NCBI GenBank assembly: GCA_028284045.1 | Contig: JANQSN010000043.1 | Span: 1 to 64,000 of the forward strand | DNA: 64,000 nucleotides | Direction of reading: 5' to 3' | Source: Alphaproteobacteria bacterium | GTDB lineage: Bacteria > Pseudomonadota > Alphaproteobacteria > DSM-16000 > Inquilinaceae | Part shown: positions 1-64,000 of the stretch, in pieces | Numbering within the stretch: position 1 is the first letter of the stretch | Layout of the letters: the number at the start of each line of letters is the position of its first letter | The notes under the pieces: model-generated | What the model saw: only the letters and a program-made list of their open reading frames with translations | Databases searched by the model: none | What the model was told of the DNA's origin: nothing | Position numbers and translations under genes: made by a program

Positions 1-101
1 GCGTCCATCTCGCGCCGCAACCTCCGTGCCCATCGGATGGCGCCGCCAAAAGATGCTGTCTGATCCGGTCTCTCCACCGACCAAGGATCACCCCCACCCA
101 A

Positions 102-124
102 CCCTCCCCCATCGAGGGGGAGGG
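102..124. repeat. Palindromic intergenic repeat, family B copy 1 (terminator-like)
   Basis: A 9-bp perfect inverted repeat (CCCTCCCCC / GGGGGAGGG) flanks a 5-nt loop. Very similar sequences lie at 19130-19152 and 55529-55551. Copies 1 and 3 also share a C-rich left flank (atcacccccaccc). It sits just beyond the 3' end of the minus-strand dehydrogenase gene, where a factor-independent terminator could act, although no clear T-run follows. Bases 1-101 show no supportable gene. Confidence 0.6.
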
Positions 125-170
125 CTCCAATGGAAAGGCGAGAGCGCGCCTGAGGGTTGCCGCATACGCC

Positions 171-1112
171 TCACACCACCGGTGTCGGCAGGGCTCGGCC
201 GGCGAAATGGGCGGCCAGGTTGGCGGCCACCAGGTCGCCCATGGCGCGGCGGGTCTCCTGGGTGGCGCTGCCGATATGCGGCAGCAACACGACGCTCTCC
301 AGGTCGGTGAGGCCGGGGGTCAGCGCCGGCTCCTTCTCGAACACGTCGAGGCCGGCGCCGGCCAGGCGGCCGTCGATCAAAGCCGCGGTCAGCGCCGCCT
401 CGTCCACCAGGCTGCCGCGCCCGATATTGATCAGCGCGCCCTCCGGGCCCAGTGCGTCGATCACCGGCGCATCGACGAGATGGTGGGTTTCCTCGCCGCC
501 CGGCGCGCACAGCACGAGATAGTCGCTAGCGCGCGCCAGCTCGATCAGGTCCGCCACGAACGGGTAGGGCAGGTCGGGCTTGGTCGTCCGGCTGGTATAG
601 GCGATGCGCGCGCCGGCGGCTTCGGCGCGCCGGGCGACCGCCTTGCCGATCCGGCCCATGCCGACGATGCCGATGGTGGCGGCGCCGACCGCGCGCGTCA
701 GCGGCCGTTCGCCTTCCTGCGGCCAGCGGCCGGCGCGGACATAGCGGTCGGCCGCGACGATGCCGCGGGCGACGCAGGTGATCAGCGCCATCGCCAGATC
801 GGCGACGTCGTCGGTCAGCACGTCGGGCGTATTGGTGACGGCGATGCCCTTGGCGCCGGCATGGTCGAGATCGACCTTGTCCACGCCGACCCCGAAATTG
901 GCGATGATCTCCAGCTTCGGCAGCGCGTCCATCAGCGCGGCGTTGGCGCCGACGCTGCCGGTGGTGGCGATGGCGCGGATGTCGGGGGCGATCCGGGCCA
1001 GCAGGGCGGTAGGGTCTTCGGCCTCCCAAAGACGATGGCAGATGTAATCGCGTTCAAGCTCTTCCATCAGCGCGGGCAAGAGCGGGCAGACGATCAACAG
1101 ATGGTCGGGCAT
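171..1112 (-). CDS. D-2-hydroxyacid dehydrogenase (NAD(P)-dependent)
   Basis: A 313-aa cytoplasmic oxidoreductase that interconverts 2-oxoacids and D-2-hydroxyacids, of the glyoxylate/hydroxypyruvate reductase type. The Rossmann motif GMGRIG is at residues 151-156. The catalytic Arg232 (IGRGS), Glu261 (FEKEP) and His279 (LPHIG) of the family are all in place, and the length is typical. I chose the ATG at 1112 because the family N-terminus begins there; the open frame upstream is low-complexity and unlike the family. The gene is divergent from the SDR/FAH/dehydrogenase series at 1274-3967, and a shared role in sugar-acid or keto-acid breakdown is inferred. The exact substrate cannot be read from the sequence. 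Confidence 0.9.
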   Translation of the reverse strand: MPDHLLIVCPLLPALMEELERDYICHRLWEAEDPTALLARIAPDIRAIATTGSVGANAALMDALPKLEIIANFGVGVDKVDLDHAGAKGIAVTNTPDVLTDDVADLAMALITCVARGIVAADRYVRAGRWPQEGERPLTRAVGAATIGIVGMGRIGKAVARRAEAAGARIAYTSRTTKPDLPYPFVADLIELARASDYLVLCAPGGEETHHLVDAPVIDALGPEGALINIGRGSLVDEAALTAALIDGRLAGAGLDVFEKEPALTPGLTDLESVVLLPHIGSATQETRRAMGDLVAANLAAHFAGRALPTPVV

Positions 1113-1273
1113 GGAGGGCCTTGAGACAGGTTGGGGGTAGGAACCGGCTCGGCATCGGTCACTCCCCATTTGCCACGCCGCGCCGCGCGGGGCTAGGGTC
1201 GCGCCAACGAAAGCACGAAAGACAGGCGCGCCGCCATCCGGCCGGTGCGACCCGGGGGGAGCCAACCAAGAAC

Positions 1274-2038
1274 ATGAACGCGATCGATCTGGCCGGCCGC
1301 CGTGCCGTAGTGACCGGCGGGGCGCAGGGCATCGGCCTTGCGGTGGTGGAGCGGCTGCGCGCCGGCGGGGCCGCGGTGGCGATCTGGGATCGTGACGAGC
1401 CGCTCTTGCAGCGCACGGTGAAAGCGCTTTCAACCGACGCGCCCGACGCCCCGCGGGTGGCCGGCGTCGCCGTCGACGTCACCGATGCTGCGGCGGTGGA
1501 GCGGGCGGTCGGCGAGACCGAAGCGACCCTCGGCCCCATCGACATTCTGGTGGCCAACGCCGGCATCGCCGGGCCGACCGTGCCGACCTGGGACTACGAC
1601 GTCGCCGCCTGGCACCAGGTCGTCGCCGTCGATCTGTTCGGCGTCTATCACTGCTGCCGCGCCGTCGCGCCGGGCATGATCGAGCGCGGCTACGGCCGCA
1701 TCGTCACTGTCGCCTCGATCGCCGGCAAGGAGGGCAATCCCAACGCCTCGGCCTACAGCGCCGCCAAGGCCGGCGTGATCGCGCTGACCAAGTCGTTGGG
1801 CAAGGAACTCGCCGGCCATGACATCGCGGTGAACTGCATCACCCCGGCGGCGGCCAAGACGGCGATCTTCGACCAGATCAGCCAGCAGCATATCGACTAC
1901 ATGCTGGCGCGCATTCCGCGCGGCCGCTTCTTGAAGGTGGAGGAGGCGGCGGCCATGGTCGCCTGGCTGGCCAGCGCGGACAACAGCTTCACCACCGGCG
2001 CGGTGTTCGACCTGTCGGGCGGGCGCGCCACCTATTGA
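1274..2038 (+). CDS. SDR-family NAD(P)-dependent oxidoreductase
   Basis: A 254-aa classical short-chain dehydrogenase. The cofactor motif TGGAQGIG is at 14-21, NAG at 95-97, and the catalytic Ser148, Tyr161 and Lys165 (YSAAK) are all present. The ATG at 1274 follows a G-rich ribosome-binding stretch and starts right at the first beta strand; the longer frame from 1121 adds about 51 residues unlike the family. The next gene encodes an FAH-family hydrolase. That pairing resembles the non-phosphorylative L-fucose/L-rhamnose route, in which an SDR oxidises 2-keto-3-deoxy-fuconate and an FAH protein cleaves the diketo product. That pathway role is inference; other 3-oxoacyl or sugar-alcohol SDRs look alike. 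Confidence 0.88.
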   Translation: MNAIDLAGRRAVVTGGAQGIGLAVVERLRAGGAAVAIWDRDEPLLQRTVKALSTDAPDAPRVAGVAVDVTDAAAVERAVGETEATLGPIDILVANAGIAGPTVPTWDYDVAAWHQVVAVDLFGVYHCCRAVAPGMIERGYGRIVTVASIAGKEGNPNASAYSAAKAGVIALTKSLGKELAGHDIAVNCITPAAAKTAIFDQISQQHIDYMLARIPRGRFLKVEEAAAMVAWLASADNSFTTGAVFDLSGGRATY

Positions 2039-2097
2039 CGGGCTCACCGCCCCCCGGGCGCGGCCTTCCCCTGATCGCTGAAGGAGACGAGCGGACC

Positions 2098-2943
2098 ATG
2101 AAGCTCTGCCGAGTGGGCGCGACCGGCGCGGAGACGCCGGCGCTGATGGATGACGCGGGCACGCTGCGCGACCTGTCCGGCGTCGTCGACGACATCGCCG
2201 GGGCGCATCTGACGCCCGACGGCCTGGCGCGGATCCGCGCGCTCGACTCCGCCGGCCTGCCGGCGATCGAGGGCACGCCCCGCTTCGGCCCGTGCGTCGG
2301 CGGTATCGGCAAGTTCATGTGCATCGGGCTGAACTATTCCGACCATGCGGCGGAGACCGGGTCCAAGGTGCCGCCGGAGCCGATCCTGTTCATGAAGGCG
2401 ACCAGTGCGGTCTGCGGGCCGAACGACGACGTGATCATCCCGCGCGGGTCGGAGAAGACCGATTGGGAGGTCGAGCTGGGCGTCATCATCGGCAAGCCCG
2501 GCAAATACATCGCCGAGGCCGATGCGCTGAGCCACGTCGCCGGCTATTGCGTGGTCAACGACGTGTCGGAGCGGGCCTTCCAGATCGAGCACAAGGGCCA
2601 GTGGACCAAGGGCAAGAGCGCGGACACCTTCGGCCCGATCGGCCCTTATCTGGTGACCGCGGACGAGGTCGCCGACCCCCAGGACCTGTCGCTGTGGCTG
2701 GAGGTCGACGGGGAGCGGGTGCAGGACGGCTCGACCCGCACCATGGTCTACGGCGTGGCCTTCCTGATCAGCTATCTCAGCCGCTTCATGTCGCTGAGAA
2801 GCGGCGACGTCATCTCCACCGGCACGCCGCCCGGCGTCGGCATGGGCTTCAACCCCCAGCGCTTCCTGCGGCCGGGGCAGGAGATGCGCCTCGGCGTCGC
2901 GGGCTTGGGCGAGCAGCACCAGCGCACCGTCGCTGATGACTGA
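2098..2943 (+). CDS. Fumarylacetoacetate hydrolase (FAH) family protein
   Basis: A 281-aa protein with the FAH/HpcE fold. The metal ligands of the family are visible as Glu124 and Glu126 (DWEVELG) and Asp155 (VVNDVSER), and the C-terminal ISTGTPPGVG loop is present. Members hydrolyse or isomerise 2,4-diketo acids or related oxo-acids using Mg2+ or Mn2+. The ATG at 2098 is preceded by AAGGAGA at 2081-2087, which decides the start. It overlaps the next dehydrogenase gene by 8 nt, so translation is probably coupled. With the upstream SDR, 2,4-diketo-3-deoxy-L-fuconate hydrolase is a reasonable guess. The name ureidoglycolate lyase is often applied to this subfamily but has no support from this context. 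Confidence 0.88.
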   Translation: MKLCRVGATGAETPALMDDAGTLRDLSGVVDDIAGAHLTPDGLARIRALDSAGLPAIEGTPRFGPCVGGIGKFMCIGLNYSDHAAETGSKVPPEPILFMKATSAVCGPNDDVIIPRGSEKTDWEVELGVIIGKPGKYIAEADALSHVAGYCVVNDVSERAFQIEHKGQWTKGKSADTFGPIGPYLVTADEVADPQDLSLWLEVDGERVQDGSTRTMVYGVAFLISYLSRFMSLRSGDVISTGTPPGVGMGFNPQRFLRPGQEMRLGVAGLGEQHQRTVADD

Positions 2944-3967
2944 GCGGTTCCTGGTGGTCACGCCGGACGCCCAATACCACGACGACGGCGAGATCGAGCG
3001 GGCGACCGGCGGCCGGGCCCTGGACTTCGCCATCCATCGCCAGCGCGATGCGGCAGCCCTGCCGGCCGGGCTGTTGGAGCGGGCCGACGCGCTGATCGTC
3101 TACCACGAGGTGGTGATCGACGCGGGCGTGATCGCCCGGCTGGAGCGCTGCCGGGCGATCGTGCGGGCGGGCGTCGGCTTCGACCATATCGACGTGGCGG
3201 CGGCCGGGGCGGCCGGCATCCCGGTGTGCAACACGCCGGACTATGGGACCAGCGAGGTCGCCGACCACGCGATTGCGCTGATGCTGGCCTTCGCCCGCGG
3301 CATCGCTGCCTTCCAGCCGCTGATGCGCGCCGATCCGGTGGCAAACTTCCGGCCCTGGGCGGCGCCCTTCCTGATGCGCCTGCGCGGCCGGCGCATCGGC
3401 ATCGTCGGCTGCGGGCGCATCGGCACGGCGACGGCGCTGCGCGCCAAGGCGCTGGGCATGGAGGTCGTGTTCTACGACCCCTATCTGCCGGCGGGCCAAG
3501 AGATCGCGCTCGGCCTCGGCCGGGTGGGGTCGCTGGCCGAGCTGCTCGAAACCAGCCATGTGGTCAGCCTGCACACCCCGTTGACGGAGGAGACGCGCGG
3601 GCTGATCGGGGCGGATGCGTTGGCGGCGATGCGGCCGGAGGCGGTGCTGGTCAACACGGCCCGCGGTGCGGTGGTCGACACGGCCGCGCTGTTGGCGGCT
3701 TTGCGCGAGGGCCGGATCGCCGCCGCCGGGCTCGACGTCCTGCCGGTGGAGCCGGCCGACCCCGCCGACCCGCTGGTCGCCGCCTTCCTCGCCGACGACC
3801 CGGCGCTGTCGGGCCGGCTGCTGCTGACCCCGCATGCGGCGTGGAACTGCCCGGACAGCGAGGCCGACGCCCGGCGTCTGTCGGCGGAGACGACGCGGCT
3901 GTATCTCTGCGATGGGACCTTGCGCAACTGCGTCAACCAGGCGTGGCTGTCGTCGACGGCGGTCTAG
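2936..3967 (+). CDS. C-terminal-binding-protein-like D-2-hydroxyacid dehydrogenase
   Basis: A 343-aa NAD-dependent D-isomer-specific 2-hydroxyacid dehydrogenase. GxGxxG is at 158-163 (GCGRIG), the catalytic Arg is in NTARG, and the His is in LLTPHAAWN. The HAAW sequence after the catalytic His resembles the CtBP/C-terminal-binding-protein-like subgroup rather than phosphoglycerate dehydrogenase, and no ACT domain follows. It overlaps the FAH gene by 8 nt and ends the SDR-FAH-dehydrogenase operon. Together with the divergent gene at 171-1112 the locus carries two different enzymes of this superfamily. The substrate is unknown. Confidence 0.87.
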   Translation: MTERFLVVTPDAQYHDDGEIERATGGRALDFAIHRQRDAAALPAGLLERADALIVYHEVVIDAGVIARLERCRAIVRAGVGFDHIDVAAAGAAGIPVCNTPDYGTSEVADHAIALMLAFARGIAAFQPLMRADPVANFRPWAAPFLMRLRGRRIGIVGCGRIGTATALRAKALGMEVVFYDPYLPAGQEIALGLGRVGSLAELLETSHVVSLHTPLTEETRGLIGADALAAMRPEAVLVNTARGAVVDTAALLAALREGRIAAAGLDVLPVEPADPADPLVAAFLADDPALSGRLLLTPHAAWNCPDSEADARRLSAETTRLYLCDGTLRNCVNQAWLSSTAV

Positions 3968-4000
3968 CTGCTGCTGAAGAACACCAAATCTACCCTTGAA

Positions 4001-4070
4001 CGTCATTCCCGCGCAGGCGGGAATCTTTTCGTGTCAATCGGTTGGAGGTCCCCGCTTGCGCGAGGACGAC
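4001..4070. repeat. Dispersed double-hairpin intergenic repeat, family A copy 1
   Basis: A roughly 70-bp element beginning CGTCATTCCCGCG and ending in the near-complementary ...CGCGAGGACGACG, with internal hairpin arms (TCCCGC / GCGGGA) at 4007-4022. A second copy with the same order of blocks lies at 42171-42241. It occupies the space after the dehydrogenase operon and abuts the transporter remnant at 4104-4310. REP-like elements of this kind are common between alphaproteobacterial genes. Confidence 0.75.
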
Positions 4071-4103
4071 GCTGGGAGGGTGTTCTTCGGCAGCCTGGTA
4101 GCC

Positions 4104-4310
4104 GACCGCCCGCCGCCGTTCCTTCGCCAAGTCGCGGGCGGCGTGGGCCAGGACGGCGGTCAGGACGATGGCGCCGCCGGCCAGGCTCGCCGCCGGCGGC
4201 AGCGCCGCCAACAGCCACCACGCCAATAGGATGGCGAGCGGGGTTTCCGCGGTGCCGAGCAGGCTCGCCTCCGCCGCCGCGATCTGCTTCGCCCCTGGCT
4301 GGTCGCCCAT
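4104..4310 (-). pseudogene. Remnant of an EamA/DMT-family transporter (C-terminal end)
   Basis: The minus strand reads GAKQIAAAEASLLGTAETP, then two hydrophobic stretches (ILLAWWLLAALPPAASLAGG and AIVLTAVLAHAARDL). This is the pattern of the last two helices of EamA/DMT drug-metabolite transporters. The N-terminal eight or so helices are missing, and the frame then runs on into the family A repeat at 4001-4070. The canonical acidic residue of the family's LLGE-type motif is also changed (LLAA). I infer a decayed gene truncated near the repeat; a small expressed peptide cannot be excluded. Confidence 0.6.
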
Positions 4311-4497
4311 GGATCGCCCTAACGGGAAGCGCGGCGCAAAGGCGGGCCGATCGCCCGATCGGGGCACCGGGGCGCGCCCTCCGGCCGGACCCCTCGGCAA
4401 TGTGTCGGATGCTCATGAAAACCCTTTCACAGGCGGGATCGACGCGCTAGGGTGCCGCCCGTCAGATCCTTGCGGGATACGCTGTCTGAGTGGAATC

Positions 4498-4508
4498 TTC
4501 GCAGCGAA
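4498..4508. promoter_or_regulatory. Palindromic operator candidate upstream of the ABC transporter
   Basis: TTCGC-A-GCGAA is a perfect 11-bp dyad 64 nt before the ATPase start. It is followed by an unusually AT-rich stretch (4514-4550) that could hold a promoter, then a GGGGGGA ribosome-binding sequence at 4553-4559. No regulator gene is nearby, so the cognate factor is unknown. Confidence 0.35.
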
Positions 4509-4571
4509 ATGCAATCTGGCGCGCAATAAGTAAGAATAATTACAAGTAAAGAAGGGGGGATAAGCAGGCCG

Positions 4572-5711
4572 ATGGCCTCCGTTTCCATCCGCAACGTCTA
4601 CAAGGCGTTCGGCAGCGTCGAGATCATCCACGGCGTCAGCGTCGAGATCGAGGACCACGAGTTCGTGGTGCTGGTCGGTCCCTCGGGCTGCGGCAAGTCC
4701 ACCCTGCTGCGCATGATCGCCGGGTTGGAGAAGATCACCGGCGGCGATATCGCCATCGGCGACCGCGTGGTCAACATGGTGCCGCCGAAAGAGCGGGATA
4801 TCGCCATGGTGTTCCAGAACTACGCGCTCTACCCGCATATGACCGTCTACAAGAACATGGCCTTCAGCATGACGCTGGCGAAGGCCGATGCGGGCGAGAT
4901 CGACCGCCGGGTGCGCGAGGCGGCGGGCATCCTCGGCCTGTCGGACTATCTGGAGCGGTTCCCGCGCCAGCTCTCCGGCGGCCAGCGCCAGCGCGTGGCG
5001 ATGGGCCGGGCGATCGTGCGCAACCCGCAGGTCTTCCTGTTCGACGAGCCGCTGTCGAACCTCGACGCCAAGCTGCGCGTGCAGATGCGCACCGAGATCA
5101 AGCTGCTGCACCAGCGCCTGCACAGCACCTCGATCTACGTGACCCACGACCAGGTCGAGGCGATGACCATGGCCGACAAGATCGTCGTCATGCGCGACGG
5201 CTATGTCGAGCAGGCGGGCACGCCGCTGGAGCTTTACGACCACCCGGTCAACCGCTTCGTCGGCGGCTTCATCGGCTCGCCGGCGATGAACTTCTTGCCC
5301 GGCCGGATCGCCCGCAACGGCACCGGCGCCGCCGTGATCGCCGATGACGGCACCCGCCTGCCGCTGTCGCCCGATCATCCGGGCGAGGATGGCCGGCCGG
5401 TCGACTACGGCGTCCGGCCGTCGGATCTGGTGCTGGACCTGGAGACGACCGACGCCATGGCGGACCCGGCCGGTGCCTCCGCGGCGCTGGCCAAGGTGCC
5501 GGTGGCCGTCGCCGACGGCGGGATCGACGCCGTGGTCGACGTGGTCGAGCCGACCGGTGCTGACACCTATGTCTTCGGCAAGATCGCCGGACTGGAGGTG
5601 TGCGCCATGTTCAACGAGCGCCACCCGCTGCAGCCGGGCCAGCCGATCCGGCTGAAGCCCAAGGTGGAGCGCGTTCACCTGTTCGATCGGCAGACCGGCG
5701 CTCATCTGTGA
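4572..5711 (+). CDS. Sugar ABC transporter ATP-binding protein (UgpC/MalK-like)
   Basis: A 379-aa ATPase of the CUT1 carbohydrate importers, acting at the cytoplasmic face of the membrane. Walker A GPSGCGKST is at 36-44, the Q-loop FQN at 81-83, signature LSGGQ at 134-138, Walker B ending DE at 158-159, and the switch His at 192. A TOBE/OB-type regulatory tail follows from about residue 235. The ATG at 4572 follows GGGGGGATAAGCAGGCCG. It is the first gene of the ATPase, binding-protein, permease, permease cluster. The neighbouring oxidoreductase operon suggests a sugar or sugar-acid substrate, but this is inference. Confidence 0.95.
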   Translation: MASVSIRNVYKAFGSVEIIHGVSVEIEDHEFVVLVGPSGCGKSTLLRMIAGLEKITGGDIAIGDRVVNMVPPKERDIAMVFQNYALYPHMTVYKNMAFSMTLAKADAGEIDRRVREAAGILGLSDYLERFPRQLSGGQRQRVAMGRAIVRNPQVFLFDEPLSNLDAKLRVQMRTEIKLLHQRLHSTSIYVTHDQVEAMTMADKIVVMRDGYVEQAGTPLELYDHPVNRFVGGFIGSPAMNFLPGRIARNGTGAAVIADDGTRLPLSPDHPGEDGRPVDYGVRPSDLVLDLETTDAMADPAGASAALAKVPVAVADGGIDAVVDVVEPTGADTYVFGKIAGLEVCAMFNERHPLQPGQPIRLKPKVERVHLFDRQTGAHL

Positions 5712-5794
5712 GGGCGGCTGCCGGCCGGTAACCCGCCGGCGGGGTACTGAACCCGCGGCGAAAGAACCCGAAACAATGGGAGGAGATCAGGATC

Positions 5795-7120
5795 ATGTCA
5801 CGTTTCACGCGTCGTAGAGTGTTGAAGGGGAGCGCCGGCCTCGCCGCCGCCGGTGCGCTGGCCTCGCAGGGCCTGCTGCGTCCGGCTTACGCCCAGGACA
5901 TGAGCTTCACGCCGGAAGACGGCGCGGAGCTGCGCATCCTGCGCTGGAGCCGCTTCGTCCAGGGCGACGAGGACCTGTTCCTGGAGAATGTGCAGAAGTT
6001 CACCGATGCCACCGGCGTCGCCGTGCGCGTCGACAACGAGAGCTGGGAGGACGTGCGCCCGAAGGCGGCGGTGGCCGCCAATGTCGGCAGCGGTCCGGAC
6101 ATCATCTTCGGCTGGTACGACGACCCGCATCAGTATCCCGACAAGCTGGTCGACCTGACCGACCTCTGTGACTATCTCGGCGGCAAGTACGGTGGCTGGT
6201 TCGACGCCGCCCTGCGCTACGGCCAGCGCGACGGCCGCTGGATCGGCATGCCCTGGGGGGCGGCCGGCAACTGCCTGGTCTACCGCCGGAGCTGGATGGA
6301 AGAGGCCGGCTTCTCCGACGGCATCCCCGGCGACACCGAAGGCTTCCTGGAGGCGTGCCGGGCACTCAACGGCATCGGCCACCCGCCGGGCTTCGCGCTG
6401 GGCAATGCGGTCGGTGACGGCAACACCTGGACGCACTGGCTGCTGTGGAGCCATGGCGGCAGCATGGTCGACGAGAACAACAACGTCATCATCAACAGCC
6501 CGGAGACCATCGCCGCGCTGACCTATGCCCGCCAGCTCTACGAGACCTTCATCCCGGGCACGGTGTCCTGGCTCGACGCCAACAACAACCGCGCCTTCCT
6601 GGCCGACGAAATCGGCCTGACGGCCAACGGCATTTCGGTCTTCTACGCGGCGAAGAACCACGAGGATCCGGCGATCCGCGAGATCGCCGACGACATCGAG
6701 CATGCCAACATGCCGATCGGTCCCGTCGGTCAGCCGTCGGAGCTGCACCTGTTCACCCAGGCGATGGTGTTCAACTACACGAACTACCCCAACGCCTGTA
6801 AGGAGTTCCTGCGCTTCATCATGGAGCGGGAGCAGTACGAGCCGTGGCAGGCGGCGTCGGAAGGGTATGTGACCCATCCGCTGGCGGCCTACGACGAGAA
6901 CCCGATCTGGACCGCGGACAGCCGCAACACGCCCTACCGCGATTGCGTGCGCCGCATGCTCTACAACGGCTATCAGGGCAATCTGGGCTACTCGTCCGCC
7001 GCGGCGATGGCCGACTACATCGTCGTCAACATGGTGGCCGAGGCCGCCTCGGGTGCCAAGTCGCCGGAGGATGCCGCGGCGGATGCGGAGCGCCGGGCCC
7101 AGCGCTACTACCGCGTCTGA
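5795..7120 (+). CDS. Extracellular sugar-binding protein, Tat-exported
   Basis: A 441-aa periplasmic substrate-binding protein of the ABC sugar family (SBP_bac_1 type). The N-terminus has a twin-arginine signal, TRRRVLKG, followed by an Ala/Leu-rich segment and a likely cleavage after AYA near residue 33. Export in folded form via Tat is therefore inferred. The mature part has the usual alternating lobes and many aromatic residues. GGGAGGAG lies at 5780-5787, just upstream of the ATG. It delivers substrate to the permeases at 7320-9180. Two hairpins follow the stop codon and may keep its transcript more abundant than the permease message. Confidence 0.92.
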   Translation: MSRFTRRRVLKGSAGLAAAGALASQGLLRPAYAQDMSFTPEDGAELRILRWSRFVQGDEDLFLENVQKFTDATGVAVRVDNESWEDVRPKAAVAANVGSGPDIIFGWYDDPHQYPDKLVDLTDLCDYLGGKYGGWFDAALRYGQRDGRWIGMPWGAAGNCLVYRRSWMEEAGFSDGIPGDTEGFLEACRALNGIGHPPGFALGNAVGDGNTWTHWLLWSHGGSMVDENNNVIINSPETIAALTYARQLYETFIPGTVSWLDANNNRAFLADEIGLTANGISVFYAAKNHEDPAIREIADDIEHANMPIGPVGQPSELHLFTQAMVFNYTNYPNACKEFLRFIMEREQYEPWQAASEGYVTHPLAAYDENPIWTADSRNTPYRDCVRRMLYNGYQGNLGYSSAAAMADYIVVNMVAEAASGAKSPEDAAADAERRAQRYYRV

Positions 7121-7144
7121 CGGTCCTGGGATGAGCCGATGACG

Positions 7145-7172
7145 CCGGGGCGGCGGGCAACCGTCGCCCCGG
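7145..7172 (+). terminator. Hairpin downstream of the sugar-binding protein gene
   Basis: CCGGGGCG (7145-7152) pairs perfectly with CGCCCCGG (7165-7172) across a 12-nt loop, starting 24 nt after the stop codon. The sequence after it is only weakly T-rich (gtttctgc...tttgttt). It probably acts as a 3' stabiliser or partial terminator rather than a full stop. Confidence 0.45.
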
Positions 7173-7210
7173 TCGTCGCGGCGTTTCTGCACTGCTTTGT
7201 TTGCATGGTT

Positions 7211-7249
7211 GCGTCATGCCCGCACGCGATGAGGATGCGGGCATGACGC
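7211..7249 (+). terminator. Strong 14-bp intra-operon hairpin (REP-like)
   Basis: GCGTCATGCCCGCA (7211-7224) is perfectly complementary to TGCGGGCATGACGC (7236-7249), with an 11-nt loop. It lies in the 199-nt gap between the binding-protein gene and the first permease. Its CGTCATGCCCGC core resembles a common REP-type intergenic element. Segmental mRNA protection or attenuation between binding protein and permeases is the likely effect (inference). Confidence 0.55.
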
Positions 7250-7319
7250 GAACGTGCCGAGAGTACGAACGGCCACGCCCGTTCGACGAGAATGCGCCGA
7301 TGATAAGTGAACCGACGAC

Positions 7320-8273
7320 ATGGTAGCCGACGCGCCCAAGCTGGGGCCCGCCCGGGCGACCCATGTCAGCCTGATGTCGCGCCTCAACAACAACCGCGAC
7401 CTGTTGGGCATCTTCTTCATGCTGCCGGCGGCGGTGCTGCTGCTGCTGTTCCTGACCTATCCCCTGGGTCTCGGCATCTGGCTCAGCATGACCGATGCGC
7501 GCATCGGCGGCGGCGGCAGCTTCATCGGCTGGGAGAACTTCGTCTGGCTCTACCGCGACGACGTGTTCTGGCTTTCCGTCTACAACACCCTGCTCTACAC
7601 GGTGGTCGCGAGCATCGTGAAGTTCGCGCTGGGCCTGTGGCTGGCGCTGCTGCTCAACCACCATCTGCCGTTCAAGGCGTTCATCCGGGCCATCGTGCTG
7701 CTGCCCTGGATCGTGCCGACGGTGCTGTCGGCCATCGCCTTCTGGTGGATCTACGACAGCCAGTTCTCGATCATCTCCTGGGCGCTGGAGGAGATGGGGC
7801 TGATCGACCAGTACATCGACTTCCTCGGCAATCCGGACAATGCGCGCGCCTCGGTGATCGCCGCCAATATCTGGCGCGGCATCCCGTTCGTGGCGATTAC
7901 GCTGCTGGCCGGTCTGCAGACCATCCCGCAATCGCTGCACGAGGCGGCGACGCTGGACGGCGCCAGCTCCTGGCAGCGCTTCCGCTACATCACCTTCCCG
8001 ATGCTGACGCCGATCATCGCGGTGGTGATGACGTTCTCGGTGCTGTTCACCTTCACCGACTTCCAGCTCATCTACGTGCTGACCCGTGGCGGGCCGCTGA
8101 ACGCCACGCATCTGATGGCGACGCTGAGCTTCCAGCGGGCGATCCCGGGCTCCCAGCTCGGCGAGGGGGCGGCGATCGCCACGGCGATGATTCCCTTCCT
8201 GATCACCGCCATTCTGTTCAGCTATTTCGGTTTGCAGCGGCGCAAATGGCAGCAGGGCTCGCGCGATGACTGA
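7320..8273 (+). CDS. Sugar ABC transporter permease (MalF/UgpA-type)
   Basis: A 317-aa inner-membrane permease with about six hydrophobic helices and a short cytoplasmic N-terminus. The ATPase-coupling EAA loop reads EAATLDGASSWQRF, close to the family consensus. It overlaps the second permease by 8 nt, so the two are probably made in equal amounts and form a heterodimeric channel. The ATG at 7320 was chosen because it leaves a short hydrophilic leader before the first helix. Confidence 0.93.
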   Translation: MVADAPKLGPARATHVSLMSRLNNNRDLLGIFFMLPAAVLLLLFLTYPLGLGIWLSMTDARIGGGGSFIGWENFVWLYRDDVFWLSVYNTLLYTVVASIVKFALGLWLALLLNHHLPFKAFIRAIVLLPWIVPTVLSAIAFWWIYDSQFSIISWALEEMGLIDQYIDFLGNPDNARASVIAANIWRGIPFVAITLLAGLQTIPQSLHEAATLDGASSWQRFRYITFPMLTPIIAVVMTFSVLFTFTDFQLIYVLTRGGPLNATHLMATLSFQRAIPGSQLGEGAAIATAMIPFLITAILFSYFGLQRRKWQQGSRDD

Positions 8274-9180
8274 CACCACCAGCGGCGCCCCGACCGGGCG
8301 CGGCCGCAAGGCCAATGCCGAAGACGAAGGCGGCATGGGCTATCTGGAGTCGCTGCCGCGCAAGGTGGTGACGGTCTATGTGCCGCTGTGCGTCTTCCTG
8401 TTCGTGCTGCTCTTCCCGTTCTACTGGATGACCATCACGGCCCTGAAGTCGGAAGCCGAGCTGCTCGACTACGAGAACTTCAGCCCGTTCTGGGTGGTCG
8501 AGCCGACCTTGCAGCACATCCGCTATCTGTTGTTCGAGACCTCGTATCCGGCGTGGCTGTGGAACACCATGCTGGTCACCGTGGCCTCGACCTTCCTGTC
8601 GCTGTTCTGCGCGGTCTTGGCGGCCTATGCCATCGAGCGGTTGCGCTACACCGGTTCGCGCTATGTCGGCATGGGCATCTTCCTGGCCTATCTGGTGCCG
8701 CCGTCGATCCTGTTCATTCCCTTGTCGGTGATGGTGCAGGCCTACGGCATCCGCGATACCCCGCTGGCGCTGATCCTGACCTATCCGACCTTCCTGATCC
8801 CGTTCTGCACCTGGCTGCTGATGGGCTATTTCCGCTCGATCCCGTTCGAGCTGGAGGAATGCGCGCTGATCGACGGCGCCTCGCGCTGGCAGATCCTGAC
8901 CAAGATCACCCTGCCGCTCGCGGTGCCCGGCCTGATCTCGGCGGGCATCTTCGCCTTCACGCTGTCGTGGAACGAGTTCATCTACGCCCTGACCTTCATC
9001 GATAGCTCCGAGAACAAGACGGTCCCTGTCGCCATCATCACCGAACTGGTGCGCGGCGACATCTACGCCTGGGGCTCCCTGATGGCCGGCGCGCTTCTCG
9101 GCTCTCTGCCCGTCGCCATCCTCTATTCCTTCTTCGTCGACCACTACGTCGCCAGCCTGACAGGGGCGGTGAAGGAGTAG
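8266..9180 (+). CDS. Sugar ABC transporter permease (MalG/UgpE-type)
   Basis: A 304-aa inner-membrane permease with an N-terminal cytoplasmic tail of about 40 residues, six predicted helices, and the EAA-loop sequence ECALIDGASRWQIL. It forms the channel with the preceding permease and is energised by the ATPase at 4572-5711. Its start overlaps the previous gene by 8 nt. It is the last gene of the transporter cluster; a 109-nt spacer without a clear terminator separates it from the TIR-Roco gene. Confidence 0.93.
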   Translation: MTDTTSGAPTGRGRKANAEDEGGMGYLESLPRKVVTVYVPLCVFLFVLLFPFYWMTITALKSEAELLDYENFSPFWVVEPTLQHIRYLLFETSYPAWLWNTMLVTVASTFLSLFCAVLAAYAIERLRYTGSRYVGMGIFLAYLVPPSILFIPLSVMVQAYGIRDTPLALILTYPTFLIPFCTWLLMGYFRSIPFELEECALIDGASRWQILTKITLPLAVPGLISAGIFAFTLSWNEFIYALTFIDSSENKTVPVAIITELVRGDIYAWGSLMAGALLGSLPVAILYSFFVDHYVASLTGAVKE

Positions 9181-9289
9181 CGCGCCGAGCCCTATCCGTC
9201 CGCCCGCGCCCGGGATCGACAGGCGCGGCACCTCCACCCTAGGATTGTGCAACGGGGACACCGGTGCAGGATTGGGTTGGGGATCTGGC

Positions 9290-12283
9290 ATGGAGGCGGC
9301 GGAAGACGCGTACGCGGAAGCCGAACGCCGCATTGCCGCGTGGCGCCAGGGCGAAGCGCTCGATCTGGCGATCGTTGGTCTGGAGACGATCCCGGGTGGC
9401 ATCCGGGCCCTGACCAAGCTGCAGTCGTTGGACTGCTCCTTTACGTCGGTCAGCGATCTGTCGCCGCTGTCTGGCCTGACCGCGCTGCAGTCGTTGGACT
9501 GCTCCCGCACGCAGGTCAGCGATCTGTCGCCGCTGTCTGGCCTGACCGCGCTGCGGTCGTTGACCTGCTCCGGCACGTCGGTCAGCGATCTGTCGCCGCT
9601 GTCTGGCCTGACCGCGCTGCAGTCGTTGACCTGCTCCGGCACGTCGGTCAGCGATCTGTCGCCGCTGTCTGGCCTGACCGCGCTGCAGTCGTTGCACTGC
9701 TTCGGCACGGAGGTCAGCGATCTGTCGCCGCTGTCTGGCCTGACCGCGCTGCAGTCGTTGGACTGCTCCGGCACGTCGGTCAGCGGTCTGTCGCCGCTGT
9801 CTAGCCTGACCGCGCTGCAGTCGTTGGACTGCTCCGGCACGTCGGTCAGCGATCTGTCGCCGCTGTCTGGCCTGACCGCGCTGCAGTTGTTGGACTGCTC
9901 CGGCACGTCAGTCAGCGATCTGTCGCCGTTATCGGGCCTGACAGCGCTGGAGTCTTTGCACTGCTCCGGTTCACTGGTCAGTGATCTTTCGCCGTTGTCA
10001 GGCCTGACGGCCCTGGAGTCCTTGGGGTGCGCCTTCACATCGGTCTGCGATCTGTTGCCGTTGGACGCACTCCCTGCACTACAGCGAGCAGAGTTTTCTC
10101 GTTGCCGGCTCGATCGCGCGCCGATCTCGATGTGGTGGAAAGCGTCTCTTCGTAATCTGCGTCTCTGGGAAACGATGATCCCGGACATCCCGGCGGAGGT
10201 GCTGTCGCAAACGCCGGTGAAGAATTGCCTCGCCTCATTGCGCGCCCATCTGAGTGACCTCGGCGACCAGCCGGAGCCGGCGCGGCAGGCCAAGCTGTTC
10301 ATTCTCGGCAATGGGCGGGTCGGCAAGACGCAGATTGCCCGGCGGCTTCGACACGAAGACTACGACCCTAGGATCACGTCGACCCATGGCATCCTGGTCT
10401 CTGACGCGCCGGTGCCGGGCGGGGGTGACGGGCGCCTCAATCTCTGGGATTTCGGCGGTCAGGACCTCTACCACAGCACCCATGCGCTTTTCCTGCGCAG
10501 CCGTTCCGTCTTCCTCGTGGTGTGGAGCGAGGCGATGGAGGCGGCGCAGACCCATGAGCATGAGGGGCTGGAGTTCCGCAACTACCCGCTGACCTATTGG
10601 CTGGACTACGTTCGGCGCCTGGGCGGTGCCGATGCGCCGGTCATCGTTGTTCAGGCGCAGTGCGACACACCGGCGGTGGAGCGCGTGTTGCCGCCGGCCG
10701 TCTGGGAAAGCCTGGAGCGCTTCACCTTCCGCAAGGTGCTCCAGTACAGCGCGCAGGAGAACCGCGGCCGGGCGGCGCTGGACGAGGCGATTGCGGAGGC
10801 GTTTGTGCAACTGGACCAACCGCTAATCGGATCCGGCCGCGCCGCCATCCTGCGGAACATCGACGGCTGGCGCGCGCAGCTAAGCGGCGACGCCGCGGCG
10901 GCGGTGCCCAAGACCCTCAGCCAGGACGATTTTCGCACGCTGTGCGAGACCACCGGCGGCATCTCCGACGCCGACCAATTTCTGCGCTTCCTGCACAATG
11001 CCGGCGCCGTGTTCCACCAGCCGGGCCTGTTCGGCGACCAGATCATCATCGATCAGAACTGGGTGTTGCAGGCGATCTACGCCGTCTTCCACCGGCAGTC
11101 CTGTACCCCCGTGCTGCGCGATCAGGGCGGCCGCTTCACCCGGTTCCTGCTGGCCGCCTTGCTTTGGGAGCGTGCGCCGAACGCCTACACGGTCAAGGAA
11201 CAGCGACTGTTCCTCAGCATGATGCAGACCTGCGGCATCTGCTTCTCGATCCGCGACTCTGGGGCGGCGGATTCAGAGTATGTCGCTCCCGACCTGCTGC
11301 CGGACAAGCGGCCGGACACCGAGATCGCCGCCCGCTGGGACCGGGCCGCGCCGATCGAGCGCGCGACCCTCCGCTTCGATCTGCTGCCCCAGACCCTGAT
11401 GCGTGGCGTGATCTGCCGCATCGGTGGTCGCGCAGGCCTGTCCGGCCTCTACTGGCTCGCCGGGCTGTGTGTCTATGAGGCGAGGACCGGCAGTCGGGCG
11501 CTGGTCGAACAGGCGATGGACGGCGACTGGTGCGGCCGCATCACCTTGGCGACGCAAGGTGGCCGGGCGCCTGACCTGCTGCGCGCGCTGGTCGACATCG
11601 TTGTGGAGGAGGCGGCGCGGTTCGGCCTTGACTACAAGCTGGACGACGAGCCCGTTCGTCGACGGCTTGACGAAGCGCCGGACATGCCCGCGCTGGAGTT
11701 CCGGTCCGATCCCACCGACCGGCCCGACTACTACGTCTCCTATGCTTGGAAAGATGACAAGTCCCCAGAGGGCCGACGGCGCGAGGACGAGGTGGACCGG
11801 TTCTGCAGCGAGAGCGAGGCCCGCAACGGCATTCGGGTTCATCGCGACAAGGACGATCTCGGCTTCCGCGACAGCATCGGCCGGTTCATGGAACGCCTTG
11901 GACAGGGGGAGCGGGTGTTCGTCTTCCTCAGCGACAAATACCTGAAATCGCCCAACTGTATGTTCGAGCTGTCGGAGGTCTGGCGCCATGCCGGCCAGCG
12001 GGAGGATGACTTCGTCGCGCGCATTCGGGTCTTTGCGCTGTCGGATGCGCGGATCAAGACCATCCCGGATCGCATGGCCTACGCAGCGCATTGGACCGCC
12101 GAGTTCGAGAAGCTGGACGCGGCGGTTCGACACTTCGGCCCAAAGCACCTGTCGGTGAAGGATGCAGCGACCTATCTCAAAATCGGCCAATTCGCCGACG
12201 CGGTGAGGGACATCCTGACGGTGATCGCCGACCGGGTGCAGCCGCGCAGCTTCGACGATTTCTTCCGGGATGGCTTCGACTGA
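9290..12283 (+). CDS. LRR-Roc-COR-TIR protein (bacterial Roco GTPase fused to a TIR domain)
   Basis: A 997-aa multidomain protein. Residues 44-263 hold ten 22-residue leucine-rich repeats plus a decayed eleventh. A Roc GTPase domain follows: P-loop GNGRVGKT 340-347, switch II WDFGGQ 386-391, a G4-position sequence QAQCD 455-459 (the usual NKxD is altered), and a SAQ G5-like motif. A COR-like region spans about 540-780 and includes a recognisable LHNAG...IIIDQNWVLQAIY stretch. A C-terminal TIR domain runs from about 811 (YYVSYAW) to 945. Glu893 in SPNCMFEL sits where TIR NADases carry their catalytic Glu. No signal peptide or membrane helix is seen. The ATG at 9290 follows GGGGA; an in-frame TTG at 9245 would add 15 residues. 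Known family facts: Roco proteins are GTP-regulated dimers and many bacterial TIRs destroy NAD+ in phage defence. Inference: the LRR senses a ligand, Roc-COR switches, and TIR executes. It stands alone between housekeeping genes. Confidence 0.9.
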   Translation: MEAAEDAYAEAERRIAAWRQGEALDLAIVGLETIPGGIRALTKLQSLDCSFTSVSDLSPLSGLTALQSLDCSRTQVSDLSPLSGLTALRSLTCSGTSVSDLSPLSGLTALQSLTCSGTSVSDLSPLSGLTALQSLHCFGTEVSDLSPLSGLTALQSLDCSGTSVSGLSPLSSLTALQSLDCSGTSVSDLSPLSGLTALQLLDCSGTSVSDLSPLSGLTALESLHCSGSLVSDLSPLSGLTALESLGCAFTSVCDLLPLDALPALQRAEFSRCRLDRAPISMWWKASLRNLRLWETMIPDIPAEVLSQTPVKNCLASLRAHLSDLGDQPEPARQAKLFILGNGRVGKTQIARRLRHEDYDPRITSTHGILVSDAPVPGGGDGRLNLWDFGGQDLYHSTHALFLRSRSVFLVVWSEAMEAAQTHEHEGLEFRNYPLTYWLDYVRRLGGADAPVIVVQAQCDTPAVERVLPPAVWESLERFTFRKVLQYSAQENRGRAALDEAIAEAFVQLDQPLIGSGRAAILRNIDGWRAQLSGDAAAAVPKTLSQDDFRTLCETTGGISDADQFLRFLHNAGAVFHQPGLFGDQIIIDQNWVLQAIYAVFHRQSCTPVLRDQGGRFTRFLLAALLWERAPNAYTVKEQRLFLSMMQTCGICFSIRDSGAADSEYVAPDLLPDKRPDTEIAARWDRAAPIERATLRFDLLPQTLMRGVICRIGGRAGLSGLYWLAGLCVYEARTGSRALVEQAMDGDWCGRITLATQGGRAPDLLRALVDIVVEEAARFGLDYKLDDEPVRRRLDEAPDMPALEFRSDPTDRPDYYVSYAWKDDKSPEGRRREDEVDRFCSESEARNGIRVHRDKDDLGFRDSIGRFMERLGQGERVFVFLSDKYLKSPNCMFELSEVWRHAGQREDDFVARIRVFALSDARIKTIPDRMAYAAHWTAEFEKLDAAVRHFGPKHLSVKDAATYLKIGQFADAVRDILTVIADRVQPRSFDDFFRDGFD
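9419..10078 (+). repeat. Ten tandem 66-bp LRR-coding repeats
   Basis: Ten head-to-tail 66-bp units encode the pattern LQSLDCSGTSVSDLSPLSGL plus TA. Units 1-8 are almost identical in DNA, differing mainly at the codons for the variable surface positions (D/T/H, S/R/F, S/Q/E). Units 9 and 10 are more diverged. Near-identity including third codon positions means recent expansion or gene conversion. This is a protein-coding repeat, not a CRISPR. Confidence 0.95.
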
Positions 12284-12371
12284 CGGCCGCCGCGCGCCTT
12301 CCGCCCGTGGGACATGACGGCGCCTCGCCGGGTCGCTATGGTCGGCGCCGTTCCCGGCGGCTTGAGCAGCG

Positions 12372-13322
12372 ATGACCCCCAGCGATACGACCGCCCGCGC
12401 CCGGCGCGGCGACCGCACCGATATCCCGCCCGATAACTGGATCGACCGGTATGCGCCGGCCGGCGCGCGGCCCTATCTGCGGCTGATGCGGCTGGAGCGG
12501 CCGATCGGCTGGTGGCTCTTGGTCTTTCCGTGCTGGTGGGGCCTGGCGCTGGCGCCGCGGCCGGACGGGTTCGCCTGGGTCGACGCGTGGTACGCCGTCC
12601 TGTTCCTTGTCGGGTCCATCGTGATGCGCGGGGCCGGCTGCACCATCAACGACATCATCGACCGGGACATCGACGGCCGGGTTGCCCGCACCCGCACCCG
12701 GCCGATCGCGTCCGGCGCGATCAGCGTGCGCCAGGCGCTGGTGTTCCTGGCCGCGCAGCTTCTGGTCGGCCTGGCCGTGCTGGTGCAGTTCAATTGGGCG
12801 ACCATCTGGCTCGGCGTGGCGTCGCTCGCGCTGGTCTTCCCCTATCCGCTGATGAAGCGGGTGACTTGGTGGCCGCAGGCCTTCCTGGGCATCACCTTCA
12901 ATTGGGGGGCGCTGGTCGGCTGGACCGCGGTGACCGGGTCGCTGGGCTGGCCGGCGGTGATCCTCTATCTGTCGGCCGCCGCCTGGACCATCGCCTACGA
13001 CACCATCTATGCGCACCAGGACAAGGAGGACGACGCCCGCATCGGCGTGAAGTCCACGGCGCTGAAGTTCGGCCCGAAAAGCAAGCCGATGGTCTTGGCG
13101 TTCTATTCGGCCGCCGTCGCCGGGATCGTTGCGGCGGGGCTGATGGCCGGGCTGTCGGTCATCTTCTTGCCGCTGGTCGGCCTCGGCGCGGCGTTCCTGC
13201 TGGTGCGGCTCGCCGCCTGGCGGCCCGACGATCCGGCCGATTGCCTTGCCCGCTTCAAGGAGCAGCGCTGGTTCGCCTGGGCCGTCTTGGCCGGTTTCGT
13301 CGTGGCCCAACTCCTGGGCTGA
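12372..13322 (+). CDS. ubiA: 4-hydroxybenzoate polyprenyltransferase
   Basis: A 316-aa integral-membrane prenyltransferase that attaches the polyprenyl tail to 4-hydroxybenzoate in ubiquinone synthesis. The first Asp-rich motif NDIIDRDID begins at residue 93 (D94, D97, D101), followed by the RTRTRP stretch. The second, YDTIYAHQDKEDD, lies near residue 215. Several hydrophobic helices and the length match UbiA. The start ATG at 12372 leaves a hydrophilic N-terminus of about 45 residues, common in alphaproteobacteria. It is monocistronic by appearance, ending at a small hairpin and convergent with the RTX gene. Confidence 0.95.
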   Translation: MTPSDTTARARRGDRTDIPPDNWIDRYAPAGARPYLRLMRLERPIGWWLLVFPCWWGLALAPRPDGFAWVDAWYAVLFLVGSIVMRGAGCTINDIIDRDIDGRVARTRTRPIASGAISVRQALVFLAAQLLVGLAVLVQFNWATIWLGVASLALVFPYPLMKRVTWWPQAFLGITFNWGALVGWTAVTGSLGWPAVILYLSAAAWTIAYDTIYAHQDKEDDARIGVKSTALKFGPKSKPMVLAFYSAAVAGIVAAGLMAGLSVIFLPLVGLGAAFLLVRLAAWRPDDPADCLARFKEQRWFAWAVLAGFVVAQLLG

Positions 13323-13345
13323 GGGGCGGCCCGCCGGACCGCCCC
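13323..13345. terminator. Hairpin between convergent ubiA and RTX gene
   Basis: GGGGCGG (13323-13329) pairs with CCGCCCC (13339-13345) immediately after the ubiA stop codon and 15 nt before the RTX gene ends. It could serve both strands, but no T-run is visible. Confidence 0.4.
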
Positions 13346-13359
13346 CTGCCCACCCGCGC

Positions 13360-14604
13360 TCAATAGAGGAAGTCGGTGCTTGTGTTGATCTCGCCGGGCT
13401 GGATGTCCTCCAGCAAGGCCAGTTCGACGAAGCCGCCGCCGGTGTCGACCAGCAGCCGGGTGTCGGTGCCGTCGGCGATGAGCTGGACGTCGGCGGCGCT
13501 GCCCACCAGCCCCGACAGATCGAACAGATCGCCCTCGGTCGGGTCGAAGTCGCGGATCACCGACCGGTCGCCGGCCGAGGCCGGCACGCCCTCGAAGATG
13601 AAGGTGTCCGCCCCGCTGCCGCCATGGGCGGTGTCGGTCGGCCCGACATGCAGCCGGTCGTTGCCGTTGCCGCCGTAGAGCCGGTCGGTGCCGCTGTTGC
13701 CGGTCAGCGTGTCGTTGCCGTTGCCGCCGTAGACCCAGTCGTTGCCGGCGCCGCCGGAGACGTAGTCGTTGCCGTTGTCGCCGCTGGCCGTGTCGTTGCC
13801 GTTGCCGGCATAGATCCGGTCGTCGTCATTGCCGCCATAGAGGCGGTCGTTTCCGACATCGCCGTAGAGCCAGTCGTTGCCGTCGTTGCCATAGACCCAG
13901 TCGTTGCCCTGGCCGCCATTGGCGGTGTCGTTGCCGTTGCCGCCGAACAGGCGGTCGACGCCGTTATGACCATACAGGTAGTCGTTGCCGTCCTGGCCAT
14001 AGAGCCGGTCGTCGCCGTCATTGCCGTAGAGGCGGTCGACGCCGTCCTCGCCGAAGAGCTGGTCGTTGCCCGCCCCGCCATAGAGGCGGTCGTTGCCGGT
14101 GCCGCCCTCCAGGAAGTCGTTGCCGTCCTGGCCGTAGAGCCGATCGTTGCCGCTGCCGCCGTCCAGCGTGTCGGCGCCGGTGCCGCCGTTGATCGAGTCG
14201 TTGCCGTTGCCGCCGCGGATCTGGTCGTTGCCGGCCATGCCGTAGAGCAGGTCCGCACCGTCGTCGCCGCGGATCTGGTCGTTGCCGTCGCCGCCGTTCA
14301 CCGTGTCGTTGCCGGTGCCGCCGTAGAGCCAGTCGTTCCCGGTCCCGCCGGAGAGGTAGTCGTTGCCGTTACCCCCCATGATCCAGTCGTTGCCCGACTC
14401 GCCGAACAGCAGATCGTCGCCGTCCTCGCCGAACAGCGCATCGTCGCCGCGGCCGCCATAGGCGCGGTCGTTGCCGGTGCCGGCCCAGATGACGTCGATG
14501 CCGTCATAGCCGTACAGCCAGTCATTGCCGCCATAGCCGTAGATGTAGTCGTTCAGGTTGGTGCCGCGCAGCGTTTCGCTACGCGAGGTTCCGCGAATAC
14601 GCAT
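13360..14604 (-). CDS. RTX-type calcium-binding repeat protein
   Basis: A 414-aa protein that is almost entirely glycine/aspartate nonapeptide repeats (GGxGxDxLY pattern), from about residue 8 (SRSETLRGTNLNDYIYGY) to about 310. A roughly 95-residue C-terminal part rich in D, G and F follows (GGSGADTFIFEG...), as in serralysin-type RTX C-termini. Such repeats form Ca2+-binding beta rolls, and RTX proteins are usually secreted by type I systems using an uncleaved C-terminal signal. No N-terminal signal peptide and no catalytic domain are visible, and no type I exporter genes are adjacent. The repetitive DNA generates long shadow frames on the other strand. The function is not deducible beyond Ca2+ binding. 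Confidence 0.88.
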   Translation of the reverse strand: MRIRGTSRSETLRGTNLNDYIYGYGGNDWLYGYDGIDVIWAGTGNDRAYGGRGDDALFGEDGDDLLFGESGNDWIMGGNGNDYLSGGTGNDWLYGGTGNDTVNGGDGNDQIRGDDGADLLYGMAGNDQIRGGNGNDSINGGTGADTLDGGSGNDRLYGQDGNDFLEGGTGNDRLYGGAGNDQLFGEDGVDRLYGNDGDDRLYGQDGNDYLYGHNGVDRLFGGNGNDTANGGQGNDWVYGNDGNDWLYGDVGNDRLYGGNDDDRIYAGNGNDTASGDNGNDYVSGGAGNDWVYGGNGNDTLTGNSGTDRLYGGNGNDRLHVGPTDTAHGGSGADTFIFEGVPASAGDRSVIRDFDPTEGDLFDLSGLVGSAADVQLIADGTDTRLLVDTGGGFVELALLEDIQPGEINTSTDFLY

Positions 14605-14776
14605 CGGTCATCCCTCCGGATGCTTGGGGTCAACATCGCGGAAGAGAGTGTCACGACAGTAAAGATGCGGCAGTGACGGCAGTCACAAGAAAACGCGCCG
14701 ACACATTTACCGATATTTTTTGGCGTTTCGGCGCGTCGCTTGGACTTATACTGTAAACATCGGTCGAAACGCTGGT

Positions 14777-15166
14777 CTATGCTGGGGCATCGCCGCCCTC
14801 CGACGTGGTGATCAGCGAGATGACGGCGCCGCCGGGATCGGCGATGACGCAGAAGCGCCCGACATTGGGGATGTCGGTCGGCGGCATGTGGACCTGGCCG
14901 CCAAGCTCTGCGACCCGCGCGGCCAGCGCGTCGACGTCGGCCACGGCGATATAGCTCATCCAGTGCGGCGGCACGCCTTCGGGCATCTGCTTCAGGTCCA
15001 TCATGCCGGCGGCCATGGTCTCGCCCTGCCAGAACAGGGTGTAGGGGCCGGTGGGCATCTCCTGGTCGTCGCGCCGCCAGCCGAGCAGCGCGGCGAAGAA
15101 GGCGGCCGAGGCGTCAGGGTCGGGCGTAACCAGCTCGTTCCAGCAGAAGGTACCGGGGTCGGGCAT
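14777..15166 (-). CDS. VOC-family (glyoxalase/bleomycin-resistance-like) protein
   Basis: A 129-aa small protein with the vicinal-oxygen-chelate fold. It starts PGTFCWNELVTPDPDASAAFF, typical of the subgroup that begins with an FxWxEL strand, and ends with a GAVISL strand. Members bind metal and small molecules; the reaction here is unknown. It is read from the ATG at 15166, just downstream of the ceramidase-family gene (54-nt gap), and the two may be cotranscribed. Confidence 0.82.
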   Translation of the reverse strand: MPDPGTFCWNELVTPDPDASAAFFAALLGWRRDDQEMPTGPYTLFWQGETMAAGMMDLKQMPEGVPPHWMSYIAVADVDALAARVAELGGQVHMPPTDIPNVGRFCVIADPGGAVISLITTSEGGDAPA

Positions 15167-15220
15167 CGGAAGCTCCTTCGCGAAAGCACGGGTCGGCCGG
15201 GGCCGCGCGCAGAGAATGCC

Positions 15221-15943
15221 CTATCGTGAAGGGGCGACCAAGCCGCTCTCGACGCCACCCTCGGCCCCAGGGCGCGCACCATGGCGCACCACCGCGGCGA
15301 CCAACAGGCCGAGCAGCGCGCCGTTCAGCATATGCCACAGGAAATGCGTGCCGAGCGGGAAGGTCTCGCACAGCGGCAGGTCGAGGGTGCGGAAGGTCAG
15401 CGACAGAGCGAACAGGCCCGTAGCGGCGAGCAGCCAGCGTGCCACCGGCCGGCCGAGCAGCGCGAGCCCGACACCGCAGGCGGCAAGCGCCAGGAAGGCC
15501 GGCAGATAGCCCGCAGAGCTGCCCAACGGGTTCCAGGGCAGGATCGACACGATCCAGCCGATGCCCGCCGCCGCCGGTAGGAAGCCGATCGTGGCCAAGC
15601 CCGCCTGCCAACGCGCCAGGCCGAAGAAGCGGCTGAGCGCCACGAACAGATAGGCCAGGATGAACAGCAGAATCGGCAGGCTGTCGGCCAGCCCCGCCCA
15701 GCGGGTCGCCAGCGTGTGGAAGAGGAAGGAGCCGATGCCGATCGCCGTCACCAGGCCGATCAGCCCCCACACCGCCGGGTCGCCCAGCCGACCGCGCCGC
15801 TCCGCCCAGCGCAGCACGAGGGCGGCGGCGATCAGGAAGGCGAGGTTGGTGACGGCATTCACCGGCTCCGCCCAGAAGGTGAAGTCGGTGCGCTCGCAAT
15901 AGGCATCGACCTGTTCCGACAGCCGGTCCCAATCCATCATCAT
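15221..15943 (-). CDS. Ceramidase-family integral membrane protein
   Basis: A 240-aa membrane protein. The N-terminus has YCERTDFTFWAEPVNAVTNL, a signature of the bacterial alkaline-ceramidase (PF05875) family. It is followed by about seven hydrophobic helices and a late GTHFLWHMLNG segment carrying the metal-binding His residues expected of the CREST hydrolase superfamily. It probably hydrolyses amides of sphingolipid-like or other lipids at the inner membrane; the substrate in this organism is unknown. Three Met codons in a row make the exact start uncertain by 1-2 residues. Confidence 0.82.
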   Translation of the reverse strand: MMMDWDRLSEQVDAYCERTDFTFWAEPVNAVTNLAFLIAAALVLRWAERRGRLGDPAVWGLIGLVTAIGIGSFLFHTLATRWAGLADSLPILLFILAYLFVALSRFFGLARWQAGLATIGFLPAAAGIGWIVSILPWNPLGSSAGYLPAFLALAACGVGLALLGRPVARWLLAATGLFALSLTFRTLDLPLCETFPLGTHFLWHMLNGALLGLLVAAVVRHGARPGAEGGVESGLVAPSR

Positions 15944-15992
15944 CTCCCCAGCGCGGCGGACGCGGCGCGGGCGGAAGCGTAAGGCTCAAACC

Positions 15993-16688
15993 ATGCGCCC
16001 GGCGATCCCCGCCGTCGTCGCACCAACCGGAGACGCACGTTTGGACCGGGACGCCTTCATCGCCGCCCATACCGCGGTCGCCGCGCCCGCGCTGGTGCCG
16101 GAGATCCGGTTGCACCTGGCGACCGAGATCACACCGTTGTGGGAGGCGACGGAGGCCGCGCTCGCGCGCGCCGGCCTGCCGCCGCCCTACTGGGCCTTCG
16201 CCTGGCCGGGCAGCCAGGCGCTTGCCCGCTTCCTGCTCGACGATCCGGCCCGGGTCGCCGGCCGCCGCGTGCTCGACTTCGCCGCCGGGTCGGGCCTGGC
16301 CGCGATCGCGGCCTTGAAGGCCGGCGCGGCGGCGGCGGAGGCCAATGACATCGATGCCTGGGCCGCCGCCGCCCAGCGCCGCAACGCCGCGCTGAACGGC
16401 GTAGCGCTCGACATCTCCGCGGCCGATCGCGTGGGTATGGATCTCGGTCCGGTCGATCTCGTGCTCGCCGGCGACGTCTGCTACGAGCGGCCGATGGCGG
16501 CGCGGATCATGCCGTGGCTGGCCGGCTTCGCCGCGGCGGGCGGCACGGTGCTGCTGGCCGATCCCGGCCGCGCCTATCTGCCGGCCGACGCGTCCTTGGT
16601 CGAGCTGGCCCGCTACGCCGTGCCGACGACGCGCGAGCTGGAGGACCGCGACGAGCGGGTGACCCGGATCCTGCGCCTGACGGGGTGA
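15993..16688 (+). CDS. Class I SAM-dependent methyltransferase (ETFB-lysine methyltransferase-like)
   Basis: A 231-aa protein. Residues around 70-85 (PPPYWAFAWPGSQALARF) and motif I VLDFAAGSGLAAIAA, followed by acidic ND-ID, match the Nnt1/METTL20 group that methylates lysines of the electron-transfer flavoprotein beta subunit. The late VLAGDVCYERPM is the family's catalytic-region motif. It is divergent from the ceramidase gene, with a 49-nt gap. The specific target is inference from family membership. Confidence 0.8.
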   Translation: MRPAIPAVVAPTGDARLDRDAFIAAHTAVAAPALVPEIRLHLATEITPLWEATEAALARAGLPPPYWAFAWPGSQALARFLLDDPARVAGRRVLDFAAGSGLAAIAALKAGAAAAEANDIDAWAAAAQRRNAALNGVALDISAADRVGMDLGPVDLVLAGDVCYERPMAARIMPWLAGFAAAGGTVLLADPGRAYLPADASLVELARYAVPTTRELEDRDERVTRILRLTG

Positions 16689-16722
16689 GCGCAAAGCGCT
16701 GCCGCCGGCCGGCGCCCAAAAC

Positions 16723-16755
16723 CTCAACAAAACCTTAACGAGACCTTAACGAGAC
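16723..16755 (+). promoter_or_regulatory. Consensus CtrA box in an 11-bp direct-repeat array
   Basis: Bases 16735-16750 read TTAA-N7-TTAAC exactly, the full consensus for the alphaproteobacterial response regulator CtrA. The site is part of three 11-bp direct repeats (CTCAACAAAAC, CTTAACGAGAC, CTTAACGAGAC at 16723, 16734 and 16745). A weaker half-site (TCAA) therefore precedes the full site by one helical turn. It lies 137 nt before the phytase-like gene. Confidence 0.6.
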
Positions 16756-16886
16756 GATCCGAGACGGCTTCGCTAACAAGGGCGCGCAAGGCCGTTCGTC
16801 GACCCGGGATGTCCGCTTCGACCATCGGTCTCTCTTCGCGCCCCCGTCCTGGCGCCGCCCCCTTCAGCCGACGGAGATCCCGACCG

Positions 16887-19100
16887 ATGACCACTCAGCG
16901 CCGTCGCGCCCTTCTGCTCGCCTCGACCGTCCTGGCCGCCAGCCTGCCGTCCGCCGCCGCGCTCGCCCAGACCCATTTCGAGCGCGTCGCCACCTACCCG
17001 ATCTTCCAGAACGCGCCGGACGGCACCGATCCGGCGGCGGAGACGGTCGCGGAGATCGTGGCGGCGACCGCCGACGGCCTGATGCTGGCCTACACCGATG
17101 GCGGCCTTGAGCGCATCGGCTTCGTCGACATCAGCGATCCGGCGGCGCCGGCCGGGGCCGGCGGCGTCGACCTCGACGGCGAGCCGACGTCGGTCACCGT
17201 GGCGCACGGCCTTGCTTATGCGGCCGTCAGCACGGCGGAGAGCTTCGTCGAGCCGTCGGGTCATCTGGCGGTGATCGATATCGCCGACCTCTCGGTCGCG
17301 GCGACCTGCGACCTCGGCGGACAGCCCGACAGCGCCGCGGTCAGCCCCGACGGCACGCTCCTCGCCGTGGTGCTGGAGAACGAGCGCGACGAGGACCTGA
17401 ACGACGGCGTCATTCCCCAGCTTCCGGCCGGCGGCCTGGTCATCTTCACGCTCGGCGAGGACGGCAGTCCCAGCAATTGCGACGCGCCGGCGACCGTCGA
17501 TCTGACCGGGCTTGCCGAGGTGGCGCCGGAGGATCCGGAGCCGGAATTCGTCGACATCAACGCCGACAACCATGCCGTCGTGACGCTGCAGGAGAACAAC
17601 CACATCGTCATCGTCGACTTGGCCTCGGCGTCGGTCGCCAGCCATTTCTCCGCTGGCGCCGTCGACCTTTCCGCGATCGACACGCTGGAGGACGACATCA
17701 TCGCCGGCACCGGCAGCCTGAGCGGCGTGCCGCGCGAGCCGGATGCGGTGAGCTGGCTGGGCACCACGCGCCTGGTCACGGCGAACGAGGGCGACTACGA
17801 GGGCGGGTCGCGCGGCTTCACCATCTTCTCGCCGGACGGCGGCGTGCTCTACGACAGTGCGGAGCTGATGGAGCATCTCGGTATGGCCAACGGGCACTAC
17901 CCGGAAGGCCGCGCGGAGAACAAGGGCGTGGAGCCGGAAGGCGTCGACGTCGGCGTCTATGGCGACGACACGCTGATCTTCGTGAATTCCGAGCGGGGCA
18001 ACTTCGTCGCCGTCTTCGCCGATGGCGGGGATGCGCCGGCCCTGGTCGACTTCCTGCCCACCGCGGTGGCGCCGGAGGGGCTGCTGGCGCTGCCGGATCG
18101 CGACCTGTTCGTCGTCGCGACGGAGGAGGATTCCGAGGAAGACGGCATCCGCGCGACGCTCAGCCTCTACACCCGCACGGCCGACGCGCCGGTCTACCCG
18201 CTGGTGGTGTCGGAAACCGATCCGGCGACCGGCGCGCCGATCGGCTGGGGGGCGATGTCCGGGCTCTATGGCGATCCGGACGATCCGGCGACCGTCTACG
18301 CGGTGAACGACAGCTTCTATGCCGCCTCGCGGATCTACACTCTGGATGTCAGCGCGTCCCCGGCGCGCATCGTCGACTATGTCGACCTGACGCTGGACGG
18401 CGCGCTGATGGGCTACGACCTGGAAGGCGTGGCCGGCCGGGCGGACGGCGGGTTCTGGGCGGTGTCGGAAGGCCGGCTCGACCGCGAACGGCACAACCTG
18501 CTGCTGCAGGTCGCCGCCGACGGCACGGTCGAGGCGGAGATCATGCTGCCGACCGAGGTGGAGGAAGTGTCCGTCCGCTTCGGCTTCGAGGGCGTGGCGG
18601 AATGGGACGGCCGCGCGATCGTCGCGGTCCAGCGGTCCTGGGGCGACGACCCGGAGAACCACGTCAAGCTGGCCGTCTACGATCCGGCCGACGAGGCGTG
18701 GTCCTTCATCCGCTATCCGATCCAGCCCCCCAGCTCGCCGCGCGGCGGCTGGGTCGGTCTGTCGGAGATCACGGCGATCGGCGGCGACGACTTCCTGATC
18801 ATCGAGCGCGACAACCAGCAGGGCGTCTACAGCACCCACAAGGTGGTCACCCATATCTCGCTGGCGGGTGTCGAGCCGGCCGGTTTCGGCGAGGACATGC
18901 CGGTGGTGGAGCCGCGCGTGGTCGCCGATCTGCTGGCGCCGATGCGGGCCAGCGCCGGCTGGATCTCCGACAAGCCGGAAGGTCTGGCGCTGACCGCCGA
19001 CGGTCGGGTGCTGGTGATCACCGACAATGACGGCGTCGACGACGCCCATGGCGAGACACTGCTGCTCGACCTGGGCGCGCTCGGCGCCCTCACCCAGTAG
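16887..19100 (+). CDS. Secreted esterase-like phytase-domain protein with choice-of-anchor I-like propeller
   Basis: A 737-aa exported protein. Residues 1-26 are a Sec signal peptide (RRRALLLAS...AALAQ). Residues about 27-440 form a beta-propeller-like region with LVIVD/choice-of-anchor I features (REPDAVSWLGTTRLVTANEGD, NKGVEPEGVDV). Residues about 450-735 match the esterase-like phytase family (GAMSGLYGDPDDPATVYAVND, GYDLEGVAGRADGGFWAVSEG). Phosphate-ester or other ester hydrolysis in the periplasm is inferred. The ATG at 16887 was chosen because it starts the signal peptide, and GGAG lies at 16873-16876. A canonical CtrA box lies upstream and a family B palindrome follows the stop. Confidence 0.82.
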   Translation: MTTQRRRALLLASTVLAASLPSAAALAQTHFERVATYPIFQNAPDGTDPAAETVAEIVAATADGLMLAYTDGGLERIGFVDISDPAAPAGAGGVDLDGEPTSVTVAHGLAYAAVSTAESFVEPSGHLAVIDIADLSVAATCDLGGQPDSAAVSPDGTLLAVVLENERDEDLNDGVIPQLPAGGLVIFTLGEDGSPSNCDAPATVDLTGLAEVAPEDPEPEFVDINADNHAVVTLQENNHIVIVDLASASVASHFSAGAVDLSAIDTLEDDIIAGTGSLSGVPREPDAVSWLGTTRLVTANEGDYEGGSRGFTIFSPDGGVLYDSAELMEHLGMANGHYPEGRAENKGVEPEGVDVGVYGDDTLIFVNSERGNFVAVFADGGDAPALVDFLPTAVAPEGLLALPDRDLFVVATEEDSEEDGIRATLSLYTRTADAPVYPLVVSETDPATGAPIGWGAMSGLYGDPDDPATVYAVNDSFYAASRIYTLDVSASPARIVDYVDLTLDGALMGYDLEGVAGRADGGFWAVSEGRLDRERHNLLLQVAADGTVEAEIMLPTEVEEVSVRFGFEGVAEWDGRAIVAVQRSWGDDPENHVKLAVYDPADEAWSFIRYPIQPPSSPRGGWVGLSEITAIGGDDFLIIERDNQQGVYSTHKVVTHISLAGVEPAGFGEDMPVVEPRVVADLLAPMRASAGWISDKPEGLALTADGRVLVITDNDGVDDAHGETLLLDLGALGALTQ

Positions 19101-19129
19101 GGCCGCGGGCTCTCAGGGCGGTGAGAAGT

Positions 19130-19152
19130 CCCTCCCCCATCAAGGGGAAGGG
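19130..19152. repeat. Palindromic intergenic repeat, family B copy 2
   Basis: CCCTCCCCC / GGGGAAGGG with a 5-nt loop (ATCAA) and one mismatch in the stem. It lies between two convergent genes (16887-19100 and 19156-19908), the right place for a bidirectional terminator. Related copies are at 102-124 and 55529-55551. Confidence 0.6.
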
Positions 19153-19155
19153 CTT

Positions 19156-19908
19156 CTACGGGGCGGCGGGCAGGGCGGCGCGTGCCAAGGCGTCGGTGAA
19201 GCGGCGGCGGTGGTCCGGGTGGGTCGCGGCGGCGTCGATGAAGTCGTCGAGGGTCAGGTCGGGTGCGGCGTGGCGGCGGGCCCGTTCCAGCGCCGCCGCC
19301 TGGTCGAGCGCCGGCCAGATCCGGCCCGCCGCGGGCACGGCGGCCAGCGCGATCGGCTGCCCGTCGGGCGCGAAGGCGCCGCGCCGGCCGAGATAGGCGT
19401 GGACCGCGTCGAGCGGCCGGCCGGCGCCGTCGCGCACCCGGCCCGCCGGCAGGGCGGCGAAGGCATAGTTCGCCGCGCCCTCCGTCTCATGCATCCGGGC
19501 GAGCTGGGCGTCGTCCAGCCACAGCACCAGGGTGGCGACGGTGACCCCCGCGGCCTGGGCCAGCAGCGCCGGCAGGGACCCGTAGCGGGTCAGATGGGCG
19601 GAATAGACGATGTCGCCATCCACCACCGTGACCGCCTCTGCCGGGATCACCGTCCCGGAAGGCCAGCCGACATACTTGCGCGCGAGCTGCTGGGGCGACC
19701 GGTTGGAGCCGACGGCCAGGACCGCCGTCCGTCCGGCCCGAGGCCGCGGATCGAAAGCCGCGACCCGGCCATCGGCCCAGGTGTAGGACCCGTCCGGCGC
19801 CGGATAGGGGTAGCCGCGCGCCAGCGCCAGCCGGGCCGCCCGGTCGGCGGGCGCGAACGGATCGGGGGCCGTGCCGCTCAGAACGCCGCGTCCAAGAGGG
19901 CCTGGCAT
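19156..19908 (-). CDS. Conserved protein, possible gamma-glutamylcyclotransferase-like fold
   Basis: A protein of about 250 aa that I do not confidently recognise. Near residue 69 it has AVGSNRSPQQLARKYVG, resembling the YGSN substrate loop of gamma-glutamylcyclotransferase-like proteins. Further on come VVDGDIVYSAHLTRYGSLPA and an acidic LDDAQLARMHETE segment in the place where GGCT proteins carry their catalytic Glu. The start is uncertain: the ATG at 19908 overlaps the end of mepA by 31 nt, and a non-ATG start closer to 19880 is possible. Overlap with mepA suggests one operon. The function is unassigned. Confidence 0.55.
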   Translation of the reverse strand: MPGPLGRGVLSGTAPDPFAPADRAARLALARGYPYPAPDGSYTWADGRVAAFDPRPRAGRTAVLAVGSNRSPQQLARKYVGWPSGTVIPAEAVTVVDGDIVYSAHLTRYGSLPALLAQAAGVTVATLVLWLDDAQLARMHETEGAANYAFAALPAGRVRDGAGRPLDAVHAYLGRRGAFAPDGQPIALAAVPAAGRIWPALDQAAALERARRHAAPDLTLDDFIDAAATHPDHRRRFTDALARAALPAAP

Positions 19909-20720
19909 TGCGCCGGCATCGGCGGCGGCTGGTAGGCCGGCCAGGGCGGGTCGACGCGGTTGGGATCGGGGAACCATGAGTCCAGCTCCGCCCCGCAGCC
20001 GTCGCCCGGCGGCTGCGGGTCCTGCGGCACGCAGTCCGGGCTGTCGGCCGGGCAGTGCAGGCGGACATGGAAATGGCTGTCATGGCCCGTCCACGGCCGG
20101 ATCCGGTTCAGCCAGCCGCGGTCCGCACCCGCACCATCGCACAGCGCCCGCTTGATGGCCGGATGGACGAAGATGCGCGCCACCCGCGGGTCGCTGGCGG
20201 CCAGGCGCAGAAGCTCGGCGTGCTGGGGCGTCCAGTTGGCGTTGACCACCCAGTTCGCCCGGTCGACGACCAGCGTCGACGAAACGCCGTCGCGGCCCCC
20301 GATCGGCAGGCGCGGCACGCCGAGCCGCAGCCAGATATCGGCATCCAGGCCGCTTTGGTGGCTGCGGTGGCTCGATCCGCGCATCGGGCCGCCCGCCGCC
20401 TGGCCGAGATCGGAGACCATGATCAGGCCAAGACCCGACGCCTCCGCCCGGGCGCCCAGCGACTCGATGTAGTCGACCAGCACCGGATGGCCGAAATAGC
20501 GGTGCCGGTTCAGCTTCACCGCCTGATAGCCGGCGCCGTCCCAGGGCAGCGCCTCGCCGCCGACCAGGCAGCCGGCATTGGTTTGGCCGATCGACTGCGG
20601 CGGTCCGGCGATCGGTTCGCGGATCTGCCCGAAATGCTGGGCGGCGGCCGGTCCGGCGCCGATCGCGGCGAGCAGCAGGACGGCGCAAACCAACCAGGGG
20701 CGGGGGCGGAGCGGGGGCAT
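19878..20720 (-). CDS. mepA: Penicillin-insensitive murein endopeptidase MepA
   Basis: A 280-aa periplasmic LAS-type metallopeptidase that cuts D-Ala-meso-DAP cross-links in peptidoglycan. Signal peptide residues 1-28 ([14 protein letters not shown]). The zinc motif [15 protein letters not shown] has His121 and Asp128 in the H-x6-D spacing of MepA, and the HDSHFHVRL motif supplies the later His ligand. Cysteines in [17 protein letters not shown] and GCGAELD suggest disulfides. Proline-rich ends near both termini are typical. The family length is about 275, which matches. Confidence 0.92.
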
Positions 20721-20850
20721 GCGATGTCTCCGGCGCGGGTGTGGCGGCGAGGGCGCGCGGGGCTATGGTGTCGCCGGCCGGCCGGGGCGCCAAGCGCGCG
20801 CTGCGGGGCACCCCGGCGGATCGCACAACGGCCAAGGCGGGCCTTGGCTG

Positions 20851-20878
20851 TTGACGTCGCCGGAGGGGTCGGCTACAC
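20851..20878 (+). promoter_or_regulatory. Candidate sigma-70-type promoter for rpmB
   Basis: TTGACG (20851-20856), a 16-nt spacer and CTACAC (20873-20878) lie about 125 nt before the L28 start codon. The -35 is near consensus and the -10 is only partly so. The 282-nt gap between mepA and rpmB otherwise shows no gene. Confidence 0.45.
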
Positions 20879-21002
20879 GACCGGCTTTCGAGCATGGCGA
20901 TCCCGCGCGACCATTCCGATTCGGCATGGCGTGGCACCCGCGGTCGCGCCGCGGCAACCCGCCGGCCGGGGATGCGCCGGATCGAGGAAGGACGAGACAC
21001 CC

Positions 21003-21308
21003 ATGTCACGGCGCTGCGCCCTGACCGGCAAGACGGTGATGACCGGCAATAAGGTCAGCCACTCCAACATCAAGACCAGGCGGCGCTATCTGCCCAATCT
21101 TCAGGTGGCCTCGCTGATGTCGGACGCGCTGGGCCGCACGGTGCGCCTGCGCGTGTCGACCCAGGCGATCCGCACCGTGGACAAGCGCGGCGGCCTCGAC
21201 GGCTTCTTGCTGAAGGCGCGCAATGCGGAGCTGACGCCGGAGCTGCGGGCGCTGAAGAAGGAGGTCGCGCGGGCGATCGCCGCGCGCAACGAAGCCGCCG
21301 CCGGCTGA
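21003..21308 (+). CDS. rpmB: 50S ribosomal protein L28
   Basis: 101 aa. It begins [20 protein letters not shown], the standard L28 N-terminus, followed by [14 protein letters not shown] and the basic core. The C-terminal [10 protein letters not shown] and [11 protein letters not shown] segments fit the longer alphaproteobacterial form. GAGGAAGGA upstream gives a good ribosome-binding site. The single Cys in CALTGK lacks the second zinc-binding pair of zinc-type L28. Confidence 0.97.
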
Positions 21309-21422
21309 CCGGTGGGTGGCCGAGAGGTCACCCCTTTCTTCCCGATCCCCGGTTCTTGAGGTCCGGTCGACGGGTCGCCTGGCGGCCAGGCGTCGCCGGT
21401 GGGCCGTGAGCGGTGGGACACC

Positions 21423-22208
21423 ATGATCGATCTCTCGCCAGGTGCCCTGGTTTCGGCGCTGAACGCCGGCCCGCCGGAGATGGTGTGGCTGCTGCTGCTG
21501 GCCGTCTGCTTCGGGTCGGTGGTCTGCCTGCATCGCCTGTTCGGCGCGGCGGGGCTGTATGTCTGGATCGCGGTTGCCATCATCGGGGCGAATGTCCAGG
21601 TGATGAAGCCGGTGGCGTTCTCGGTGTTCCCAGATCCGGTGGCGCTGGGAACGGTGCTGTTCGCATCGCTGTTCCTGGCGACCGACCTGTTGGCGGAGAT
21701 GGAGGGTCCGGCGGCGGCGCGACGCGGCGTGCTGCTGGGCTTCGCCGCCTACCTCCTGTGGACCGTCCTGATGGTGCTGACGCTGGGCTTCAGCCCGCTG
21801 GACGAAGCGGCGGCCGGCGAGGGGTTGGCCTGGGCGCTGGACGTCCACCCGGCGATGGCGACGCTGTTCATGCCGGCGCCGGCCTTTCTGGTGGCCGGCA
21901 TGGCGGCCTATATGGTCAGCCAGTTCCACGATATCTGGCTCTATGACGCGATCCGCCGGTTGACCGGCGGGCGCCGGCTGTGGCTGCGCAACACGCTGTC
22001 GACGGCCGTCTCCGCGCTGATCGACACCATCGTCTTCTCGGTGCTGGCTTGGGTGGTGTTCGCGCCGGAGCCGCTGGACTGGCAGACGCTGGTGGTGACC
22101 TACATCCTGGGCACTTATGTCCTCAGGCTGGCGGTCGCCGTGCTCGACACCCCGTTCATCTATCTGGCGCGCCATTGGGGCCGTCCGCCGGTGCCGGCCG
22201 CGGCATGA
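21423..22208 (+). CDS. yhhQ: Queuosine precursor transporter (YhhQ/VUT family)
   Basis: A 261-aa inner-membrane protein of the DUF165/VUT family, which imports preQ0/preQ1. Diagnostic stretches are AVAIIGANVQVMKPV, LFASLFLATDLLAEM (the conserved acidic residues of the family) and the late SQFHDIWLYDAIRRLTGGRRLWLRNTLS region, plus about seven hydrophobic helices. The ATG at 21423 follows GGTGGGA. Its TGA overlaps the ATG of tgt (ATGA), so transporter and queuosine transglycosylase are translationally coupled, which supports the functional call. Confidence 0.9.
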   Translation: MIDLSPGALVSALNAGPPEMVWLLLLAVCFGSVVCLHRLFGAAGLYVWIAVAIIGANVQVMKPVAFSVFPDPVALGTVLFASLFLATDLLAEMEGPAAARRGVLLGFAAYLLWTVLMVLTLGFSPLDEAAAGEGLAWALDVHPAMATLFMPAPAFLVAGMAAYMVSQFHDIWLYDAIRRLTGGRRLWLRNTLSTAVSALIDTIVFSVLAWVVFAPEPLDWQTLVVTYILGTYVLRLAVAVLDTPFIYLARHWGRPPVPAAA

Positions 22209-23404
22209 GCGGCGACGGCGCCGGCCGGGACCCGGCCGGCTTCGCGTTCGCGGTGACCGGGCGGGACGCGGCGAGCCGGGCGCGCACCGGCCGGTTGACG
22301 ACGCCGCATGGCACTATCGATACGCCCGCCTTCATCTTCTGCGGCACCAAGGCGACGGTGAAGGGCCTGACCATGGGACAGGTCCGCGCCGCCGGCGCCG
22401 ACATCGTCTTGGCCAACACCTATCACCTGATGATCCAGCCGGGCGCGGAGGTCGTCGCGGCGCTGGGCGGTCTGCACCGGATGACCGGCTGGGACGGGCC
22501 GATGCTGACCGACAGCGGCGGCTTTCAGATCTTCTCCATGGGCCATGGCTCGGTCGCCGACGAGATCAAGGGCCGGCGCAACCAAGCCCGGGCGGAGACC
22601 CTGGTGCGCATCGACGAGGAAGGCGCGCGCTTCCGGTCGTACAAGGACGGGCGGGAACTGTTCCTGACCCCGGAAGGCGCCATGCAGATCCAGCGGGCGC
22701 TGGGGGCGGACCTCGTCGTGCAGCTCGACGAATGCACCCCGTTCCATGCCGAGCGCGACTATACCGCCCGGTCGATGGAGATGAGCGCGCGTTGGGGCGA
22801 CCGCTCGCTGGCCGAGTTCGCCCGCACCGATGACGGGCGCCAGGCGGTCTATGGCGTCGTTCAGGGCGGCACCTGGCCCGACCTGCGCCGCGTCAGCACC
22901 GAGTACACCGCCGACCGGCCGTTCTTCGGCACGGCGGTTGGCGGTACGCTGGGCGGCGACAAGGAAGAGATGCGCGCCGTGGTGGCGATGTGCGCCGACC
23001 ATTGGCACCCTGCGCGCCCGGTGCATCTGCTGGGCATCGGCGGCATCGCCGACATCCTGGCCGGCGTGGCGCTCGGCATCGACAGCTTCGACTGCGTGTC
23101 GCCGACGCGGGTGGCGCGCCACGGCTGGGCGTTGAAGAAGGGGGTGCCCGGCGAGCGCATCAACCTGCGCAACGCGCGTTTCCGCACCGATGACCGGCCG
23201 ATCGACGAGACCTGCGACTGCGCCACCTGCCGGACCGTCAGCACCGGCTATCTGCACCACCTGTTCAAGGCGGGCGAGCTGACCGGGGCGAGCCTGGTCA
23301 GCCAGCACAACATCGCGACCATGACCCGGCTGATGCGCGAGATCCGCGCCGCCATCCCTGGCGGCGGGCTGGACGCGCTCCGCCACGACTGGCTTGGGGA
23401 ATGA
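22205..23404 (+). CDS. tgt: tRNA-guanine(34) transglycosylase
   Basis: A 399-aa cytoplasmic enzyme that exchanges G34 for preQ1 in tRNAs with GUN anticodons. Asp103 in DSGGFQIFSM is in the substrate-binding loop, and the later nucleophile-region sequence FDCVSPTR and LGIGG are present. The zinc site is complete: Cys337, Cys339, Cys342 and His368. The length is slightly above the usual 375-385 because of a short N-terminal extension. The start overlaps yhhQ by 4 nt. No queG/queA genes lie in the window, so precursor synthesis versus salvage cannot be judged here. Confidence 0.97.
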   Translation: MSGDGAGRDPAGFAFAVTGRDAASRARTGRLTTPHGTIDTPAFIFCGTKATVKGLTMGQVRAAGADIVLANTYHLMIQPGAEVVAALGGLHRMTGWDGPMLTDSGGFQIFSMGHGSVADEIKGRRNQARAETLVRIDEEGARFRSYKDGRELFLTPEGAMQIQRALGADLVVQLDECTPFHAERDYTARSMEMSARWGDRSLAEFARTDDGRQAVYGVVQGGTWPDLRRVSTEYTADRPFFGTAVGGTLGGDKEEMRAVVAMCADHWHPARPVHLLGIGGIADILAGVALGIDSFDCVSPTRVARHGWALKKGVPGERINLRNARFRTDDRPIDETCDCATCRTVSTGYLHHLFKAGELTGASLVSQHNIATMTRLMREIRAAIPGGGLDALRHDWLGE

Positions 23405-23447
23405 AGCGCTGGGGAGCGGGCCGGTCCCGCGGCGAGAAAAAGGGGCC

Positions 23448-24818
23448 TTAGCGCCGTTTCAGCGCCTCTAGTAGGTCGACAACCTTGCGCGACTGGTCGG
23501 CCATGCGCCGGTAGGCCTCGATCGCCCCTTGCCGGTCGCCCTTGTGGAACAGCCGTGCCACCTCCTTGCCGTGCGCGTGGACTTGGGCGTGCGGCTCTTC
23601 GAGCTGCGGGAAGGCGCGGTGACGGCGGATCTCTTCCGGCGCTTTGTCGTACCAGCGGCCAAGCCGGCACTGATGGTGGTCGGCCAGCTCGGACTCGCTC
23701 AAGCTTTCCTCGCCGGCCAACATGCGGGCCAGCCGCTCCTTCCAGCGGATATGGTCCCACTTGGCGATCTCCAGGACCGCGTTGGGCAGGTCCTGGCTGA
23801 GCAGCAGGTCTGCCTGCTGGTTCAAGATGACCTCCGAACGGCCGACCGCGTCGACGGCGATGCGGGCGTTGTCCGACCCGGCCTTCGCCTTGTCGAGAAT
23901 GACGGCGATGGACCGCGCGACCTCTTCCGTGGCGGCCGTCTGTTCGGTGACGGCGGCGGCGGTATCGCCGAGGCGGCTGGTCACCGCGGTGACGCCCTCG
24001 GCCACCTGGCGGATCGCATCGCCGACGCCGGTCATGCCGTCGCGCCCGCGCGAGACGGCGTCCCCGGTCTGCTCGATGGCGCCATGCATCGCCTGGACGG
24101 CGTCGCCCGCGCGGGAAAGCTGGGTGCGGATCGCCTCGGTGGCCTCGGCGGACTGCTTGGCCAGCGTCTTGACCTCGCTGGCAACCACGGCGAAGCCCTT
24201 ACCGGCTTCGCCGGCGCGCGCCGCCTCGATCGTCGCGTTCAGCGCCAACAGGTTGGTCTGCTGCGCGATCGCGCCGATCACCTCCAGGACCTGGGTGATG
24301 TCGTCGAAGGTGCTGGAGACCCGGCCGACCGCCTCGGTCGTCGCCTCCATTGCCCGAGCGATGTCGTCCATCGTGGCGACCGCGCCGTCCACTGTCGCCA
24401 GGCCGTCTCGGGCGACCGCCTGCGCGGTGTCGCCGTCGGCAGCGGCGTCGGCGGCGGCGGCGCTGATCTCGTTGATCGAGGCCGTCAGCTCGTCGACGGC
24501 GGCCGCGATGGTCTGGGTGGTATGGGCGACATCGTCGCTGTCGCCGGCGACGAAGCAGGTCGCCGCCATGGTCTCGCTGGCCTGCATGCCGAGCTGGACG
24601 ATGCGCGCCAGGTCGTCGCTCGCGGTGCGGCGGATCTGCTCGCCCAGCGCGATCAGGCTGCGGGCGACGGGGTGATCCCCATCCTCGATCTGCAGCGGTC
24701 GGCCTTGGCACAGCGCGTCGAGATGGGCGACCAACTGGGCGTGATCGGTCCAGGGATCCGGCGTTGGGTCGGAGGACTCGGCGACGGCGGATGCGGAGCG
24801 ATGGAACAGCATCGGCAT
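23448..24818 (-). CDS. Soluble methyl-accepting chemotaxis protein with C-terminal CZB domain
   Basis: A 456-aa cytoplasmic chemoreceptor without membrane helices. The MCP signalling hairpin tip lies near residues 185-235 ([20 protein letters not shown], then [13 protein letters not shown]). A CZB zinc-binding domain occupies about 345-456: [20 protein letters not shown] (the zinc Cys) and [11 protein letters not shown], giving the His-His-His-Cys set. CZB receptors are known to sense zinc or hypochlorous acid through that Cys. The ATG at 24818 follows AGGAACAA; the next Met is two codons later. It is the intact partner of the degenerate copy at 25133-26353. Confidence 0.93.
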
Positions 24819-24943
24819 TTGTTCCTGGTCTGAAGGTGTTCAGGTCCCGTATATGGCAGGCCGTATCGGCTTTCCGTACCAGAGAGAGAGCGGCCGTATG
24901 GCTGATCCCGGATCTTGAAGAATTCGATGGTGCCGACAATTGG

Positions 24944-24958
24944 TTAACCAAATCTTAC
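24944..24958 (+). promoter_or_regulatory. CtrA-like site upstream of the CZB chemoreceptor, copy 1
   Basis: TTAA-CCAAATC-TTAC matches the CtrA TTAA-N7-TTAA pattern with one mismatch. It begins with TTAACCA, resembling the known TTAACCAT half-site. It lies about 126 nt before the start codon at 24818, inside a roughly 45-bp block (GTGCCGAC...TTACGGC...CTCT) repeated upstream of the paralogue at 26485. The rest of the 314-nt gap 24819-25132 is AT-richer than average and holds no gene. Confidence 0.5.
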
Positions 24959-25132
24959 GGCACTCTGAAATTGACAAAAGTAGAGAAAACACGGTCATTT
25001 CTAATGAATAACGTAGTTCCGAGGTGATAAAATAGATAAAAGAGATTCTCCCGGTAGTTCAGCATACCTTTGGGTGATCGGGTGTGCGAAGCATCGTCGG
25101 AAGCGGCGGCCGGCGCGCGCCGGTCGCTCGGG

Positions 25133-26353
25133 TCACCGCCGCTTCAGCGCCTCCAGCGCCTCCACCACTTTGCGCGACTGGTCGGCCATGCGCCGATAGG
25201 CCTCGATGGTGCTTTGCCGGTCGCCGCTGTGGAACCGCCGCGTCAACGCCCGGCTGTGCGGATGGACCTGGCGGTGCGGTTCGTCGAGCCGCGCGGAGGC
25301 GGGGAGGCGGCGGGCATCCTCCTCAGCGGTGCCGGACAAGTGGCCGAGCCGGGACGAGTGGCGCTCGACCCGTGTCGCCTCGCCCATCGTCTCCTCGCGG
25401 GCCAGCCGCTCCTTCCAGTGAAGATGGTCCCGCTGGGCGATCTCCAGGACCGCGTCGGAGAGATCTTGTCCGAGTACCTTGTTTTCCCGCTGGGTTCCGA
25501 TGTCGGTCGAGCGCGTGGCTTGGTCCGGGAGCGCCGTCCGCTCGGTGGCGGCGGCGGTGGGGGCGCCGCCGAGACGGGGGGTGGCGGCGGCGATGCCCGC
25601 GGCGATTTGGCGGATGGCTTCGCCGACGCCTGTCATGCCGGCGCGTCCCTGGGAGAGGGCATGCCCGGTCTGCTCGATCGCGGCATGCATCGCCTGGACG
25701 GCGTCGCCGGCCCGGGTGAGCTGGGAGCGGATCGCCTCGGTGGCGATGGCGGACTGCTCGGCGATCGTCCGAACCTCGCCGGCCAGTTCGGCGAAGCCCG
25801 TGCCGGCCGCGCCGGCCCGGCTGGCCTCCACGGTCGCGTCCAGCGCCAGCAGGTTGGTTTGCTCGGCGATGGTGCCGATCGCTTCCAGCACCTGGGTGAT
25901 GTCGTTGAAGGTGCCGGACACGCGGCCGACCGCATCGGTCGTCGTCGCCATCGCCGCGGCAATGTGGTCCATCGTGGCGACCGCGCCGCCGACCCGCGCC
26001 AGGCCGTCGCGGGCGACCGCCTCAGCGGCTGCGCCGAGGGCGTCAGGGGCCGCTAGGGCCTGGGTCGTCTGGGCGATCTCTTCGCCGTCGGCGAAGTAGA
26101 GGGCGGCCATGGTCTCGCTGGGCTGCCGGCTGAGCAGGACGATGCGTCCCAGGCCGTCATGGGCGGTGCGATCGATCTGCTCGCCCAGGTCGAGCAGGGT
26201 GCGGGCGACGGTGCGGTCGCCCTCTTCCACCGCCAGCGGCTGGCGCAGGCAGAGCGCTTCGAGATGGGCGACCATGGTGCCGTGATCGATCCCCGGTTCG
26301 GGCGCCGGGCTGGCGGTATCGGCAATGGCGGATGCGGGGCGGTGGTACAGCAT
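25133..26353 (-). CDS. Degenerate paralogue of the soluble CZB chemoreceptor
   Basis: A protein of about 406 aa, clearly a duplicate of 23448-24818 but decaying while still open. The signalling tip has changed from [13 protein letters not shown]...GKGFAVVA to [13 protein letters not shown]...GTGFAELA. About 20 residues are lost near residue 90 and about 25 before the CZB region. In CZB the zinc Cys (HHQCRLGRW) has become Ser (RHSSRLGHL) and the Trp is lost, although the His residues remain. Zinc binding and receptor-array packing are therefore probably impaired. The ATG at 26353 is used; a TTG at 26359 aligns with the paralogue's ATG. It is divergent from the HBM receptor at 26732. Confidence 0.8.
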
Positions 26354-26484
26354 CGGCAATTGCTCCTGATCTGAAAGGTGTTCGGATTGCGAAAGTGTCG
26401 GGTTGCAGGGCGTTCGTTGTCGGCGAGAGAGTGCCTGTTTGGTTGATCTCGGATCTCGAAGCGATTGAGTGTGCCGACGACTCA

Positions 26485-26499
26485 TTAACCAAATCTTAC
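26485..26499 (+). promoter_or_regulatory. CtrA-like site upstream of the degenerate CZB receptor, copy 2
   Basis: The same TTAA-CCAAATC-TTAC sequence as at 24944-24958, about 132 nt before the gene start and within the same conserved upstream block. Duplication of receptor plus promoter explains the pairing. The remaining divergent gap to 26731 (26500-26731) is AT-rich and includes GTTAACGGCTGGTAAC at 26648-26663, an imperfect dyad that may serve the receptor at 26732. No gene is visible there. Confidence 0.5.
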
Positions 26500-26731
26500 G
26501 GCGACTCTAAATTGGCGCGATTCGGAAATGGATCGATTTCCATGGTCCTGTGATGTTGGTCTCTAATAAAGAGATTGGGTGCAGGTGGGGCTCTCAAATA
26601 ATTAGCGGATCTCTCGGTAATTCAGTGTGCAACTCATCTTAGGAGAGCGTTAACGGCTGGTAACACATTATCGCTCTACTGCCGCGGCGCCGGCTGCCGC
26701 GCGGGCAGACGTTGGTCGTGAGGAGATACGC

Positions 26732-28747
26732 ATGTCGATGTTCACGCGCCTTCGCATAGGTGCCCGGATCGGCCTCGGCTTCGGTGCGGTGCTGGCGCTG
26801 CTGATCGTCGCAAGCGCCGTCTCCTACGTCTCGCTGCACGGCGCCCGGGACAACTTCACCACCTATCGGGAGTTAGCCCGCTCGGCGAACGCCGTGGCGC
26901 GGGTGCAGGCGAACATGCTGATGACCCGGATGAACGCCAAGGACTTCATCATCCGCGGCACGCCGGAGGAGGCCGAAGAGGTCCGCCATTACGAGGAGCG
27001 CACGCAGCACCTGATCGCCGAGGCCTTGGCCGTGATCAGCGATCCGCATGGGCAGGAGCTGTTGCGTCAGATCGACGACGACATCGTCGACTACACGGGT
27101 CGGTTCGAGGAAGTCGTTCATCTGCAAGAACAAAGGAACGAACTGGTCTTCGATCGCCTGAACGTCCTCGGCCCGCAGGTCGAAGAGAAGCTCACCGAGC
27201 TGATGGAGCGTTCATTCAACGCAGATGACGGGCTCGCTGCCCGGTATGCCAGCCGCGTACTGCGCCACCTGCTGCTGGGGCGCATTCATGTCATGTACTT
27301 CCTGCAGTACAACGACGAGGCGTCGTACGATCGGGTGAACGCCGAATTCGCCGAACTCGACAGCGCGGCGGCCAGCTTGGTCTCCGCCCTTCAGAATGTG
27401 CAGCGCCGGCAACTGGCAACGGAGATCGTCGACCTGGTCGGTCAATATGAGACCACCTTCGAAGAGATCCGCTCCCTGATCGTTGCCCGCAACACATTGA
27501 TTACCGAGGAACTCGACCGTATCGGCCCGCACGTGGCCGCCATCGTGGAAGAGTTCAAGCTGGACGTGAAGGCGCGCCAGGACGAACTCGGCCCGCGGGC
27601 CGTCGCCGCGCTGGACGAGGCGGTGACGACCGCGCTCGCCGTCTCCGGCGTCGCGCTGCTGGTCGGTATCGCCGGCGCGCTTGCGATCAGCCGGGGGATC
27701 TCGCGGCCCGTGATGCGGATGACGCGCGCCATGGGCGAGCTGGCCAAGGGCAACACGTCCATCGAGGTGCCCGCCCGCGGCCGGCGCGACGAGGTCGGCG
27801 AGATGGCGGGCGCCGTCCAGGTGTTCAAGGAGAACGCGCTGGCGGTGGAGCGCATGCACGAGGAGCAGCAGGCCGCCGTGGACCGGGCGAACCGCGACAA
27901 GGCCGCGGCGATGCACCGGTTGGCCGACGACTTCGAGGCGCGTATCGGCCATGTCGTCCAGGCCGTCTCCGCCTCGGCGACGGAGCTGCAGGCGACCGCC
28001 CAGTCCATGTCCGCGGTGGCGGAGCACACCTCCGATCAGGCGACGACGGTGGCGGCGGCATCGGAGCAGGCCACCACCAATGTCGAGTCGGTCGCATCGG
28101 CCGCCACGCAGCTCGGCGCCTCTATCGGCGAGATCCGCGACCAGGTCCAGCGCCAGTCCGACATGGCGGCCAAGGCGGCGGAGGCGGCATCCTCCGCCAA
28201 CCAGCAGATCGAGAACCTCGCCGATCGCGCCGACAGCATCGGGGAGGTGGTGGGCCTGATCACCTCCATCGCCGAGCAGACCAATCTGCTCGCGCTGAAC
28301 GCCACCATCGAGGCGGCGCGGGCCGGCGATGCCGGCAAGGGCTTCGCGGTGGTCGCCTCGGAGGTGAAGAGCCTCGCCAACCAGACCGCCCGTGCCACCG
28401 AAGAGATCGCCGCCCAGATCGGCTCGGTGCAGGCGCAGACCGGATCGTCCGTCGACAGCATCCGGCTGATAAACGAGACCATCGTCGCGATGAAGGAGAT
28501 CGCCGCGACCGTGGCCTCGGCCATCGAGGCGCAGAATGCCGCCACCCAGGAGATCGGCCGCAACGCGCAGGAGGCATCCGGCGGGACGAACCGCGTCACC
28601 GGTGCGATCGGCGGCGTGACCCAAGCGGCCGGCGAGACCGGCCAAGGTGCGGCGGAGGTCCTCGGCGCGGCAAGCCAGCTCTCCCAACAGGCGGAGGGGC
28701 TGTCGAAGGCCGTCGGCGGTTTCATCGAGCAGGTGCGCACCGGCTGA
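26732..28747 (+). CDS. Methyl-accepting chemotaxis protein with HBM sensor domain (copy 1)
   Basis: A 671-aa transmembrane chemoreceptor. TM1 is at about 13-32 ([20 protein letters not shown]). A helical bimodular (HBM) periplasmic sensor covers about 35-290 ([31 protein letters not shown]). TM2 is at about 300-320. HAMP follows with [19 protein letters not shown] and [14 protein letters not shown]. The MCP signalling domain has its tip at [23 protein letters not shown] domains in other bacteria bind small organic acids such as TCA intermediates; the ligand here is unknown. No cheA, cheW or cheR genes are adjacent, so it feeds a system encoded elsewhere. Confidence 0.95.
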
Positions 28748-29315
28748 TCGAGCCCGCGGGTCGTCGACCCGCGGGACGTCGACCCGCCGGGTCGACGTCC
28801 GTCCTACGCCGACTGCCAGCGTCGTCGCGGCGACCGCGGCACTGGTCGCCCGCACGGGGCGGCCGCCGCATCGGTGCCTTCCGGCAACATTCCCCCAAGC
28901 TATTCACCGGCGTCGGACGATGCAGGTCGGATCGTCGCCAACCCTGCGCCGAGCCGGCTCGCCGGCGCGGTCGGGCTTCATCGACACCCATCGGACCCGG
29001 TGACTTCAAGAGTCAACATGTTCATTCAAAATATTTGTTTTGAATGCAGTTTCCAAGAAAACGTATACATTCCATAGGTTTTAATATTATAGAATTAGGC
29101 TCGAATCAAAAGTGAGAAATTATTGTCAGCATAGAGTCAAAGAGTTAAATTGCAATACAATTTGGTATCGAAATTTTGTAATTTACGCAGTAAATGGCAA
29201 TTGGATTGATTTAGAATGTGAAAATTTTAGTTGGATCTTAAGAATCTCCGACTGATGATTTGCTCAGCGAGATGCTGCCGACTCGGCGTCATCTCAATCA
29301 TATCGTGAGGATAAG
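28748..29315. other. 568-nt intergenic region with overlapping palindromes and an AT-rich island
   Basis: The first part (28753-28800) holds two overlapping perfect palindromes, listed separately. From about 29000 to 29270 the composition drops to strongly AT-rich in an otherwise very GC-rich window. It contains TTTTAATATTATAGAATT-like stretches and the dyad ATTTAC-GCA-GTAAAT at 29181-29195. No convincing coding frame is present. GTGAGGATAAG before 29316 supplies the ribosome-binding site of the next receptor. Promoter/operator or acquired DNA are the likely explanations. Confidence 0.6.
28753..28800 (+). terminator. Two overlapping perfect hairpins after the HBM receptor gene
   Basis: Hairpin 1: CCCGCGGGTCG (28753-28763) with CGACCCGCGGG (28765-28775). 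Hairpin 2: GGACGTCGACCCG (28774-28786) with CGGGTCGACGTCC (28788-28800). The centres have only one unpaired base in DNA, so in RNA the loops would open by a few pairs. They begin 6 nt after the stop codon, with no T-run. Internal cross-pairing also makes the two arms able to pair in other combinations. Confidence 0.55.
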
Positions 29316-31334
29316 ATGATGCTGGCGCTCTCTCGACTCCGGATTGGGGCAAGAATTTGGGTTGGATTCGGTGCTGTTTTGGCATTGCTGGTCATAGCAA
29401 GCAGCGTCTCCTATTTCTCGTTGACGGGCGCACGCGAGAATTTCACGACCTATCGCGAGTTGGCGCGGTCGGCGAACGCGGTCGGTCGCGTGCAAGCGAA
29501 CATGCTGATGACACGGATGAGCGTGAAGGACTTCATCATTCGTGGCACGCCCGAGAAAGCCGAAGAGGTACGGCACTATGCCGATCTTACGCGGGCGTTG
29601 ATCGGTGAGGCGCTGACGATCGTCAGCGACCGCGATCAGCGGGCTCTTCTGGAGGAGGTCGACGGCAACGTCGGCGACTACGAGGCGATCTTCACCCAGG
29701 TCAGGACGCTTCAGGACCGGCGCACGGAGATCGTCCACGGGCAGCTGAACCAACTCGGCCCACAGATCGAACGGTCGCTGACCGAGATCATGGAGAGCGC
29801 CTTTCGCGACGACGATGCCCAGGCGGCTGTCTACGCCGGTCGGGTCTTGCGCCATCTGCTGCTGGGGCGGCTCTACGTCATGCGCTTCCTGGTCGACAAT
29901 GATGAGGCGTCCCACGAGCGGGTGCTGAGCGAGTTCGACGGTCTGGAGGCGGCGGCCGCCACCCTGCTGGGGAGCCTTCAGGACCTCGGCCGGCAACGCC
30001 TTGCCAGCGACGTGCAGGACATGGTCGCGGACTACCGCGCCTCCTTCGACGAGGTCCATCGGACCATCTTGGAGCGGAACGCCCTGATCACCGACGGGCT
30101 CGATCGCCTCGGTCCGGCGGTGGCGACCGTCGTGGAGGATTTCAAGCTGGCGGTGAAGGGCGAGCAGGACGAGCTGGGTCCGCGCGCCGTCGCGGCGATG
30201 CGGGATGCGGTGATGACGGCGCTCGGCGTCTCCGGCTTCGCGCTGCTGGTCGGGGCGGTCGCCGCCTTCGTCATCGGCCGCGGCATCTCCCGCCCGGTGA
30301 TCCGGATGACCCAGGCCATGGCCGAGCTGGCCAAGGGCAATACCGGCGTCGAGGTGCCGGCCCGCGAGCGCCGGGACGAGGTCGGCGAAATGGCCGCTGC
30401 CGTCCAGGTGTTCAAGGAGAACGCGCTGGCCGTGGAGCGGCTGCGCAAAGAGCAGGAGATCGCCGAGAAGAAGGCCGAAGCGGAGAAGGCAGCCGCCATG
30501 CGCCGGCTGGCCGACGACTTCGAGGCCCGCATCGGCCATGTCGTCCAGGCGGTGACCAGCTCGGCGACGGAGATGCAGTCGACCGCGCAGTCGATGTCGG
30601 CGATTGCCGAGGAGACGTCGAACCAGGCGACGACCGTGGCCGCAGCGTCGGGCCAGGCGACGGCGAATGTCGAGACCGTGGCGTCGGCCGCCACGGAACT
30701 CGGGGCGTCGATCGGCGAGATCAGCGAGCAGGTGCAGCGTCAGGCCGGCATGGCGGCCAAGGCCGCGGATGCCGCGCAGTCCGCCACCGATCAGATGCAG
30801 AGCCTGGCGGAGCGCGCCGACAGCATCGGTCAGGTCATCGGTTTGATCACATCGATCGCCGAGCAGACCAATCTTCTGGCGCTCAACGCGACCATCGAGG
30901 CGGCGCGTGCCGGCGATGCGGGCAAGGGCTTCGCCGTCGTCGCCTCGGAGGTGAAGAACCTGGCCAGCCAGACCGCGCGGGCGACGGAGGAGATCGCCGA
31001 ACAGATCGGATCGGTGCAGGCGCAGACCGGCGCCTCCGTCGACAGCATTCGCCTGATCAACGAGACGATCGCTGCGATGAAGGAGATCGCCGCCACCGTC
31101 GCCGCCGCGATCGAAGAGCAGAACGCGGCCACCCATGAAATCGGGCGCAACGCGCAGGAAGCCTCCGGCGGCACGCACCAGGTCTCCGACGCCATTACCG
31201 GCGTCACCCAGGCGGCCGCCGAGACCGGTCAGGGGGCCGGCGACGTGCTCGACGCCGCGCGGCAGTTGTCGGAGCAGGCGGAGGGCTTGTCGACGGCCGT
31301 GGGCGGGTTCATCGAACAGGTCCGTGCCGGCTGA
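29316..31334 (+). CDS. Methyl-accepting chemotaxis protein with HBM sensor domain (copy 2)
   Basis: A 672-aa tandem paralogue of 26732-28747, similar along its whole length. TM1 is near 10-30 ([17 protein letters not shown]), followed by the HBM sensor ([31 protein letters not shown]) and TM2 near 300-322. HAMP ([19 protein letters not shown]) and the signalling tip [20 protein letters not shown] follow. The HBM half differs more than the signalling half, consistent with ligand divergence after duplication. The first 60 codons are noticeably less GC-rich than the rest, continuing the AT-rich island upstream. Confidence 0.95.
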
Positions 31335-31365
31335 TCAAGCCGGCTGATCGACGGGCGCGCGCCGG

Positions 31366-32898
31366 CTACCGTCGCAGCGTCGTCGCGGCGATCACGGCCC
31401 CGGTCGCCATCACGGTGGCGGACACCGCCATCACCACCGTAAAGGCCGTCGCCGCCGCGTCGCGAACCGCGGCGGCGGTAGCCGCATCGGCACCGTCGGG
31501 CAGGGCGGCCCCCAGCTTCTGGACGGCGTCGCCCAGCTCCGCGGCCAGCGGTTGGGGCAAGGCCGCCTGGAAGGTCCAGGTGGCCAGCGCGCCCAGCATC
31601 GCCACTGCCAGCAGCACGGCCAGACGCGCGGCGGCATTGTTGATGCCCGACGCGATGCCGATCTCCGTCGACGGCACGCAGGCCATCACCGTCGTGGTCA
31701 GCGGTGCCACCACCAGCATCATGCCGATGCCCAGCACCAGCACGCCGGGGAACAGGGACCGCCAATAGCCGCCGTCGATCTCCGCGACCGCCAGCATCGC
31801 CACCCCGGCGGCGGCGATCAGCGGGCCGGCGGTCAGCAGCCGGCGCGCGCCCCAGCGCGGCGCCAGGCCCCCGGCGAAGCGCGAGCCCAGGCCGATCGCC
31901 AGGATGAACGGCAGCATGGCCGAGCCGGCCTCCAGCGCGCTGTACCCCGCATCGGTGATGAGATGCAGCGGCAGGAAGAAGAAGACGGCGCCGAGGCCGA
32001 AATAGACGGCGAGCGTCAAGGCGTTGGCCCCGGCGAAGGCGCGGTCGGCGAACAGCATCATCGGCAACATGGGATTGGCGATCCGCGTCTCGAACGCCAC
32101 GAAGGCGACGGCGAGCGCGAGGCCGCCGATGCCTGCGCCGATGACCATCGGATGGCCGAAGCCGAGCCGGCCGCCTTCCACCAGCGCCAGCACGAGCGCA
32201 AACAGCGCCAGGCTGATCAGCACCGCGCCGGTCCAGTCCAGCCGGGCATGCCGGCGTCCGGCCGCACCGTCCCCGTTGCCGGCCAGCCGGGGGACGGCGG
32301 CGAAGGTGGCGACCAAGGTCGCCGCCGCCAGCGGCAGGTTGATGTAGAAGATCCAGCGCCAGCTTGCGTGCTCGATCAGCCAGCCGCCGGCCAGCGGCGC
32401 CAGCGCCACCGACAGGGCCGACGCCGCCGACCAGGTGCCGATGGCGCGGCCGCGCGCCTCACCGGCGAAGCAATCGGTCAGGATCGCCAGCGACCCGGGC
32501 ACCAGCAGCGCGGAGCCCACGCCCTTGACGGCGCGGGCGGCCAACAGCATCTCCAACGAGGTGGCGGCGCCGCAGGCGGCCGACGCGGCGGCGAACAGGA
32601 CGACGCCGGCTGCGAACACCGCGCGTCGCCCATAGACGTCGCCGAGCCGCCCAGCGACCAGCAACAGGGCCACCAACGGCAACAGATAGCCGTCGATGAT
32701 CCATTGCAGGCCGGCGACGTCGGCGTCGAACTGGTCGCGCAACGCCGGCAGGGCGACGTTGACGATGGTGCCGTCGACGAACGCCATGGTCGAGCCGAGG
32801 ATGGTCGCCGTCAGCACCAGGGCGGCGGCCCTGGGCGTCAGCGCGGCGGTAATCGGCGGCGCATCCGGGACGCGTGCGGGGCGGGGCGTGTCGGCCAT
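31366..32898 (-). CDS. MFS transporter, DHA2 (EmrB/QacA) family, 14 helices
   Basis: A 510-aa inner-membrane drug:H+ antiporter-like protein. Motif D1 FVDGTIVNVALPAL lies in helix 1, GRLGDVYGRRAVF is the MFS motif A between helices 2 and 3, and about fourteen hydrophobic helices follow. Efflux of drugs or metabolites is the family role. No membrane-fusion (EmrA-like) partner or TetR regulator is adjacent. It is convergent with the HBM receptor at 29316-31334. Confidence 0.92.
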   Translation of the reverse strand: MADTPRPARVPDAPPITAALTPRAAALVLTATILGSTMAFVDGTIVNVALPALRDQFDADVAGLQWIIDGYLLPLVALLLVAGRLGDVYGRRAVFAAGVVLFAAASAACGAATSLEMLLAARAVKGVGSALLVPGSLAILTDCFAGEARGRAIGTWSAASALSVALAPLAGGWLIEHASWRWIFYINLPLAAATLVATFAAVPRLAGNGDGAAGRRHARLDWTGAVLISLALFALVLALVEGGRLGFGHPMVIGAGIGGLALAVAFVAFETRIANPMLPMMLFADRAFAGANALTLAVYFGLGAVFFFLPLHLITDAGYSALEAGSAMLPFILAIGLGSRFAGGLAPRWGARRLLTAGPLIAAAGVAMLAVAEIDGGYWRSLFPGVLVLGIGMMLVVAPLTTTVMACVPSTEIGIASGINNAAARLAVLLAVAMLGALATWTFQAALPQPLAAELGDAVQKLGAALPDGADAATAAAVRDAAATAFTVVMAVSATVMATGAVIAATTLRR

Positions 32899-33004
32899 GC
32901 CCGCTTATAGCGCACAGCCGTCGGCTTGACCCGTATCTTGCAGTGCAACATGATCGCCGGCGGTCGGCACCGCCGTCCGCTACCGGAGGTCGAGGGAATC
33001 CGTC

Positions 33005-33658
33005 ATGCCGCTGTCACCGCCCACCGGGCGCACGATGATTCACAATCGGGCGATCGAATGCACCGGCTACCGGCGCGAGGATGGCCTGTGGGACATCGAA
33101 GGCACGCTGACGGACGTCAAGAGCTATGCCTTCCTCAACGCCCATCGCGGCACCGTGGTGCCGGGCGACCCGCTGCACGGCATGGCGCTGCGCCTGACCG
33201 TCGACGACAAGCTGGTGATCCGCGATGCGGAGGCCGCGTCGGACAAGGTGCCCTACGAGATGTGCCCGGCCATCACGCCGGCCTTCAAGAAGCTGGTCGG
33301 GCTGACCATCGGCCCCGGCTTCCGCGGGCAGGTGAAGACCCGGCTGGGCGGCATCCAGGGCTGCACCCATCTGGTGGAGCTGCTGTGGCCGCTGGCCACC
33401 ACGGCCTTCCAGACCGTCTACCCCGTCCTGGCACGCGAGACCGGTGAGCTGCCGACCGGCGACGGCCGGGCCGCGCGGGCCCGGCCGAAGGTCCTCAACA
33501 CCTGTCACGTCTATGCCAGCGACAGCGAGGTGGTGCGCCGGTTCTGGCCCGACTACTACACCGGCGACCGGCCCGGGGCGGTGTCCCGAGACGCCGCCGA
33601 CGACCGGCCCGGGGCGGGAGAGCCCCGGGACCAGCCGCTGGTGGCCGGACCAGCCTAG
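33005..33658 (+). CDS. DUF2889 domain-containing protein
   Basis: A 217-aa soluble protein. It matches the DUF2889 pattern: IHNRAIECTGYRREDGLWDIEGTLTD at the N-terminus (shown here in pieces: IHNRAIECTGYRR, then DGLWDIEGTLTD), MALRLTVDD, and GCTHLVELLWPLATTAFQ. The GC-x-H-x3-L and Cys/His residues suggest metal or cofactor binding, but no activity is known to me. The tail after about residue 195 is Pro/Gly/Asp-rich and unlike the family. It is convergent with the iron-binding protein gene, with only 11 nt between them. Confidence 0.8.
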   Translation: MPLSPPTGRTMIHNRAIECTGYRREDGLWDIEGTLTDVKSYAFLNAHRGTVVPGDPLHGMALRLTVDDKLVIRDAEAASDKVPYEMCPAITPAFKKLVGLTIGPGFRGQVKTRLGGIQGCTHLVELLWPLATTAFQTVYPVLARETGELPTGDGRAARARPKVLNTCHVYASDSEVVRRFWPDYYTGDRPGAVSRDAADDRPGAGEPRDQPLVAGPA

Positions 33659-33669
33659 ACCCGAGCCGG

Positions 33670-34716
33670 TTACTCCCAGCCGGCGCGGTCGGCGATCTGC
33701 ACGGCAGTCGGGTTGTTCGCGCCGATCTCGCCGATCACATCAAGGCCCAGGCTGTCCTCGACGAAGTCGCCGAAGCCGGCGATCGGACCGGAGACCGCCA
33801 CCGACTCCACGACCGGGTACTCGTTGTTGCCTTCCGCGAACAGCGTCTGCGCGCTGTCGGAGGCGAGATACTCCAGGAACGCCACCGCACCCTCGGCGTT
33901 CGGCGCGTTGGCCAGCACGCCCGCGCCGGAGATGTTCACATGCGTGCCCCGATCGTCCTGGTTGGGGAAGACGATGCCGATCTGCTCGCCGATCGCCACG
34001 CGCTCCGGATCGTCCGACGCCAGGAGACGGCCGACATAGTAGGTGTTGACGATCGCGACCGGGCATTCGCCGGCGGCGACGGCCTCGATCTGGGCGGTGT
34101 CGTTGCCCTCCGGCGGACGGGCGAGGTTGGCGACCAGACCGGCCGTCCACTCTTCGGCCGCCTCTTCGCCATGCGCGGAGATGATCGAGCCCAGCAGCGA
34201 CTGGCTGTAGATGTTGCTGGACGAGCGGGTGCACACCAGGCCCTCATAGGCCGGATCGGCGAGATCCTCGTAGGTGTCCAGACCCTCCGGCGTGCCGTCG
34301 GCGACGTTGTAGACGATGACGCGGGCGCGCTTGGACAGGCCGAACCAGTGGCCGTCGGGATGGCGCAGGTACTCCGGCACCCGCTCTTCCAGGACATCGC
34401 TGTCGACCGGCTGGAACAGGCCGGCATTGTCGGCCCGCCAGAGGCGCCCGGCGTCGACGGTGATCAGCACGTCGGCGGGGCTGTTGGCGCCCTCGGCGAC
34501 CAGCCGCTCGATCAACTCGTCGCCGCTGCCTTCGATCAGATTGATGGCGATGCCCGTCTGCTCGGTGAAGGTGTCGTAGAGCGCCTGGTCGGTGTCGTAG
34601 TGGCGCGAGGAATAGACATTGATCTCCTGCGCCCCGGCGGCGAAGGCGGTGAAGGACAGGGCGGCGGCGGCGATGCCCGCACCGGAGAGGCGGGCAGCAG
34701 ATCGGGTTGCGGTCAT
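33670..34716 (-). CDS. Periplasmic Fe(3+)-binding protein (FbpA/AfuA-like)
   Basis: A 348-aa ABC substrate-binding protein with a signal peptide (residues 1-29, AALSFTAFAAGAQ). The mature N-terminus EINVYSSRHYDTDQALYDTF and the late VNTYYVGRLL, whose adjacent tyrosines ligate ferric iron, define the ferric-ion-binding FbpA/Idi family. No permease or ATPase gene is next to it, so its transporter must be encoded elsewhere. Two dyads resembling Fur operators lie upstream (34770-34796 and 34816-34832), consistent with iron-repressed expression (inference). Confidence 0.92.
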   Translation of the reverse strand: MTATRSAARLSGAGIAAAALSFTAFAAGAQEINVYSSRHYDTDQALYDTFTEQTGIAINLIEGSGDELIERLVAEGANSPADVLITVDAGRLWRADNAGLFQPVDSDVLEERVPEYLRHPDGHWFGLSKRARVIVYNVADGTPEGLDTYEDLADPAYEGLVCTRSSSNIYSQSLLGSIISAHGEEAAEEWTAGLVANLARPPEGNDTAQIEAVAAGECPVAIVNTYYVGRLLASDDPERVAIGEQIGIVFPNQDDRGTHVNISGAGVLANAPNAEGAVAFLEYLASDSAQTLFAEGNNEYPVVESVAVSGPIAGFGDFVEDSLGLDVIGEIGANNPTAVQIADRAGWE

Positions 34717-34769
34717 CGGACAAGCTCACTTGTGTGGCGGGGGGACGGCGCGCAGGGCCGCGAGAGTTG

Positions 34770-34796
34770 TGCAAGTGCGAGTCATTCGCAGGTGCA
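34770..34796 (-). promoter_or_regulatory. Candidate Fur operator 1 upstream of the ferric-iron binding protein
   Basis: TGCAAGTGCGA and TCGCAGGTGCA are inverted arms (9 of 11 positions complementary) around GTCAT, 54 nt before the start codon. On the minus strand the core reads TGCGAATGACTCGCA, close to the TGC-nAATnATTnGCA-type Fur sites of alphaproteobacteria. This is a match by eye only. Confidence 0.5.
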
Positions 34797-34815
34797 GGCG
34801 CCGGGCATCCTACCA

Positions 34816-34832
34816 GCGAATTCTGAGAATGC
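34816..34832 (-). promoter_or_regulatory. Candidate Fur operator 2
   Basis: ATTCT-G-AGAAT is a perfect dyad within GCGAATTCTGAGAATGC. It lies 20 bp beyond operator 1, between the divergent iron-binding protein and threonine aldolase genes. The spacing fits tandem Fur dimers. It could alternatively belong to the promoter of the plus-strand gene. Confidence 0.4.
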
Positions 34833-34959
34833 AACCCAATCGCAAGAACTCGAACCGGCTGCGAAACGGCCTCCCGATCGGGTGTGAGGACGGCTTGCCA
34901 GCAGGGCAGCCATCGCCTATTGCCAGCCGGAATCCCTCCTCCGCTGACCGGCGGTTCCC

Positions 34960-35991
34960 ATGATCGACTTCTTCAGCGACACCAAGACGCGCCCCACCGC
35001 GGCCATGCGCGCGGCCATCGCCGCCGCGGAGGTCGGCGACGAGCAGAAGTTCGAAGACCCGACGACCAACCGGCTGGTCGAGCGGGTGGCCGACCTGTTG
35101 GGCAAGGATGCTGCGGTGTTCCTGCCGTCGGGCACGATGTGCAACGAGATCGCGGTCAATGTGCTGTGCCGGCCGGGCGACGCGGTGATCTGCGAAGAGA
35201 GCTGCCATCTGGTGAACTTCGAGGCCGGCGCCCCGGCGGCGTTGAGCGGCGTGGTGATGAAGGCCGTGGCCGGCACGCGGGGCCGGTTCACCGCCGATCA
35301 GATGCGCCAGGCGGTCTGGCCGGCCTCGCGCTACGCGCCGAAGACGCGGCTGGTGGCGGTGGAGCAGACGGCCAACCTCGCCGGCGGCGCGGTCTGGCCG
35401 GTCGACCAGCTCGACGCCGTCGCCGCCGCGGCGCAGCAGGCGGGGCTGGCGACCCATATGGACGGCGCCCGGCTGTTCAATGCCGCCGTCGCCACGGGCC
35501 TGCCGGTCGGGCGCCTGGCCGCCGGGTTCGACAGCGTCTGGGTCGACTTCTCCAAGGGGCTCGGCTGCCCGGTCGGGGCGGTGCTGGCCGGCGGCCGCGG
35601 GTTCATCGAGGAAGCCTGGGCGCGCAAGCAGGGTTGGGGCGGCGCGCTGCGCCAATCCGGGATTCTCGCCGCCGCGTGTCTGTACGCCCTCGACCACCAC
35701 ATCGACCGGCTGGCGGAGGATCACGCGCTGGCGGCGGAGATCGCCGACCGATTGGCGGCGATCGACGGCATCGCCCAGGTCGTGCCGCCCGACACCAATA
35801 TCGTCTTCTTCGACGTAGCGGCCGACGGCTTGCCCGCGCCGGAGATCGCCCGCCGGCTGCAGGACGAGCACGGCATTCAGATCGGCGCGTTCAGCGAGCG
35901 GCGCATCCGGGTCGTCACCCATCTCGACGTCACGGTCGAGGACGGGCGCCGGCTGACCGACGCGCTGGGGCAAGTGCTCAAGCGCGGCTGA
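34960..35991 (+). CDS. Low-specificity L-threonine aldolase (PLP-dependent)
   Basis: A 343-aa fold-type I PLP enzyme that cleaves L-threonine/allo-threonine to glycine and acetaldehyde. FSDTKTRPTAAM at the N-terminus, FLPSGTMCNEI, HMDGARLFNA (Asp168 for the pyridine nitrogen) and DFSKGLGCPVGAVL (Lys199, Schiff base) are the family landmarks. The length is typical. It is divergent from the iron-binding protein gene. A 10-bp hairpin follows at 36004-36032. Confidence 0.93.
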   Translation: MIDFFSDTKTRPTAAMRAAIAAAEVGDEQKFEDPTTNRLVERVADLLGKDAAVFLPSGTMCNEIAVNVLCRPGDAVICEESCHLVNFEAGAPAALSGVVMKAVAGTRGRFTADQMRQAVWPASRYAPKTRLVAVEQTANLAGGAVWPVDQLDAVAAAAQQAGLATHMDGARLFNAAVATGLPVGRLAAGFDSVWVDFSKGLGCPVGAVLAGGRGFIEEAWARKQGWGGALRQSGILAAACLYALDHHIDRLAEDHALAAEIADRLAAIDGIAQVVPPDTNIVFFDVAADGLPAPEIARRLQDEHGIQIGAFSERRIRVVTHLDVTVEDGRRLTDALGQVLKRG

Positions 35992-36003
35992 GCCCGATTC
36001 CGG

Positions 36004-36032
36004 CCGCGCCGGGTCGGTTAGGCCCGGCGCGG
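36004..36032 (+). terminator. Hairpin after the threonine aldolase gene
   Basis: CCGCGCCGGG (36004-36013) and CCCGGCGCGG (36023-36032) form a perfect 10-bp stem with a 9-nt loop, 12 nt after the stop codon. There is no strong T-run, as in many high-GC genomes. Confidence 0.55.
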
Positions 36033-36137
36033 ATCGTCGCGATTCCACACCAACCCTATCGAGGGGCGCCGTAAGCACGCTAAGCTTCGCGTGTGACAGG
36101 ACCGTTTTGTCCTGCCGGCGGTTGCGGGTGGCGGCGT

Positions 36138-37967
36138 ATGTTCGATTTCGATCCGAACCCGACCGAACGACTTTTCTGGACGGCGTTGGCGCTGATCGCG
36201 GCGGCTTGCCTGTTCGCGCCGATCTTCCGCCGGCTCGGGCTCGGCACGATCCTCGGCTATCTGGCCGCGGGTTTCGCCATCCAGCTCGTCTTCGCCGGCA
36301 GCTTCGCCGAACATCCGGAGGAACTGCTGCACTTCGCCGAGTTCGGCGTCGTCCTGTTCATGTTCGTCATCGGGCTGGAACTGAAGCCGTCGTCGCTGTG
36401 GGCGATGCGCAACGACATCTTCGGCCTGGGACTGGCGCAGATGCTGGCCTGCGGGGCGGCGCTGGCGGTGCCGGCGGTGGTCGTCGGCCTGCCGGTCGCG
36501 GCGGCGGTGGTGATCGGCTTCGGCCTTGCGCTGTCGTCGACGGCGCTGGTCATGCGTACGCTCGACGAGCATGGGCAACGGGCCAGCCACCATGGCCGCA
36601 AGGCGTTCGCCATCCTGTTGTTCCAGGATCTCGCGATCGTCCCCTTGCTGCTGATGGTGGCGTTCCTGGCGCCAACCACGGAAACCGTCGATCTGATGGA
36701 GAGCCTGGGCGGGATCGCCGCCGCGGTGGTGGCCATCGCGATCCTGGTGCTGGCCGGGCGCTACCTGCTGGACCCGATGTTCCGCCTGTTGGCGGCTACC
36801 GGCATGCCGGAGCTGATGACCGCCAGCGCGCTGGGCATCGTGATCGCCGCTGCCATGCTGATGAACGTCGTTGGCATGTCCTACGCCATGGGAGCCTTCC
36901 TGGCCGGGGTGATGCTGGCGGAGTCGACCTACCGCCACGAGGTGGAGGCAAACATCGAACCCTTCCGGGGGCTCTTCCTGGGCCTGTTCTTCGTCGCCGT
37001 CGGCCTGTCGCTGGACGGCCAGGTGGTGGCGGAGAGCTGGGTGGTGATCCTGGTGGCGACGCTGGTGGCGATGACCCTGAAGGGCGGCGTGATCTTCGGT
37101 CTCGCCGCCGCCGCCGGCACCGGCCGCGACACCGCCGTGCGGCTGGGCCTGGGGCTGTCGCAGCATGGCGAGTTCGGCTTCGTCATCTTCACCGCGGCCT
37201 TGGCGGCCGGGCTGCTCGACCCCGCGCTGTCGTCGGTCCTGATCGCCGTCGTGACGCTGTCGATGGCGCTGGCGCCCCTGGTTGCCCGGCTGGAGCCGAT
37301 GCTGGTCCGCCGTCCGATCGGCGAGACGATGGACGAGACCTATGACGGGGCCGGCGGCAGCGCGCTGGTGATCGGCTTCGGCCGGTTCGGGCAGATCGCC
37401 TGCCAGCCGCTGTTTGCGCGCGGGGTCCGCGTCACCATCCTGGACAGCGACGCCAACCGGGTCCGCGAGGCGGAGCGCTTCGGCTTCCGCGTCTATTTCG
37501 GCGACGGGTCGCGCCGCGACGTGTTGCGTGCGGCGGGGGCCGGCGAGGCGCGCCTGGTCGCCGTGTGCATCGACGATGCGCCGACCGCCACGGAAATCGT
37601 GGCGCTGGTCAAGGCGGAGTTCCCGCGCGCCCAGGTGATGGCCCGCACCTATGACCGCCGCCACGCCATCGAGCTGAGGCAGATCGGCGTGGATTGGGAG
37701 ATCCGCGAGACGGTGGAATCAGCCCTGGCGATGGGCGGCCAGGTGCTGGAGGCGCTGGGCGAGACCGCGGAAGAGGCGGCCCACACCGTCGCCGGCGTGC
37801 GCGCCCGCGATCTGGAGCGGCTTCACCAGCAGGAGGAAGGCGACCTCTATTCCGGCCTCGACCGCCTGCATGTCGGACCGGTCCGACCTGAGCCGCTGGA
37901 GGTCGTGGAGACGCAAGAGCCAGAGCCAGAGGCAGAGGCAGAGGCAGAGGCGGCGCGGCGATCATAG
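36138..37967 (+). CDS. CPA2-family cation:proton antiporter (KefB/KefC-like) with TrkA-N domain
   Basis: A protein of about 609 aa. Twelve or so hydrophobic helices (residues about 8-390) carry the family sequences LGTILGYLAAGFAI, FAEFGVVLFMFVIGLEL and LSQHGEFGFVIF. A cytosolic Rossmann RCK domain follows (VIGFGRFGQIACQPL, acidic LDSDANR). This is a K+ or Na+ efflux/H+ antiporter controlled by nucleotide binding. The C-terminus ends in an EA/QEPEPEAEAEAE tail. The ATG at 36138 starts 8 residues before the first helix; a GTG at 36093 would add 15 residues. A second, different antiporter lies at 39679. Confidence 0.92.
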   Translation: MFDFDPNPTERLFWTALALIAAACLFAPIFRRLGLGTILGYLAAGFAIQLVFAGSFAEHPEELLHFAEFGVVLFMFVIGLELKPSSLWAMRNDIFGLGLAQMLACGAALAVPAVVVGLPVAAAVVIGFGLALSSTALVMRTLDEHGQRASHHGRKAFAILLFQDLAIVPLLLMVAFLAPTTETVDLMESLGGIAAAVVAIAILVLAGRYLLDPMFRLLAATGMPELMTASALGIVIAAAMLMNVVGMSYAMGAFLAGVMLAESTYRHEVEANIEPFRGLFLGLFFVAVGLSLDGQVVAESWVVILVATLVAMTLKGGVIFGLAAAAGTGRDTAVRLGLGLSQHGEFGFVIFTAALAAGLLDPALSSVLIAVVTLSMALAPLVARLEPMLVRRPIGETMDETYDGAGGSALVIGFGRFGQIACQPLFARGVRVTILDSDANRVREAERFGFRVYFGDGSRRDVLRAAGAGEARLVAVCIDDAPTATEIVALVKAEFPRAQVMARTYDRRHAIELRQIGVDWEIRETVESALAMGGQVLEALGETAEEAAHTVAGVRARDLERLHQQEEGDLYSGLDRLHVGPVRPEPLEVVETQEPEPEAEAEAEAARRS

Positions 37968-38044
37968 GCCGGGCGGTTCCTTCGCCACGGCGACGGTCTA
38001 TCATGCCGGCCTTACGGCACCGTCACGAAACGAGACCCGACGCC

Positions 38045-38587
38045 ATGGGCGACATGTCTTCTCCGGCCCCCGACCGCGCCGCCGCGCTGGCCGCGGTCGC
38101 TGCCCGCTTTGCCGCGTCCACCGATGGGGTGATCGAGGAGATCGCCGCCGAGCATGGCCTGACGCCCCGGGAGGTTGCGGGCTGCCTGCCGGAAGCCGCG
38201 GGCTTCAGCCTGCCGGGCCGTCTGTTCCGCGAGATCATGAACGATGTCGCGGATTGGGGGGCGGTCACCTTCCTGGTCCACACGCCCGATCTGATCCTCG
38301 AATGCTATGGCGAGGTGCCCAAGGGGAAGGTCGCCCAGGGCTATTTCAACCTGATCGGCGACAGCCCGATCGGCGGCCATATCCGCGACGAGCGCTGCAC
38401 CGAGATCCAGTTCGTCAGCCGCACCTTCATGCGCACCGAGTCGCATGCCATCTATTTCTTCAACGCGGAGGGCGGGATCATGTTCAAGGTCTTCGTCGGC
38501 CGCGACGAGCACTACCGGCTCTATCCCGACCAGGTGACCCGCTTCATGGGGTTGCGCGACCGGCTTGCCGGGCGGGAGATCGCCTGA
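38045..38587 (+). CDS. hutX: Haem-utilisation cytosolic carrier HutX
   Basis: A 180-aa cytoplasmic protein of the HutX/HuvX family, which binds haem and hands it to a haem-degrading enzyme. Family landmarks are ADWGAVTFLVHTPD, ECYGEVPKGKVAQGYFNL, GHIRDERCTEIQFVSRTFM and MFKVFVGRDEHYRLY. The N-terminal part (residues 10-60) is helical and matches the winged-helix-like start of the family. The ATG at 38045 is preferred over 38003; a Met 3 codons on is also possible. No hutZ/hutW or haem transporter genes are adjacent. Confidence 0.85.
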   Translation: MGDMSSPAPDRAAALAAVAARFAASTDGVIEEIAAEHGLTPREVAGCLPEAAGFSLPGRLFREIMNDVADWGAVTFLVHTPDLILECYGEVPKGKVAQGYFNLIGDSPIGGHIRDERCTEIQFVSRTFMRTESHAIYFFNAEGGIMFKVFVGRDEHYRLYPDQVTRFMGLRDRLAGREIA

Positions 38588-38672
38588 CTCCAGGGCTGGG
38601 GGCGAGCGGGTGGTGCAGCGAAGATGCGAGTCCACCGCCCCGTTTTCGAAGGAATCTTGAGGACGCCAGACC

Positions 38673-39449
38673 ATGACAAGGGCACTGGACGCGGAGATCG
38701 CCTTCGCCATGGAGACGGAGGAGGCGCTGTTGGCGCATCTGCCCTACCTGCTCCAGGATCTGCCGTCGTTGAGCGGTGACGACGACGATGTCGTCGACCT
38801 GCTGCGCGAGACCGGCTTGCCGACGGGCGGTTGCGTCCTCGATCTGGGGTGCGGACGCGGCGGACTGTTGATACGGCTCGCGCAGGAGTTCGGCGCCCAG
38901 GTGACCGGTTTCGACGGCCATGCCGGCTTTCTTGCGGAAGCCGTGCGGGTATCGGCGTCGGCCGGGCTCTCGGGCCGCTGCCAGTTCGTCGCAGGCGATC
39001 TGCGCGGCGCCCTGGCGGAGGATGCGCGCTACGACGCCGTCCTGATGATCGCCGTCGGGCCAGTCCTCGGCAATGCGGCCGAGACGGTCGGCAAGCTCCG
39101 CGCCGTTGCCAAGCCGGGCGGGCTGATCGTGATCGGCGATGGCTATATCGAAGACGGCGCGCCGCCAACCGAGGCCTACGCGGACTACCCCGACAAGGCG
39201 ACGATGGAGGCCGGGCTCACCCGCTTCGGCGAGACCATCGTCGCGCGGCGCGAGCGCGGCCCCGGCCTGGCGGCCTTCAACGCGCTGACATTGAAGATGG
39301 TTCCCAAACGCGCCGAAGCGTTGAAGACGACGCACCCCGAGCTGGCAGCCGACCTCGACGCCTATGTCGCGCGCCAATTCGAGGAGGTGGCGCTGATGGA
39401 CGGCCCGATCGTGCCAACGATCTGGGCGCTCAGGCGCGCGGCCGTCTAA
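38673..39449 (+). CDS. Class I SAM-dependent methyltransferase
   Basis: A 258-aa methyltransferase. The glycine-rich motif I VLDLGCGRGGLLIRLAQ lies near residue 54, the acidic FDGH after it binds the SAM ribose, and the middle motif is YDAVLMIAVGPVLGN. The C-terminal LRRAAV tail is short. The N-terminal 40 residues (MTRALDAEIAFAMETEEALL) may form the substrate cap. The substrate cannot be deduced. A long nested hairpin at 39469-39523 follows it. Confidence 0.82.
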   Translation: MTRALDAEIAFAMETEEALLAHLPYLLQDLPSLSGDDDDVVDLLRETGLPTGGCVLDLGCGRGGLLIRLAQEFGAQVTGFDGHAGFLAEAVRVSASAGLSGRCQFVAGDLRGALAEDARYDAVLMIAVGPVLGNAAETVGKLRAVAKPGGLIVIGDGYIEDGAPPTEAYADYPDKATMEAGLTRFGETIVARRERGPGLAAFNALTLKMVPKRAEALKTTHPELAADLDAYVARQFEEVALMDGPIVPTIWALRRAAV

Positions 39450-39468
39450 TCGGGGGCCGGACACCAAC

Positions 39469-39523
39469 GACGGGCCTGACCCGCCTTGCGCCGGCTGGGC
39501 AACGCCGGCGCGTCAGACCCGTC
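39469..39523 (+). terminator. Long nested hairpin after the methyltransferase gene
   Basis: The outer arms GACGGGCCTGAC (39469-39480) and GTCAGACCCGTC (39512-39523) pair with one G-U-type position. The inner arms GCGCCGGC (39488-39495) and GCCGGCGC (39504-39511) are perfect. It begins 20 nt after the stop codon. The rest of the gap to 39678 shows no gene. Confidence 0.6.
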
Positions 39524-39678
39524 TCACCCAGCCAACAAAGGGGGCCGTTTTGCACGCCGATCCGGGGCCCCGATTGACTGCCGTTTGACACTCGAACGGA
39601 TCGCCGACCGTCGGATCACGCGGATCAATGATCTGGGCGCGCCAGGTTGCTAACGTAGGATACAACCGGGACGCCACG

Positions 39679-41373
39679 ATGCACGACTACGTCTTCCACG
39701 AAATCGCCTTCCTGCTCCTCGTCGCCGCCACGGTGGGCCTGCTCGGGACGGCGTTGCGCCAGCCGGTGGTCGTCAGCTTCATCGTCGTCGGCATCGCCGC
39801 CGCGGCGCTCTTCGACAGCACGCCGGCGACGGTCGCGCATATCACGTTTCTCGCCGAACTCGGCGTGGCGCTGCTCCTGTTCCTGGTCGGTCTTACGCTC
39901 GACTGGCGACTGGTGCGCCAACTTGGCCCGGTAGCGTTGGCGACGGGCCTGGGTCAGGTCGTCTTCACCGCCGGCATCGGCTTCCTCTTGGGGCTGGCCC
40001 TCGGGATCGATCCGCTGACCAGCCTCTACATCGCCGTCGCGCTGACCTTCTCGTCGACAATCATCATCGTGAAGCTGCTGAGCGACAAGCGCGAGCTGGA
40101 GACGCTGCACGGCCGCATCGCGCTGGGTTTCCTGATCGTTCAGGACATTGTCGTCGTGGTTGCCATGGTGGCGTTGTCGACGCTGGGCGTCGGCGCCGCC
40201 GGCAAGGGCGGCGATCTCGTCGTCATAGCGCTTGGCCTTATGGGGCTGGTGGTGGGGCTCTTCGCCTTCGTGCGTTGGGTGGCGGAACCGCTGACCGCGC
40301 GCTTCGCCCGCTCGCCGGAGCTGTTGGTGATCTTCGCCATCGGCTGGGCCGCAACGGCGGCGGCGGTCGGCGATCTCATCGGCATCGGCAAGGAACTCGG
40401 GGGTCTCGCCGCCGGGGTGTCGCTGGGCTCGACCACCTATCGCGACATGATCTCGGCGCGCCTTTCGGCCTTGCGCGACTTTCTGCTGCTCTTCTTTTTC
40501 CTCTACATCGGCACGACGCTCAATTTGTCGACGCTGGGTCAGGATGCCGGCCGGGCCGTCGCCTTCTCCCTCTTCGTGCTGATCGGCAATCCGCTGATCG
40601 TCCTCATCATCATGGCGACCATGGGCTACCGGGTGCGCACGGGCTTTCTCTGCGGGCTCACGGTCGCGCAGATCTCGGAATTCTCCCTGATCTTCATGGC
40701 CATGGGGCTGGCGCTCGGGCATGTCGACGAGGCCGCGGTGGGGCTCGTCACCCTGGTCGGCCTCGTGACCATCGCCGTCTCGGTCTACATGATCACCTAC
40801 TCGCACGGGCTCTACGCCCGGATGAAACCGGCGCTCGGCATCTTCGACTTTGGCCATCGGCGCGAGCCCGAGAACGAGGAGGATGGCCCGCTCGCGGTCG
40901 ACGTCATCGTCTTCGGGCTGGGCCGGGTCGGCCTGCGTCTGCTTGAGCAGCTACAGGACGAAGGCTACACGGTGCTCGGCGTCGATCTCGATCCGACCGT
41001 GGTGCGCGAGTCGCGCCAGCTCGGCTATCGGGTCCGCTATGGCGACGTCAACGAACACGCCTTCTGGGACCAACTGCCGCTGGGCACGGCCCGCTGGCTC
41101 GTGCTCGCCGTTCCCTTCGGCACGTTGCGGCTGAGCCACACCGACCCGGGACACGGGCTGCTCGCGGCGATCCGCGCCCACGGCTACCACGGCCGCACAG
41201 CGTTCATCGCCCGCGCGCCCGAGCAGGGCCGACAGATCGAGAAGGCCGGCGTCGATCTCGTCCTGTATCCCCTGGATGACGCGGCGACGAACGCGGCGCG
41301 CCGCATGGTCGAACTCGACGACACCCGTGGTGCCGGCGTGAAGGATGAACCGGCCGTCGAGGAGACGACATGA
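39679..41373 (+). CDS. Kef-type cation:proton antiporter with TrkA-N domain
   Basis: A 564-aa membrane protein. N-terminal helices (from HEIAFLLLVAATVGLLG) contain FLAELGVALLLFLVGLTLDW and LTVAQISEFSLIFMAMGLALG, the CPA2 antiporter landmarks. The cytosolic part from about residue 412 is a Rossmann RCK domain (VIVFGLGRVGLRLLEQL, acidic GVDLDP). Compared with the antiporter at 36138, the N-terminus and RCK domain are only distantly similar, so this is not a recent duplicate. The ATG at 39679 fits the first helix; the in-frame start at 39628 would add 17 polar residues. Confidence 0.9.
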   Translation: MHDYVFHEIAFLLLVAATVGLLGTALRQPVVVSFIVVGIAAAALFDSTPATVAHITFLAELGVALLLFLVGLTLDWRLVRQLGPVALATGLGQVVFTAGIGFLLGLALGIDPLTSLYIAVALTFSSTIIIVKLLSDKRELETLHGRIALGFLIVQDIVVVVAMVALSTLGVGAAGKGGDLVVIALGLMGLVVGLFAFVRWVAEPLTARFARSPELLVIFAIGWAATAAAVGDLIGIGKELGGLAAGVSLGSTTYRDMISARLSALRDFLLLFFFLYIGTTLNLSTLGQDAGRAVAFSLFVLIGNPLIVLIIMATMGYRVRTGFLCGLTVAQISEFSLIFMAMGLALGHVDEAAVGLVTLVGLVTIAVSVYMITYSHGLYARMKPALGIFDFGHRREPENEEDGPLAVDVIVFGLGRVGLRLLEQLQDEGYTVLGVDLDPTVVRESRQLGYRVRYGDVNEHAFWDQLPLGTARWLVLAVPFGTLRLSHTDPGHGLLAAIRAHGYHGRTAFIARAPEQGRQIEKAGVDLVLYPLDDAATNAARRMVELDDTRGAGVKDEPAVEETT

Positions 41374-41594
41374 TCGCTTGCCGGTCCACCGCGACCGTCG
41401 GAGGCCGATCGCGCCGGCGTCCGAGGGCCTGCTTGGCACTTGAGGATGCAACGGTTCGCGGCCGCCTTCGGCAAGCCCGCGGCCTGTGTCGGAATCGTGC
41501 CGCACCGGCCAGCAGGTTCGCGATGTGTTCAGGGTAGATTCGGTCACATTCCGCGACCGAACCGCTATCATCGTCCGCCAACTGATTGAAATCT

Positions 41595-41669
41595 TGGAGC
41601 GGGCGATGGGATTCGAACCCACGACTTCAACCTTGGCAAGGTTGCGCTCTACCCCTGAGCTACGCCCGC
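41595..41669 (-). tRNA. tRNA-Gly (GCC)
   Basis: 75 nt on the minus strand including the encoded CCA. The acceptor stem GCGGGCG pairs with CGCCCGC (41599-41605), with U73 before CCA. The anticodon stem CAACC/GGTTG encloses TTGCCAA, giving anticodon GCC. The T arm reads GTGGGTTCGAATCCCAT. All conserved tRNA positions are present. Confidence 0.97.
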
Positions 41670-41723
41670 GCGCTTTCCGACGTCATCGGGGTGCCGTGGA
41701 ACCGGCCCGCCGGAAAGGCCGGC

Positions 41724-41751
41724 ATCATAGCCAACGGCCTCGGCTTTGCAA
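41724..41751 (-). promoter_or_regulatory. Promoter of tRNA-Gly
   Basis: On the minus strand TTGCAA (41746-41751), a 16-nt spacer and TATGAT (41724-41729) form a near-consensus sigma-70 promoter. This places transcription start about 48 nt before the mature tRNA 5' end. Confidence 0.6.
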
Positions 41752-41893
41752 GCGCCCTCGGCGCGGCCGGCTTGCGGTTGGACGGCAATTGAGCTATCAC
41801 CCCGCTCTCTGTTGACAGAAGCGTTCAGTGCGACGGCCGGGCGGCGACGCCGGGGCCCCATCGCCGCGACGGGCATTCGGGAAAGAGCGGGTC

Positions 41894-42115
41894 ATGAAAG
41901 AGGGCATTCACCCCGACTATCACGAGATCACGGTCGTCATGACCGATGGTACGGAGTTCAAGACCCGGTCGTGCTATGGCGAGCCCGGCGCCACGCTGCG
42001 CCTGGAGATCGACCCGAAGTCGCACCCGGCCTGGACCGGCGTGCAGCGCGTCATCGACCGCGGCGGCCAAGTCGGCAAGTTTAAGAAGCGCTTCGAGGGC
42101 TTCGGCTTCAAGTAA
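41894..42115 (+). CDS. rpmE: 50S ribosomal protein L31
   Basis: A 73-aa L31. It begins [20 protein letters not shown] and contains [21 protein letters not shown]. The CxxC...CxxC zinc-binding set of zinc-type L31 is reduced to one Cys (RSCYGEPG), so this is the zinc-independent (C-) form. GAAAGAGCGGGTC upstream is a modest ribosome-binding site; the ATG at 41894 matches the conserved family start, and the longer frame from 41828 does not. Confidence 0.95.
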
Positions 42116-42170
42116 GCCGACCCGTACGGGCGCGCCGGGCGACAAGAGAACCGTTCGACCTCGCCTCCAA

Positions 42171-42241
42171 CGTCATTCCCGCGAAAGCGGGAATCTCTCC
42201 GTGCCAGACGGTTGAAGATCTCCGCTTTCGCGGAGATGACG
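42171..42241. repeat. Dispersed double-hairpin intergenic repeat, family A copy 2
   Basis: Begins CGTCATTCCCGCG and contains the TCCCGC...GCGGGA hairpin, a divergent centre (CGTGCCAGACGGTTG), then a second hairpin (TCTCCGC / GCGGAGA) ending GATGACG. The outer ends CGTCAT and ATGACG are complementary. The same block order occurs at 4001-4070. It lies between rpmE and cbiB. Confidence 0.75.
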
Positions 42242-42295
42242 GTTTGGGGGCGGTGTTCGTGAACCGGCCGGGCGGCGCGCCGATCGACGATCCTG

Positions 42296-43282
42296 ATGGG
42301 CTTGATCCTTGCCGACGCGGCTTGGGTGCCATTGGCGGCCCTTTGCCTGGCCCTGCTGCTCGATGCGCTGATCGGCGATCCGGACTGGCTGTGGCGGCGG
42401 GTGCCGCACCCGGTGGTGGCGATCGGTCGGGCAATCGGTTTCGTTGATGACAGGTTGAACCGCGGATCGGGCCGGCGCCGCCGGGTGGCCGGAGTCGGTG
42501 CGGTTGCGGTCCTGGTGAGCGGCGCAATCGGCCTCGGCTGGGGACTGGCGGCGCTGACGGGCCGGATCCCGTTCGGCTGGGCCGTGGAAGCGGCCATCGC
42601 GGCGACGCTGCTGGCCGGGCGCAGCTTGGTCTGCCATGTCGGCGCCGTCGCCGACGGTTTGGACCGGGCGGGGCTCGACGGCGGGCGGCGGGCGGTGGCG
42701 CGGATCGTCGGGCGTGATCCCGACAGCCTGGACGAAGCCGGCGTCGCCCGCGCGGCGATCGAGAGCCTGGCGGAGAATTTCTCCGACGGGCTGGCCGCGC
42801 CGGTCTTCTGGTACGCCCTGGCCGGCCTGCCGGGCCTGTTGGCCTATAAGGCGATCAACACCGCCGACAGCATGATCGGGCACCGGAGCGAACGGCACCG
42901 CGCCTTCGGCTGGGCGGCGGCGCGCCTCGACGACCTGGTCAATCTGATCCCGGCACGCCTGACGGCGCCCCTGTTCGCGCTCGCTGCGGTGGTCCTCCCC
43001 GGCGCATCGCCGCGCGCCGCGCTGGCCGCGGCCTGGGCCGACGCGCCGCATCACCGCTCGCCCAATGCCGGCTGGCCGGAGGCGGCGATGGCCGGCGCGC
43101 TGGGCCTGGCGCTCGCCGGACCACGGGCCTATGGCGGCGACGTCGTGGCGGATGCCTGGATGAACCGGGACGGCCGACAGGCGGCGATGGCGTCGGATAT
43201 CCGTCGCGCGCTTCGGCTCGCCGCGGGCGCTTGGGTACTGATCGGGCTCGCCGCCCTCGCGGCGCTCGCCGCTACGCTGTGA
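42296..43282 (+). CDS. cbiB: Adenosylcobinamide-phosphate synthase (CbiB/CobD)
   Basis: A 328-aa membrane protein that attaches (R)-1-amino-2-propanol phosphate (or its precursor) to adenosylcobyric acid. Landmarks: [53 protein letters not shown] and [13 protein letters not shown]. About five hydrophobic helices are present. It runs opposite to the rest of the cobalamin genes and its 3' end overlaps the end of cobQ by 11 nt (convergent). The naming differs between Salmonella (cbiB) and Pseudomonas denitrificans (cobD). Confidence 0.95.
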
Positions 43283-44753
43283 CGGGTTGGCGGGCGATCG
43301 CCAGCAACCGGTCGAGGTCGAGATGGGCCGCCAGATGGTCGGCCAGCGCATCCAGCGTACGCTCCACCGTCGCCTCATAGGCGAGATCGCCGGTCGGCGG
43401 CCGGCCGACCGCGGCCAGGAAGGCGCGGCGGAAGCCGTCATCGGCGAACAGCCCGTGCACGTAGCAGCCGAGCACGCGGCCCGACACCGCGCCGTCGGGG
43501 CGCGGTCCGCCGTCGCCGTCGAGGGTCAGCATCGGCCGGTCTAGGCCGGGGCCGGTGGTGCGGCCCATATGCATCTCATAGCCGTGGACGGCCTCACCGG
43601 TCAGTCGGTCGCGGCCGGAGACCGCGATCAGTGCCTTGTCGGGCGTCAGCACGGTTTCGACATCCAGGAAACCCAAACCGTCGACGGCGCCGGCCGGGCC
43701 TTCCAGCCCGTCGGGGTCGTCCAGCCGGCGGCCCAGCATCTGGAAGCCGGCGCACAGGCCGACCACCCAGCCGCCGCGCCGGATATGGGCGGCCAGATCG
43801 ATGTCCCAGCCCTGGCGGCGCAGGAAGGCCAGGTCGCCGATGGTCGATTTCGATCCCGGAAGGATGACCACCCGCGCCTCGGCCGGCAGCGGCTCGCCCG
43901 GCGGCACGGCGACGGCGCGCACGCCGGGCTCCAGCTTCAGCGGGTCGAGATCGTCGAAATTGGCGATGCGCGACAGCATCGGCATGGCGACGACGAGGTC
44001 GTCGTGGATCCCCGCATTGGTGCGGGTGGACAGCGCCACGGCATCTTCCGCCGGCAGCTTGTGCGCTTCGCCGAACCACGGCACGACGCCCAGCGAGGGC
44101 CAGCCGGTGCGCTCCTCGATGATCGTCAGCCCGTCGTCGAACAGTCGCACGTCGCCGCGGAACTTGTTGATCAGGAAGGCTCGGATGCGCTGCCGTTCCG
44201 CCTCGGTAACGACCGCGTGGGTGCCGACGAGCTGGGCGATCACCCCGCCGCGGTCGATATCGCCGGCCAGCACGACGGGCACGTCTGCGGCGTCCGCGAA
44301 GCCCATATTGGCGATGTCGCCGGCCCGTAGATTGACCTCGGCTGGGCTGCCGGCACCCTCCACGAGGACCAGGTCGGCTGCGTCGCCGAGGCGCGAAAAA
44401 CTCTCCAGGACGGCGGGCAGCAGGCGCGGCTTCCACGCTTGGTAGTCGCGTGCCTTCAAGGTGGCGACGCGGCGGCCCTGGACGACGACCTGCGCGCCGA
44501 GATCGCTTTCCGGCTTCAGCAGCACCGGGTTCATGTCGACCGACGGGGCCACGCCGCAGGCGCGTGCCTGCAGGGCCTGGGCGCGGCCGATCTCTCCGCC
44601 GTCGGGTGTGACCGCGGCGTTGTTCGACATGTTCTGCGGCTTGAACGGCCGCACGACGAGCCCGCGCCGGGTGAAGGCGCGCGCCAGCCCCGCCACCAGC
44701 ACCGACTTGCCGACGTCGGAGCCGGTGCCCTGGATCATCACCGCGGCGGTCAT
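43272..44753 (-). CDS. cobQ: Cobyric acid synthase
   Basis: A 493-aa ATP-dependent glutamine amidotransferase that amidates four side chains of adenosylcobyrinic acid a,c-diamide. The N-terminal DTB-synthetase-like domain has the P-loop-like [17 protein letters not shown] and [12 protein letters not shown]. The C-terminal class I-type (CobBQ) domain has the nucleophile Cys in [12 protein letters not shown] and the His in YVHGLFAD. The ATG at 44753 begins [13 protein letters not shown], right at the first strand. It is last in the cob operon, 17 nt after cobO. Confidence 0.96.
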
Positions 44754-44770
44754 GGGATGGCGTGCGCCGT

Positions 44771-45418
44771 CTAGAACTCGATGCCGGCTTGCGCCTTTAC
44801 GCCGGCGCGGAAGGGGTGCTTGACCATGGTCATGTCGGTGACCAGGTCGGCGACCTCCACCAGCGCGTCGGCGGCGTTGCGGCCGGTGACCACGACATGG
44901 GTCATTGCCGGCCGGGCGGTCAGCACCGCTAAGACCTCGTCCAGCGGCAGGTAGTCGTAGCGCAGGACGATGTTCAACTCGTCCAGCAGCACCATGCCGT
45001 AGCTGGGATCGGCGATCAGCGCCTTGGCCTTCTCCCAGGCGGCCTGGGCGGCGGCGATGTCGCGGCGGCGGTCCTGGGTTTCCCAGGTGAAACCTTCGCC
45101 CATGGTGAACAGGCTGACCTGGTCGGCGAAGCGGTCGAGCACGACGCGTTCGCCGGTCTGCCACTTGCCCTTCACGAACTGGACGACGCCGACCTTCATC
45201 CCGTTGCCGATGGCCCGGCAGACGAGGCCGAAGGCGGCGGTCGACTTCCCCTTGCCCTTGCCGGTGTGGACGATCAACAGGCCCTTTTCGATGGTCTTGG
45301 TGGCGACGATCTTGTCGCGCGCCGCCTTCTTCTTGACCATCTTCTCCGCGTGGCGGCGGTCGGCCTCGGCCTCCGCCGCGGGATCGGGTTCGAGGGGTTG
45401 TGGGTCCCCGGCCATCAT
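44771..45418 (-). CDS. cobO: Cob(I)yrinic acid a,c-diamide adenosyltransferase
   Basis: A 215-aa CobA/BtuR-type adenosyltransferase that transfers the 5'-deoxyadenosyl group from ATP to the corrin cobalt. The P-loop [15 protein letters not shown] is unusual for the class and diagnostic. [23 protein letters not shown] and VVVTGRNA complete the family pattern. The basic N-terminus ([12 protein letters not shown]) is typical. Its ATG overlaps the cobN TGA (ATGA), implying translational coupling. The open frame extends far upstream inside cobN, but that is a shadow. Confidence 0.96.
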
Positions 45419-48400
45419 GCTGTGCGGCCCTCCTTGGCCAGTTGGACAAGCGTATCGTAGGCGGTGTTGGCGTGCGGGCGCCACAGGCCGCGGTCCAGCG
45501 CGTCGCGCAGCTTGTCGGCAATCTCCGCCGCCGCGGCCGGGTTGACGTCCAACAGGAAGGCGCGGACCTGCGCGTCCCCGATATAGGCGTCGAACACGGC
45601 ATCGAAATGCTGGTCGCCGACGGCGCCCGTCGTGGCGGCGAAGGCGAACAGATAGTCCACGGTCGCCGCCATCTCGAAGGCGCCCTTGTAGCCGTGGCGC
45701 ATCACCCCGGCGATCCATTTGGGATTGACCGCCCGGCCGCGCACGGTGCGGGCGATCTCCTCTTCCAGGGAGCGGATGATGGGCCGCTCGGGCCGGGAAT
45801 GGTCGTTGTGCCAGACCGCCGGGCGGCGGCCCGACAGGTGATGCGCCGCCGCGGTCAGACCGCCTTCGAACTGGTAGTAGTCGTCGCTGTCCAGCAGGTC
45901 GTGCTCGCGGTTGTCCTGGTTGTGCACGACAGCGTCGATGCCGGCCAGGCGGCGGCGGAACCCGTCGGCCTCGCCGCGGCCCTCCGCCCCGTCGCCATAA
46001 GCGAAGCCGCCCCAGGCGACCACGGCTTCGGCGAGATCGCCGCGGTCCTGCCAGCCGCCTTCGTCCATCAGGGCTTGCAGGCCGGCGCCGTAGGCCCCGG
46101 GCTTGGCGCCGAAGATGCGGGTGGCGGCGCGGCGCTGCGCCGTCTCCGGCGACAGCCCTTGCGCCGCCAGCGCGGCGGCCTCCGCGGCGACGCGCGCAGC
46201 GACCGGGTTCAGCGCCGCCGGCTCGTCGAGCGCGGCCACGGCCCGCACGGCGCTGTCGATCAGGTCGATCTGGGCGGGGAAGGCATCGCGGAAGAAGCCG
46301 GAGATGCGCAAGGTCACGTCGACCCGCGGCCGGTCGAGCACGCTCAAGGGCAAGATGCGAAAGCCGGTAACGCGGCGCGAGGCGGCCTCCCAGTCCGGCT
46401 CCACCCCCAACAGCGCCAGCGCTTGCGCCAGATCGTCGCCGCCGGTGCGCATGTTGGAGGTGCCCCAGGCCGACAGCGCGACGGCGCGCGGCCAGTCGCC
46501 ATGCTCCTGGCGGTGGCGGTCGATCAGCAGGCAGGCGGACTGCCAGCCGAGCTGCCAGGCCGCCGGCGTCGGCACCGTGCGGGTGTCGACGGAGTAGAAG
46601 TTGCGCCCCGTCGGCAGCACGTCCGGCCGGCCGCGGCTGGGCGCGCCCGATGGGCCGGGCGCCAGGAACCGGCCGTCCAGCCCAGCCAGCAGGGCCGCCA
46701 TCTCCGCCGGCCCGCAGGCGTCCAGCGCCGGGGCCAGGGTCTCGGCGATCCCGCCGAGCACGGCCGCGGTTCGTTTCCAGGCCGGATCGATGGCGTGCGC
46801 GCCGGCCGCCAGGGCGCGGGCCAGCACCTCCAGCCGCTCCACGGTGTCGCCGGCGATGCGCCAGCGTTGCCCGGCGAGATCCGGCAGGTCCGCCAGCACG
46901 CCCGGCCGCGGCCCGGTCCAAGGCGCCGCCAGATCGGCGTCCAGCGGATCGAAGCCGAGGCCGAGATCGCCGGCCAGCGCGCGCAACAGCGAGGCGTCGC
47001 CACCCTCGCCCCGGCCGCGCGGCACGCGCGCCAGCGCCACCAGGGTATCGGTGCGCTGGTCGCCTGCCGGGGCGGTGCCGAAGACATGCAGCCCGTCGCG
47101 GATCTGCAGCTCCTTCAAATCGCACAGATAGGCGTCGAGGCGGGTCAGCACCGCCTCGGTCGGCTCGTCGGCGGCGAGGCCGAGATCGGCGGCTAGGCCG
47201 GAGCGCTGCGCAAGCTCGGTGATCTGCCGGGCCAGCAGGTCGAGCCGGCGCGGGTCCAGCCCGGCGGCGTCGTAGTACTCGTCGACCAGGGCTTCCAGGT
47301 CCTTCAGCGGGCCGTAGCTCTCCGCCCGGGTCAGCGGCGGGGTCAAGTGGTCGACGATGACGGCCTGGGTCCGGCGCTTGGCCTGGGTGCCCTCGCCGGG
47401 ATCGTTGACGATGAAGGGGTAGAGATGCGGCAGGGGGCCGAGCGCCGCCTCCGGACAGCACGCCTCGCTGAGCGCCAGTGCCTTGCCGGGCAGCCATTCC
47501 AGATTGCCGTGCTTGCCGACATGCACAACGGCATGGGCGTCGAAGTGCCCCCGCAGCCAGGCATAGACGGCGAGGTAGCCGTGGGGCGGCACCAGGTCGG
47601 GGCTGTGATAGGTCGCCTTGGGGTCGATGTTGTAGCCGCGGGCCGGCTGGATCGCGACGGCGACATGGCCGAAGCGGTGCAGCGGCAGGCGGAACCCGTC
47701 GCCCTCCACGAACGGGTCGGCGGCCGGGTCGCCCCATTGCGCGGTCACCGCCTGGCGCAGGGTGGCCGGCAGCGTGTCGAAGAAGGTGCCATAGTCGGCC
47801 AGCGACAGCCGCTCCCCGCCGCGGCGCGTTCCGCGCTGTGCGTTGGTCGGGCCGGCGCGCAACAGGTCGATCAGGGCGCGGCCGTCGGTCGGCGCGGCGC
47901 CCGTTTCGTAGCCGGCGCCCGACAGCGCCGCGAGAATGCCCGCGGCGCTGGCCGGGGTATCGAGCCCGACGCCGTTGGCCAGGCGGCCGTCGCGGTTGGG
48001 ATAGTTGGCCAGCAAGAGGGCGACCCGCCGCTGCCCGGTCGGCGTGCGGGCCAGCCGCGTCCAGGCGGCGGCGAGTTGCGCGGTGAAGGCGACGCGGTCG
48101 GCGACCGGCCGGTGCATCGCCACCGACACCTGGGTTGCCGGGTCGTAGCGCGCTTCGGCCTTGAAGCTGACGGCACGGGTCAGCACCCGGCCGTCGACCT
48201 CCGGCAAAGCGACCGACATGGCGATATCGCGGGGGCCGAGCCCGCTGGCGCCGTCGCGCCACGCCGCCTCTTGGCCTTGCGCGAAGACGGCTTGCAGCAC
48301 CGGCCGGCCGGGGGCGTCCAGCACGGTGGGCGCGAAGGGCCGGCCGGGCTGGGAGACGGCGAACCCGGTGGCGTTCACCACCACATCCGGCGGTGCGCGG

Positions 48401-49167
48401 GCGAACAGGCTGGCCACCACCTCCGCCGCCTGGGCGTCCTTCAGGCTGGCGACATGCAGCGGCAGCGGGTTCAGCCCGGCGTCGCGAAGCGCGCCGATCA
48501 GCGCGTCGACCGGTGCCAGCAGGCCGCCTTGCAGCAGGGCCCGGTAGAAGACCAAGGCCGCCACAGGGGCGTCGGGCTGCCAGTGCGCCTGAACGGCCGC
48601 AAGGTCGGGTGCCGCCCGGCCGGGCCAGTAGAGCCCGGCGCGCATCAGCGGCACGGGGGCGGCGGGTGCGTCCGCCGAACCGTCGATCACATGCGCGGCA
48701 TAGGTGAGCAGATGATCGAAATTGTCCGGTCCGCCATGCACGAAGTAGCCGAGCAGGCGCGCCAGCACCGGTGCCGGCAGGGTCGAGGCGCGGGTGAGCG
48801 CCGGGTCCGGCTTGTCGTCGCCGGGCAGCAGCGCCAGGGCCGGCCCGCCGGCCCGCGCCGCGGCGGCGAGCTGCTCCACCCCATAGGACCAGTAGCCGAC
48901 GCCGCCCAGCAGGCGGACGACGACCAGCCGGGCGTGGGCCGCCACCCGCTCAAGATACAGGTCCACCGACAGATGGTGGCCGAGCTGCATCAGGTTGGCG
49001 AGCCGCAGGCTGGGCGCCGCTGTGCCCGCGCGGGCCTGGGCGGCGGCCAGCGCGCCAAGCTCGCTGTCGGCGGCCGACAGGATGACGATGTCGCCGGGGT
49101 CCTGGGCGAGGTCGACCGCCTCCGACCCGTCGGTGATCTCGCCCGGCTGGGCCGCCAGCAGATGCAT
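45415..49167 (-). CDS. cobN: Cobaltochelatase subunit CobN
   Basis: A 1250-aa large subunit of the aerobic, ATP-dependent cobaltochelatase, which inserts Co2+ into hydrogenobyrinic acid a,c-diamide together with CobS and CobT. Recognisable CobN/BchH landmarks include [57 protein letters not shown]-like [13 protein letters not shown] and [10 protein letters not shown]. The length is near the usual 1250-1280. The ATG at 49167 overlaps the cobW stop (TGATG); the longer frame to 49281 lies inside cobW. cobS and cobT are not in the window. Confidence 0.96.
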
Positions 49168-50225
49168 CAGGCGACGGCGGCCGATACCGGCTGGTCGAAC
49201 GCCGCGGCGATGGCCGCCATGTCCATATGCTTCAGCCCGATCACCACCAGGCCGCCGGTGCGCGGCTCGCCGTCCACCCAAGGCCGGTCGAAATAGGTGT
49301 CGATGCGCCGGCCCACCGCCTGGATGGCCAGGCGCATCGGCCGGCCGTCGACCGCGGCGAAGCCCTTGGCCCGCAACACGCCGTCCAGTGCCAGCACCCG
49401 ATCGATCCGCGCCCTCAGCGCCGCGGCATCGGCGACCGCTGGCAGATCGACATGCACGCTGGCGAAGTCGTCGTGGTCATGCTCGCCGGCGTCGTCGTGA
49501 ACGGAGCGGCGGGCGGCCAGATCATCCTCCGCCGCCGCGCCGAGGCCGAGCAGGACCGCCGGGTCGATGCGGCCATGGTCGGTCTCCACCACCTCCACGC
49601 CGGCGCGCAAGAATGGCGCCATGGCGTCGCGCGCCGCCCCGCGGCCCGACCCGTCGATCTGGTCGGTCTTGTTCAGGAGCACGAGATCGGCGGCCTGAAG
49701 CTGGTCGTGGAACAGCTCCTCCAGCGGGTCGTCATGCTCGATGGTCGGGTCGGCCTCGCGCGCCGCGGCGACGGCGGCCGGGTCTTGCGCGAACAGGCCG
49801 GCGGCCGCCGCCGGGGCGTCGACCACCGTCACCACGCCGTCGACGGTCAGCCGGGTGCGCACCTCCGGCCAGTCGAACGCCTTGATCAGCGGCTTGGGCA
49901 GCGCGAGGCCGCTGGTTTCGATGACGATATGATCGGGCCGCGGCGTGCGCTCCACCAGCGCCAGCATGGTCGGCAGGAAGTCGTCGGCAACGGTGCAGCA
50001 GATGCAGCCATTGGTCAGCTCGACGATGTCCTCGTCGGCGCAAGTCTCCACGCCGCAGCCGCGCACCAGCTCGCGGTCGACGCCCATATCGCCGAACTCG
50101 TTGATCACCAGGGCCAGGCGGTGGCCGCGGGCATTGGCCAGGAGATGGCGGATCAGCGTCGTCTTGCCGGCACCGAGAAAGCCGGTAATGACGGTGGCCG
50201 GGATCTTGGCGAGGGCCTGGGTCAT
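49167..50225 (-). CDS. cobW: CobW-family GTPase/metallochaperone
   Basis: A 352-aa COG0523 G3E-family GTPase proposed to supply cobalt to the CobN chelatase. Walker A GFLGAGKTT is at 15-23, and the metal-binding CxCC motif lies in ELTNGCICC. ETSGLALPKP, the guanine-specificity motif NKTD and a His/Asp-rich metal-binding loop (GEHDHDDF) follow, then the CobW C-terminal domain (LRAKGFAAVDGRP). It overlaps cobU by 4 nt and cobN by 1 nt, which strongly supports a cobalt role here rather than zinc. Confidence 0.95.
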   Translation of the reverse strand: MTQALAKIPATVITGFLGAGKTTLIRHLLANARGHRLALVINEFGDMGVDRELVRGCGVETCADEDIVELTNGCICCTVADDFLPTMLALVERTPRPDHIVIETSGLALPKPLIKAFDWPEVRTRLTVDGVVTVVDAPAAAAGLFAQDPAAVAAAREADPTIEHDDPLEELFHDQLQAADLVLLNKTDQIDGSGRGAARDAMAPFLRAGVEVVETDHGRIDPAVLLGLGAAAEDDLAARRSVHDDAGEHDHDDFASVHVDLPAVADAAALRARIDRVLALDGVLRAKGFAAVDGRPMRLAIQAVGRRIDTYFDRPWVDGEPRTGGLVVIGLKHMDMAAIAAAFDQPVSAAVA

Positions 50226-50797
50226 GATCGGGCTCCGGTGGCGAGAGGCAGGGGGTCGGCGGCGGCGGGCTTCAGCCGGAGGGCCAGGCCCGCAGCGGCC
50301 AGGATCACTTGGTCGGCGGTCTCCGCGACCGCCTGGTGTAGCCGGCCGGCCTCGTCGCGGAACCGGCGGGCGAGCGGGTTGTCGGGCACGATGCCCTGGC
50401 CGACCTCGTTGGAGACCAGGACGACCGGCCCGTCCAGCGTCGAGAGTACCGCGGTCAGGTGCTCGCGCGCCGCCACCGGGTCTTGGTCGGCGCCCATCAG
50501 GTTGGACAGCCACAGCGTCAAGCAGTCGACCAGAACGGCGCGGTCGGGGCCGGCGATGGCGCCTAGCGTGTCGGCCAGCGCCAACGGCTCCTCCACCGTC
50601 GTCCAGCCGACGTCGCGGCGGTCGGCCCGGTGGCGGGCGATGCGCTGGGCCATCTCGTCGTCGCCGGCGGTCGCGGTGGCGAGGTAGACGGGGTCGAGCC
50701 CGGTCTCGGTGACCAGCCGTTCCGCCAGCCGGCTCTTGCCCGACCGGGCGCCGCCGAGGATCAGCGTAAGGGGGGCGGTCGGCAGGCAGTCGGTCAC
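50222..50797 (-). CDS. cobU: Adenosylcobinamide kinase / adenosylcobinamide-phosphate guanylyltransferase
   Basis: A 191-aa bifunctional enzyme (CobU in Salmonella, CobP in Pseudomonas) that phosphorylates adenosylcobinamide and then adds GMP. P-loop LILGGARSGKSRLAE, then YLATATAGDDEM, RHRADR (the guanylylated His region), VLVDCLTLWLSNLM and VSNEVGQGIVPDN are all family motifs. It overlaps cobW by 4 nt. The 66-nt gap to the cobC stop shows no cobalamin-riboswitch B12 box. Confidence 0.96.
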   Translation of the reverse strand: MTDCLPTAPLTLILGGARSGKSRLAERLVTETGLDPVYLATATAGDDEMAQRIARHRADRRDVGWTTVEEPLALADTLGAIAGPDRAVLVDCLTLWLSNLMGADQDPVAAREHLTAVLSTLDGPVVLVSNEVGQGIVPDNPLARRFRDEAGRLHQAVAETADQVILAAAGLALRLKPAAADPLPLATGARS

Positions 50798-50863
50798 GGG
50801 CGATCGGGTCGGGATTTGCGAGGACTCAGGGCCGGCGACAGTAGGAACAGCGCCGCCGGCTCG

Positions 50864-51919
50864 TCAATCGGCGCCCGCGGCCGATGCGACGCCGAGCGCG
50901 GCGGTCAGGCGCCGCCAGTCCCCCTCAGCCCCGGGCAGGCCGAAGCGCAGCCAGCGCGGATGGGCGTCGAAGCGCCGGACCAGGATGGCGTGGCCGGCCA
51001 GCCGGTCGGCGAGATCGCCCGCCGCGCCCGGCGTCTCCACCAGGCGGAGCAGCGGCGTGCCGCCCAGCGGCCGGCAGCCGGCGCGCGTCAGCACGCCGTC
51101 GAGGCGGCGGGCTGCGTCATCGAGCCGCGGCCGCGTCGCCGCCAGCCAGTCGCGGTCCTCAAGCGCCGCCGCGCCCACCGCCAGGGCCGGCCCCGAAACG
51201 GCCCAGGCGCCGAGCGCCCGGCTGAGCGCGTCGCACAGCGCTGTTGGCGCCAGCGCGAAGCCGAGGCGCAGGCCCGCCAGGCCGAAGATCTTGCCGAAGG
51301 ACTTCAGGACGATCAGGCCGGGCCGGCCGGCGGCGGCGGCGATGCTGGTTCCCGGCATCGCCTCGGCAAAGGCCTCGTCGGCGACCAGCCAGCCCCCGGC
51401 GGCGGCGAGGCGGTCGGCCAGGCCGATCAGCCCGGCGGGCGGCCAGTGCCGGCCATCGGGGTTGTTGGGTTGGCCCAGCGCCACGACCCGCGGACCCTCG
51501 CCCGCCGCGAAGGCGTCCGCCGCCGCCAGGTCCGCCAGGTCGGCGACGGCGTGGCCCGCGGCGCGCCATTGCGCGCCGTGCTCGCCATAGGTCGGCTCGA
51601 CGACGCCGACGGCGACCGGCGCGATCAGCCGCGGCAGCCATTGCAGGATCGCCTGGGTGCCGGGCGCGGCGACGATAGCCGCCGCCTTGCCGGCGCCGTA
51701 GGCGGTGCGCGCCGCGGCGGTCAGCCGGGCTTCGGCGTCGCGCTGGGGCAGCCGGGTCCAGGTCTCCGCCGCCAGCGGCGGGACCGGGTAGGGCCAGGGG
51801 TTGATGCCGGTCGACAGGTCCAGCCAGGCCGAGGCCGGGCGGCCGGTCCGCGCCGCCGCGCCGGCGACGTCGCCGCCATGCGCCGGCCGGTCGGCGGTGT
51901 CCGATGCGGGCGGGCTCAC
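50864..51919 (-). CDS. cobC: Threonine-phosphate decarboxylase-like aminotransferase (CobD/CobC)
   Basis: A 351-aa fold-type I PLP protein of the histidinol-phosphate aminotransferase group, producing (R)-1-amino-2-propanol phosphate for the nucleotide loop. Landmarks: LDLSTGINPWPYPVP, GTQAILQWLPRL, LGQPNNPDG, ADEAFAEAMPG, the PLP lysine in LKSFGKIFGLAGLRLGF, and the final RFGLPG Arg. The start is the GTG at 51919, whose GTGA overlaps the ccrM stop codon; no ATG is available near the family N-terminus. It is called cobC in Pseudomonas nomenclature and cobD in Salmonella. Confidence 0.92.
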   Translation of the reverse strand: MSPPASDTADRPAHGGDVAGAAARTGRPASAWLDLSTGINPWPYPVPPLAAETWTRLPQRDAEARLTAAARTAYGAGKAAAIVAAPGTQAILQWLPRLIAPVAVGVVEPTYGEHGAQWRAAGHAVADLADLAAADAFAAGEGPRVVALGQPNNPDGRHWPPAGLIGLADRLAAAGGWLVADEAFAEAMPGTSIAAAAGRPGLIVLKSFGKIFGLAGLRLGFALAPTALCDALSRALGAWAVSGPALAVGAAALEDRDWLAATRPRLDDAARRLDGVLTRAGCRPLGGTPLLRLVETPGAAGDLADRLAGHAILVRRFDAHPRWLRFGLPGAEGDWRRLTAALGVASAAGAD

Positions 51920-53022
51920 GCCAGCTCGGCCCGCACCTTCTGGCGGTAGACGTCGATCGGCACCCAGTGGCCGTTGGCCTGGCGGACATGCCAGAAGATC
52001 CAGCCGTTGCAGCTTGGCGCACCCTGCAGCAGCGCCCCCACCTTGTGGATCGAGCCGACCACGCGGCCGGTGTGATTCTCGCCGATCACCGTGCCGTCGG
52101 CGCGGACGCGAACGGCGAAGCGCCGCGAGGGGTCGGCCAGCGTCTCGCCCGGCCGGATCATCCCGCTTTCGACGAGCTGGCCGAAGGGGATGCGCGGTTC
52201 CTGGCGCTTCGGGGTGATCGCCAGCACCTCCGGATCGGCGTCGAAGGGGGTGGCGGCGATGCGGGCGCGGGCGCGCTCGGCATGGGCGGGGTCCTGCTCG
52301 ATGCCGACGAAGCGGCGGCCGAGGCGGCGCGCCACCACGCCCGTCGTGCCGGTGCCGAGGAACGGGTCGAGTACCAAGTCCCCCGGCCGGCTGGTCGACA
52401 GCACGACGCGGTAGAGCAGGGCTTCCGGCTTCTGCGTCGGGTGCGCCTTGGTCTTGCCGTCGTCGGTGCGCAACCGTTCCGGTCCCGAACAGATCGGCAA
52501 CAGCCAATCGCTGCGCATCTGCAGATCGTCGTTCAGCCGCTTCATGGCGTCGTAGTTGAAGAACGGCCGTCCGTCCGGCGACCGGGCCGCCCAGATCAGC
52601 GTCTCATGGGCGTTGGTGAAGCGGGTGCCGCGAAAGTTCGGCATCGGGTTGGTCTTGCGCCAGACCACGTCGTTCATCACCCAGAAGCCGAGATCCTGCA
52701 GGACCGCGCCGACCCGGAAGATGTTGTGGTAGCTGCCGATGACCCAAAGGCTGCCGTCCTTCTTCAGGACGCGGCGGCATTCGCCCAGCCAGGCGCGGGT
52801 GAAGGCGTCGTAGTCGGCGAAACCGTCGAAGCGGTCCCACGCCGCCTCCACCCCGTCGACGCGGGTGTTGTTGGGCCGGTACAGCTCCCCACCCAACTGA
52901 AGGTTATAGGGTGGGTCGGCAAAGATCAGGTCCACGGAGCCCGGCGCCAAGTCCTGCAGATGATGCAGACAGTCGCCGATCAGGATCCGTTCGCCATCCA
53001 TTGGAGGAGTCGTCTTCGTCAT
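51916..53022 (-). CDS. ccrM: Cell-cycle-regulated DNA adenine methyltransferase CcrM (GANTC)
   Basis: A 368-aa beta-class N6-adenine methyltransferase. Motif IV DPPYNLQL starts at residue 36 and motif I DPFLGTG lies at 219-225, in the beta-class order. The extra C-terminal domain of about 90 residues, with SCNGWIFWH, is characteristic of CcrM and needed for GANTC recognition. In Caulobacter, CcrM methylates new DNA at the end of replication. The ATG at 53022 matches the family start. rnhB lies 34 nt upstream. Its stop codon overlaps the GTG of cobC. Confidence 0.95.
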   Translation of the reverse strand: MTKTTPPMDGERILIGDCLHHLQDLAPGSVDLIFADPPYNLQLGGELYRPNNTRVDGVEAAWDRFDGFADYDAFTRAWLGECRRVLKKDGSLWVIGSYHNIFRVGAVLQDLGFWVMNDVVWRKTNPMPNFRGTRFTNAHETLIWAARSPDGRPFFNYDAMKRLNDDLQMRSDWLLPICSGPERLRTDDGKTKAHPTQKPEALLYRVVLSTSRPGDLVLDPFLGTGTTGVVARRLGRRFVGIEQDPAHAERARARIAATPFDADPEVLAITPKRQEPRIPFGQLVESGMIRPGETLADPSRRFAVRVRADGTVIGENHTGRVVGSIHKVGALLQGAPSCNGWIFWHVRQANGHWVPIDVYRQKVRAELA

Positions 53023-53056
53023 GACTGGCGGACCATGAGTCAGCCGGCAGCCGACG

Positions 53057-53668
53057 TCAATCCTGTACCGCCCGGCAAGGCGCGAAGCTGCGGCGGTGGT
53101 GCGGGGTGAGGCCGAGCCGGGCGATCGCCGCGCGATGCGCCGCCGTGGGATAGCCGGCGTTGCGCTCCCAGCCATAGCCGGGGTGCCGTTCGGCCAGATC
53201 AGCCATCAGCCGGTCGCGGTGCACCTTGGCGAGGATCGAGGCGGCGGCGATCGACAGGCTTCGAGCATCGCCACGCACCACCGCGGTTGCCGGGCAGGGC
53301 AGGTCGGCCGGCAACCGGTTGCCGTCGATAAGCAGGGCGGCTGGCGCGCAGGCCAGCGCCGCCACCGCCCGGTGCATCGCCAGATGCGCGGCGGCGAGGA
53401 TGTTCAGCCGGTCGATCTCCGCCGGGCTGGCCTCGCCCAGCGCGGAGGTCACAGCGTCTTGCAACAGCGGTGCCAGGGCCATGCGCTTGGCTGCCGACAG
53501 CGCCTTGCTGTCGTCGATCCGGGCGGCCAGGGCGGGGTCGAGATCGCCCGGCAGCACGACGGCGGCGGCGACCACGGGGCCGGCCAGCGGCCCGCGGCCG
53601 ACCTCGTCCACCCCGGCGACGACGCGGCCGGGCCAGCCCTGCGCGGCCTCTAGACTAGTGTCGGGCAT
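53057..53668 (-). CDS. rnhB: Ribonuclease HII
   Basis: A 203-aa endonuclease that cuts RNA of RNA-DNA hybrids and misincorporated ribonucleotides. The [19 protein letters not shown] motif carries the catalytic Asp21 and Glu22. [19 protein letters not shown] (third acidic) and [19 protein letters not shown] (fourth Asp and family Ser/Ala run) follow. Its start overlaps the upstream MFS gene by 14 nt. The rnhB-ccrM neighbourhood recurs in alphaproteobacteria to my knowledge. Confidence 0.97.
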
Positions 53669-54872
53669 CGCCGTCTCGGCGGCGGCCGGCGCGCCAGATC
53701 AGCCCCAGCGCCAGTACCAGAACGACAGCCGGGTAGAGCGCCGACAGGCGGAAGAGATCGCCGAGCGCGATCGCCTCGCGCAGCAGGCCGACCAAGAACG
53801 TGCCGGACCCGGCGCCGATCATCAGGGCCGCCATCATCATCGCCGAGACGAAGGGGACGGCGCCGGGGAACCGCCGCGTCGCCTCCGCCACGGTCAGCGG
53901 AAAGAAGGCGGAGCAGGCGAGCCCGGCGAAGGCGAAGGCGGCGATACCGGCCGCCGTTCCCTGGGTCGCCGGCACGACGTTGAACGCAACCATCATCAAG
54001 ACCGGCAGGGCGAGCCAGATCGGCGTCGCCCGGAACCGGACCAGGAGGGTGGCGACCACCAGCCGCCCGGTCACCAGCGCCGCCCAGAAGGCCGACAGGC
54101 CCCAGGGCGCGATGGCGGAATCGACCTGCTTCTCCTGGGACAGGAAGACGACGGCCCAGTTGCTGAACGTGCCTTCGGCGACGGCATAGAGGATTACGAT
54201 GGCCACCAGGGTCCAGAAGGCTGGATTGCGCAGCGGTGGGGCGCTCGCCGGGGCGTCGGTTTCCGGGTCGGGCGGCGCCTCGACCGGCAGCCGGATGAGG
54301 CCGGCCGAAAACACCGTGCAGAGCGCGAGCGCCACGACGGTCAGCGGATAGGCCGGCCATAGGCCGGCGCCGCTGGCCAGGCCCGCGACGAACGGCCCGA
54401 CGGCGAAGCCGGCGCCGAAGAGGGTGTGGGCCGTGACCAGCGCGGCATCGGCGCGCGCCGGGAACAGCAGGCGTGGATAGGTGTTGAGGGGCGCGCCGAG
54501 CAGGCCGAAGGCGAGGCCCAGCGCCGCGCCACCCAGCATCAGCACCGGCAGCACCGCCGCCGGGCCGGCCAGCGCGCTGCCCGCGAGGCAAAGCTGCGAC
54601 GCGACGTTGGCCAGCATCGCCCCGACCAGCAGCCGCTTGAGCCCGAAGCGCCGGGCCAGCAGCCCGCCGGCCAGCGCGCCCAGCACGGCCAAGGCGATCT
54701 GCGGCAGGAACAGCGCGCCATAGGCGGCATCGGATATCCCGAGATCGCCCGTCAGGACGGCACTGAGGCCCGGGAAGCTGACGACCGCCAGCCCCTGCAG
54801 GAAGGCCGCACCATAGACAAGTCCCGCGGCAGCCGGCCGAGACGGCAGGGGGGTGGGCGCGACACCGCGCAT
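53655..54872 (-). CDS. MFS transporter (12-helix)
   Basis: A 405-aa inner-membrane major facilitator. About twelve hydrophobic helices are present, with the loop 2-3 motif [19 protein letters not shown] in the first half. There is no obvious substrate signature. AAGGACCTGCC precedes the ATG. It overlaps rnhB and heads the ccrM-cob series, which may be coincidental or could link it to uptake or efflux of a metabolite of that pathway. The 230-nt region upstream (54873-55095) shows no gene. Confidence 0.85.
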
Positions 54873-55095
54873 GGCAGGTCCTTCAGCGATGCCCCGGGGA
54901 ATCCGGCCCGAAGGGCGCCGGGGGTGGGGCGGGCACGACTGCTGTTGTGGATGCTCGGCCCGGCCGAGGCGTATCGCCGGGGTTCGTTCACGCTCACTCG
55001 TAACCGGGCGCGCGGTGCCGCATCAATAGCGGGATCCGGATCGCCGGGTCCGCCTTCTGACAGGCAAGTCGCACCAGCCCAAGGACGACCGCCCC

Positions 55096-55360
55096 ATGCC
55101 GGATTTCCGCCGTTTCCTTGCCGCCGGACTATCCAGCCGAAGCCGTGGTGCGCCGAGTGCGCCAAGCCGGGACGATCAAATGGCAGGGTGCGGAGCTGTT
55201 CATCAGCGAGGCTCTGGCCCGCGAGCCGGTCGGATTGTTCCCGGTCGGCGAGGACATCTGGCTGGTCAAGTATGGACCGGTGGTGCTCGGCACGATGAGG
55301 GGGAGAGAAGGATTGATCCGCGTTGGGCCGGGGTGGCCGCCCCGGCCCAACGCGGCCTGA
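55096..55360 (+). pseudogene. Remnant of an IS481-like transposase C-terminus
   Basis: The frame from 55118 reads LPPDYPAEAVVRRVRQAG, then TIKWQGAELFISEALAREPV and LVKYGPVVLGTM. This is the C-terminal tail pattern of integrase-core (IS481-like) transposases, which end with IxxxGxxxFxSEALxGExVGL. The preceding residues (RPMPDF) fit the same family in another frame, so a frameshift lies at about 55105-55117. The catalytic core is absent. The last codons run into a palindrome at 55321-55352. Confidence 0.6.
55321..55352. repeat. 13-bp perfect inverted repeat at the end of the transposase remnant
   Basis: CGTTGGGCCGGGG (55321-55333) and CCCCGGCCCAACG (55340-55352) flank a 6-nt loop. It is a strong hairpin that could terminate transcription or be a residual mobile-element feature. 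Confidence 0.6.
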
Positions 55361-55374
55361 ACGAAACGAGAAAC

Positions 55375-55412
55375 CTGTCACCCATGTGATCGGGCTAGAC
55401 TGTTACCCATGT
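55375..55412. mobile_element. Likely right end of the decayed IS (direct repeats)
   Basis: CTGTCACCCATGT (55375-55387) and CTGTTACCCATGT (55400-55412) are 13-bp direct repeats 25 bp apart, followed by CTCCGG. This repeated CTGTnACCCATGTCTCCGG arrangement resembles the termini of IS481-like elements. No left-end counterpart was found. Confidence 0.45.
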
Positions 55413-55528
55413 CTCCGGTTGCTCAGGGGGTGGTCTTCTCAGGGATCCGGACCGGCGACAGGGGTGACGGGTCGCAGGCGTGCCCGCGGCGAAACCGGCT
55501 TCGACCGGCGCCATCACCCCCACCCGGA

Positions 55529-55551
55529 CCCTCCCCCATCAAGGGGGAGGG
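55529..55551. repeat. Palindromic intergenic repeat, family B copy 3
   Basis: CCCTCCCCC / GGGGGAGGG around ATCAA, identical in the stem to the copy at 102-124 and preceded by the same ATCACCCCCACCC flank. It lies 53 nt beyond the 3' end of the minus-strand P450 gene, again a terminator position. Confidence 0.6.
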
Positions 55552-55603
55552 ACCCATTGATGTCGACGGTGTTGGCGCGATGGCGTTTGGCGGCCGGCCG
55601 GCT

Positions 55604-56851
55604 CTATGTCTGCCAGGCGATGGGAAAGCGCTCCGGCACCGGGCCGCCGTCATAGTCGACCGGGCCGGCGGCCCTGAGACCGGGGCGACGCAGGCACTGA
55701 CGCACGATCTCAGGAATCATGACCGATGCGATCGGGCGTCCCAGGCACTCGTGCAAGCCCAGGCCGAAATGGAACATGTCCGACGGCGCCCGGCCCGGAT
55801 CGAACCGGTCGGGGTCGGCGATCACTCCGGCGTCGTGCATCGCGGCGTGGGTGACGGCGAGCACCGTGGTGCCGGGCTGAACCGTGGTTGCGTGATCGGT
55901 GCCGCCGGCCAGCGTCATCGGCCGGTGGCAGGTCCGGAAGAAGTACGGGAAGGCCGGCCGGAAGCGGAGCGCCTCGAAGGCGAAACCGTCGACCTCGGCA
56001 GGCTCGCCGCCCTCCGCCGCGTTTCGCGCGCGGGCCAGCACGTCCGGCCGATCCAGCAGCCCGGCGAGTGCGTTGACCATCGCGTGCGACGTCGTTTCGA
56101 CCGCGCCGATCAGCAGCCCGCCGACATTCAAGACGACGCGGGCGACGTCGAACCGCAGGGCGCCGCCGAAGGATAGCTTGACCAGGCGGACCACCGGGTC
56201 GTCGGGGAGGTCCGATGCGCCGGCCTGCAGCTCGCCGACCCGGCGCCGCACGAGCGCGACGATGTAGTCGCGCATCGCTTCGTTAACCCGCTCGCGATGG
56301 GCGACGATCGCCGCCGGATCGGGGCGTAGGATCGCGTCGAAGGGCTGGTTGTGGAACGCATCCATCTGGTTCCAGTAGGACCATTCTACGAGCTGGGCCG
56401 GGTCGCTGTCGGCGAAACCGAACCAGTCCTGGACGAGCGCGATCGGCACCGCCCGGCCGAGCCCCCCGACCGCATCGATCGAGCCGCCCGCCTGGTCGAG
56501 CAGCGCGCCGGCCTTGGCCGCGACATAGTCCCGGATCTTGGGAATGTCCTCGCGGTCGAGGATGGCGCGCATGATCGACTTCTCCCGCCAATGGGCGGGG
56601 GTGTCGTCCTGGGCCATCCAATAATCGCCCTGCTTCGGCGCATAGAGGTCGACACCGAACGCGTCGTGGCGGCGCAGCACCTCCACGCAGTCGTGGAACC
56701 GGGTCACCAGCGTGACCTCCGGCAGTTCCAGAACCGGGCGGTATTGGCGCAGTTCCGGGTAGAGGGCCAGCGGGGACGACGCCATCCAGTCCCGCACCCG
56801 CCGCCATCGCTCGGCCGCCGGGGTGGCGTCGAGTTCCGCAAGGTAGCTCAT
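55604..56851 (-). CDS. Cytochrome P450
   Basis: A 415-aa soluble bacterial P450 monooxygenase. The haem-ligand loop HFGLGLHECLG has Cys369, the K-helix ExxR is EALR, and the I-helix region GAVETTSHAMVN carries the usual acidic-Thr pair. No membrane anchor is seen, so it is class I and needs a ferredoxin and reductase, neither of which is adjacent. It lies 12 nt downstream of the di-haem cytochrome c gene in the same direction, so they are probably cotranscribed. The substrate is unknown. Confidence 0.93.
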   Translation of the reverse strand: MSYLAELDATPAAERWRRVRDWMASSPLALYPELRQYRPVLELPEVTLVTRFHDCVEVLRRHDAFGVDLYAPKQGDYWMAQDDTPAHWREKSIMRAILDREDIPKIRDYVAAKAGALLDQAGGSIDAVGGLGRAVPIALVQDWFGFADSDPAQLVEWSYWNQMDAFHNQPFDAILRPDPAAIVAHRERVNEAMRDYIVALVRRRVGELQAGASDLPDDPVVRLVKLSFGGALRFDVARVVLNVGGLLIGAVETTSHAMVNALAGLLDRPDVLARARNAAEGGEPAEVDGFAFEALRFRPAFPYFFRTCHRPMTLAGGTDHATTVQPGTTVLAVTHAAMHDAGVIADPDRFDPGRAPSDMFHFGLGLHECLGRPIASVMIPEIVRQCLRRPGLRAAGPVDYDGGPVPERFPIAWQT

Positions 56852-56863
56852 CGGCGTTCCCCG

Positions 56864-58555
56864 TCAGATCGTCTTCAGGAACTCGATGATCGCCAGGCGC
56901 TCGTCGTGGGAGAGGCCGTCGCGCGGATAGAGATGGCCGATATTGCGGTTGCCGGAGACGCTGGTGTCGAAGCGGAAGCGGCCCGGGGCGTCCAGGCTGA
57001 CGAAGCCCAGCCGCTCGCGGTCCAGCTCCTGCCCGCCGGTCCAGAAGACGGCGCGGCGCTCCGCCTCCGGCGACAGCAACTCGTAGATCGTCGCCACCGA
57101 GCCGTTGTGCAGATAGGGGCCGGTCGCCCAGATGCCGGCCAGCGGTCCGGCCTTGAGATAGGCGCCTTCCTGCGGCCGGTAGAGTTCCGGCACGCCGCCC
57201 GGCTCGGCCGGCGGCGAGAAGCGGTAGCCGTGCATCGCCACCTGCTCTTCCGGGCTGAGGTCGAGATCGGCCATGGCGCGCTTCACCACCGCGCCGACGG
57301 TGTTCAGGAAATACCGCGGTGCCGGGACGAGGGCAGCGCCTTCATTGGCCAACGCCGTCGCGGCGTTGGTGCGCACGGTGCGGAACAGCAGCGCTTCCAT
57401 GTACCGCGGATCGGTCCCGACCGCGCGATAGTCGGTCCGGCCGATCTCGATGAAGGTCATTTCCCGGGCGTTCACCGCCGGATCGGTCATCCGATAGGGC
57501 GGCCGGGCGTTGTTATGGCAGGCCGCGCAATGGGCGTCGTAGAGCGCTTCCCCCGCCGCGGCGAGGTCGCGGTCGATCGGCCCCATCACCGCCTCGTCCC
57601 AGACCGGCGGCGCGAGGTCGGCCACCCAGCTCTCCAGCGCATGCAGATCGTGCAGGCGCACGCTGGCGGTGAACCAGTCCTCCGGCGGGCCGGTCAGCGT
57701 GGTCTCGCCGAAGACGCCCAGCACCTCGCCGACATTGCGGCCGATCGGGCTCGCCGCCACGGGGAACCACTGAACGAACTCCAGGTCCGAGGACAGCCAC
57801 AGCGACGGATAGCTGGTCGGCGCGCCGACGCTGCGCAGGTTGCGCGGGTCGCCCTGGCCGGAGACCGCCAGGGCATTGACGATCTCCGTCAGCGCGTCGA
57901 CCCGGCCGAAGCCGGAGCGCACCACCGGCCGGCGGATCGCCGCGTCGCCGGCAAGCCGCGCCTCGAACGCGGCGAAGGCGTCGGCCAGCGCCGCGACTGC
58001 CTCTTCGCTCGGCGGGTCGAGGATCCGCCCGGCGAAGGCCGCGAACCGGTCGGGGTCGTAGCGGGTGCGGGCGACGGCGGCGGCGAGGTCGGCGTAGAAC
58101 AAGTCGAAGTCGAGGGCGGCGGCGCCGCCGTCGATGCGGACCACGGTGCCGTCCACCGTGACCTCGGCGGTGTGGCAGGCAGCGCAGGTCAGCCCGACGG
58201 ATCCGTCGTCCGGATCGATGGCGAAGCCGATGGGCAGGCCGTCGGGATTGAGCGGTGTCGGCGCGTCGGCCGGAATGAAGCCGTAGCGTTGCAGATGCGC
58301 GGTCTCGGCGAACAGGCCTTCGCCATCCGCCCGCTCCAGCGCCATGAACCAGTCATAGGGCATCATGCGCGAGCCCTGGGGCGTGAAGTAATACGCCTCC
58401 CGCAGTTCCTGCGACCATCCCTGGTCGAGGAACGTCACATCGCGGCCCGGTTCCGCGCGCGAGTTCCGCTTGTCGGCGACGATGAACGCCGCCGCCAACA
58501 CGAAGATCCCGATGTATCCGAAGAAGAGAAACATCGATCGGCTGTTGAAGAACAT
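56864..58555 (-). CDS. Di-haem cytochrome c, RoxA/cytochrome c peroxidase-like
   Basis: A 563-aa protein with an N-terminal anchor or uncleaved signal (MFLFFGYIGIFVLAAAFIV, residues 8-26). It has two c-type haem sites, CAACH at 124-128 and CAACH at 343-347, and the late TGPYLHNGSVATIYELL motif seen in RoxA-like rubber oxygenases and related di-haem peroxidase-family proteins. The ATG at 58555 has GGAGG five bases upstream and is preferred over 58621. The protein is periplasmic, whereas the following P450 is cytoplasmic. Oxidation of a hydrophobic compound is a possible common theme (inference). It is shorter than RoxA itself. Confidence 0.82.
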   Translation of the reverse strand: MFFNSRSMFLFFGYIGIFVLAAAFIVADKRNSRAEPGRDVTFLDQGWSQELREAYYFTPQGSRMMPYDWFMALERADGEGLFAETAHLQRYGFIPADAPTPLNPDGLPIGFAIDPDDGSVGLTCAACHTAEVTVDGTVVRIDGGAAALDFDLFYADLAAAVARTRYDPDRFAAFAGRILDPPSEEAVAALADAFAAFEARLAGDAAIRRPVVRSGFGRVDALTEIVNALAVSGQGDPRNLRSVGAPTSYPSLWLSSDLEFVQWFPVAASPIGRNVGEVLGVFGETTLTGPPEDWFTASVRLHDLHALESWVADLAPPVWDEAVMGPIDRDLAAAGEALYDAHCAACHNNARPPYRMTDPAVNAREMTFIEIGRTDYRAVGTDPRYMEALLFRTVRTNAATALANEGAALVPAPRYFLNTVGAVVKRAMADLDLSPEEQVAMHGYRFSPPAEPGGVPELYRPQEGAYLKAGPLAGIWATGPYLHNGSVATIYELLSPEAERRAVFWTGGQELDRERLGFVSLDAPGRFRFDTSVSGNRNIGHLYPRDGLSHDERLAIIEFLKTI

Positions 58556-58755
58556 GCCGGCCTCCGACGTATGGATGGGTACGCACGCTCCCGACTGGGA
58601 GAAAGAGGCAAAGTCCAGCAACTCGGGCGCAAATCTGCTGCCCGTCCGCTCCCTTCATGATCCTATCACGGAATTATCGTCGCCCGCGCCTGCAATCTTG
58701 GCGCGAGGCGGGGTGGCCATCAGGCCTTGGGTTGGCCGCCCCGGATCGGCTGGTG

Positions 58756-59109
58756 TCAGCCGGCCGCCTCGCCCCCCTTGGGGCCCCAGAACACCACCCA
58801 CACCACCAGGTCGTCTGTGAAGTCGACGAAGCGGTGGGAGACGCCGGCCGGCACGAACAGCATGTCGCCGGGTTCGAAGGCGCTGCGCTCCTCCCCCCGG
58901 ATGAAGGTGCCGAAGCCGTGCATGACGACGTAGATCTCGTCCTGGTCATGCGGGGCCTGATCGTCCGTCAGGCGCGGTACGTAGAGCCCGGCGCGCATGG
59001 AGCCGTGGCGCAGCACCTCGGTGAACGGGCGTCCGGGCTTATGGGGCAGATTGGCTCTGGCGGTCTCCAGCGCGAACAACCAGTCGGTCTCTCGGGGCAT
59101 ACTGTTCAT
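58756..59109 (-). CDS. Small cupin-domain protein
   Basis: A 117-aa single-domain cupin. Motif 1 is APHDQDEIYVVMHGFGTFI and motif 2 is FEPGDMLFVPAGVSHRFVDF, with the His and Glu residues of a metal site (HDQDE, H in SHRF). The start ATG at 59109 overlaps the GNAT stop (TGATG), so the two are translationally coupled. Its chemistry cannot be assigned. Confidence 0.85.
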   Translation of the reverse strand: MNSMPRETDWLFALETARANLPHKPGRPFTEVLRHGSMRAGLYVPRLTDDQAPHDQDEIYVVMHGFGTFIRGEERSAFEPGDMLFVPAGVSHRFVDFTDDLVVWVVFWGPKGGEAAG

Positions 59110-59585
59110 CAGGCGATCAACTCGTAGACGGTCCAGTGGGTCTTGCCCGCCACCTTGTCGTAGAAGGCGCGGGCGCGGTAGTTGTCGTCGGCGGTGATCC
59201 AGCGCAGCTTGGACCAGCCGCGCGATTGCGCCTGGCCCGCGACATGGCCGATCAGGGCCGCCGCCGCCCCGTTGCCACGCGCTTGCGGATCGACGAACAG
59301 ATCGTCCAGGAAGCCGACGATCGTGCCGCGCAGCGGGTTCGGCATCTCCCGATAATGCGCCAACCCGACCGCGGTGCCGTCGCCGCCGCGCGCCAGCACG
59401 CCTTCCACGACATGGCCGGGGTCCATCAGCCAGTCCCAGGTCGTCGCCACCGACGCCGGCGTCTGCGCGACCGCGTAGAACCGGGCATAGCCGGCGAACA
59501 GCCGGGCCCATTCCGGCCGGTCGTCCGCCGACAGCGGCGTCACCGTGATGCGGTCGGGAGAGGCGGACATCGGGGTCAGGGACAT
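59109..59585 (-). CDS. GNAT-family N-acetyltransferase
   Basis: A 158-aa acetyltransferase. The acetyl-CoA loop is [20 protein letters not shown] (the Q/R-x-x-G-x-G/A pattern), and [17 protein letters not shown] is the typical C-terminal motif B region. It is the first gene of a two-gene unit with the cupin. The start may be 59585 or a Met five codons later. The substrate is unknown. Confidence 0.87.
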
Positions 59586-59892
59586 GGATGGGTCGGGGAT
59601 GATCGGGCGGGGCCGGGGCCGGCGGCGGATTTGCCCAGAGTCGGCCGCGAACTACACCACACGGGCGCAACGCTGTCGAGGCCGGGTCCCGATTTCCGCC
59701 GGTCGACAAGCCGGGGGTCGCGCCCCATCTGAAGGTGGTCGACAGGGTGCGGGCAATCGGGCCGGCGGCGCATACCGGCTGCCAGGCCGCGTTTCATTGA
59801 CAGTTAATGGCGTTTGCCTACTCTCGCGCCGGCGATTCCAGACACCGGCCGTCAAGCCGGCGTCCAACGGGTTAAGGACATGGGGTTGGGCC
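59586..59892. other. 307-nt intergenic region between the GNAT gene and thrS
   Basis: The region holds the divergent upstream sequences of the minus-strand GNAT gene and plus-strand thrS, including the thrS promoter at 59797-59824. No gene was found. The long frame running through it into thrS has no family similarity before 59893. Confidence 0.5.
59797..59824 (+). promoter_or_regulatory. Promoter of thrS
   Basis: TTGACA (59797-59802), a 16-nt spacer and TACTCT (59819-59824). The -35 is perfect, and the predicted start leaves a leader of about 60 nt. No T-box or other riboswitch is visible in the leader. Confidence 0.6.
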
Positions 59893-61872
59893 ATGGCCGA
59901 CGATGCGGCCGCCGACGCGGTAGATAGTCAAGCAGGCGTGACGATCGCGCTGCCCGATGGCAGCCGGCGGGGCTTCGCCGGGCCGGTGACCGGCCGCCAG
60001 ATTGCCGAGGCGATCGGGCCGGGCCTCGCCAAGGCGGCGATCGCCGTCGAGGTCGATGGCGCGGTGCGCGACCTCGCCCATGAGATCGCCGCCGATGCGG
60101 CGGTGTCGATCGTCACCCGCACCTCCGACGCCGCGCTGGCGCTGATCCGCCACGACGCCGCCCATGTCATGGCGGAGGCGGTGCAGGCGCTCTATCCCGG
60201 CACGCAGGTGACCATCGGTCCGGCGATCGAGCACGGCTTCTACTACGACTTCGCGCGGGCCGAGCCGTTCACGCCCGACGACTTGGTGGCGATCGAGGCG
60301 AAGATGCGCGAGATCGTCGCCCAGGGTGCTGCCTTCCGCCGGGAGGTGTGGGACCGCGACGCGGCGATCGCCCATTTCGAGGGGCTCGGCGAGACCTACA
60401 AGGCGGAGATCATCCGCGACCTGCCCGAGGGGGAGGAGATCTCGATCTACTACCAGGGCGAATGGCACGATCTCTGCCGCGGGCCGCATATGCCGACGAC
60501 GGCGCATGTCGGCCAGGCGTTCAAGCTGATGAAGCTGGCCGGCGCCTATTGGCGCGGCGACAGCGCCAACGCCATGCTGCAGCGGATCTACGGCACGGCC
60601 TGGCGCGATCAGAAGGAGCTGGACGCCCATCAGAGGATGCTGGAGGAGGCGGAGAAGCGCGACCACCGCCGCCTCGGCCGCGAGATGGACCTCTACCATT
60701 TCCAGGAGGAGGCGCCGGGCGCCATCTTCTGGCACCACAAGGGCTGGGTGCTGTTCCGGCAGTTGGTCGACTACATGCGCGCCCGCCAGGAGGACGCCGG
60801 CTATACAGAGATCAGCACGCCCGGCGTGATGGACCGCTCGCTGTGGGAGACGTCGGGCCACTGGTCGACCTTCCGCGAGAACATGTACACGACCGAGACG
60901 GAAGACGGCCGCGTCTTCGCGCTGAAGCCGATGAACTGCCCCGGCGGCATTCAGGTGTTCCGCCAGGGCATCACCAGCTACCGCGACCTGCCCCAGCGCA
61001 TCGCGGAGTTCGGCCGGGTCAACCGCTACGAAGCCTCCGGCGCGCTGCACGGGCTGATGCGGGTGCGCGAGTTCACCCAGGACGACGCGCATATCTTCTG
61101 CACGGTCGAGCAGGTCGAGGACGAATGCCGCACGGTGATCGAGTTGATCCTCGACATCTACCGCGACTTCGGCTTCGAGGACGTGCGCATCAAGTTCTCC
61201 GACCGGCCGGAGAAGCGCATCGGCTCCGATGCGGTGTGGGATCGGCTGGAGGCGGCGCTGAAGGGCGCGCTGGACCATATGGGCCAGCCCTACAGCCTGA
61301 ACCCGGGGGAAGGCGCCTTCTACGGCCCGAAGCTGGAGTTCGTGCTGCGCGACGCGATCGGGCGCGACTGGCAATGCGGCACGCTGCAGGTCGACATGAA
61401 CCTGCCGGAGCGCTTCGGCACCTACTATATCGGCGAGGACAACCAGCGCCACACGCCGGTGATGCTGCACCGGGCGCTGTTCGGCTCGATCGAGCGGTTC
61501 TGCGGCATCCTGATCGAGCACTATGCCGGCAAGCTGCCCTTGTGGCTGGCGCCGACGCAAGCGGTGGTGGCGACGGTGACCAACGACGCCGACGACTATG
61601 CGCGCCGCGTCGTCGGGCGGCTGCGCGCCGCCGGTATTAGGGCCGAGGCCGATCTGCGCAACGAGAAGATCACCTACAAGGTGCGCGAGCACAGCCTGGC
61701 CAAGGTGCCGGTGATGCTGGTCGCCGGCCGGCGCGAAGCGGCGGACGCTACGGTGGCGCTGCGGCGGCTCGGCGGCAAGGACCAGGAAATCCTTGCTCTC
61801 GACGATGCGATTCCTAAACTCGTGGAAGAGGCGCAGTCGCCGCTGGTGCGGCGGTGGACCGACGCGGCTTGA
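59893..61872 (+). CDS. thrS: Threonyl-tRNA synthetase
   Basis: A 659-aa class II synthetase. The TGS domain is at about 16-77 ([13 protein letters not shown]). The N2 editing domain has H87-x3-H91 ([11 protein letters not shown]). The catalytic core contains [10 protein letters not shown] and the [13 protein letters not shown] motif 2 region. The anticodon-binding domain starts near [14 protein letters not shown]. The start at 59893 gives the family N-terminus; upstream sequence in the open frame is not conserved. infC follows, the widespread thrS-infC arrangement. Confidence 0.97.
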
Positions 61873-62036
61873 CGGTGCCGATCCGGCTGCCGCCGGTCGG
61901 GCGCTAGAGCTTAAGCCCGTAGCCGCGCCGCTCTGGTCAAGCAGGCTGCCAAGGTGGCGGGTGGGGCGGCGATGGCCGGCACCGCACGGCCACCCGCCTT
62001 ATCGTCATCCCATCACGCATCAACGGCTGAACAGCG

Positions 62037-62047
62037 AAGAGGAGGAG
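62037..62047 (+). promoter_or_regulatory. Strong Shine-Dalgarno positioning an AUA start for infC
   Basis: AAGAGGAGGAG lies with its GGAGG core at 62041-62045, six bases before ATA at 62052-62054. It is the best ribosome-binding site in this part of the window and has no ATG/GTG/TTG at the proper distance in the infC frame. Confidence 0.7.
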
Positions 62048-62051
62048 ATCC

Positions 62052-62588
62052 ATAGCCAGACCACCGCATGCCAGCCCGCCGGCCAAGGAAGGGCCGCGGG
62101 TGAATGAGGACATCGACTCTCCGATGGTCCGTCTCGTGGACCAGAACGGGGAGATGATCGGCGTCGTACCGGTTCACGAAGCCGTGGCCCGCGCCGATGA
62201 TGTCGGCCTCGATCTCGTCGAGATTTCACCGAATGCCGACCCCCCGGTCTGCAAGATACTCGACTACGGAAAATTCAAATACGAGAGCCAAAAGAAGAAA
62301 AACGAGGCGCGCAAACGTCAGAAGATCATCGAGGTCAAGGAAATCAAGCTGCGACCCAATATCGATGATCACGACTATGACGTGAAGATGCGCAATACGC
62401 AGCGATTTCTGCAGGACGGCGATAAAGTCAAGGTGACCATGCGGTTCCGCGGGCGCGAGTTGGCGCATCAGGACCTGGGCATGAACCTGCTGGTTCGGGT
62501 GCGCGACCAGTTCGCCGAGCTGGCGAAGGTCGAGCAGATGCCGCGCATGGAAGGCCGTCAGATGGTGATGGTTCTGGCACCGAAATAG
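62052..62588 (+). CDS. infC: Translation initiation factor IF-3 (probable AUA start)
   Basis: 178 aa if initiated at the ATA codon 62052. IF-3 binds the 30S subunit, blocks premature 50S joining and proofreads start codons. N-domain: [34 protein letters not shown], then [17 protein letters not shown]-domain: [19 protein letters not shown] and [16 protein letters not shown]. Starting at the GTG at 62100 would give 162 aa and lose [20 protein letters not shown], which resembles the N-terminus of alphaproteobacterial IF-3 as I recall it. Non-AUG starts are known for infC (AUU in E. coli), where IF-3 represses its own synthesis; the same is inferred here. Confidence 0.9.
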
Positions 62589-62591
62589 CAC

Positions 62592-62632
62592 GCACGCGGG
62601 CGGGGTTGGGCAAACCAACCCCGCCCGCGTGC
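62592..62632 (+). terminator. Strong 18-bp terminator hairpin after infC
   Basis: GCACGCGGGCGGGGTTGG (62592-62609) and CCAACCCCGCCCGCGTGC (62615-62632) are perfectly complementary around GCAAA. It begins 4 nt after the infC stop. It implies that rpmI-rplT, often downstream of infC, are not in this transcript; the next gene is on the opposite strand. Confidence 0.8.
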
Positions 62633-62736
62633 CGCTACGGTCTACGCGGTTCCCGTCACCGCTGATCGAACCTGCCGTGCCCGAACGGCGTCACCCGGCA
62701 GCCTGGCCGGGTGACGCCGTCGCGCGTCGGCCGGTA

Positions 62737-63216
62737 TCAGGCGGCCGCGCGGCGCAACTGGATGGCCGTGCCCACGAGGCCGCCGAGCAGCCAGCGGACA
62801 TGGCCGTTGGCGTCCTGCAGCGGCATGAGTACCCGCTCGTAGTCGAGCTGGCGGCCGGCGCGGTTGACGAAACGATGGCGCGAGCAGATCGGCTGCCGGC
62901 GGTCCGCCGCCAGCGTATAGTCGTGCACGATCTCCGGCGCCTCGTAGGCGAGGTCGATGTCCTCCAGCGCGCTGCCGGCAAGGTCCATGGCGAACAGCGT
63001 CGCCACGCCGGGGCCGCACAGGGCGAAGCGGAAGCGCGGGGCGTCGTCACAGACATCGACCAGGAACGTGTCCGCCAGGTACTCGCGGATCTCTTCCGGC
63101 ACGATTTCGTCGCGGCGCGGCATGGCGCGCGGCCCGCGCTTGGCTTCCCAATAGGCGGCGAGGCCGGCCAGCGTCTCGTCGCGTATGGTCAGGCCATGGC
63201 TGGTCTGGAGAGTCAT
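62737..63216 (-). CDS. PAS-domain (PAS_5 type) protein
   Basis: A 159-aa cytoplasmic protein. The pattern LAAYWEAKRGPRAMPRRDEI, LADTFLVDV, RFRFALCGPGVATLFAMD and YERVLMPLQDANGHVRWLLGG matches the single-domain PAS_5 family common in alphaproteobacteria. There is no output domain, and its role is unknown. GGGGAAGGA precedes the ATG at 63216. The 122-nt gap to 63338 holds nothing beyond this start region. Confidence 0.82.
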   Translation of the reverse strand: MTLQTSHGLTIRDETLAGLAAYWEAKRGPRAMPRRDEIVPEEIREYLADTFLVDVCDDAPRFRFALCGPGVATLFAMDLAGSALEDIDLAYEAPEIVHDYTLAADRRQPICSRHRFVNRAGRQLDYERVLMPLQDANGHVRWLLGGLVGTAIQLRRAAA

Positions 63217-63338
63217 GGGTCGTGTCCTTCCCCAAGGAGCAAGTGGTGGCCGTTTCTTTTTGCCGGCCCTTGTTTGCTTAGAAGCCTAACACTCTCCACG
63301 GTTGCTTGCGAATCCGAACGGGACCTTCGCCCATCATT

Positions 63339-64000
63339 TTATGCAATCCAGACCTGCGCATTCAGCGTGAGGGCGAGATCGCGGGCGGCGTCGCCGCGAT
63401 TCACCGCGATCTCCACCAGGTCCAGGCTGTTGCGATACCAGAACGGCGTGCCGGCGGGGACCGCGCCGAAGGTGCGAGCCGGCCCGATGGTGGCGGTATC
63501 GCCGCCGGTGCCGATCCGTGCCTCCGGCGCCAGCGCGTCGGCCGGGATCCCGGTCATCGCATTGCCGAATCCGTCGATGTAGACGACCCGGTCGCGCGGC
63601 GCGGGATCGGCCGCGGTCAGCCCGGCGGGCGCCGTCGCGCGCGGCGTGCCGGCGGCGAGATGGGCCGCCACCGGCGCGAACAGGTCGCGTCCGTGGAAGC
63701 TGGCCGACAGCGCCGCCGGCCGCCAGGTGATGCGCTCGACGCCCACGGCGCCGGCCTGGGCCGCCGCCACGGCGAACAGCCCGTTGTCCGGCCCGACCAG
63801 CCGCCGCCCATCGACCTCGACGATGACGGCCGGCCGCGCCGTGCCGACGCCCGGATCGACCACGGCGACGATGATCGCTCCGGCCGGCGCGCGCGCCACC
63901 AGGGCCGCCAGCAGATGGGCGGCAAGGTCGGGCCGGAAGGCCGGCGCATCGTGCATCAGATCGATCACCGGGACGCCCGGCGCGATCTCGGCAATCGCCG
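63339..64000 (-). CDS. SAM hydroxide adenosyltransferase (DUF62 family), 5' part missing
   Basis: The C-terminal 219 or so residues of a protein whose start lies beyond the right edge. PVIDLMHDAPAF, VVDPGVGTARPAVIVEVD, GPDNGLFAVAA and SFHGRDLFAPVAAHLA are the landmarks of the SAM hydrolase/fluorinase-chlorinase superfamily. The VVDPGVG, GPDNG and FHGRD motifs fit the hydroxide adenosyltransferase branch, which hydrolyses SAM to adenosine and methionine. The 20-residue loop of halogenases is not seen. The physiological role of this family is uncertain. Confidence 0.9.
   Translation of the reverse strand, partial: AIAEIAPGVPVIDLMHDAPAFRPDLAAHLLAALVARAPAGAIIVAVVDPGVGTARPAVIVEVDGRRLVGPDNGLFAVAAAQAGAVGVERITWRPAALSASFHGRDLFAPVAAHLAAGTPRATAPAGLTAADPAPRDRVVYIDGFGNAMTGIPADALAPEARIGTGGDTATIGPARTFGAVPAGTPFWYRNSLDLVEIAVNRGDAARDLALTLNAQVWIA

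Follow-up and report, generated by a model that had tools for sequence, protein, structure and literature searches.

The function that Roco proteins serve in the bacteria that make them is the question raised by a gene (9290..12283, + strand) in the window, the whole stretch of 64,000 nucleotides of an Inquilinaceae genome that was analysed. This gene encodes an LRR-Roc-COR-TIR protein of 997 aa (P0001), the switch of which is related to the Parkinson's-disease protein LRRK2. Our analysis indicates that P0001 is probably a single-gene cytoplasmic NLR-like immune receptor, with LRR sensing, a Roc-COR switch and cleavage of NAD+ by TIR leading to a growth stop.

Domain architecture and predicted fold

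The open reading frame (9290-12283, +) begins with ATG and is uninterrupted by stop codons; an alternative in-frame TTG start is possible at 9245, and a promoter-like site (9216..9245, +) that is a weak consensus match only (9/12 consensus matches; shuffles give a mean of 0.3) lies in the 109-bp gap that follows the ABC transporter gene. Four parts of P0001 give Pfam matches over the curated cut-offs: LRR_4 (1.7e-38), Roc (1.4e-17; residues 335-459), COR-A (1.9e-18; residues 541-670, encoded at 10910..11299, +) and TIR_2 (7.8e-07; residues 833-913). The COR-B half, which follows COR-A, has no Pfam match and was recognised by structure, and Pfam gives no NB-ARC match in P0001. The N-terminal repeats are ten consensus 22-aa units of internalin type starting at residues 44, 66, ... 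242, encoded by a 66-bp tandem array of 9.9 copies with 89% matches (9409..10060, +). The Roc domain (10292..10666, +), the only one found in the genome of the window, retains the P-loop (GNGRVGKT, 340-347), the switch (STHGI, 364-368) and WDFGGQ (386-391), and precedes COR in the same polypeptide, the arrangement that defines a Roco protein; at G4 it has a degenerate motif (AQCD in place of NKxD, 456-459), and GTP control of P0001 may therefore be weak. A 19-residue hydropathy scan found neither a transmembrane (TM) segment nor a hydrophobic leader, and the protein is therefore most likely cytoplasmic. The TIR domain begins at about residue 812 and is followed by C-terminal helices (11723..12283, +). 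Its Glu893 (codon 11966-11968), within SPNCMFELSEVW, aligns in a profile alignment with the Glu of the CLDEL motif of RUN1 at chain position 81, which is E100 if a 19-residue offset is applied; the RUN1 E100A chain 7s2z scored about 5 bits below 6o0w in the same profile search, a difference that would fit the altered residue being the Glu that aligns to Glu893. The open reading frame, Pfam matches and repeat units bear out the sequence-only reading of this gene, which had described a single polypeptide with ten LRRs, Roc, COR and TIR, and the motifs GNGRVGKT and WDFGGQ and a Glu893 at the NADase position are where that reading had placed them.

The comparisons with CtRoco and with TIR NADase structures that had been proposed as checks were carried out on AlphaFold2 models built on alignments made in this analysis. 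The best Foldseek match of the full-length model (pLDDT 89.7) is the LRR-Roc-COR crystal structure of CtRoco, 6hlu (E 1.2e-40), and its RocCOR fold was matched to 6hlu and 3dpu over the full RocCOR. The model of the TIR part (pLDDT 93.4) is best matched by the TIR domains of RUN1, RPS4 and RPP1, which are plant TIR-NLRs (E 5e-05 to 9e-04, prob 1.00). The TM-scores of these best matches are modest, at 0.37-0.52, over a model of 203 residues that takes in the extra C-terminal helices. Model and alignment together give P0001 the TIR fold and catalytic Glu of TIR-domain NADases.

Relation to known proteins

P0001 resembles CtRoco of Chlorobium tepidum (6hlu, 8r4b) in the fold and order of LRR, Roc and COR, but the CtRoco chain has no TIR match and its G4 motif is NKID rather than AQCD. 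With the plant TIR-NLRs (RUN1, RPS4, RPP1, Roq1) it shares the TIR fold, the catalytic Glu and the combination of an LRR sensor with a nucleotide switch within one protein, whereas its order is reversed, the TIR being C-terminal, and its switch is a Roc-COR GTPase instead of NB-ARC. An eLife 2021 paper (PMC8195603) predicts from architecture that AP-GTPase-COR proteins with rapidly evolving LRRs are prokaryotic counter-invader systems, and counts TIR among the C-terminal effectors, of at least 24 kinds, that they carry; P0001 has the same succession of LRR, AP-GTPase (Roc), COR and C-terminal effector. The layout, which had been taken for something easily overlooked, was thus already catalogued, and what is new here is the evidence that repeat evolution and genomic context provide for an immune-receptor role: the concave-face diversification, the DNA-level homogenisation and the PDC-M50A pairing described below do not appear in the available part of that paper. 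In a review of 2019 (PMC6337361), the prokaryotic Roco proteins known were LRR-RocCOR only, so the TIR-bearing form has been little noticed in the Roco literature consulted. The literature searched, mostly non-subscription papers, yielded no phage tests of Roco proteins.

Genomic context

The P0001 gene is flanked by an ABC sugar-type transporter, 109 bp upstream, and by ubiA. In the sister genus (L107) the same two flanking genes have a sugar-acid kinase/aldolase cassette between them; the Roco-TIR gene is accordingly absent there, and the cassette does not tell which state is ancestral. Adjoining ubiA in the window is a gene for an RTX calcium-binding repeat protein (13360-14604, -), and the sister genus has a similar gene at the corresponding position.

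PADLOC found no defence island among the 47 genes of the window that were checked; its matches were mainly one orphan/type II methyltransferase and generic mad2/mad3. A gene that is methyltransferase-like by motif (51916-53175) is probably the source of the former match and is perhaps a housekeeping CcrM-type enzyme. Membership of P0001 in a known PADLOC system came down to a weak SpbK match (E 0.017), and Thoeris was set aside, as PADLOC gave no ThsB match for P0001 and its gene has no adjoining defence partner gene. The genome of the window has four TIR matches: the P0001 gene, a small TIR protein (at L016), and two large proteins that combine a TIR match with long WD40 beta-propeller arrays (9501-13127 of L024, G000:C12; 5992-10755 of L026, G000:C8).

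Distribution and conservation of homologues

P0001 has a match in 9/385 genomes in a class-wide search and no full-length match among 16 other genomes of its family. A scan of genome contigs added 60 further loci. About 50 TIR-bearing homologues form a coherent subfamily with a scattered distribution across seven phyla (Pseudomonadota, Planctomycetota, Nitrospirota, Verrucomicrobiota, Cyanobacteriota, Myxococcota and Acidobacteriota), and the homologues belong mainly to free-living environmental lineages. No relative was confirmed on viral contigs; plasmids yielded one near full-length homologue, from Niveispirillum cyanobacteriorum (41% over 97%). At four Niveispirillum/Azospirillum loci (L005, L022, L048, L082) the Roco-TIR gene adjoins partition-type genes (ParB, AAA ATPase), which suggests that these genes are carried on plasmids or chromids.

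In 61 aligned sequences the P-loop, THG and WDFGGQ motifs are invariant or nearly so, the invariant residues being G340, G342, G345, K346, T347, W386-Q391 and H398. Most other members have [TSNA][QRK]CD at G4, where P0001 has AQCD. Glu893 is kept in 53/55 sequences with a residue at that position; both exceptions come from a single locus (L087) where there is no TIR motif, and the catalytic Glu is invariant in all homologues bearing a TIR. A tree of Roc-COR-TIR sequences, made by a quick method, groups P0001 with Stappia stellulata (support 96) within a clade of six (support 100) that also comprises Sessilibacter, a Rhodobacter MAG and two Minwuia sequences.

Turnover and diversification of the repeats

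The LRR array is homogenised as DNA and is turning over fast. Where adjacent units of P0001 have identical residues they use the same codon in 152/168 cases, against an expected codon identity of 0.46 from codon usage in the remainder of the gene, and DNA-level homogenisation is also found in many homologues. The number of repeats varies widely among homologues, up to a maximum of 21, and the proteins of L048 and L082 are 94% identical in Roc-COR-TIR, yet have 8 and 18 LRRs, respectively.

The brown-algal ROCO receptors, which share LRR-ROC-COR with P0001, have shuffled LRRs under positive selection at concave-face residues (PMC11378527); they differ in being eukaryotic, in relying on exon shuffling and in having no TIR, whereas the P0001 array expands as 66-bp tandem repeats. 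Their positively selected sites, mapped by motif, appear to correspond to LRR unit positions 3, 5, 7 and 8, the set that lines the concave face. Across 328 adjacent LRR pairs from 45 loci, this set has the highest dN among all 7315 four-position sets compared. By a counting method rather than a codon model, and from adjacent repeats that are non-independent, dN/dS at the concave positions, with synonymous change taken from those very codons, comes to 1.29 for all loci, 2.01 in 16 young arrays selected for low framework dS, and 1.56 for the P0001 gene alone, in which changes are few and 1141 of the 7315 sets reach its value. An earlier run with positions 5, 7, 8 and 10, a set picked post hoc, agrees, and we place no weight on it. 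The concave face therefore bears signs of diversifying selection; relaxed constraint at exposed positions is a less likely explanation of these ratios. Profiles, structure models and conservation uphold the sensor-switch-effector interpretation given to P0001 from sequence, and as to its proposed invader-derived or stress ligand, concave-face diversification favours recognition of a ligand that changes.

A partner gene in the sister clade

Three homologous loci (L019/L042, L077 and L064) differ from that of the window in that the Roco-TIR gene shares an 8-bp overlap with a gene for a two-TM protein. The overlapping genes (L019 7747-8178; L064 11331-11756; L077 11331-11738) encode proteins of 135-143 aa with two predicted TM segments that match PADLOC PDC-M50A. 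PDC-M50, a candidate system in PADLOC, consists of the two-TM M50A and a ThsB-like TIR, M50B; M50A is found in 8/289 genomes of the class, in several of which it adjoins a ThsB-like TIR, and three of these TIRs match PDC-M50B. In the sister clade, with M50A directly downstream, the Roco receptor would thus replace the small ThsB-like TIR. The genome of the window has no PDC-M50A match.

PDC-M50A in these three loci is the only conserved operon partner across about 50 homologue loci; in a few cases other neighbours recur, in only two to four related loci. The proposed survey of homologues for nearby defence genes thus uncovered one partner and no further conserved one, and the statement that the gene stands alone applies to the window and most homologues but not to these three. 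Directly 3' of the Roco-TIR gene are, in L065, a Ser/Thr kinase gene (5412-7586) whose product weakly matches TIR-type models in its C-terminal part and, in L056, a gene for an FxSxx-type TPR protein (12079-13548).

Proposed mechanism and alternative explanations

The interpretation of P0001 as an immune receptor is based on its domain content, predicted fold and invariant catalytic and nucleotide-binding residues, together with repeat homogenisation, concave-face diversification and a patchy distribution. We propose that the LRR array would bind a variable ligand on its concave face, most plausibly a molecule of a phage or other invader; that binding would alter the nucleotide and dimer state of Roc-COR through a putative GTP-controlled switch; that this change would free or cluster the C-terminal TIR; that the TIR would cleave NAD+, as either a direct drain or a source of an ADP-ribose-type signal; and that the infected cell would cease growth, to the detriment of the phage. 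The sequence-only reading had called P0001 a candidate abortive-infection NADase; this stays a prediction, and the PDC-M50A partner of the sister clade hints at a different emphasis, suggesting that the TIR may be a source of signal and not just a drain on NAD+. From NAD the TIR would then make a nucleotide, of cADPR type or another, and this would open a membrane effector, as in Thoeris-like systems, and bulk NAD+ loss through the TIR itself would not be the main output; the effector would be PDC-M50A in the sister clade and, for P0001, another encoded elsewhere in the genome. This version of the last step has a real chance of being correct, though we hold it short of probable: the 8-bp overlap with a two-TM PDC-M50A match, the occurrence of PDC-M50A elsewhere beside the ThsB-like PDC-M50B, and the placement of the PDC-M50A-linked genes and P0001 in one supported clade of six argue for it, while the P0001, Stappia and Sessilibacter members have no adjoining partner and the window's genome has no match to PDC-M50A.

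Three other explanations are less likely. Many animal TIR domains serve only as scaffolds, and P0001 might likewise be a signalling hub in which the TIR is an adaptor and not an enzyme; retention of the catalytic Glu in all TIR-bearing members from several phyla, and closest solved folds that belong to NAD-cleaving plant TIRs, make this improbable. The lack of a defence island would fit a cytoplasmic Roco receptor that recognises kin or self, senses stress or acts in developmental signalling, and the literature searched has not established a physiological role for bacterial Roco proteins; the same pairing of homogenisation with diversification is also described, in the available parts of the sources, for fungal allorecognition receptors (PMC2873952, PMC1805685). 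We nevertheless regard such a non-immune function as unlikely, given the patchy presence, the effector-type TIR and the sister-clade partner from a candidate anti-phage system. The LRR units of P0001 resemble those of internalins, and some bacterial pathogens deliver TIR effectors, according to the available part of one source (PMC7188309), but an effector acting on eukaryotic cells is hardly to be expected of a protein that has a Roc-COR switch and neither a leader nor a TM segment, with homologues mainly in free-living environmental lineages.

Implications for Roco proteins

Extending the immune-receptor interpretation from P0001 to the subfamily, we tentatively suggest that Roco-TIRs may be immune receptors that acquire new specificities as their LRRs are duplicated in tandem and selection diversifies the concave residues, and that they could take over the sensor role of the small ThsB-like TIR in a two-TM effector system, as a GTPase-switched counterpart of plant TIR-NLRs. 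In an LRR array, diversification of the binding face speaks for recognition of non-self, and these signs of diversification, with a defence-type partner in the sister clade, make the immune role testable. The predicted TIR output, whether NAD+ loss or a nucleotide signal, would provide a measurable activity for Roco proteins, and the genes of L048 and L082, which differ mainly in their LRR arrays, are a natural pair for asking whether the repeats set specificity. If true, this role would suggest that a sensor, a nucleotide switch and a TIR were joined separately with the Roco GTPase and with NB-ARC ATPases.

Follow-up and report, generated by a model that had tools for sequence, protein, structure and literature searches.

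Within the window, by which we mean the whole stretch of 64,000 nt that was analysed, the ORF calls gave two minus-strand neighbours separated by 12 nt, a gene for a di-haem c-type cytochrome and a gene for a cytochrome P450. The pair and its features are as follows (residue numbers in brackets).

56864..58555, minus strand: first gene, encoding a di-haem c-type cytochrome of the NF040606 family with a RoxA fold (563 aa, counted from its ATG)
58561..58565, minus strand: GGAGG, resembling a ribosome-binding site, ahead of the di-haem gene (sequence)
58466..58543, minus strand: N-terminal hydrophobic helix (5-30; sequence and predicted helix, pLDDT about 50-60)
58172..58186, minus strand: CAACH (124-128), N-terminal haem site with H128 (sequence)
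57767..57772, minus strand: Q262-W263; W263 aligns with the RoxA inter-haem tryptophan W302 and Q262 with F301 (alignment and mapping of PMC4496055)
57515..57529, minus strand: CAACH (343-347), C-terminal haem site with H347 (sequence)
57098..57115, minus strand: YLHNGS (481-486), common to RoxA, MauG and FadCcp (alignment; MauG from PMC4496055)
56933..56935, minus strand: H541, aligned with RoxA H641, the distal ligand of the C-terminal haem (sequence alignment)
56852..56863, minus strand: 12-nt intergenic gap with GGGGAA at 56857-56862 ahead of the P450 start (sequence)
55604..56851, minus strand: cytochrome P450, second gene of the pair, 415 aa, no export signal by eye
56090..56098, minus strand: I-helix E252-T253-T254, canonical acid-alcohol pair (alignment)
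55964..55975, minus strand: ExxR motif EALR, E293-R296 (alignment)
55739..55768, minus strand: haem-thiolate loop FGLGLHECLG (362-371) with C369 (alignment)

The gene order, the two CAACH sites, the YLHNGS motif and the P450 were thus confirmed as originally predicted. Both ATGs are preceded by Shine-Dalgarno-like motifs (GGAGG for the di-haem gene, GGGGAA for the P450 gene), and the GC content of the pair (70.0%; GC3 88-91%) equals that of the window (69.5%). In a consensus scan of positions 54800-58800, a single promoter-like site (shuffle mean 0.2) turned up within the P450 gene and a single terminator-like site (shuffle mean 1.3) at the start of the di-haem gene, which it spans; neither is positioned to serve the pair. 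The three surrounding genes that were scanned encode cupin, GNAT and MFS proteins; no lipid gene was recognised among them, and no regulator.

The di-haem protein and its relatives

The di-haem protein matches NF040606 over the entire model (1-524 of 524) with 489 bits at a cut-off of 150, and the domain PF21419 (RoxA-like_Cyt-c) with 54 bits at a cut-off of 26.7. When its predicted model was compared with 149 chains, RoxA (4b2n) was the best structural match (Z 18.4, rmsd 3.5, 392 residues; Foldseek E 3.4e-11), while MauG and ordinary cytochrome c peroxidases (CCPs) reached Z values of 9.0-12.3 and solved CCPs are shorter by a factor of about 1.7. The RoxA-like character expected from the sequence was therefore borne out, and the protein does not fall among plain CCPs. 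By analogy with RoxA, the N-terminal CAACH haem may be the one that binds O2, and the N-terminal helix is a probable inner-membrane anchor or export signal, as judged from the model.

With RoxA, RoxB and RoxC the protein shares the fold, two haems, the HNGS motif, the histidine ligand of the C-terminal haem and the equivalent of RoxA W302. However, it lies far under their model cut-offs (44.8 bits against 1000 for the RoxA model NF050033; 61.9 and 52.3 bits against 900 for the RoxB and RoxC models NF050034 and NF051462), it has no known rubber link, and these scores led us to reject its membership in the rubber oxygenases. In a sequence alignment made through PA2077 only, the position of RoxA F301 is occupied by glutamine (Q262), and F317 falls in a stretch that is absent from the di-haem protein and so has no aligned residue. 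Both phenylalanines are described as important for rubber cleavage in PMC6797691.

NF040606, a large family with at least 567 confirmed relatives, also takes two tandem genes of genome G765 (529 and 488 bits) that resemble PA2077/PA2078 (FadCcp), the oleate diol synthase of P. aeruginosa. Their lengths of 634 aa, when counted from the second Met, and 624 aa agree with the published ones, as do most of the haem histidine positions and several PA2077/PA2078 motifs. Two histidine positions are off by one, the first gene has CSMCH/CSSCH and both have PYLH, whereas the table in PMC4496055 gives CAGCH/CAACH and PYFH; we therefore call them PA2077-like and PA2078-like. FadCcp resembles the window pair in its family, with similar NF040606 scores for the PA2077/PA2078-like genes, in its di-haem type and in its organisation as a two-enzyme operon, and the tryptophan of the PA2077 VQW motif and the distal histidine recur in the window protein (at the W302 position PA2078 has serine). 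It differs in that its second enzyme is a di-haem paralogue, in place of which the window has a P450. Further, sequence identity is 31-32%, and the window protein lacks the F317-equivalent stretch. In a quick tree the rows resembling PA2077/PA2078 cluster with those of Ruegeria pomeroyi and Rhizobium (SH-aLRT 99), while the window protein sits in a separate group of 11 rows (support 97), so that we dropped its assignment to the FadCcp branch in favour of another NF040606 branch. In the same tree the Bradyrhizobium row L014 is labelled as having no P450 although its P450 spans the record start, and its identical twin L102 is labelled as having one.

For the known pair it was reported that overexpression of PA2077 kills a strain whose operon is blocked, that PA2078 keeps its activity after change of either haem histidine, and that PA2078 is proposed to limit hydroperoxide toxicity (PMC4496055). 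Thus, the second enzyme of the known pair need not use haem chemistry. Sequence comparison indicates that the di-haem protein of the window is related to bacterial enzymes oxidising fatty acids and rubber.

The P450 and alternative haem partners

The P450 matches PF00067 with 63 bits (cut-off 22.8) and is the sole P450 found in the genome. It shares ExxR, the cysteine loop and the E-T pair with solved bacterial P450s (2fr7, 3mgx, CYP113A1, CYP199A4) but its sequence is far removed from theirs (E 1.3e-18 for the best match in the PDB), and its clade is linked to haem peroxidase-type genes. P450s that convert hydroperoxides (CYP74, PGIS, LDS type) are marked by loss of the I-helix acid-alcohol pair. 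According to the alignment, the E-T pair is kept in all 11 rows of P450s linked to di-haem genes, and the I-helix acid is lost in three of the four DyP-linked rows. Since the window P450 keeps the pair of ordinary O2-dependent monooxygenases, a pure hydroperoxide isomerase is not favoured. The enzyme had been predicted to be soluble and cytosolic; the lack of a visible export signal agrees with this, and its cytosolic site is presumed. The search for a ferredoxin partner was unsuccessful: a profile search of the genome gave no Fer2 match on the window's contig and seven on other contigs, none of them assigned to the P450.

Conservation of the pair, which the original prediction had put forward as a check, was found from both sides, and neither of the outcomes named there as refuting, placement with plain CCPs and lack of conserved linkage, occurred. 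A P450 of this kind lies directly downstream in five of 80 di-haem loci, and in all seven genomes found by the P450 alone a gene of haem peroxidase type is its neighbour or lies close by (di-haem in three, DyP in four; adjacent in five, with one gene between in G540 and two in G317). The pairing occurs in Alpha- and Betaproteobacteria, on different di-haem branches, and P450 groupings chosen after the trees had been seen were rejected on the di-haem data (AU test, p 8e-5 and 0.019). As the P450 and di-haem trees are in conflict, the pairing probably arose more than once in bacteria. Such apparent repeated formation suggests that both enzymes act on one fatty compound.

A catalase-related partner was found in 37/80 di-haem loci (31 directly downstream, one upstream, five fused), 29 of these 37 being from Pseudomonas or Pseudomonas-like. 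In other systems, proteins related to catalase use hydroperoxides of fatty acids as substrates (PMC5617202 and PMC13049297). An apparent di-haem–catalase fusion in G765 was dropped, as it consists of two genes in different frames. Neither partner was seen in 38/80 loci, where some contigs end near the gene, and a search of the window genome, run without a positive control, found no catalase-related protein. When ORFs from a set of the loci were clustered, none of the 60 largest clusters pointed to a third gene that accompanies the pair. Searches of an open-access library listed no published description of a di-haem–P450 pair.

Genes for a patatin, an LCAT, a Tle1-type lipase and an oleate hydratase lie near some relatives. 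Among the Pfam matches listed (best 25 of 142 and best 25 of 165 families), patatin was found in 3/111 near and at most 1/140 far ORFs. This comparison covers 47 of the 80 loci (a 50-locus set minus three Pseudomonas loci) and the 111 of 119 near and 140 of 146 far ORFs scanned, the remainder having been removed by hand; some of the ORFs compared are antisense shadows. Pfam counts were used because a custom patatin profile was too narrow, finding one patatin subgroup only. In the three closest relatives (L019-L021, with a short contig in L019) phmmer found no patatin, and a Pfam scan gave no phospholipase or oleate hydratase among the best 25 of 61 families. No terpene gene appeared near the relatives among the matches listed (best 25 families per list).

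A possible lipid-oxygenation module and its alternatives

Based on these observations, the reading we prefer, at slightly under an even chance, is that the pair forms a two-gene lipid-oxygenation module of the oxylipin type, with substrate, product, P450 reaction and location as we infer them. In this scheme the di-haem protein, with a probable anchor in the inner membrane and its catalytic part on the periplasmic side, would act as a RoxA-fold dioxygenase and insert O2 into an unsaturated acyl chain, so that a hydroperoxide of the fatty acid or a similar oxygenated compound results. The lipid would then have to pass between compartments to reach the P450, which, presumably cytosolic and co-translated, may convert it by isomerisation, peroxygenation or further hydroxylation. 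This step would yield a defined oxylipin and prevent build-up of toxic hydroperoxide. The retention of W263 and the distal H541, the RoxA fold and a family shared with the PA2077/PA2078-like genes argue for such a module, as do the conserved P450 linkage with its conflicting trees, the catalase-related partners, the lipid genes near some relatives and the reported lethality of PA2077 overexpression. Of this picture, the analysis shows the two genes and their family, the fold of the predicted model, the linkage, the disagreement between the trees and the other haem partners at related loci.

Several observations count against the lipid module. The two enzymes are apparently in different compartments, and a DyP takes the place of the di-haem gene in the majority of the genomes found from the P450 side. 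In the alignment F301 is replaced by Gln and F317 has no counterpart, and the PA2077-like protein, about 31% identical, belongs to another branch. The E-T pair is retained, PA2078 stays active when either haem histidine is changed, and neither partner was seen in nearly half of the loci, some of them on contigs that end near the gene. Catalase linkage is mostly a matter of Pseudomonas or Pseudomonas-like loci, and no lipid gene was recognised among the scanned genes beside the window pair.

Alternatively, the pair could serve in defence against peroxide or lipid hydroperoxides, which we consider unlikely: the di-haem protein would be a peroxidase on H2O2 or membrane organic hydroperoxides, the P450 (elsewhere a catalase-related or DyP protein) would clear the rest and, in some loci, phospholipases would remove damaged chains. 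The alternative partners do come from peroxide-using haem families, NF040606 is named cytochrome c peroxidase, and the role proposed for PA2078 fits. However, the RoxA fold scores far above CCPs in Z, the C-terminal haem ligand aligns with RoxA H641, the P450 has a standard O2-activating pair, and the scanned neighbours include no regulator. That the window holds just a plain bacterial CCP beside an unrelated P450 is hardly credible. The NCBI family name and significant structural matches to di-haem CCPs and MauG speak for it, but fold, size and family disfavour it, and so does the recurrence of the pairing in two proteobacterial classes on several di-haem branches.

The isoprenoid degradation route of the original prediction, in which a RoxA-like oxygenase would start the breakdown and the P450 would then hydroxylate, is not supported and is now very unlikely, even with RoxA as the nearest solved structure and a RoxA-like Pfam domain. 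The scores of 45-62 bits lie more than tenfold below the rubber oxygenase cut-offs of 900-1000, of the two phenylalanines highlighted in PMC6797691 one aligns with Gln and the other with no residue, the neighbour matches listed include no terpene gene, and the surroundings of some relatives suggest acyl lipids. Quite unlikely is also another hydrophobic substrate, such as a hydrocarbon, a sterol-like or an aromatic compound. The window's neighbours give no substrate clue and the P450 is far from any solved one, but the experimentally studied NF040606 members found in the literature act on unsaturated fatty acids.

It is tempting to extend the lipid module to a general bacterial oxylipin system, a proposal we regard as somewhat unlikely. 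Such a system would follow the design of the fungal dioxygenase–P450 and coral lipoxygenase–catalase fusions with other components: a RoxA-fold di-haem dioxygenase would work with an exchangeable second enzyme (a P450, a linked or fused catalase-related protein or a di-haem paralogue), a sister P450 clade would pair with DyP, and the window would hold the P450 form. If this pairing rule is true, a large family annotated as cytochrome c peroxidase would offer a testable lipid-oxidising pathway in many environmental bacteria, hint at the substrate of an uncharacterised P450 clade and illustrate how one dioxygenase type acquired unrelated second enzymes. Oxylipins of this kind steer motility, biofilm formation and cell-to-cell signalling in P. 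aeruginosa, according to PMC5155153 and PMC6377657.

Similar couplings are known from eukaryotes. In the fungal linoleate diol synthases, as described in PMC13049297, a haem dioxygenase is likewise coupled to a P450; this is an analogy only, the fungal enzyme being COX-like and fused, whereas the window has a separate c-type di-haem protein, apparently in another compartment. The architecture of the catalase-linked or fused di-haem relatives resembles that of the coral lipoxygenase fused to a catalase-related allene oxide synthase or hydroperoxide lyase (PMC5617202 and PMC3925239). The coral dioxygenase is of another type, and in the window a P450 stands in place of the catalase-related protein.

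The gene pair and its di-haem protein

The two genes are located as follows:

56864-58555, minus strand, di-haem cytochrome c gene (563 aa)
55604-56851, minus strand, P450 gene (415 aa), 12 nt downstream of the di-haem gene

These ORF coordinates bear out the original prediction of two same-strand genes 12 nt apart. The di-haem protein is the single match above cut-off to the NF040606 family model in the window's genome (489 bits, cut-off 150); with the models of the rubber oxygenases RoxA, RoxB and RoxC it reaches 45-62 bits, below their cut-offs of 900-1000. The P450 is also the only one in this genome, since both PF00067 segments map to the gene of the pair. Cupin and GNAT genes are found upstream of the pair and an MFS transporter gene downstream, and among these neighbours no lipid gene was recognised. 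Downstream of the P450 gene, an inverted repeat (CCCTCCCCCATCAAGGGGGAGGG, 55530-55553) was noticed by eye; it is absent from the list of the terminator scan.

An AlphaFold2 model of the di-haem protein, built from a 51-row alignment, has a mean pLDDT of 91.7. The top solved match to this predicted structure is RoxA (4b2n; Foldseek E 3.4e-11), with Z 18.4 over 392 residues, compared to Z 12.8 for a hydrazine synthase subunit and Z 9.0-12.3 for MauG and cytochrome c peroxidases. In a profile search, H347 and H541 align with the C-terminal haem site of RoxA and its ligand H641. The RoxA residues F301, W302 and F317 were mapped onto the Pseudomonas aeruginosa enzyme PA2077 in PMC4496055. Given mature-protein numbering with an offset that we inferred, their equivalents in the PA2077-like protein of genome G765 would be Q271, W272 and F290; the adjoining Q and K fit F301Q and A316K of that paper. 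In our alignment A5, the window protein has Q262 and W263 at the positions of F301 and W302, and the stretch bearing the F317 equivalent is absent from it.

The PA2077-like gene was found by a genus-level search in G765, in tandem with a PA2078-like gene on the same strand. In length, in the places of the haem His residues and in their motifs, the two products agree with PA2077 and PA2078, with mismatches in some CxxCH/PYLH letters and two His positions. Since these genes fit the two enzymes and score on NF040606 (529 bits PA2077-like, 488 bits PA2078-like), the window protein appears to belong to one family with enzymes for which oleic acid conversion was shown (PMC4496055; PMC5155153). On a quick 63-row tree, the tandem pair is on a different branch from the window protein. 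Altering either haem His abolished the activity of PA2077, while PA2078 with the same changes was still active (PMC4496055). Di-haem relatives in Ruegeria and Actibacterium (L024:4624-7632 and L027:4588-7620) are extended at the N-terminus by about 450 aa; the extension of L024 contains a third CxxCH, which recalls the three-haem RoxC proteins (PMC10837239).

Partners of the di-haem and P450 genes

A scan of genome contigs yielded at least 567 confirmed di-haem loci, the best 80 of which were kept. In 5 of these 80, a window-type P450 gene is directly downstream, at a spacing of at most 10 nt or overlapping if the first start codon is used (a Paracoccus MAG, Rhodoplanes tepidamans, a Rhodovibrionaceae MAG, Candidatus Nitrotoga and Xanthobacter). 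Methylobacterium plasmids have the order di-haem, HTH regulator, P450, the latter with 46% identity, and on a Bradyrhizobium plasmid the di-haem gene is followed by a P450 gene across the record start. No P450 was found in the examined flanks of a close di-haem relative (53%) in Ruegeria halocynthiae. Among genomes close to the window's, the di-haem gene has a sporadic distribution: 5 of 60 others match it, only one, outside the window's family, at near full length.

Among the same best 80 of at least 567 loci, a catalase-related protein is present in 37, of which 29 are from Pseudomonas or Pseudomonas-like hosts; it was never found together with a P450, and 38 loci have neither. In 31 loci its gene immediately follows the di-haem gene, on the same strand; in one (L035) it is upstream. 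In five loci, both proteins are fused in one ORF of approximately 970-1040 aa, with NF040606 di-haem and catalase-related domains:

L054:5617-8733, di-haem-catalase fusion
L056:3447-6437, di-haem-catalase fusion
L057:5758-8682, di-haem-catalase fusion
L061:5701-8709, di-haem-catalase fusion
L068:4601-7504, di-haem-catalase fusion

The hosts are three Planctomycetes MAGs, one uncultured bin and one Limnohabitans MAG, which may be misbinned. Because four of the five fusions sit close together on the 63-row tree, the fusion may go back to one event. The best Pfam catalase match among the proteins scanned has E 4e-9; the catalase parts of L068 (weak in Pfam, E 0.003) and L054 (not seen by Pfam) were found by phmmer. 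Catalase-related enzymes elsewhere were described to act on fatty-acid hydroperoxides (PMC5617202; PMC13049297). The Pseudomonas-type catalase-related protein of L049 starts with a hydrophobic stretch, in contrast to the window P450. In Sinorhizobium fredii NGR234, pNGR234a carries a row of catalase-related, unknown, di-haem and patatin-like genes (L013:3775-9828).

Searches with the P450 only (E <= 1e-40) in 385 genomes of the class and 398 of the phylum, two sets that overlap in part, revealed seven genomes in addition to the window's. Three have an NF040606 gene, adjacent (G373, G549) or with one gene between (G540), and four a DyP-type peroxidase gene, adjacent (G023, G612, G641) or with two genes between (G317). 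One branch of the P450 tree (100/98) separates DyP-linked from di-haem-linked P450s. The DyP-P450 loci have related proteins in common (L103:4663-5172; L104:9258-9947, 9845-10600; L113:12105-13283, 13144-13914; L114:4610-6259), which adjoin the DyP, the P450 and, at two loci, a lipase; those of L103, L104 and L114 have no Pfam match, and two of the shared proteins contain an SNF-G-W-Y motif.

Tree conflict and a possible reaction sequence

In the P450 tree, Xanthobacter groups with Methylobacterium (94-99% bootstrap) and Nitrotoga with G549 (84-93%); the di-haem tree places both in the window's group (81-85% for Xanthobacter, 100% for Nitrotoga). Imposing the P450 groups on the di-haem data was rejected (AU p 0.019 and 8e-5), as was imposing the di-haem groups on the P450 data (p 3e-53 with six rows, 0.011 with five rows). 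The simplest reading of this conflict, with groups that were named only after inspection of the trees, is re-pairing, which favours a functional tie over chance neighbours. On the 63-row tree the label P450 changes seven times, a number equally low in 7 of 500 shuffles.

We propose that the di-haem enzyme would bind O2 at its N-terminal haem, tuned by a W263 bridge and the second haem, and oxygenate an unsaturated acyl chain at the membrane. The product could then enter the cytosol and might there be converted by the P450. The E252-T253 pair is retained in all 11 di-haem-linked P450 rows, which allows ordinary O2-dependent hydroxylation. The acid of this I-helix pair is lost in three of four DyP-linked relatives, a hint that peroxide may drive the chemistry of this sister group.

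The RoxA fold, the NF040606 family, the FadCcp oleate enzymes and P450s are already known. Searches of open-access literature returned no published description of the di-haem-P450 pair or of partner exchange. The pattern of exchangeable partners, based on genomic context, is a more interesting claim than the pair alone.

Lipid genes near the relatives

Some relatives have a patatin-type gene next to the pair or to the di-haem gene. Those of Nitrotoga and Ruegeria halocynthiae (in the latter adjoining the di-haem gene) exceed the Pfam cut-off, those of Methylobacterium and NGR234 score under it. The P450 gene is adjoined by an LCAT gene in G023 and by a Tle1-like lipase gene in G317, and in the Bradyrhizobium-type loci an oleate hydratase gene (L014:1019-2779; L102:3-1109) is located upstream of the di-haem gene, at a distance of approximately 3-4 kb. 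Among the matches listed, patatin is the commonest Pfam family near di-haem loci, with 3 in 111 near ORFs versus at most 1 in 140 far ORFs, a suggestive enrichment in small numbers. The R. halocynthiae patatin (L022:7653-8828) resembles a CBASS phospholipase model (81.5 bits, below the cut-off of 200).
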